24,548 nucleotides of DNA from a virus: IMG/VR virus record IMGVR_UViG_3300006923_000118, positions 1 to 24,548 of that record. The stretch is one strand, 5' to 3'. The translations under genes were made by a program, and so were the position numbers. The stretch's first letter is position 1; every line of letters starts with the position of its first letter. Of this stretch, positions 1 through 24,548 are shown piece by piece. The notes under the pieces are model-generated. The model was given only the letters and a program-made list of their open reading frames with translations, ran no database searches and was not told where the DNA came from.

Positions 1-1040
1 CTCCAATTCGCACTAAACGTTGGGCCTTCGCCCTCTCCCATACCTATCAATGCTCCCATATAACCATCAACTGAGTTACAGTCGATACAAGCTGGACATG
101 TCAAATCTGCCTCAACCCAAATTTTGCCATTCGAGTCACATATGTCATGATAAGAACCACCTGGGAACAGAGTAGAAGTAGTTGTACCATATTCTACAAT
201 ACCTGAACCATATTTCTGAGTAACGACTCTAAATGGTATCTTAGTGGCTGTTGTGAGGTGAGTTGCCCCTGTATCCGCACAACATGCGAGGGCTATATCA
301 GAGGTAATTTCAAATGATGCTAAAAACTCTTCAGTATCCATTTCGTTACCAGAAGGTCCGATTAGTTTACCAGCTCCTGCGTTATTGAATCCACTTACTT
401 GAAGAATTACACTTCTAACACCACCATTAGTACAACCTGTGTAAGGCACCAATGCTGTCATTACAGGTGTTCCTGATACAAATCCGGTCCCACCAGAATT
501 CCACACGACAGGTTCCGCAGTTCTAGTTACAGCAGAATAAGCTCCTTTTGAACGGTCAAACAAACCTTCTCTACCATTCTCATAGAATGCATCGTAAAGG
601 TTTACTGGGTCAAACTGAGTTGGAGTATTTGTAAATCCACCACCGATTGGGTCGTAGTGTCCATGACCCGGGAATTGAGGGTCCCCAACAAGCCCAGTTC
701 TTCTTTCTGAAATTTTAGGTACAAAGTAGAACAATTTACCAATTGGTAAGTTCATAGCTTGTACAGAAACGATATCGTTTGCCAATAATTTAGAGAATAC
801 TCTCCTAATGATTGGGAAAACAACTGTTTCGAACGAACCTGAAGCGTCAGATGACGTAGCCTCGTTTATTAAGTGTGTTGCTTGATTTTCGTATAATTGA
901 GCTACGTTTTCTTTTGTATGCCCATTTAATCCGTTAAGGAACCCAAGCTTGTTCCATTTTCCAATAGTATCTTCGCGGATAACTTTAAGGTGTTTTAACC
1001 CAATGTTTCCGACCATACCAGACTCTAATAATGCTCCCAT
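1..1040 (-). CDS. major capsid protein, T4 gp23-like (C-terminus off the left edge)
   Basis: The frame opens with ATG at 1040 and stays open to the window edge, giving about 346 residues; T4 gp23 has 521, so the C-terminal part is missing. It forms the hexameric shell of the head. Residues 69-105 (GSFETVVFPIIRRVF, then LLANDIVSVQAMNLP) match the T4 gp23 region around VRRAIPNLIAFDICGVQPMNSP. Just before it, residues 57-61 read LINE-A, at the place where T4 gp23 is cut by the prohead protease (LTE-A after residue 65), so a propeptide of about 60 residues is likely. Cysteine clusters ALACCADTG and TCPACIDC occur in the later part, which I infer to be an insertion relative to T4. It follows the scaffold gene by 37 bp. 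The leader is A-rich without a Shine-Dalgarno site. Family assignment is firm; the cleavage site is inferred. Confidence 0.93.
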   Translation of the reverse strand, partial: MGALLESGMVGNIGLKHLKVIREDTIGKWNKLGFLNGLNGHTKENVAQLYENQATHLINEATSSDASGSFETVVFPIIRRVFSKLLANDIVSVQAMNLPIGKLFYFVPKISERRTGLVGDPQFPGHGHYDPIGGGFTNTPTQFDPVNLYDAFYENGREGLFDRSKGAYSAVTRTAEPVVWNSGGTGFVSGTPVMTALVPYTGCTNGGVRSVILQVSGFNNAGAGKLIGPSGNEMDTEEFLASFEITSDIALACCADTGATHLTTATKIPFRVVTQKYGSGIVEYGTTTSTLFPGGSYHDICDSNGKIWVEADLTCPACIDCNSVDGYMGALIGMGEGEGPTFSANW

Positions 1041-1077
1041 TTTTATATTTTTTTTTTAGTTAGCGTTTATTTAATTA

Positions 1078-2484
1078 TTATAACTTATTCATGATATCTC
1101 GCATCCTAGTGATTTGAGGGCTTTCATAAGTTTTGTTTTCAATCAAATTGACTGAAGAACCACCAGAAGGTGTTTTTGTGATGGTTTTCTGAACCGACTC
1201 ATTTAATTTACTAACTTTAGAATTCAATTCTGTAGTTAACGAACTAAACAAGTTTTTACTTTCATTCAAAGTTGTGACACCATCAAAACGTCTAAGGATG
1301 TTAACCTTCTCTTTTTTAGTTGTGGTATGTTCCGTAAATAATTTAGTAGAGTACGCTAAATTAGCGTTAAATACTGCTACTTCATTTAATTTATTTCTAA
1401 ATACCTTAAGAGCTTGTCTATATTCCTTATTTTTATCTCTGAATTGTTTATTCTCTGTCTGTAGTTTTTTCGCTGTAGTGATGATTTTATTAACCGTGTT
1501 TCGGGTTGACTCATTCATAGGGAATTCTAAATTTCTATTGTTAGTAATAGCTTTTCTTAGACCCCTACCTTTTTTTGAACCAAAACCATAAGTTCTTGAA
1601 GCTTCACCCATCTCTTCATCAGAGTGTTTACCTTCATGTGTTTCATAGTCTAGTCCTGAATGGGTGTGAGAACGGTCACCTTTATTTCCTCCGAACTTTT
1701 GTTCGTAGTCTTTGTAACGACCACCTTTTCCATATTTTCCACCACCTACATCACCACTTTTAGTGTCGTGACCTGCAGTATTTAGATGTCTATGGTAATC
1801 ATCTTCGTTTCCACCCCAGTGAGCTTCTTCCATGTCGTCATCCATTTCCTGTAATTCTTCAATGACTTCTTCTTCATCTTCTAATGAGATTTCATACATT
1901 GGTTCATCTAAGTCTAATTCAGACATTTCTTTTAATTCATCATCATCAACGTAACTTTCGTCCGTCGAATCTTCTTTATCATAATCTTCTGTAATTAAAA
2001 GATTATTCCTAAGTTTGCTCTCTGCTAACTCAATCTTATACTCAGTTCCAGTTTCCTGGTCCTCAATATCAATTGTGTCCCCATCTTGTGTAACAACGAT
2101 TCCGTCTTCAGCTCCCATGGATTTGAAAACTTTTAATATCTCATCGTCAGATGCTTGTGTTAGGTCGAGTGCTGGTCCATCCGTATCCAATTCAATTCCC
2201 ATGGATACCATTGCGTCTGTTTCATCAGGAGCTAAAAACTCCTCTTCTTCTTGGTCTTCATATTCTTCGTCATCGTCATCATCTATAAAATCGAGAGAGA
2301 CCTCTTCCTCGTCGGTATCGACTAAGTCATCCTCTTCCTCTTCATTCAATGATTCTCTAACTAACTCCTCAATTTCTTGCTTCATGGTTGCTGCAAGTAT
2401 TTCCTTTGCATTAGATTTAACAGCTTCTTCTAACTGTTGTGCCTCTAGTAGGGCTTCTTCTAAGACTGATTTATTATCTGCCAT
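1078..2484 (-). CDS. prohead core scaffold protein, gp22-like
   Basis: A 468-residue, very acidic protein in the position of T4 gene 22, between the prohead protease and the major capsid protein. Residues 42-222 are dominated by Asp and Glu; 222-305 form a Gly/His/Lys-rich hydrophilic linker; 325-430 form a predicted long coiled coil (KKLQTENKQFRDKNKEYRQA, then LNEVAVFNANLAYSTKLF). This coiled-coil end resembles, from memory, scaffold proteins of marine T4-like phages. Scaffolds of this type fill the prohead and are degraded by the gp21 protease; the N-terminus has several L-x-E/A candidates (VLEEALLEAQQLEEA). A segment at 113-153 (DDEILKVFKSMGAEDGIVV) may be a small folded module. Length exceeds T4 gp22 (about 270). 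Function is inferred from position and composition more than from sequence identity. Confidence 0.75.
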   Translation of the reverse strand: MADNKSVLEEALLEAQQLEEAVKSNAKEILAATMKQEIEELVRESLNEEEEDDLVDTDEEEVSLDFIDDDDDEEYEDQEEEEFLAPDETDAMVSMGIELDTDGPALDLTQASDDEILKVFKSMGAEDGIVVTQDGDTIDIEDQETGTEYKIELAESKLRNNLLITEDYDKEDSTDESYVDDDELKEMSELDLDEPMYEISLEDEEEVIEELQEMDDDMEEAHWGGNEDDYHRHLNTAGHDTKSGDVGGGKYGKGGRYKDYEQKFGGNKGDRSHTHSGLDYETHEGKHSDEEMGEASRTYGFGSKKGRGLRKAITNNRNLEFPMNESTRNTVNKIITTAKKLQTENKQFRDKNKEYRQALKVFRNKLNEVAVFNANLAYSTKLFTEHTTTKKEKVNILRRFDGVTTLNESKNLFSSLTTELNSKVSKLNESVQKTITKTPSGGSSVNLIENKTYESPQITRMRDIMNKL

Positions 2485-2589
2485 ATCTTTTTTATTAAGC
2501 GCTTTTTAAAGTTTTATTTGTTTTATAAATATTAGCAATAATGGAAAAACCCCTAATGCACATATAAATAACCCATAAAATATTTTTTT

Positions 2590-3306
2590 TTAATAACCCG
2601 ATAAAAAGGTATCTAACTTATCCATTAATTTTAATGACCCACTTAGTGCTTGACTTGTCACTTCTTCTTGTGATGTATCATAATTTAAAGATTCGTCATA
2701 AAGTTCTTTATCTTCCGCGTTTTTAAAGAGGTAGGCTCCAGGTGTTGATGGCGAGGATACCAAATCAAAACATATTAATTCGAAGTCATCTTGCACCATA
2801 TTTTTACCACCTTCTCGCTCAAGGGAACCCACACCTCTAGATGAAATACCTAAAGTTACGTCGTGTCTTAATAAATTTGCAGCGATATCCCCCACACAAG
2901 ATATCACACCGGTTTTGTGATATGCGGGAGAAGTGAGAATTTCCAATTTACCCATTAGTACGTTACCTTCCCACCAAGTTTCTAAAACCCTATGGGAGCT
3001 TCGTTCTAAATCTACTAATGACGATTCTGGATGATTAAGTTCAGATAAAGCACTTCCTTTTTCTATTAACTTCTGATAGTTAACCACTTCTCTTTTTAAG
3101 ATTTTTTCTGGGTACACCCTACCATTTCTATTTTCTACACCACTTTTTTGTAATATGGCATGAAAAATGATAGGCCCTTCTTGGATGGACCTATCTGTCA
3201 TTTCTTTAATGACTTTTTTGTTACTATTATTTTTGGGGGAGATGTGACCTGCGTCGTACTCTATTAGTATCCCAGTACCTACCTTCCCTGGCCTTAATAT
3301 TTCCAT
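2590..3306 (-). CDS. prohead maturation protease, T4 gp21-like
   Basis: A 238-residue serine protease of the herpesvirus-assemblin/T4 gp21 fold that cleaves scaffold and capsid proteins inside the prohead. The N-terminal half carries the typical ILQKSGVENRNGRVYPEKIL segment (51-70). The catalytic His is in SELNHPE (His92) and the nucleophile in LGISSRG (Ser155 or Ser156); FDLVSSPSTPGA (180-191) is the conserved segment after it. The C-terminus (about 196-238) is a short hydrophilic tail that may be removed by self-cleavage. It lies directly upstream of scaffold and capsid genes, as in T4. The start at 3306 is preceded 14 nt upstream by the recurrent AACTATTTAT motif, which sits inside a perfect inverted repeat. 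Confidence 0.92.
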   Translation of the reverse strand: MEILRPGKVGTGILIEYDAGHISPKNNSNKKVIKEMTDRSIQEGPIIFHAILQKSGVENRNGRVYPEKILKREVVNYQKLIEKGSALSELNHPESSLVDLERSSHRVLETWWEGNVLMGKLEILTSPAYHKTGVISCVGDIAANLLRHDVTLGISSRGVGSLEREGGKNMVQDDFELICFDLVSSPSTPGAYLFKNAEDKELYDESLNYDTSQEEVTSQALSGSLKLMDKLDTFLSGY

Positions 3307-3314
3307 TATTACTT

Positions 3315-3332
3315 TTAACTATAAATAGTTAA
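3315..3332. repeat. inverted repeat upstream of the prohead protease gene
   Basis: TTAACTAT-AA-ATAGTTAA, perfect 8-bp arms with a 2-bp centre, lies 9 bp before the protease ATG. It contains one copy of the recurrent TATTTAT element (coding strand). It could be an operator, a promoter element or chance in AT-rich DNA. Confidence 0.5.
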
Positions 3333-3352
3333 GTAGTAATAAAACTCGTTTT

Positions 3353-3784
3353 TTAGTTTTTAGTCTTGTAAAAATTAAAGTAGGGGGAAAGTTTAAAACT
3401 ATCGGTTATAACATTACTTAATAAGTTTTCTACCGCGTTTTTAATGTTAGGAGATTTAATTGCCTCTTCTTTATTAAGGAATAATGTTATTTCACAATTC
3501 ATGTAACTTCTTTTATTTAACCTTATACCACTAGTTCTAATATCTAAATCTACAATTTGTTTCTGTTTTAAGAACAGATTATTCATGTTTGTAGAATTGA
3601 CGTGGGAAGAGATACTTTTTTTTAAGGTACCTACTGCTCGGTCCCAGTTTGGACACTCCTTTAAGGGTAAAAACCAAGAGGAGATGTTAACATATACCGA
3701 CTTAGGTTTTTTATAGTCTACACTACCATAATAGGTGGTAAAGTCTTTGTTTAAATTTAATTTAAATTGTTTTCCTGTTTTCAT
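3353..3784 (-). CDS. unknown protein, 143 residues
   Basis: I do not recognise this protein. It is a soluble, Lys/Asn-rich polypeptide with no signal peptide or membrane segment. It has alternating strand-like stretches (KQFKLNLNKDFTTYYGSVDY; KSVYVNISSWFLPL; QIVDLDIRTSGIRLNKRSYM; NCEITLFLNKEEAI) and a helical C-terminal part (KNAVENLLSNVITDSFKL). The pattern suggests a small alpha/beta domain. It lies between the holin-like gene and the protease gene, where T4 has only gene 67/68 products, so a role in head assembly or as a late accessory protein is possible but unproven. It is followed by the protease gene after 46 bp. Codon use looks like its neighbours. Confidence 0.68.
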   Translation of the reverse strand: MKTGKQFKLNLNKDFTTYYGSVDYKKPKSVYVNISSWFLPLKECPNWDRAVGTLKKSISSHVNSTNMNNLFLKQKQIVDLDIRTSGIRLNKRSYMNCEITLFLNKEEAIKSPNIKNAVENLLSNVITDSFKLSPYFNFYKTKN

Positions 3785-3843
3785 ATATAAAATATTATTA
3801 TAATTAAATATAACAGCATTTTATTTTATTGTCAAAGATAAGT

Positions 3844-4137
3844 TTATAGTTCCTCATCTTCATCACCATACTCATATTCGTGAGTAATTGTGGTATGTGA
3901 TAGTGAGGAATCCTCAACAGGAGGGTCTTTTTTGGCCGCAAAATTTTCAGATGCGGTGAATCCTAACCCAGCCATAACAATCCATTGTAAAGATTCGAAC
4001 AAAGAATCTTTAATTTCAAAACCCCAAAATAGGTTGGCGGTATAACCTATTAACATGAATAATAAACATATGAAAGTTACAAATCTCTTACTTGAGACTT
4101 TGCCTTCAGCACTTAACATGTTTTTTATAAAATTCAT
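3844..4137 (-). CDS. small two-helix membrane protein, holin-like
   Basis: About 97 residues. After a short basic N-terminus (MNFIKNMLSAEGKVSSKRF) come two hydrophobic helices at about 19-37 (FVTFICLLFMLIGYTANLF) and 49-65 (SLQWIVMAGLGFTASENF), then a charged acidic tail ending EYEYGDEDEEL. This layout (GKVSSKR, two membrane helices, hydrophilic tail) resembles small holin-like proteins of Bacteroidetes phages, but holin function cannot be shown from sequence. I chose the ATG at 4137, one base after the TAA of the upstream secreted-protein gene, which suits translational coupling. An ATG at 4161 in the same frame would add eight residues and overlap that gene. No endolysin is seen in the window. 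Confidence 0.6.
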   Translation of the reverse strand: MNFIKNMLSAEGKVSSKRFVTFICLLFMLIGYTANLFWGFEIKDSLFESLQWIVMAGLGFTASENFAAKKDPPVEDSSLSHTTITHEYEYGDEDEEL

Positions 4138-4138
4138 T

Positions 4139-5125
4139 TTAACGTTTTTTGTTTTGTACAACTCTACTACCAGAACTAGGTTTAGTACTTAAACTACGAG
4201 ATTGTGTTGGTTTATTACTTGGTCGGTAGCTCGGTCGGTTTGACGTATTCACTCTAGGCCTAACACTTCTAATCTGAGGACTAGCATTTCGAGTATTCGT
4301 TCGTTGTACTGGTCTACTTATTTGAGGTTTGGCTCTATTGACAGGTCTATTATAACTAGGTGGTTTTTTATTTGTGCCCACATTATTTGATACTCTAGGG
4401 TTGGTCGTAGTAGTTTTGGTTGTTATTTTTCTTTGTCCCCTAATTACTGGTCGTTCGTTTTTAATGGGGGATTGTACGTACCTACCACTAACCCTTACTT
4501 GGTTAGGGTTATATATTGTACCAACCTTTGCGTAACAAGTACGGGAATTTCTCACATAAGGTCTGTAGTAGGCGTAACGAACTGGTCTATAGAACTGTCG
4601 ATATGGTACCACACTAACCAAACAAAGTGACATTGTTGGGCGGGCAAACGCGACATAGAATGGTCGATATACGAAGTATGGATTCCAGAAATTTATAAAA
4701 CCAGTATGATAATCGTAGTACCCCCAACTATTGTAGAACACTCGTAACCCACCAACTCGGGACACCCTTAGATTTCTATAACTTATTGGTACATTACCAA
4801 TTTGACTCACACGACCATAGTAATCATAATATATTGGGACGTTTTCGACTTGGATGACGGACCCGAAGTAATCATACTGTACATAAGGGTTATAATTATA
4901 CCCAGAATTAAAGGTTGTGTGACCATAACCCACGGTATTAATGCCGTTAAGACTGTTAATGTAAAAATCAAACTCTCCGTCAGGATATACTGAGAACGTA
5001 ACACCCATTTCGTCAAACACAAAGGCATCTGCGTAACTATTAATTCTATGATGTCCGTAACCATGTGCTATAGATTGTAATACAAACCCTAAAATGAGGG
5101 ATATAAGTAATATTAGCTTTTTCAT
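4139..5125 (-). CDS. secreted Tyr/Arg-rich protein resembling flavobacterial host proteins
   Basis: A 328-residue protein with a clear Sec signal peptide (MKKLILLISLILGFVLQSIA, cleavage near residue 20). Residues 30-65 contain AFVFDEMGVTFSVYPDGEFD. Residues 87-132 hold about three short repeats of the form G-x-V-x-x-(V/I)-x-N-V-x-I-x-Y (VENVPIYYDYYGRVSQIGNV, then LRVSRVGGLRVFYN). A Tyr/Phe/Arg/Pro-rich core (145-200) follows, then a basic low-complexity tail rich in Pro, Arg, Asn and Ser (220-328). I associate the repeat pattern with uncharacterised exported proteins in flavobacterial genomes, so this looks like a gene taken from the host. It is placed between the portal and protease genes, an unusual spot. 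It should act in the periplasm or at the cell surface; its function is unknown. Coupled to the membrane protein gene downstream. Confidence 0.8.
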   Translation of the reverse strand: MKKLILLISLILGFVLQSIAHGYGHHRINSYADAFVFDEMGVTFSVYPDGEFDFYINSLNGINTVGYGHTTFNSGYNYNPYVQYDYFGSVIQVENVPIYYDYYGRVSQIGNVPISYRNLRVSRVGGLRVFYNSWGYYDYHTGFINFWNPYFVYRPFYVAFARPTMSLCLVSVVPYRQFYRPVRYAYYRPYVRNSRTCYAKVGTIYNPNQVRVSGRYVQSPIKNERPVIRGQRKITTKTTTTNPRVSNNVGTNKKPPSYNRPVNRAKPQISRPVQRTNTRNASPQIRSVRPRVNTSNRPSYRPSNKPTQSRSLSTKPSSGSRVVQNKKR

Positions 5126-5152
5126 GATTTCTGGTTTTTTATAAAATTCGTT

Positions 5153-5881
5153 TTAAAGTGTCTTATTTAACTCTTTTATTTTATATAAAGAAACTTTATT
5201 CTTTTTACTTTCAACAATCTTGTCTTTAGTGTCCTTTAGCTTACTAAGTAAATTACTATCTTTAGTTTCCTTTATTAGAGTATCTAATTTGTTAGAGACC
5301 TCCTCAACTAGAGAATCTATTTCATTTTCTATCTTGTTGGTGTCCGTACCCATTAGACTTTTAAATTTAGTCTTATCATCTTCTGTAAGGTTTCCATACT
5401 TTTTATTAAAGTTTTTAGCGGATAAATTTATCAATAAGGAATTAGGTATCTTACTTTCACATACGAAGGTAGATGACTTAGACTGTAATTTTTTTACTAT
5501 TAAATTTTTAGCTTCTATTCTTTTTTCAATATCTAGAGCATTTTCATTAAAAACTAACGTGTCTATACTTTCATATAAAGGATTGGTTTTTTCTCCAACG
5601 TAACTTTTATATTCATTAATAGAAGTATTAACTGTTTTTAAGTTTACCTTACTTTTTTTGGATTGTAAAGTTTTGATAGACTCGTTTAGATATTCTTCAG
5701 CGTCTTTTTTAGTGTCGAAAGACTTGGTTTCTAGTTGTGAGTATAAAACAAAAAACTCTCTGTTAGTTTGATTATTCTTAAGCCCCTCCATTAAGTCGTG
5801 GAAAGCTTTCTTAAACTTAGGTTTTTTTGAGAAGGTATTGACTAAGATACTGTCTATTCTATTTTTTGTTTTTCCGAACAT
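5153..5881 (-). CDS. Lys-rich helical protein at the gp67/gp68 position
   Basis: A roughly 242-residue basic, largely helical protein (MFGKTKNRIDSILVNTFSKK at the start) following the portal gene, where T4 carries the prohead core genes 67 and 68. Segments such as ENEIDSLVEEVSNKLDTLIK and KLKDTKDKIVESKKNKVSLY have heptad-like spacing and may form coiled coils. A prohead-core role is inferred from position only. I chose the ATG at 5881 because an ATAAATA/TATTTAT element lies 14 nt before it. A GTG at 5911 in the same frame would add ten residues and overlap the portal stop by 8 nt. The T4 proteins are much shorter (about 80 and 140 residues), so this is not a plain homologue. Confidence 0.68.
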   Translation of the reverse strand: MFGKTKNRIDSILVNTFSKKPKFKKAFHDLMEGLKNNQTNREFFVLYSQLETKSFDTKKDAEEYLNESIKTLQSKKSKVNLKTVNTSINEYKSYVGEKTNPLYESIDTLVFNENALDIEKRIEAKNLIVKKLQSKSSTFVCESKIPNSLLINLSAKNFNKKYGNLTEDDKTKFKSLMGTDTNKIENEIDSLVEEVSNKLDTLIKETKDSNLLSKLKDTKDKIVESKKNKVSLYKIKELNKTL

Positions 5882-5903
5882 AGTGCTATTTAACAATAAA
5901 TAT

Positions 5904-7724
5904 CTACTCACCCAATAAACTATCTACCTTTTTGGTCACCTCATCGATTTTATCTTTACCTCGAGATAAATTAACGTCGAAATTATTATTATCAACTGAC
6001 TCTAATATGAGAGGTAATGTAGATTTATCTATAGAGGCTAATTCTAATGTTTCTCCACCTGTTCCTTCATCACCTAGGTTATCTGGTGGAGTTTCTTGCA
6101 TACCACCCTCCAGTCCCGTATTAGATGGAGACTCAACCTCACCACCCGCGGCCGCTTCTTCAGCACCTCCATCATCTGGTTCCATTTCACCATATAATTT
6201 ATCTATATTAGAGAATATTCCAGTATTTTTGATAATAGTTGCGGTTTGGTTTAACTCTTCACCTACGGCTTTTTCTATACGTTGTTGTTGTAAGTCTAAT
6301 TTAATCTCCTCATCAGAAAAACCAAGAATGTGTTTTTTACCCCAAGTAGATGAGACCGCTTGGATTCCTGACCCTGGGTCAGTAACAGCATCTTTATAGA
6401 GTGTAATCTTTTCTTTCCATTGTTCTATTTTTAATAGTTCGGATTGTGTAGATGGGTTAGTCAATCCTAAAGTAAAGTTACCCAACTCCTCCTCGAACCC
6501 TAACATGTATAAATGGATAATAGCTATTTTATTAAGTTCTTGAACCATAGACTTTTGAATTCTATTAATCATTCGTGCAAACCTAATATCTTGAATAGCT
6601 AAGTTTTTACCCTCTCCCACCACATCCTCAAATCCTAAAAAGGCTTTAGGTATTCGTAACGCTGCAAGTAATTTCTTCTGAATATATTCAATATCCGCAA
6701 TTTCTGCTAGATTAGTAGCACCAGGTAAAGTATCTATGGGGTTTGGTGCGTTTAAATCCCTAACTGGAATAAAGAAATCTTGGTCAACAGCCATTTGATT
6801 ATAACGTAAGTCTACATTACCCGTGTCTTTATCTACAATAGGGTCCCTCTTAAATTTATTAGCTACTCTTTGTACATAAGCTTCCACATCTTGGTCTTCC
6901 ATGTTACCAACATAAACTTTAAACACCCTACGTTCAGGAGCTCTAGAAGTTCTGTAGATTAACATCGCGTCCTCAGCAAGTAGTAATTGTTTCCATATTC
7001 TTCTAGACTTCTCTAACATAGAAGTACCGTACGGTAACCTTCTATCGTCTGCTAACAACCTAAAATGGGCAACTTCCCAAGTGTTAAACTCCATATTCTT
7101 ATTTTTCCATATGAATTTAACTTCTCTCTCCTCTTTGTCACCAGTCCTAGTTTCGTAAGTATGCATACCCTTCTCGATACGTTCTATTTCGATGTTAGGT
7201 AACTGGCTTGCTCCTACAATTCCTTTTTCTGGGTCAATTTTGAGGTAAACAAAATTATCACCATATTTACACGTATTCCTTACCCACATAGGTAAGTTAG
7301 ACTCAATATCTAAAACATTGTTGAATAAATCTCCGAGTATAGCTTTTATTCTTTTTGATTCCGAATAAATGTTTAACATAAAACCTCTTTCTGAGATGGT
7401 ACAAGCTTCTTCCGCAACAATATCTAACGCTGCTGATATTTCAGGTGTGAACTCCATAGATTCGTAGTCGTAATAAGACGCTAATCTTGTTGGTTCATAA
7501 TAAACCGCTTGTGAGTATAGTTGGGACTCTATTTTTTGCCACTGATTCGCTAGATATTGACCTTGTTGTAATTCTAATTTTGTCCTATCGTAGTCTACTT
7601 TAGATGTAGTTTTTAATATATCCTTTTTATCAAAACTATATGTACGTTTAGGTGCTGAAGGACCTTCGGCCCCGAAAAGGTTATTTAACCTTTGAAAAAT
7701 TGTCATTCTATTTTGTTCTGCCAT
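5904..7724 (-). CDS. portal vertex protein, T4 gp20-like
   Basis: A 606-residue portal protein, which forms the dodecameric ring at the head vertex through which DNA is packaged and ejected, and starts capsid assembly. The family signature RAPERRVFKVYVGN is at 261-274, preceded by LLLAEDAMLIYRTS. Other gp20-like blocks are YESMEFTPEISAALDIVAEE (87-106), RRLPYGTSMLEKSRRIWKQL (228-247) and IPKAFLGFEDVVGEGKNLAI in the crown-side half. The C-terminal tail from about 505 to 555 is Gly/Glu/Pro-rich low complexity, then a short helical end. Length is somewhat above T4 gp20 (524), mainly because of this tail. It lies between the small Cys-rich gene and the gp67/68-position gene. Confidence 0.97.
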   Translation of the reverse strand: MAEQNRMTIFQRLNNLFGAEGPSAPKRTYSFDKKDILKTTSKVDYDRTKLELQQGQYLANQWQKIESQLYSQAVYYEPTRLASYYDYESMEFTPEISAALDIVAEEACTISERGFMLNIYSESKRIKAILGDLFNNVLDIESNLPMWVRNTCKYGDNFVYLKIDPEKGIVGASQLPNIEIERIEKGMHTYETRTGDKEEREVKFIWKNKNMEFNTWEVAHFRLLADDRRLPYGTSMLEKSRRIWKQLLLAEDAMLIYRTSRAPERRVFKVYVGNMEDQDVEAYVQRVANKFKRDPIVDKDTGNVDLRYNQMAVDQDFFIPVRDLNAPNPIDTLPGATNLAEIADIEYIQKKLLAALRIPKAFLGFEDVVGEGKNLAIQDIRFARMINRIQKSMVQELNKIAIIHLYMLGFEEELGNFTLGLTNPSTQSELLKIEQWKEKITLYKDAVTDPGSGIQAVSSTWGKKHILGFSDEEIKLDLQQQRIEKAVGEELNQTATIIKNTGIFSNIDKLYGEMEPDDGGAEEAAAGGEVESPSNTGLEGGMQETPPDNLGDEGTGGETLELASIDKSTLPLILESVDNNNFDVNLSRGKDKIDEVTKKVDSLLGE

Positions 7725-7764
7725 AGCTATATAATTTTACACTTATTTTTGGTCTAGTAAACAG

Positions 7765-8055
7765 TTAAATGACATAATCACACTCTACATACGCAGCAAC
7801 TGTAGGTACCCCGGTCTTATCTTTACAACTACCACCATTAACATATGTGACACAATTGTCTACTATTAAATTGTCACAAGTTTCACAGCACTCAACAGGT
7901 TTAGGTCCAACTGATAAAACATTACTATTTTTAACTATAAAGTCTGGTGGGGTAGGACTCCAAGAGTATACTGTAGTGCCAAGAACCTGCCTTAATTGTT
8001 TACCACTTTTATATCTCCCTATAGAACCAAACCCAGGTTTTTTAATTATTGCCAT
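7765..8055 (-). CDS. small Cys-rich protein between terminase and portal genes
   Basis: A 96-residue protein of unknown function. The N-terminal 40 residues are basic (MAIIKKPGFGSIGRYKSGKQ) and the second half carries six cysteines (VECCETCDNLIVDNCVTYV, GGSCKDK, VECDYVI), suggesting a metal-bound or disulphide-stabilised fold. Its place matches no T4 gene of clear homology; T4 has the tail sheath and tube genes 18 and 19 between terminase and portal, and this protein is too small to be either. It starts 9 bp after the terminase stop and ends 40 bp before the portal start. An ACTATTTAT motif lies 32 nt before its ATG, inside the end of the terminase gene. Confidence 0.65.
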   Translation of the reverse strand: MAIIKKPGFGSIGRYKSGKQLRQVLGTTVYSWSPTPPDFIVKNSNVLSVGPKPVECCETCDNLIVDNCVTYVNGGSCKDKTGVPTVAAYVECDYVI

Positions 8056-8064
8056 TTTATTTTT

Positions 8065-9789
8065 TTATTTTAGTCCGGTATACATCCATAAATAGTCCTT
8101 AGGGTTATTAGAAAATGGTGGTAATGGGTTACTTGACGCTCTACCTGGTTTAAAAACAGGTTCACTTCTTGTGGTGTTAAATTTTCGTTCATCGGTAACC
8201 CATGCGTCTAACATAGCTTTTGCTTGTTCGACATTCTTCTTTAGTAGGGTGAAGGAAGTTTGTGCGACATACAATGACATAGCCAAAGACATTATTAAGT
8301 CGTCATGGTATCCTTTCATATGGTCAGGTCTCCCATTTATATAGACAAAAGTTTTTAATTCGTTCATTAATCTTTGGGACCGTATCTTAAATCCTGTCCT
8401 CACCTGTTCCTCCAAAGCTTGGACTATTTGAGACCTTTTACTATTAAAATTAATTCCTGGGGTTTTGGTATCAGGATTAAACTTCCACATTTCATCAGAC
8501 TTAACGCCATCGTAATAAAAATCTTTATATCCCAACTCCAACATTTTTCTGGAAGTAGCTACACCCATACCTCCCGTTATGTCTATAACGACAAAACAAT
8601 TATATTTTTTTGCCCATTTATTTGCCAAATCTGCCACAATGTCTGGCGGAATCTTACCTAGATATTCTACTACTTCTTCTCTATCATCGAAATCTACAAT
8701 AACAAACCCACTGGAATCTTCACTATCTCCTCTAGAAACATCAACCCCCATAATATATTTATGGCCAGGAACTGGTTCTTTCCAAACCCAAAGACCATTA
8801 CCCACCCACTTTTCAGTAGGTTCACAAACATGTTCTTGTAATTGGTCCATGGTAGCGTTATTGATGACATTGTCTCCAGAACCGAGAAAAGCACACTCTA
8901 ACTCCTGTGAAATTCTTCTCCTATCGAACTTTAATTTTTTACACATTGACTCAAACCAGTCCGAAAAAGGTTTATATCCTTTATCTTGGTATAATTGATA
9001 ATCTTCTGGGGGTACGTTAGAAATAATATCTTCACGTTTATATTCGTCCCTATTTAAAAGAAAATGAACAATGTCTTTAGTTTTTATCCACCTTAAATCT
9101 TGTGTAAAACGAGGGTCGTAATACCAACTTAAGTAACTTACTTTAAAGTTATTTAGGCCTCTAATTGATTGGTCAAACACTTCATAATAGATTTGGTCGA
9201 ACCCATTAGGTGTCGATATTACTATTACTTTGCCCCCTGTGGCTAAAGATGCCATACAAGCTGCCCATAGGTTACTACCAGATTCAATATAAGCCGCCTC
9301 ATCAAAAACTAATATCGTTGGGGTGTACCCTCTTAGTGCGTCTACCGAAGTCGCTACCGCTTTCACTTCAGACCCGTTATTTAATTTATAGTGTTTTTGT
9401 GAATTTTTATCCTTATCAAACCCAACATTAATCCAATCAGGCCATTGTCTTAAAAATCCCTTTATTTTATTAGCCATTTCTGTCGCGGTGTCTAATTTAT
9501 TAGCCAATATCAGAATTTTTTCAGGAGATTCTTTGGAAGCAAATTGGAGTTTCTTAGATATCCAACCAGAAGTAACCGTAGATACTCCAGCCTGTCTGTA
9601 CTTGAGGACTATATTATCGTCATGGTCCTCGAAATCTTTAACCATTGCCTTTTGTTCAGGAAATAATTCAAAAGGGACGTGTTTTTTTTTAGTATTATCG
9701 TATGCTTGTAAATAAGTTTTAAGTGCGTACGGTGTATCACCATGACACTTAACATATTCTTGCATGAGTTCTTGTTTAGTCATTCCCAT
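8065..9789 (-). CDS. terminase large subunit, T4 gp17-like
   Basis: A 574-residue DNA-packaging motor with an N-terminal ATPase and C-terminal nuclease. Walker A variant is KYRQAGVST (63-71); Walker B is ILVFDEAAY (159-167, acids D163 and E164); coupling motif is ISTPNG (191-196). The RNase H-like nuclease acids are D350 in YIMGVDVSRG, D403 in FVVIDITGG, and D496/D497 in GYHDDLIMSLAMSLY. It docks on the portal, pumps DNA into the prohead and cuts the concatemer. Length is close to T4 gp17 (610). The start is ATG at 9789, with AACTATTTAT 4 nt upstream; an ATG at 9783 (Met3) is an alternative. No clear small subunit (gp16) is seen next to it. Confidence 0.97.
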   Translation of the reverse strand: MGMTKQELMQEYVKCHGDTPYALKTYLQAYDNTKKKHVPFELFPEQKAMVKDFEDHDDNIVLKYRQAGVSTVTSGWISKKLQFASKESPEKILILANKLDTATEMANKIKGFLRQWPDWINVGFDKDKNSQKHYKLNNGSEVKAVATSVDALRGYTPTILVFDEAAYIESGSNLWAACMASLATGGKVIVISTPNGFDQIYYEVFDQSIRGLNNFKVSYLSWYYDPRFTQDLRWIKTKDIVHFLLNRDEYKREDIISNVPPEDYQLYQDKGYKPFSDWFESMCKKLKFDRRRISQELECAFLGSGDNVINNATMDQLQEHVCEPTEKWVGNGLWVWKEPVPGHKYIMGVDVSRGDSEDSSGFVIVDFDDREEVVEYLGKIPPDIVADLANKWAKKYNCFVVIDITGGMGVATSRKMLELGYKDFYYDGVKSDEMWKFNPDTKTPGINFNSKRSQIVQALEEQVRTGFKIRSQRLMNELKTFVYINGRPDHMKGYHDDLIMSLAMSLYVAQTSFTLLKKNVEQAKAMLDAWVTDERKFNTTRSEPVFKPGRASSNPLPPFSNNPKDYLWMYTGLK

Positions 9790-9816
9790 ACTGATAAATA
9801 GTTGATTGGGTCTTTA

Positions 9817-11214
9817 TTAAGACTTAGACTGTTTTCTGAGATGTTCCAACTCACCTTTGGTTAGTGAAGACATTCCACTTCTACCAATTTTGTCTAGTAT
9901 ATCATCAACATTGTACTCTTGCTCTTTATTGGGGTTCGGGATGTCTAACGTACCTAGTACGTCTCCTCTGTCTGAATCAGTAACTGTGGTTACGTCCTCA
10001 TCCTCATCATTCCCAAAATCAGATATAGAATCTTCGTAATCTTCTTGATTTAAATCCGATATAATGTTTTTTACTATTTTTTCTAGTTCTTCTTTACCAC
10101 TATCACCACCACTTAGAATTTTTTTAGCTAACGCGAATAGTTCTTTAGCTTCCATATTAGCAAATTCACTGAAAAGATAATTCTGAACCACTCTTTTATC
10201 GTCTTGCAATAAATCGTGAGGGTACGACTCTCTAAACTTTTCCCAAATAACTGGACCCAACCTCAAATCCCAAATTTCAGCTACTAAAGTATCTTCAGAA
10301 TCTATAACTCTTTGAGCCATTCCAGGGTCGTCAGGTAAACCTTGCGTCGCTAGTACTTCCATCACACCTTTTATTAATTCGTGAACTAAAACGGGAAATG
10401 TAATTCCAACCGCTTTAACTGTAGGTGGGTCCGTATCTGGGTCAATCTCTTCTTTTCCTGCCATACTTTGCCCACTTTGTGCCATCATCATAGTTGTTTG
10501 GTCGGGCATAATCCAATAAACCAAATCATTAATAGACATCATCACACCGTACAAATTAATTAATTCAGGACTAATACTGTTAAGTTCTTCCTCAACTAAG
10601 TGGAACATGTAATGACCTTTTTTAGAAGCCCCTTGTATTAATTGATTTAAAAATCGTCTTTTTTGTTTCTCTAAGTCAAACTCTTCGAATTCCTCCATAG
10701 CCTCTTCTTCAGAGTCCATTTGTTGTTCTGGTGTTTGTTGTTCTTGGGATTGTCCCTGCATTCCTTCCATATCTACTTCTCCCATTCCAACAATTTTAGC
10801 GTCAAATTGTAAAGCGTCTGGTGGAATAGCCATCTCTTCCCTAACTATTTTAACAGCAAGTTCCTCCAACTGTTCTTTGTGTTGTGACTCTAATTCTAAT
10901 ATTTTTCGTGTTGACGACATCAACATTTGTTGTAATTGCATGAACGACTGAGGGGTTACGTTCCTTAACCCAGTATAATTTTTAACTTTATCGACCACCG
11001 ACTTAAATCTTTCGGAAGCTACTAACTCTTCAAAGTTATCGGGTACCCCTTCTGGTGGTACAGAGGGGTAAGCTTTTGAACCAGCTCCTGGGAAATCTCC
11101 AGACTCGACCTTCCCTTGTAGGCTGGGGTCCATTCTCTCTGGTCTATCACCATAATCAATAGGTGCTTCGAATAGTTGTTTGTTGAATTGTTTTAATACT
11201 TTTTTACTTTTCAT
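9817..11214 (-). CDS. conserved-looking virion or assembly protein, 465 residues, function unknown
   Basis: I start this gene at ATG 11214 (MKSKKVLKQFNKQLFEAPID), overlapping the upstream gene by 11 nt. A longer in-frame reading to 11352 only adds 46 residues that are out of frame with the acidic upstream gene and look like a shadow. The protein has a helical region at about 45-125 (LRNVTPQSFMQLQQMLMSST), a Gln/Glu/Met-rich stretch (QGQSQEQQTPEQQMDSEEEA), a well-ordered middle (EEELNSISPELINLYGVMMS; VKAVGITFPVLVHELIKGVM) and an acidic C-terminal end. It is just upstream of terminase, so a packaging, neck or head role is plausible. It does not look like gp16, the small terminase subunit, which is much shorter. 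No enzyme motif seen. Confidence 0.75.
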   Translation of the reverse strand: MKSKKVLKQFNKQLFEAPIDYGDRPERMDPSLQGKVESGDFPGAGSKAYPSVPPEGVPDNFEELVASERFKSVVDKVKNYTGLRNVTPQSFMQLQQMLMSSTRKILELESQHKEQLEELAVKIVREEMAIPPDALQFDAKIVGMGEVDMEGMQGQSQEQQTPEQQMDSEEEAMEEFEEFDLEKQKRRFLNQLIQGASKKGHYMFHLVEEELNSISPELINLYGVMMSINDLVYWIMPDQTTMMMAQSGQSMAGKEEIDPDTDPPTVKAVGITFPVLVHELIKGVMEVLATQGLPDDPGMAQRVIDSEDTLVAEIWDLRLGPVIWEKFRESYPHDLLQDDKRVVQNYLFSEFANMEAKELFALAKKILSGGDSGKEELEKIVKNIISDLNQEDYEDSISDFGNDEDEDVTTVTDSDRGDVLGTLDIPNPNKEQEYNVDDILDKIGRSGMSSLTKGELEHLRKQSKS

Positions 11215-12634
11215 CTGTTCTCGCTTTTGGTCTTGGTTTAGGACCTGGTTTAGGTTTAAATGGGTTTCTTCTTCCCGGTTTACTAGGTGAAGGTGTTTTA
11301 GTCGGAGCTGGTTTAGTTGCTGGTAACGGTGAGTTAACAAATAAACTATCAAAGTCTAACCAAGATGGTAATTCATATTTAGCATCTTCAACATCATTAT
11401 CTATAACCTCAACATCCTGTGTTTCTACAGCAATTTCATTTAATGTTTGTAAAAGTTGTCCTTTTGTCATATAAGGTCTTTCATATTTTTCTACCAAACC
11501 TAATAACCATTCTTCCGTCATTCTCTCTTCTTTTTTCTCTGTAGGTAAGTTTTCTGGGTTCGGTGTGTCAGTATAATCTTTTATAGATTTTAAAGACATA
11601 CCTTTAGCTGCTTTAAGAACTGCATTATTGTTTCTACCATCACCACAATCTTTATAGTTACTCTTCTTACAAGTGTCTACTAATTGATAAAAATTGTATT
11701 GTTTTTGTGATACAGCAATTTCCATTAACTCTTTCTTTGTCATGTAAGTTTCAGGAATATCCATACCATCATTTGCGTTATCACTATTATCTGGTCCTTT
11801 CTGTGGTGCGTCTTGGTCTGTATCCATTCCAGCAACATCTTTTTGTACGTGCACCAATTCATCTTCTGAATCTTCATGTAAACCACTACTATGTCCTCTT
11901 GGTCCGTCTGATTGATGTCCTTTAGATACTGGATTTATAAAAGAGTAGTTTGGTTCTGGTGCAAATTCATTTAATTCACCCGCAAAACCTTCCTCGTCCC
12001 ATCCATTACCACTATAAGAATCTGAGGGTCCCTCTGAATCAAAACCTTCAGCGTCTGGATTATGAAATGATGGTGTGTCTAAATATTTTGCATTTCCACT
12101 ATACTGTCCTTCGTCTTGGTCAGTACCTGTTCCAATTAATGTTCCTTTATTGTCTGTAGAATAATAAGAGTCCATAGGTCCTTGGGACGTATGGAATCCT
12201 CCACCATCTGGATTGTAAAAAGAAGTAGCATCAAAATCTCCCGCTCCCATATCCATTATTACCTCCTCTAACTCTTCTTTTTCTAAAACCTCAACCTCCT
12301 TGTCTCCCTTTCTATATTTTTGAATGGGTGTATTGGTGGGTGTTAATTCTTGGTCCTCATTCATTTCAGTTACTTTTGCAGTATCACCAGTAGTGTCTAT
12401 ATCTACATTTTCAGCGTCATCCACATCTGTTGTAACTTTATTTATAAATGATTCTTTTTGTCCAGGATTGTTTAAATCATAATCATAAGTACGTGAATCT
12501 GTTACAGTTTGTTCATTTAAAACTCTTTTTCTAAGAGCGTATAGTTGTTTGTTATTGAACTTTAAAAGTGTATCAATACTAAAACCTTCTTTCACTAGTT
12601 TGGATAAGGTATCTATTTTACTAAATTTTTTCAT
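11204..12634 (-). CDS. acidic protein with three SFxNP...GP repeats and a Pro/Lys tail
   Basis: About 476 residues from ATG 12634 (MKKFSKIDTLSKLVKEGFSI); an ATG at 12649 would add five. After a helical N-terminus with LLKFNNKQLYALRKRVLNE, the protein is disordered and acidic. Three copies of the pattern S-F-x-N-P-(3)-G-(F/H)-x-S-x-G-P occur (SFYNPDGGGFHTSQGPMDSY, SFHNPDAEGFDSEGPSDSY, SFINPVSKGHQSDGP). A second repeated module is YMTKKELMEIAV and YMTKGQLLQTLNEIAV, about 90 residues apart; these may be small helical domains. The C-terminus is Pro/Lys/Arg-rich (KPGRRNPFKPKPGPKPRP), opposite in charge to the rest. It overlaps the genes on both sides. Function unknown; a prohead core or virion role is inferred from the operon. 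Confidence 0.75.
   Translation of the reverse strand: MKKFSKIDTLSKLVKEGFSIDTLLKFNNKQLYALRKRVLNEQTVTDSRTYDYDLNNPGQKESFINKVTTDVDDAENVDIDTTGDTAKVTEMNEDQELTPTNTPIQKYRKGDKEVEVLEKEELEEVIMDMGAGDFDATSFYNPDGGGFHTSQGPMDSYYSTDNKGTLIGTGTDQDEGQYSGNAKYLDTPSFHNPDAEGFDSEGPSDSYSGNGWDEEGFAGELNEFAPEPNYSFINPVSKGHQSDGPRGHSSGLHEDSEDELVHVQKDVAGMDTDQDAPQKGPDNSDNANDGMDIPETYMTKKELMEIAVSQKQYNFYQLVDTCKKSNYKDCGDGRNNNAVLKAAKGMSLKSIKDYTDTPNPENLPTEKKEERMTEEWLLGLVEKYERPYMTKGQLLQTLNEIAVETQDVEVIDNDVEDAKYELPSWLDFDSLFVNSPLPATKPAPTKTPSPSKPGRRNPFKPKPGPKPRPKARTDEK
11885..12223 (-). repeat. three protein-level repeats (SFxNP-GF-GP) within the acidic protein gene
   Basis: Three units of about 20 residues start at roughly 12223, 12070 and 11944 on the minus strand, spaced 51 and 42 codons apart. 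Asn-Pro, Gly and Gly-Pro positions are kept while the spacers differ, so the repeats appear old at the DNA level and held at the protein level. Confidence 0.65.
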
Positions 12635-13034
12635 GTTTTTCTGTTTCATTTGAGGTTAAAATTAAATCTCTTGAATATAGTTTATCTGTAACAGATTCCA
12701 TAGTTTCTCCAAACCTAAATACCAACCTAGTATCTTTTATATGTTCGTCTTCATTTTCATTATATTTTTCCCACCCTAAGGCAATAACCTCATCAATAGC
12801 ATCACTAAATGAAAAGTAGTCTGAGTTTTGGACCAACTCAAATTCTAGACCTTCTTTTGAAAGTGTTCCCACTTTATCTATATACTCAATATCGGGTGGT
12901 AAGGGTTTTCCGAGTGCTGGGATTGAATCCCAGTCTGGCCCCCACATGTCTACGAGTTCAGAAGAAAAGATGAATTCGTATACGTAATTACCTCTGAAAT
13001 TAGAACCTAATCCATTGATGTATACTAACTTCAT
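12621..13034 (-). CDS. conserved small protein of unknown function (MKLVYINGLG type)
   Basis: A 137-residue globular, acidic protein. The opening MKLVYINGLGSNFRGNYVYE and the later VQNSDYFSFSDAIDEVIALG and LVFRFGETMESVTDKLY blocks resemble, from memory, an uncharacterised protein carried by other marine T4-like phages near the head genes. There is no membrane segment or known catalytic motif; the composition suggests a compact alpha/beta fold. It begins 2 bp after the stop of the upstream acidic protein and overlaps the downstream gene start, so the three are probably translated together. Role in virion assembly is inferred only from the neighbourhood. Confidence 0.8.
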   Translation of the reverse strand: MKLVYINGLGSNFRGNYVYEFIFSSELVDMWGPDWDSIPALGKPLPPDIEYIDKVGTLSKEGLEFELVQNSDYFSFSDAIDEVIALGWEKYNENEDEHIKDTRLVFRFGETMESVTDKLYSRDLILTSNETEKHEKI

Positions 13035-13036
13035 TT

Positions 13037-14482
13037 TTAAATTACTTTTCCTGTTGTCGTTATCTCTACTAAATTTTTATTTTCTTTAAAAACTAACCCT
13101 CCCCTTTTGTTCTTACCTATAAAGTTAAAGGTTGCGTTTTCTTTTAAAAATTGTTTAGTTTTTATTTCTTGTTCATAAGAACTAAAATAAGTTTCTATAA
13201 GTCTTTTTAATTTTATTTGTTTAACACTTTCGTTTAGAAAGTTCTGATTCATCTTTTTTAAAGACTTTAATTTTTTTAATTCTTGAATTCTTTTATTCTT
13301 CTTTTCTTCTGGTGTTAACTTAAAATATTTAGAAAGTGTTCTATTTACTTTACTTTCGTTAAAAATATCTGCAACAGCCTTAATCGCGTCCGTATTCTCT
13401 GGTTCACCAGCAAAATTTAATGTGTCTTCCTCATCTAATTCCACGCCCTCTATAACCTCCTCCCATTCTTGGGTTTCTTCATTAAAAACTCTATCTGCAG
13501 CTCTTTCACCAAAACCAGTTGCGGCAGCTCCTATTGCCATTCTCGCTAAAGCTCCTAGATTTTCATCAATTTCTTCATCATCACCCATAGCTGCTCCTTC
13601 AGCTAATTCCGACTCTAAATCCATACCCAGGTCTTCAATTTCGGCATCCATATCATCAGCACTTAAATCTAACTCCTCTTCTCCAGATAACTCTACATTA
13701 AATTCACCTTCTTCAGTGTATTCAATATCCTCATCTTCAAACTTCTCAACTATTTCATCCTTATCGTCAGAACTCAATTTTTCCAAATCAACCGCTGAAA
13801 TGATAGAATTAAGAACATACTTAATGATGTCTGCCGTCATGTCTGGTTCGGGAAGGTCTCTAAGTTTTTGACCTAATTTACCAGTTAATTTTTGAATTGC
13901 TCTGGTAGCGTCTTCATCGTCAGTTACTTCTACGTCCACTTCAATCTCCTCATCATCAAAAGAATCATCAATATCTAAAGACGTATCCCCTTCAATCTCC
14001 TCATCATCAAAAGAATCATCAAAAGAACTACTAATTGAATCATCAAAATCTAAGTTCTCGTTATCTCCTTTTATTGTAACCTCAGGTTGTTTAAGTACAA
14101 ACTTAGTATCTTCAGACTCCTCTTCTTGTTCACCTATTAAATTAAATTGTTTACCACCGTTATAAGTTTCATTAAGTGGTTTCATTAGTAGGTTTAATTT
14201 TTTAAATGCCTCTGAATAAGAATTAAAGGAATATCGAGAATTGTTTTTAAGTCCATCCAAATAGGTATATCCGTCCTTCCCTTCTTTAAGAATCATATAT
14301 TTAGCATTTTCTCTGATAATACCATAATTATTGCCGTCAGCGGCTTTTACGTTATACTCCAACGAAGAGGTTTTATGTGTATGTATTTTAGGAACCATAC
14401 CATAATTAGCTATCTCCATTATTCTTTGGAGTTTCTTATCTAATGGAAGTTTTTCACTTCCTATTGGTTTTAAATCTGCCAT
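13037..14482 (-). CDS. acidic late protein with folded ends, probable prohead core or virion component
   Basis: A 481-residue protein. The N-terminal 110 residues look folded and basic-neutral (KAADGNNYGIIRENAKYMIL; YTYLDGLKNNSRYSFNSYSE; LMKPLNETYNGGKQFNLIGE). Residues about 120-340 are strongly acidic and include a duplicated DDSFDDEEIE. The C-terminal 100 residues are basic and helical (KKNKRIQELKKLKSLKKMNQ) and end in a beta-like segment (KNKRGGLVFKENKNLVEITT). The N-terminal pattern (YGIIRENAKYMI...YLDGL) reminds me of proteins in other marine T4-like phages. An acidic middle between folded ends suits a scaffold-like prohead core protein, but this is inference. Several LxE and IxE sites could be cut by the prohead protease. 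Confidence 0.75.
   Translation of the reverse strand: MADLKPIGSEKLPLDKKLQRIMEIANYGMVPKIHTHKTSSLEYNVKAADGNNYGIIRENAKYMILKEGKDGYTYLDGLKNNSRYSFNSYSEAFKKLNLLMKPLNETYNGGKQFNLIGEQEEESEDTKFVLKQPEVTIKGDNENLDFDDSISSSFDDSFDDEEIEGDTSLDIDDSFDDEEIEVDVEVTDDEDATRAIQKLTGKLGQKLRDLPEPDMTADIIKYVLNSIISAVDLEKLSSDDKDEIVEKFEDEDIEYTEEGEFNVELSGEEELDLSADDMDAEIEDLGMDLESELAEGAAMGDDEEIDENLGALARMAIGAAATGFGERAADRVFNEETQEWEEVIEGVELDEEDTLNFAGEPENTDAIKAVADIFNESKVNRTLSKYFKLTPEEKKNKRIQELKKLKSLKKMNQNFLNESVKQIKLKRLIETYFSSYEQEIKTKQFLKENATFNFIGKNKRGGLVFKENKNLVEITTTGKVI
13939..14022 (-). repeat. 33-bp exact direct repeat, 51-bp period, inside the acidic gene
   Basis: Positions 13939-13971 and 13990-14022 are identical over 33 bp. 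The period of 51 bp is 17 codons, so the repeat is in frame and encodes DDSFDDEEIE twice. The exact identity suggests a recent slippage duplication. Confidence 0.85.
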
Positions 14483-14514
14483 TTCTTGTTACTTTAATTA
14501 ATTTCTTTTTTATT

Positions 14515-14871
14515 CTAACTTTGTAAATACCCCATACCTATTAAAGTAAATGGGCTTGAGGGGTTTATTGTACTTCCACCATATGTAGCTCTTTGTGCAT
14601 TCCCGTCTGGATTATTACAATCATGACAACTACATATTAAGCATTGGTCTGTATTTAAAGCTCCAATACTTTTTATAATTATATCTAAAGTAGTGTCAGC
14701 ACCTATGGATATTGTTTCTCCATTTACATCTATAGTTGCTTGAGCGTTTGCACTATTATGGATTTGAAAACAAGTAATCCCGGTTATTTCTCCAGTAGGG
14801 GTTAAATGTGGTTCTATATTTGTACCACAATACATTTCATTACCGTATGATAATCCTGCATAATTTGCCAT
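14515..14871 (-). CDS. small beta-rich Cys protein, possible virion protein
   Basis: A 118-residue protein of unknown function. The middle (ATIDVNGETISIGADTTLDI) has the alternating pattern of a beta-sandwich, followed by a cysteine cluster CLICSCHDC and a Gly/Ser/Pro-rich end (GSTINPSSPFTLIGMGYLQS). Two more cysteines occur early (EMYCGTN, ITCFQIH). The shape is like short virion or fibre-associated beta domains. A TAATATTTAT motif lies about 20 nt before the ATG, so it may have its own promoter. It starts after a 53-bp gap from the nucleotidyltransferase gene. Confidence 0.7.
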   Translation of the reverse strand: MANYAGLSYGNEMYCGTNIEPHLTPTGEITGITCFQIHNSANAQATIDVNGETISIGADTTLDIIIKSIGALNTDQCLICSCHDCNNPDGNAQRATYGGSTINPSSPFTLIGMGYLQS

Positions 14872-14924
14872 AATACGTTTTATTTTTTTATATAAATATT
14901 AACTCTAAGGGAAAAAAAACCTTT

Positions 14925-15689
14925 CTAATCCAAACTTAGACTTAAATCCAATACTTTATTTTTTAAATCGAAGAGCTTTTTAATGTATCCACTTCTTCTT
15001 AAGAATTTAAAAGCTAAATTTTCATAGGAGTACTCACCCCCTTTTTCTAATCCTGTAGCTCTAAATTTTTTAAGTTTAGTTTTTATTTTTTCTACCAAAT
15101 CTAAAATCTCTTGTGGTGATTTTTGATATGCTTGGTGTTGTAGACTGTCTATGATTTCCATCCAACCCTCTGATTTCTCTAAGACTTTATTGATGTCAAT
15201 ATCTACACTATTTTTTTTAGGTAATACTAACCATTTATCAAATAATACGGAGTATACCCCACTGGAATGGTGTACCTCATCTACATCCTGAGCATACACT
15301 TCTACCTCATACCCTTTTACTTGTATGTCATGAGACGCGTTCCATAAATTCTTTTTTGCGTTAAGGATATTTTTAACTAGCCCAACATTTTCATCTATTA
15401 ATTCAAAATCTATAAGAATGTGTAGGTCTATATCCGAATACTGAGACCAATTGTAATTACAAATACTTCCAGTTATGGTGATGTCCCCAATATCACATTG
15501 TTGGGTGTCCATGTCACAATCTAAGTTATCTAAATCTACAAAATTCAAGAAGTCATTAGCACTCAGCAAAAGTTTATCCCGAACTTCTCTCCTTAAACGA
15601 TAATTTTTATTTTTATCTAAGGTCCAGATGTCGGGATTTAAACTTTTTTTCTGATTAAAACTTTGTAAGATACTATTTGCGAGGTCCAT
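14925..15689 (-). CDS. nucleotidyltransferase-fold protein
   Basis: A 254-residue protein with the polymerase-beta-type nucleotidyltransferase signature: Gly-Ser in ITITGSICNYNW (74-75), the metal-binding pair D86-x-D88 in YSDIDLHILIDF, and a likely third acid E130 in GYEVEVYAQ. Such enzymes move a nucleotide onto RNA, protein or a small molecule; the substrate here is unknown. The C-terminal half (about 160-254) is helical and basic (EKIKTKLKKFRATGLEKGGE). Related folds occur in tRNA-modifying enzymes, antibiotic adenylyltransferases and toxin-antitoxin MNT proteins, and I believe similar proteins occur in other large marine phages. No antitoxin-like HEPN partner is adjacent. AACTATTTAT lies 4 nt before its ATG. 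Confidence 0.78.
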   Translation of the reverse strand: MDLANSILQSFNQKKSLNPDIWTLDKNKNYRLRREVRDKLLLSANDFLNFVDLDNLDCDMDTQQCDIGDITITGSICNYNWSQYSDIDLHILIDFELIDENVGLVKNILNAKKNLWNASHDIQVKGYEVEVYAQDVDEVHHSSGVYSVLFDKWLVLPKKNSVDIDINKVLEKSEGWMEIIDSLQHQAYQKSPQEILDLVEKIKTKLKKFRATGLEKGGEYSYENLAFKFLRRSGYIKKLFDLKNKVLDLSLSLD

Positions 15690-15717
15690 ACATATAAATA
15701 GTTCATCTTAACGTAAG

Positions 15718-15963
15718 TTAATTAAGTAATTTATATTTATATTTTTTTGCTATTTCTTTATTAAAATAACTACCCTGACTTTTCGCTATTCTGAGACCTG
15801 CCGCAACATTCTCGGGAATGTCTTCATATTCGTACCTTCTTCCAGCATTAAATTCTATAATAAGATTTCTAGTACTTTTATTGTAGATAGACCCTTTGAT
15901 GTTGGACGACTTGTATTGGTTTACAATCCTGTCTCCACTATATATTTCTGATAATACCCCCAT
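15718..15963 (-). CDS. KTSC-domain protein
   Basis: An 81-residue protein made almost entirely of one KTSC domain, a small fold named for its occurrence at the C-terminus of some lysyl-tRNA synthetases and frequent in phages. Recognisable features are SSNIKGSIYNKSTRNLIIEF, the aromatic AGRRYEYEDIP, and the end AKSQGSYFNKEIAKKYKYKL. Its biochemical role is not established. The ATG at 15963 lies one base after the dnaK TAA (TAACATG), so translation is probably coupled to dnaK. Confidence 0.9.
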   Translation of the reverse strand: MGVLSEIYSGDRIVNQYKSSNIKGSIYNKSTRNLIIEFNAGRRYEYEDIPENVAAGLRIAKSQGSYFNKEIAKKYKYKLLN

Positions 15964-15964
15964 G

Positions 15965-17821
15965 TTATTTTACTTCTTCATATTCTACATCTGTAGTTTC
16001 TTCTTGCTTATCTCCCTCGGTCTCGGATTGTTCGTATAGTTTACTAGATATGGATTGCCAATTTTTGTTTAACTTTTCTAAATTAGAGTCGATAGAATCT
16101 AAATCTTCATTTTTATATGACTCTTTAAGGTCGTTTAGGGATTCAGTTAGTATGTCTTTATCCCCATCAGTTAATTTTTCTTCGAACTCCTTAATTTGTT
16201 TCTCGGTTTGGAATATCATTGCGTCAGCTTCATTTAACTTTTCCACTTTTTCCTTCTTCTCTTGGTCTTTAGCTTGATTTTCCTCCGCTTCCATCTTCAT
16301 CTTCTCAATCTCTTCATCAGATAAACTACTTCCAGATTCTATCATTATATTATGGGACTTACCCGTTCCTTTGTCGTTCGCACTTACATTAATGATTCCG
16401 TTAGCGTCAATATCAAAAGTGACCTCAATCTGAGGAATCCCTCTAGAAGCTGGTGGAATATCTGTAAGTTGGAACCTTCCTAATGTTCTATTATCCACAG
16501 ACATTGGTCTTTCTCCTTGAAGGACATGGATATCTACTGATGGTTGGTTGTCTACAGCTGTTGAGAACACTTGGGACTTAGATGTTGGTATAGTACTATT
16601 AGATTCAATTAACCTGGTCATCACTCCACCCATGGTTTCAATACCTAACGATAATGGGGTAATATCCAACAATAAAACATCGTTGACTTCACCTGAAAGG
16701 ACGCCTCCTTGGATAGCTGCTCCCATAGCGACTACTTCATCAGCATTAACCCCTTTAGAAGGCTTTCTACCAAAGAACTTCTCAACGGACTCTTGTATTA
16801 CTGGAATTCTAGTTGAACCACCAACTAGAATCACATCATCAATATCGTTAATCGTTAGTTTAGCGTCCTTTAGTACTTTACCACACGGAGCAATGCTCCT
16901 CTTTACCAAATCACTAACCATAGCCTCAAACTTAGAACGAGACAAACTTAAAGCAAGGTGTTGTGGTCCCCTTGAATCCGCGGTCAGATAAGGTAAGTTT
17001 ATTTCGGTGTTTGTAGAAGAAGACAATTCTACTTTCGCTTTTTCTGACGCTTCTTTTATCCTTTGTAAGGCCATTGGGTCTTTACTCACATCCATCCCAC
17101 TACTCTTCTTAAATTCCTGAATTAACCAGTCCATAATAACCTCATCAAAGTTATCTCCCCCTAAGTGAGTATCTCCATTAGTGGATAGTACTTCAAAAAC
17201 GCCATCACCCATTTCTAAAATAGAAATGTCAAAAGTCCCACCACCTAAATCGTATACAGCAACTTTTTTATCTTTATTGTCATCTAATCCATAGGCTAAA
17301 GACGCGGCGGTAGGTTCATTGATTATCCTCAACACATTAAGACCAGCAATCTCCCCGGCCTCTTTAGTGGCGTTTCTTTGTGAGTCATTAAAATAAGCTG
17401 GTACTGTGATAACCGCGTCTGTTACGGTTTCTCCTAGGTATTCCTCAGCTGTCTTTTTAAGATTTTGTAAGATGACCGCTGACACTTCTTGTGGGACGTA
17501 ATCTACATCACCTATCTTAATACCTACACCGTTTTTACCTACTTTTGATACTTTATATGACATCTTAGCCATCTCTTTCTTAATTTCTGAATAGGTACTA
17601 CCCATGAATCTTTTAACTGAATAAATGGTTTTTTCTGGATTCGTTACCGCTTGTCTCTTCGCGGGGTCACCAACCATTCTTTCACCCTTATCCTTAAATG
17701 CTACCACAGAAGGTGTAGTCCTTTGACCTTCACCATTCACGATAACTTTTGGTTCGTTACCTTCAATCACAGCAACACAGGAATTTGTCGTTCCTAAATC
17801 TATACCAATTATTTTTCCCAT
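15965..17821 (-). CDS. dnaK: DnaK (Hsp70) chaperone, full length
   Basis: A complete 618-residue Hsp70, which binds and releases exposed peptide segments with ATP. The ATPase domain has [14 protein letters not shown] (5-18), the catalytic Lys70 (YSVKRFMG), [13 protein letters not shown] (167-179) and DLGGGTFD (191-198). The interdomain linker DVLLLD is at 381-386, followed by the substrate-binding beta domain ([19 protein letters not shown]) and a helical lid ending in DVEYEEVK, the acidic EEV(D/K)-type tail of bacterial DnaK. No key residue is missing. It is the first gene of the long minus-strand head operon, coupled to the KTSC gene. No dnaJ or grpE is in the window, so it would need host partners or phage ones elsewhere. 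The sequence looks Bacteroidetes-like, so acquisition from a host is likely. In lambda and other phages host DnaK takes part in replication or assembly; here the placement suggests capsid protein folding. Confidence 0.98.
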
Positions 17822-17849
17822 TTGTTTAATTTTTTTTTTATAATTATTT

Positions 17850-17884
17850 ATTTATGGGAAATATAATAATAGTTTCCCATAAAT
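17850..17884. promoter_or_regulatory. 12-bp perfect palindrome over the probable dnaK promoter (operator candidate)
   Basis: ATTTATGGGAAA at 17850-17861 is matched by its exact reverse complement TTTCCCATAAAT at 17873-17884, with an 11-bp AT-rich spacer. On the minus strand, TTGATT (17887-17882) and TATATT (17865-17860), 16 bp apart, would be -35 and -10 of dnaK and fall on the two arms. The architecture (long arms, spacer of about one helical turn) is like CIRCE, the HrcA operator of heat-shock genes, but the sequence differs. It lacks a T-run, so it is not a typical terminator. Confidence 0.65.
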
Positions 17885-17918
17885 CAAGTAGTCAAATAAC
17901 ATACCATAACAACAATAC

Positions 17919-17952
17919 TGACATTTTGTCATAGAGACATGACATAACGACA
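17919..17952. promoter_or_regulatory. cluster of TGACA/TGTCA elements between dnaK and clpC
   Basis: TGACA (17919-17923) and TGTCA (17927-17931) form a 5-bp inverted repeat with a 3-bp gap. TGTCAT (17927-17932) and ATGACA (17939-17944) form a 6-bp inverted repeat with a 6-bp gap; CGACA follows at 17948. The cluster ends just before the clpC -35 box, where an activator or repressor would bind. Confidence 0.45.
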
Positions 17953-17956
17953 ATGG

Positions 17957-17985
17957 TTGATTATTAATGTTATTGGCAGTATAAT
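17957..17985 (+). promoter_or_regulatory. sigma70-like promoter for clpC
   Basis: TTGATT (17957-17962) and a perfect TATAAT (17980-17985) are separated by 17 bp, the ideal spacing. They lie 28 bp before the clpC ATG. No Bacteroidetes-type TAnnTTTG box is seen here, so this promoter may serve a different polymerase form than that reading the tRNA gene. Confidence 0.55.
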
Positions 17986-18013
17986 TATAAGTAACTAAAA
18001 AAAAAATATATCC

Positions 18014-20053
18014 ATGAAATTAGAAGGAAACTTTGCTGACTTCGAGTCCGATGACTCTAGCAGTAAACCAAGAAAAGAGAAAAGTAGTATCAAAAGTAGG
18101 ACACCTGTTCTAGATAATTTTTCTAGAGATTTGATACTATACGCTGAAGAAGGGAAACTGGACCCCGTGGTAGGTAGAGAAGAAGAAATAAATAGGATTG
18201 CCCAAATATTATCTAGAAGAAAGAAGAATAATCCTGTTTTAGTAGGTGAACCTGGTTGTGGTAAAACTGCGTTGGTAGAGGGGTTAGCTATTAAAATCAG
18301 TGAGGGTCGTTGTCCACGTAACCTATTAGATAAAAAAATAATAGGTTTAGATTTGACTTCTATAGTAGCAGGCACTAAGTACCGTGGTCAGTTTGAGGAG
18401 AGAATGAAAGCTATTATTGATGAATTAAAAGATAATGATGATATCATTATCTTCATAGACGAAATACATACGGTAGTTGGGACAGGTAACGCTTCGGGTT
18501 CTTTAGACGCTGCCAATATATTTAAACCTGCTCTAGCAAGGGGAGAGGTCCAATGTATTGGAGCGACCACGATTGATGAGTTTAGAGAAAATATTGAGAG
18601 GGACGGTGCACTGGAAAGGAGATTCCAAAAAGTAATGGTAAACCCTACGACTATGGAAGAGACATTACAAATACTTAAAAACCTAAAAGGTAAGTATGAA
18701 GACCATCACAAAGTAAGGTTTACAGAAAACACCTTATCTACGTGTGTTATGTTAGCTGAACGATATATAACCCATAGAGAATTTCCAGATAAAGCTATAG
18801 ATATAATGGATGAGGTAGGAGCTAAAGTACAAGTAGATATCACCTTTCCCAAAGAGATAGAAGACTTAAGGAATAAATTGGCTAATTTAAAAGTGGAGAA
18901 GATAGATGTGGTAAAATCTCAGAGATATGAAAAAGCCGCGGAACTTAGAGATGAAGAAAGGAAGGTGGTAAATCTTTTAGAGGATAAGAAATTAGAATGG
19001 GAACTGGAGATGGAACATAGTAGGGTAGATATTACCGAGGAAGACATCTATAAAGTAGTGTCTCAAATAACTAAAATTCCCTTAACTAAATTAGATAGTA
19101 ACGAAACAAAAAATCTATTAAATTTAGAAAAGTTATTACAGAGTTTAGTTATAGGTCAAGATGAAGCTATTAAAAAAATAGCTAAATCTATTAGAAGAAA
19201 TAGGGTCGGGATTCGTGAAGTTAAAAAACCTATTGGTTCATTTATGTTTTTAGGTTCTACTGGTGTGGGTAAAACTCATTTAGCTAAATCAATAGCTAAA
19301 GAAATTTTTGGGAGTGAAGACGCTTTAATTAGATTAGATATGTCTGAATATAAAGAAAAATTTAACTCCACTAGACTAATTGGTTCTCCTCCAGGATATG
19401 TGGGATATAATGAAGGGGGTCAATTAACGGAAGCTGTAAGAAAAAAACCCTACGCTGTTATCCTTTTAGATGAAATTGAAAAGGCTCATTCAGATATCTA
19501 TGATTTATTACTCCAAATATTTGATGAAGGCCATTTAACGGATAGTTTAGGTAGGAAGATAAACTTTAAAAATACTTTAATTATAATGACTTCTAATGTG
19601 GGGGCTAAACAAGTTAGTGGGTTTAATAAACCCTTAGGTTTCTCTACCAAAGATAGTGAATCTAGATTAGATGAAGCTAAAGACCAAATAATTAAAAAAG
19701 CACTTAAAAATACTTTTAAACCAGAATTTTTAAACAGGGTTGACCAGATAGTGGTATTTAAACCCCTACAAAAAAGAACTATTAGTAAAATAGTTAAATT
19801 AGAATTAACTAACTTACAAGAAAGATTAACTGAAAAAAAATATAGTGTCTCTTTTGATAATTCTATAGTAAAATATATTGTAGAAGAAGGTTATGATGAA
19901 AAGTTCGGTGCCAGACCAATAAAAAGAGCCATTCAAAATAAACTGGAAGATTTTATTTCTGAAGAAATATTAAAGGGTGCCGTTAAGACTGAAATAGAGT
20001 ATGAAATGGTAGTAGATAAAGAAAATGTAATTAGTCTGGATATAGTTGAGTAA
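18014..20053 (+). CDS. clpC: ClpC-type double AAA+ unfoldase lacking the N-terminal domain
   Basis: A 679-residue Hsp100 ATPase. After a short charged leader (1-32), AAA-1 has Walker A GEPGCGKT (78-85), Walker B IIIFIDE (144-150) and ALERRF with arginine fingers (199-204). A UVR-type motif in a short middle region, KSQRYEKAAELRDEERKV (301-318), is typical of ClpC rather than ClpA, and the middle is far too short for a ClpB disaggregase. AAA-2 has GSTGVGKT (414-421), VILLDE (482-487), TSN (526-528) and GARPIKR. The loop KPLGFST (LGF at 541-543) matches the ClpP-docking (V/I/L)GF tripeptide, so it should feed a ClpP protease, presumably the host's, since none is in the window. The usual Clp_N repeats (about 150 residues) that bind adaptors are absent. 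It is divergent from dnaK and the only plus-strand protein gene here. Confidence 0.95.
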   Translation: MKLEGNFADFESDDSSSKPRKEKSSIKSRTPVLDNFSRDLILYAEEGKLDPVVGREEEINRIAQILSRRKKNNPVLVGEPGCGKTALVEGLAIKISEGRCPRNLLDKKIIGLDLTSIVAGTKYRGQFEERMKAIIDELKDNDDIIIFIDEIHTVVGTGNASGSLDAANIFKPALARGEVQCIGATTIDEFRENIERDGALERRFQKVMVNPTTMEETLQILKNLKGKYEDHHKVRFTENTLSTCVMLAERYITHREFPDKAIDIMDEVGAKVQVDITFPKEIEDLRNKLANLKVEKIDVVKSQRYEKAAELRDEERKVVNLLEDKKLEWELEMEHSRVDITEEDIYKVVSQITKIPLTKLDSNETKNLLNLEKLLQSLVIGQDEAIKKIAKSIRRNRVGIREVKKPIGSFMFLGSTGVGKTHLAKSIAKEIFGSEDALIRLDMSEYKEKFNSTRLIGSPPGYVGYNEGGQLTEAVRKKPYAVILLDEIEKAHSDIYDLLLQIFDEGHLTDSLGRKINFKNTLIIMTSNVGAKQVSGFNKPLGFSTKDSESRLDEAKDQIIKKALKNTFKPEFLNRVDQIVVFKPLQKRTISKIVKLELTNLQERLTEKKYSVSFDNSIVKYIVEEGYDEKFGARPIKRAIQNKLEDFISEEILKGAVKTEIEYEMVVDKENVISLDIVE

Positions 20054-20272
20054 TTAGATATCTGGATTTTCAATAATTGAACGACTACCTCCACTAAATA
20101 TAATAATTTGTGTAGTTCCTGTTGGGTACATGTAAGTAACGCCTAACTCATCAATTTTTTCAAAACATTGTTCTATGTGGGAAGTATTTAAAATACTTTC
20201 ACGGGCATATGTTCTCCCACTGGTCTCAAATAAATCGTATATTTTTTTATCACTATATATTAATCTCCACAT
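20054..20272 (-). CDS. small protein downstream of the tail-repeat gene, function unknown
   Basis: A 72-residue protein beginning MWRLIYSDKKIYDLFETSGR and ending in a beta-like stretch (GTTQIIIFSGGSRSIIENPD). I do not recognise it. It starts one base after the TGA of the upstream repeat protein (TGATATG), so it is probably translationally coupled and part of the tail block. Its TAA abuts the clpC TAA with no space between them. Confidence 0.62.
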   Translation of the reverse strand: MWRLIYSDKKIYDLFETSGRTYARESILNTSHIEQCFEKIDELGVTYMYPTGTTQIIIFSGGSRSIIENPDI

Positions 20273-20273
20273 A

Positions 20274-21686
20274 TCAACTTGTTGTTATTATCCAATTATA
20301 AGGAGAACCTGTAAGTGTGTTAATCGCGGCAATCCCATTAAATCCACCCGATGTGGTATCGGGAGCACTATTAGTTCCACTAATATTTAAAGTAACTCCA
20401 CTCCACCCTGTAGTATTCCACCCTGCAATGTCCGCAAAGTCCTCTAGTAGATGGTTTACGTCAGTGGCAGTTAAACTATTATTATATAGACGAATACTTG
20501 CTCCTAAAGTACTGTTAACATCCATGGTACTCCCAGATAATGGTTTAAAATCTACATGGTTCCCCGCAAAATTACACCCGTCCATTGCAAAGGCATCGTT
20601 AGCTGGTATAACATTACCAAAGGTTTGGGTACTGTAGGGAAAAACAACGTTTTTTAAGTTAGAGTTACTGGAAACATTAAATGACCCCCCTAATCCACTT
20701 AACATAGAGACATCTAGAATTGTTCCCATATTACAGGCATCCGCCCAATACCTGGTGAATACTTCACTACTAACCCCATGACTAATGTCGGTTAAATTAG
20801 AATTATTATAACATTCAAATTGCCCTCCGAGTCCCGTTAACATAGATAAATCAAAAACACCTGTTAAATCACAATCGTGGACTTTATACACCGTAAACGC
20901 TTCACTCGTTGCACTATGAACTATGTTGGTTAAATTACTGTTAGTGTGGCCATAAAATTGGCCTCCCATCTCACTAAAAGGAAGATAATGGGTTCCGGTA
21001 ATGTCACAACTATTCATAGAATAGTTGGTGATAGTTTGTGGTGAAGTAGTGTGGGTGATAGAGGTTAAATTAGAGTTCACTTGTACACTAAAAAGGCCTC
21101 CCAAGTTAGAGAACATGGACATATTTAAATTACCTGTTAAATCACATTGTGACGCACTATAATAAGTGATGACAGCGGTAGAAGCGGTATGTGTAATGCT
21201 GGTCAAATTAGAGTTACCATTTAACCTAATATCACTACCCAATGTGGGAAACATGGTTAAATCATGGTCACCAGTTATATCACATGAATAAGCCCAATAA
21301 AATAAGTTTGTATAAGGAGTGTAGGTGTGAGTTATACCAGTTAACAGAGCATTTCCACTTAAATTAAGGGTTTGACCTCCACCTTTAAATAAATTACTCC
21401 ACCCACTCAAATTCACATTTCCCACCACATTATCTTCAAATAGATTGATAGAGGTTAGTGTAGATAATAGATTAGTACGTAGAGTTACAGTTCGGGCGGA
21501 GGCTGAAGGAAACATATATGAAATAGAATTACCCGCGGTATAACCACTCCCAACATCTAAATCCCACGAAACCCTTCCGTTAATTTTACTAACTGTTGGG
21601 TCAAAGGGTGTTATGGGGTCAGGTAGTAGTTGAATTGACATTGTCTCACCTACCTTACTATGAGACCTAAATACTCCTTTACTCAT
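20274..21686 (-). CDS. tandem-repeat (LRR-like solenoid) protein, probable tail or receptor-binding protein
   Basis: A 470-residue protein with at least six units of 45-46 residues between about 111 and 350. Each unit carries (N)SNLTxIxH (at 158, 204, 249, 295 and 341, with GNALLTGITH at 111) and a C-(D/N)-(L/I/M)-T/G segment with a Leu/Met/Gly part (CDLTGVFDLSMLTGLGGQF). The LxLSxN flavour and regular Leu/Ile spacing suggest a leucine-rich-repeat or beta-solenoid fold. The C-terminal part (NNSLTATDVNHLLEDFADIA; ISGTNSAPDTTSGGFNGIAA) resembles ends of surface or tail proteins in Bacteroidetes phages. It lies next to the beta-roll fibre gene, so a tail fibre or host-binding role is inferred. 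No signal peptide is seen. Confidence 0.7.
   Translation of the reverse strand: MSKGVFRSHSKVGETMSIQLLPDPITPFDPTVSKINGRVSWDLDVGSGYTAGNSISYMFPSASARTVTLRTNLLSTLTSINLFEDNVVGNVNLSGWSNLFKGGGQTLNLSGNALLTGITHTYTPYTNLFYWAYSCDITGDHDLTMFPTLGSDIRLNGNSNLTSITHTASTAVITYYSASQCDLTGNLNMSMFSNLGGLFSVQVNSNLTSITHTTSPQTITNYSMNSCDITGTHYLPFSEMGGQFYGHTNSNLTNIVHSATSEAFTVYKVHDCDLTGVFDLSMLTGLGGQFECYNNSNLTDISHGVSSEVFTRYWADACNMGTILDVSMLSGLGGSFNVSSNSNLKNVVFPYSTQTFGNVIPANDAFAMDGCNFAGNHVDFKPLSGSTMDVNSTLGASIRLYNNSLTATDVNHLLEDFADIAGWNTTGWSGVTLNISGTNSAPDTTSGGFNGIAAINTLTGSPYNWIITTS
20640..21353 (-). repeat. six tandem 45-46-residue repeats
   Basis: Units begin near codons 112, 158, 204, 249, 295 and 341 of the repeat protein, a period of about 138 bp. 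Conserved protein features are N-S-N-L-T and a single Cys before (D/N). The DNA copies have diverged, so they should be stable against simple slippage. Confidence 0.75.
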
Positions 21687-21697
21687 AACTAAAAATT

Positions 21698-23377
21698 TTA
21701 AGTGTAATCATTACCTACCGTCCAAAAAGCTGCAGTTCCATTATAGGTGAAAGATAAGATATCTGTAGCACTCGCAGTAGCGGTTAGAGTTGCTACACCA
21801 CCACCACCATTGACCACATAATGTGTTCCTGCACCACCATTAATGGTTCCGAGACCCAAGGTTCTGTTTCCCGTCGCGTCCTGATGGACTATAATAGTAC
21901 CATATTCTCCATTTATTACATTTGTTAAATCTAACTGACCATTTGCAACTAAAGTAATTTCAAAGTTAGTGCTCTGCCCACTTAAATCCCATGTCCAGTT
22001 ACCTGCTGGGGTACCCCCAGAATAATAAGCATCGATTTCACAACAATCACCACTAGTGTCACCCGTAATGACTAAACCATCACTGGTAATACCTAAACTT
22101 GCGATAGATGTACCACCAGGTGCGTTATTTATGTTTAAGTAAGGGACATAAACTGTATTATCACTTCCACCAATTAACCCTGAACCACCCAAAATTACAG
22201 AGTTATTTACAACTGGGTTCGTGAGGTTCGGGTATAATGCGTTACCTATTCCACCCACAATAGAGGAAGAAAAACCAGATGAAATGGTGTTCCCACTACC
22301 ACCTATTATAGTATTGTTATAACCATAGTCCACCTCGTTATAGACTCCACCGACTATTGAAGACGCGTCTGTACCACCTAAGATGTGAGCATATCCCCCT
22401 ACAATGGTATTAAACTGAGATATCATTCCAGAACTCATGTAAGGATTGGATATTGTCGAGTTGGGGGATAATAGTGCCCCACTATAGTCACTATTTGACA
22501 CGACACTACGAGACCCACCCAACAGAACTGCTCCACCACTCTCATAAATTGCGTGACAATTACCAACCGATTTACCAGTACACTTACCACCTATAATTGC
22601 ACTTCCACTAGATGATTCAAAACTACTACCACTAATAATAGCATACGTGTGCCCTAATATGTGAGCGTCCGCTGTATTATTAATTACATTCGTATACCCA
22701 CCAGTTATGGATGAACCAGATGACGCAGTATCTATAATATGGTTTTGACCTCCTAATATACTTGACCATGCACCTGATACATAACCCGTAGGGGGCCCAC
22801 CCCCATTTACATTATGGGAATATACAAAAGATGTTTGGCCATTAGCAGTCACACCGAAACCACCAGCGTGGGAATTATTACCTGCCGCTTGGTTGTCTTC
22901 ACCCTCCGCTACAGCATAGTCCCCAGTAGCGTCCACCGTACTAATGTTAACTGTTTTTATTGAGTAGTCACCCGTACTACCGGATGTCCAATATAGTGAG
23001 GAGTCAGTAAGGTAACCAGTCACGTCAAAAGTACCACCACTATTATTAGTAAAGGTACTGACCCCAGTTGATGGATTATGTGTACCACCTGTAACGAAAA
23101 CATCAGTACCACTTCCACCACCAGTACTCGCAATCACTATAGAGTCTCCACTTATGCCGATAGTAACTCCGTTGGTTCCAGATAAAGAATAGAGATTCAT
23201 GGTGCCGTCATTGGGATTCACCTGTTTATCCCTAAATATACCAATGCCCGTACCCACATTTCCACAGGTGGTGTTATCTATCTTAGTACTTAAAATACTA
23301 AGATTTCCATCCAACTCACCATGGGTTAATGCTGTGGTTTGACTCGTTCTTAAATAAAAGGGTAATGGTAAAGGCAT
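21698..23377 (-). CDS. tail fibre with YadA-like beta-roll head repeats
   Basis: A 559-residue, Gly/Ser/Thr/Asn-rich fibre protein. The N-terminal 140 residues contain VFVTGGTHNPSTGVSTFTNN and FDVTGYLTDSSLYWTSGST, which I associate with fibre proteins of marine T4-like phages. From about 150 to 410 run many short repeats of the form (S/N)xI(I/V/L)GGxxNx(I/V) (SILGGQNHII, SIVGGVYNEV, TIIGGSGNTI, SIVGGIGNAL), the pattern of the left-handed beta-roll in YadA-type trimeric adhesins. The C-terminal 130 residues (LDLTNVINGEYGTIIVHQDA; ATDILSFTYNGTAAFWTVGN) form a beta-sandwich-like tip common in such fibres. It is probably a trimeric host-recognition fibre. AATATTTAT is 15 nt before the ATG. Confidence 0.8.
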   Translation of the reverse strand: MPLPLPFYLRTSQTTALTHGELDGNLSILSTKIDNTTCGNVGTGIGIFRDKQVNPNDGTMNLYSLSGTNGVTIGISGDSIVIASTGGGSGTDVFVTGGTHNPSTGVSTFTNNSGGTFDVTGYLTDSSLYWTSGSTGDYSIKTVNISTVDATGDYAVAEGEDNQAAGNNSHAGGFGVTANGQTSFVYSHNVNGGGPPTGYVSGAWSSILGGQNHIIDTASSGSSITGGYTNVINNTADAHILGHTYAIISGSSFESSSGSAIIGGKCTGKSVGNCHAIYESGGAVLLGGSRSVVSNSDYSGALLSPNSTISNPYMSSGMISQFNTIVGGYAHILGGTDASSIVGGVYNEVDYGYNNTIIGGSGNTISSGFSSSIVGGIGNALYPNLTNPVVNNSVILGGSGLIGGSDNTVYVPYLNINNAPGGTSIASLGITSDGLVITGDTSGDCCEIDAYYSGGTPAGNWTWDLSGQSTNFEITLVANGQLDLTNVINGEYGTIIVHQDATGNRTLGLGTINGGAGTHYVVNGGGGVATLTATASATDILSFTYNGTAAFWTVGNDYT

Positions 23378-23419
23378 ATCTATTGTTTTATAATAAATAT
23401 TACCTAGAATAAAATAAGA

Positions 23420-24241
23420 TTAGAAAAGGTAAGGAGGGTAAGGTTGTTGTTGATGTATAAACTGGTATTTTTCATTACCTAGTTGGTGGACCACCTTTAA
23501 ACCTAAATTAATAGCGTTCTGAACATCTTCTACCACAACATATTCGTTTTTGGTGTGGTAACGATAATACCCTGCCGCGAAATTTAAACAAGGGAAGTTA
23601 AATTTTTTCTTCAACATCATAGTGTCAGTGTAAGGGTGATTTAACCATTTGGTGAAACCATGCTCTAAAATTATATCTTTCACGGAGTTGAAAAATTTAC
23701 TTTCTTCCTCATATAGTTTAACACCCATTAAACTTTTACTTATAGTGTCATTTTCAGTAGAATCGAATTGGATTGCGTACCCCACATTTTTAAAGAACTC
23801 TGGGTCCGCTTCTCTAGAACCGTTACACCCCGTTTCTTCCGCTATCGGTAAAAATACCTTACAGACATCTAATTTTTCCAACAACTGTAAACATATGAAC
23901 ACGCCAGCTTTATCATCACCACCTATTCCTGTGGGTAACCCCTCTTCTTTATCGTATGCTTTTAACGCTAGTTTAAGTTCGCCTTGGGAGTTAGGTAATT
24001 GCTCCTCAAGAACGACCATTTCTGTAATCTCATGTACACTATCTAGATGAGCTACTAAACAAGGATAGGTCGAAGAGTCTCCCTTAGTAATGTAAAGACT
24101 CCCCAACTCGTCCTGATAATAACTAACTGAAGGTAGAGAACTAATATAATTAATTACGTGTTCAATTAATCTATCCTCCTCCCAAGTATGGGTTGGGACA
24201 GAAAGTAAGTCTTTTAATTTATTTAGTGTTTCTCCATTCAT
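23420..24241 (-). CDS. compact M20-type zinc metallopeptidase
   Basis: A 273-residue hydrolase of the M20 (peptidase T/carboxypeptidase) type. Metal and active-site residues can be placed in order: H65-x-D67 in LVAHLDSVH, the bridging D109 in GIGGDDKAG, the catalytic and metal-binding E135-E136 in AEETG, D160 in IQFDSTEND, and H229 in YRYHTKNEYV. Members remove residues from small peptides. Most are 350-410 residues with an inserted dimerisation (lid) domain of about 100 residues; here only about 70 residues separate D160 and H229, so the lid is absent or vestigial. No signal peptide, so it should act in the cytoplasm. Role in the phage is unknown: amino-acid supply, lysis or anti-defence are all guesses. 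A perfect TATATTTG box lies 4 nt before the ATG. Confidence 0.86.
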   Translation of the reverse strand: MNGETLNKLKDLLSVPTHTWEEDRLIEHVINYISSLPSVSYYQDELGSLYITKGDSSTYPCLVAHLDSVHEITEMVVLEEQLPNSQGELKLALKAYDKEEGLPTGIGGDDKAGVFICLQLLEKLDVCKVFLPIAEETGCNGSREADPEFFKNVGYAIQFDSTENDTISKSLMGVKLYEEESKFFNSVKDIILEHGFTKWLNHPYTDTMMLKKKFNFPCLNFAAGYYRYHTKNEYVVVEDVQNAINLGLKVVHQLGNEKYQFIHQQQPYPPYLF

Positions 24242-24245
24242 CCTA

Positions 24246-24253
24246 CAAATATA
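24246..24253 (-). promoter_or_regulatory. Bacteroidetes-type -7 box before the M20 peptidase gene
   Basis: On the minus strand TATATTTG (24253-24246) matches TAnnTTTG exactly and ends 4 nt before the ATG, which would give a leaderless or nearly leaderless mRNA. Upstream is a T-run; the nearest TTTG is only 16 bp away, below the usual spacing, so the -33 element is uncertain. Confidence 0.4.
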
Positions 24254-24287
24254 CGAATAATATTTCGAACAAAAAAATAAAATTTAA

Positions 24288-24319
24288 TTTGGTTCACTTG
24301 AAATTATGCCATATATTTG
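24288..24319 (+). promoter_or_regulatory. Bacteroidetes-type promoter P1 upstream of the tRNA gene
   Basis: TTTG (24288-24291) and TATATTTG (24312-24319) are 20 bp apart, matching the Bacteroidetes housekeeping consensus TTTG/TAnnTTTG. The transcript would start near 24325, about 100 nt before the tRNA. No gene lies between; the only ATG nearby opens a six-codon frame. Confidence 0.6.
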
Positions 24320-24391
24320 TACTATATTCATCACAAAAACATGCTCGGGTGGAAACTATAATAGAGTGTATAATTTAATTAGTGATTTAAA

Positions 24392-24422
24392 TTTGGGAAT
24401 TGAAAATTAATTAGTATATTTG
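24392..24422 (+). promoter_or_regulatory. Bacteroidetes-type promoter P2 immediately before tRNA-Leu
   Basis: TTTG (24392-24395), 19 bp, then TATATTTG (24415-24422). It shares the 13-mer ATATTTGTACTAT with P1. The expected start lies at about 24428-24430, on the tRNA 5' end at 24429, so little or no leader would need removal. Confidence 0.65.
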
Positions 24423-24428
24423 TACTAT

Positions 24429-24513
24429 GCACCAATGGCGGAATTGGTAGACGCGTCAGATTTAAGCTCTGATTCTCATTGAGGGAGTGCAGGTTCGACC
24501 CCTGCTTGGTGTA
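24429..24513 (+). tRNA. tRNA-Leu, anticodon UAA
   Basis: An 85-nt class II tRNA. The acceptor stem GCACCAA pairs with TTGGTGT (24506-24512; the first pair is G-U), and the discriminator is A (24513). The D arm is GCGGAATTGGTAGACGC; the anticodon stem TCAGA/TCTGA encloses loop TTTAAGC with anticodon TAA (24463-24465); there is a long variable arm; the T stem GCAGG/CCTGC has loop TTCGACC. No CCA is encoded. It reads UUA and UUG codons, which are common in this AT-rich genome. It lies on the plus strand, divergent from the peptidase gene, and may begin a tRNA cluster beyond the window. Confidence 0.96.
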
Positions 24514-24548
24514 CATTAATCGGTGGTCGAATGACCTTGTGGGTTCGA

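Follow-up and report, generated by a model that had tools for sequence, protein, structure and literature searches.

The inverted repeat that precedes the dnaK gene of this virus is best explained, with a probability of about 55%, as a phage-specific hairpin at the 5' terminus of the dnaK mRNA, probably protecting the transcript and lying behind a heat-shock promoter of the host type. The window, i.e. the entire 24,548-nt stretch of DNA that was analyzed (IMG/VR record IMGVR_UViG_3300006923_000118), is a contig of a T4-like phage, as indicated by matches to gp20, gp21 and gp23. Its dnaK gene forms a divergent pair with a gene for a Clp-type ATPase, and a 192-nt intergenic control region is common to both:

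15965-17821, minus strand: dnaK (Hsp70, 618 aa; Pfam PF00012, E 4e-256)
18014-20053, plus strand: divergent gene for a Clp-type AAA+ ATPase of the ClpA/B/C family (Pfam AAA_2, AAA_lid_9 and ClpB_D2-small)
17850-17884, minus strand: 12-11-12 inverted repeat; its RNA would fold into a stem of 15 bp if wholly transcribed, or of 11 bp from the predicted +1, closed by a loop of 4 nt

The sequence-only reading had described a perfect 12-bp inverted repeat with an 11-bp spacer, overlapping the promoter boxes proposed for dnaK. Both parts of this description are accurate: the repeat reads ATTTATGGGAAA-TATAATAATAG-TTTCCCATAAAT, and it overlaps the sigma70-like boxes TTGATT/TATATT at 17887-17860 and TTGACT/TATTAT at 17895-17866. 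With spacers of up to 40 allowed, no other perfect inverted repeat in the window is as long. Arms of at least 12 nt were obtained in 27 of 300 dinucleotide shuffles of the whole window (9%) and in 49 of 5000 shuffles of the 192-nt intergenic region (about 1%), suggesting that the arm length by itself is mildly unusual and not decisive. We hence count the repeat as significant because it is conserved in relatives, and not because of its length. The CIRCE element, which is the HrcA operator, has the consensus TTAGCACTC-N9-GAGTGCTAA; it shares with the phage repeat the form of an inverted repeat before dnaK, but differs from it in sequence and in the geometry of arms and spacer. No CIRCE match was recovered in the window at up to three mismatches, and the earlier judgment that the repeat is not CIRCE thus stands. 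An intrinsic terminator was ruled out, since the stem is not followed by a T-tract on either strand, and no match to Rfam families was obtained up to E = 1. The palindrome core has four exact matches in IMG/VR: L004 is a near-identical phage, and the remaining three (L002, L003 and L005) were set aside as chance occurrences within one homologous coding gene of unrelated contigs.

Upstream of the repeat we identified a second, better conserved set of elements:

17880, minus strand: predicted dnaK +1, which we infer by assigning -13 to the G of TTG
17893-17906, minus strand: sigma54-type -24/-12 element TGGTATGTTATTTG (TGG[CT]A-N6-TTG), the same element being present in host dnaK, grpE, htpG and groES promoters
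17919-17931, unstranded: palindromic TGACA-N3-TGTCA site TGACATTTTGTCA, a putative stress-activator site that precedes the -24 element by 12 nt
17940-17952, unstranded: second, degenerate TGACA-N3-TGTCA copy TGACATAACGACA, displaced by 21 nt towards clp; it is weak, and sequence comparison shows it to vary among relatives

The promoter block at 17893-17931 is conserved better than the sigma70-like boxes and is shared with bacteria. Among the close relatives, which were obtained from DnaK searches in IMG/VR and which retain the divergent layout with DnaK proteins 82-86% identical to that of the window, the most conserved upstream blocks are TGACA-N3-TGTCA and TGGTAT-N5-TTTGA. The TGACA-N3-TGTCA site is essentially unique in each phage contig, and phages whose DnaK is only 64-65% identical still have it upstream of dnaK. 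The layout recurs at dozens of phage dnaK loci of the Bacteroidota type. The gap between the two elements measures 12 nt, except in one clade with 43-44 nt; these lengths differ by 32 nt, or about three helical turns. On the bacterial side, the exact pattern TGACA-N3-TGTCA-N12-TGGYA was recovered in 20 of 148 Flavobacteriales genomes, as against 1 for the reversed control. The 21 host sites are distributed, per Pfam assignments of the genes, before dnaK (12), grpE (4), htpG (2) and groES (1), with two sites without assignment. Positions 17893-17931 of the window fit this Flavobacteriales heat-shock promoter, having both elements at the N12 spacing before a chaperone gene. Among dnaK leaders sampled broadly across the phylum, diversity was too great for TGACA-N3-TGTCA to emerge, although several of them carry TGGCAC-N5-TTG. 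The longer motif TGACA-N3-TGTCA-N12-TGGYA-N6-TT[G/A] is seen at host loci (L057, L058, L060-L063, L298-L312) before dnaK, grpE, htpG and groES, and this fixed-spacing motif looks like the signature of a Bacteroidota heat-shock regulon with a putative activator.

Promoters of the sigma54 -24/-12 class have a consensus spacing equivalent to TGG-N8-TTG, with TTGC as the consensus -12 element. The window has TGG-N8-TTG at 17906-17893, spaced as in the host promoters, whereas the GC dinucleotide of the -12 element is replaced, the window having TTGA and the host dnaK promoters TTG[A/T]. Versions with TTGC are seen before grpE (L055, L302 and L312) and hsp20 (L065), of which L055 and L065 come from the broader phylum sample. 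Judging from these sequence features, sigma54 would be the reader of the phage dnaK promoter. A published sigma54 scan (PMC12316311) found DnaK, GrpE, GroES, GroEL and IbpA enriched in Flavobacteriia, with control by sigma54 being predicted. The promoters predicted there share with ours TGG[C/T]A-N6-TTG at -24/-12 before dnaK, grpE and groES; in contrast, the phage copy (TGGTAT...TTTGA) has an imperfect -12 element, precedes a viral gene and is followed by a hairpin. Within the open-access papers searched we found no report of TGACA-N3-TGTCA at the fixed N12 spacing.

These observations suggest that the phage has retained a host stress switch along with the chaperone gene. The sequence-only reading had raised the possibility that the palindrome captures a host stress regulator; such a capture has probably occurred, but rather than the palindrome, the site involved seems to be TGACA-N3-TGTCA at 17919-17931 together with its TGGTA/TTG promoter. 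In the mechanism that we favor, phage dnaK would be transcribed from a host-type Bacteroidota heat-shock promoter, consisting of the activator site TGACA-N3-TGTCA, 12 nt and TGG[C/T]A-N6-TTG. The stem-loop would form right at the 5' terminus of the transcript once RNA polymerase leaves the promoter, and about 30 nt of unstructured, A-rich leader would separate it from the start codon. The hairpin would most likely guard the mRNA against 5'-end-dependent decay, and high output of phage DnaK would be the consequence once the host stress activator switches the promoter on.

The sequence-only reading had made conservation in close relatives that keep dnaK a check on the repeat, and the repeat passes it: at 82-86% DnaK identity it is conserved at the same place (L006-L013, L019 and L022), and a pattern scan of the whole viral collection recovered the same set of contigs as the DnaK search. 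The arms are ATTTATGGGAAA/TTTCCCATAAAT in the window and L006, GGGAAA/TTTTCC in L019, GAGAAA/TTTCTC in L011-L013, and ATGAAAA/TTTTCAT with one bulged A in L007-L010 and L022. The changes in the arms are thus paired (GGG/CCC, GAG/CTC and GAA/TTC, with GGG/TCC forming a G-U wobble), and the stem of L011 has one C-A mismatch. The outer pairs, ATTT/AAAT, are invariant in the close relatives. A clade with 73% DnaK identity (L153, L155, L158, L161, L165, L264 and L273) has a shorter stem, ATGAAA-4 nt-TTTCAT, mostly followed by AUAAA as in the window, and the distance between its half-sites differs by about 12 nt from that in the window clade. Comparison of the two clades therefore indicates that the spacing of the half-sites is not fixed, while the hairpin and its position are kept. 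No such hairpin is present in L014, L018, L184 and L194, dnaK phages that share the promoter. It should be noted that the window clade supplies only about four independent variants of the hairpin, and that the viral contigs are fragments.

The absence of the hairpin from these same-promoter phages, along with the frequency of comparable arms in the shuffled sequences, is what might be expected if the repeat were a by-product, i.e. a functionless AT-rich inverted repeat or duplicated start-codon motif, with the upstream promoter alone being of consequence. We consider this very unlikely, as the repeat is retained with paired changes across the 82-86% clade and has a shorter counterpart at this position in the 73% clade. 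In a separate set of more distant dnaK phages (L177, L181, L182, L193, L195, L199, L206, L208 and L217-L229) a different element occupies about the same place. It comprises (C)TTGA between complementary stems, followed by CCATAAA (e.g. GGAG-TTGA-CTCC and GGAA-CTTGA-TTCC), and is present in one copy, or nearly so, per contig.

The location of the repeat relative to the promoter points to a role at the RNA level. The core of the repeat, ATGGGAAA...TTTCCCAT, begins at the predicted +1, with 17880 being the A of ATGGGAAA. The RNA starting there folds as AUGGGAAA C UAU UAUU AUA UUUCCCAU with -9.2 kcal/mol, as compared to -13.8 kcal/mol when the outer four pairs are included, and an A-rich leader precedes the phage dnaK. 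In both the window clade and the 73% clade the core of the hairpin (ATG[G/A]...) lies 12-13 nt after TTG, i.e. at the predicted +1 or +2, this offset being seen in L153, L155, L158 and L165. The window clade has folding z-scores of about -2.8 to -4.5, and several members of the 73% clade have weak ones; 19 host leaders have a mean of 0.0 and no hairpin at the same offset. Exchange of arms among four lineages weakens the summed pairing energy, the native combination being the best of 24 permutations. Column-wise covariation in a MAFFT alignment of only five distinct sequences was no better than in shuffles (346/500), and the shorter hairpin of the 73% clade escaped a covariance model built on the window clade. 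We therefore favor a 5'-end RNA hairpin on account of its fixed position, the folding z-scores and the native pairing of the arms, and claim no statistical proof. The outer four pairs (ATTT/AAAT) would not be explained by RNA pairing, because they lie upstream of the predicted +1.

These same outer pairs, which are invariant and would not be transcribed if +1 is at 17880, are the main reason to consider the repeat as a DNA operator, on which a dimeric phage or host regulator would occupy both half-sites and repress or modulate dnaK by covering the start region. This is close to the repressor-operator role proposed in the sequence-only reading, and the symmetric, AT-rich repeat does overlap promoter-like boxes and +1; relatives preserve the symmetry at the DNA level too, with a native sum of 34 that 2 of 24 permutations attain. 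Yet searches of the kind advocated there recovered no further copy in the window or in flavobacterial genomes: the repeat is its own sole match in the window at up to three mismatches, is single-copy in every phage contig that carries it, and is missing from the 148 Flavobacteriales genomes at the same threshold, results that speak against a multi-site phage operator and a host operator, respectively. A repressor operator is expected to have conserved half-sites and spacing, usually at more than one site. Here, the half-site sequence varies among relatives at 82-86% DnaK identity, the spacing shifts between the clades, and a bulge or mismatch breaks the symmetry in several relatives. Moreover, the arms change together in a manner that preserves RNA pairing, the change in L019 being a tolerated G-U in RNA but a mismatch in DNA, and the core begins at the predicted +1. 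An operator is accordingly a rather unlikely explanation, and the evidence argues instead for the RNA hairpin.

The right arm of the hairpin could additionally pair with the start region of dnaK:

17808-17821, minus strand: dnaK start region ATGGGAAAAATAAT, with 13 of 14 positions complementary to the right half of the repeat (17854-17867)

This raises the alternative of a bistable leader, in which the left arm and the region of the start codon (AUGGGAAAAAUAAU) would compete for the right arm, so that the left arm would act as an anti-inhibitor keeping the start codon free and translation initiation would be masked without the 5' hairpin. The Watson-Crick complementarity in the window was reached by none of 2000 shuffles, and blocking the left arm is predicted to bring the start region and the right arm together as a duplex. 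Every relative of the clade has 11-12 of 14 pairs at the same site, G-U included (shuffle fractions 0.01-0.16), but the complementarity in the relatives relies on G-U pairs and partly reflects the invariance of start codons and common sequence. The 73% clade, in which many starts are ATGACA or ATGGCA, mostly lacks it. The 5' hairpin, moreover, wins in the full-length fold of all members. We therefore regard such a switch as quite improbable. A wider scheme that includes it has a modest probability, and we put it forward tentatively: a putative Bacteroidota activator would bind TGACA-N3-TGTCA at a fixed helical phase, its distance from a sigma54-type promoter being 12 nt or 12 + 32 = 44 nt; this host switch would have been kept by many dnaK phages, which would make DnaK upon the stress signal of infection or heat; and some lineages would have added a 5' hairpin that masks or frees the start codon as a second, RNA-level control.

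Stem-loops in 5' UTRs are known to stabilize mRNAs (PMC7509114). The 5'-terminal stabilizing stem-loops of the ompA type, which include those of recA and vacA (PMC7509114), resemble the predicted architecture of the phage transcript: in both, a single-stranded leader separates the start codon from a stem-loop located at the 5' end or close to it. In contrast to them, the phage element is part of a dnaK transcript made from a promoter of the heat-shock type, the sequence and length of its stem vary by lineage, and the stabilization, which we infer, is a prediction. DnaK-encoding phages of Bacteroidota are also represented by the moraphages (PMC12619734), whose DnaK apparently came from Flavobacteriales, as it apparently did here; the passages concerned treat the proteins and not the promoter, and the window itself belongs to a T4-like contig. 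Our results suggest that the host stress response would decide the timing of viral DnaK, with the RNA hairpin being an addition of the phage. To our knowledge, the mechanism by which heat-shock genes are activated in Bacteroidota is not settled; a two-part promoter motif with fixed spacing, common to host chaperone genes and many phages, offers a direct handle on the activator.

Two further features of the window deserve mention. CATAAAT was considered as a late promoter of the T4-like type and rejected, as the late genes of the window instead carry TATTTAT upstream. This heptamer occurs 11-47 nt upstream of 7 of the 18 genes in the structural region, as against about 0.02 expected per gene, and is a candidate late-promoter motif of this T4-like phage; the minus-strand late genes concerned include those at 1078-2484, 2590-3306, 7765-8055, 8065-9789, 14515-14871, 14925-15689 and 21698-23377. 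On the side of the divergent clp gene, an invariant TTGATTATT block is present in all close relatives 25 nt past the TGACA site (17957-17985, plus strand, in the window), and in some of them a TGG[C/T]A-type element lies 42 nt away.
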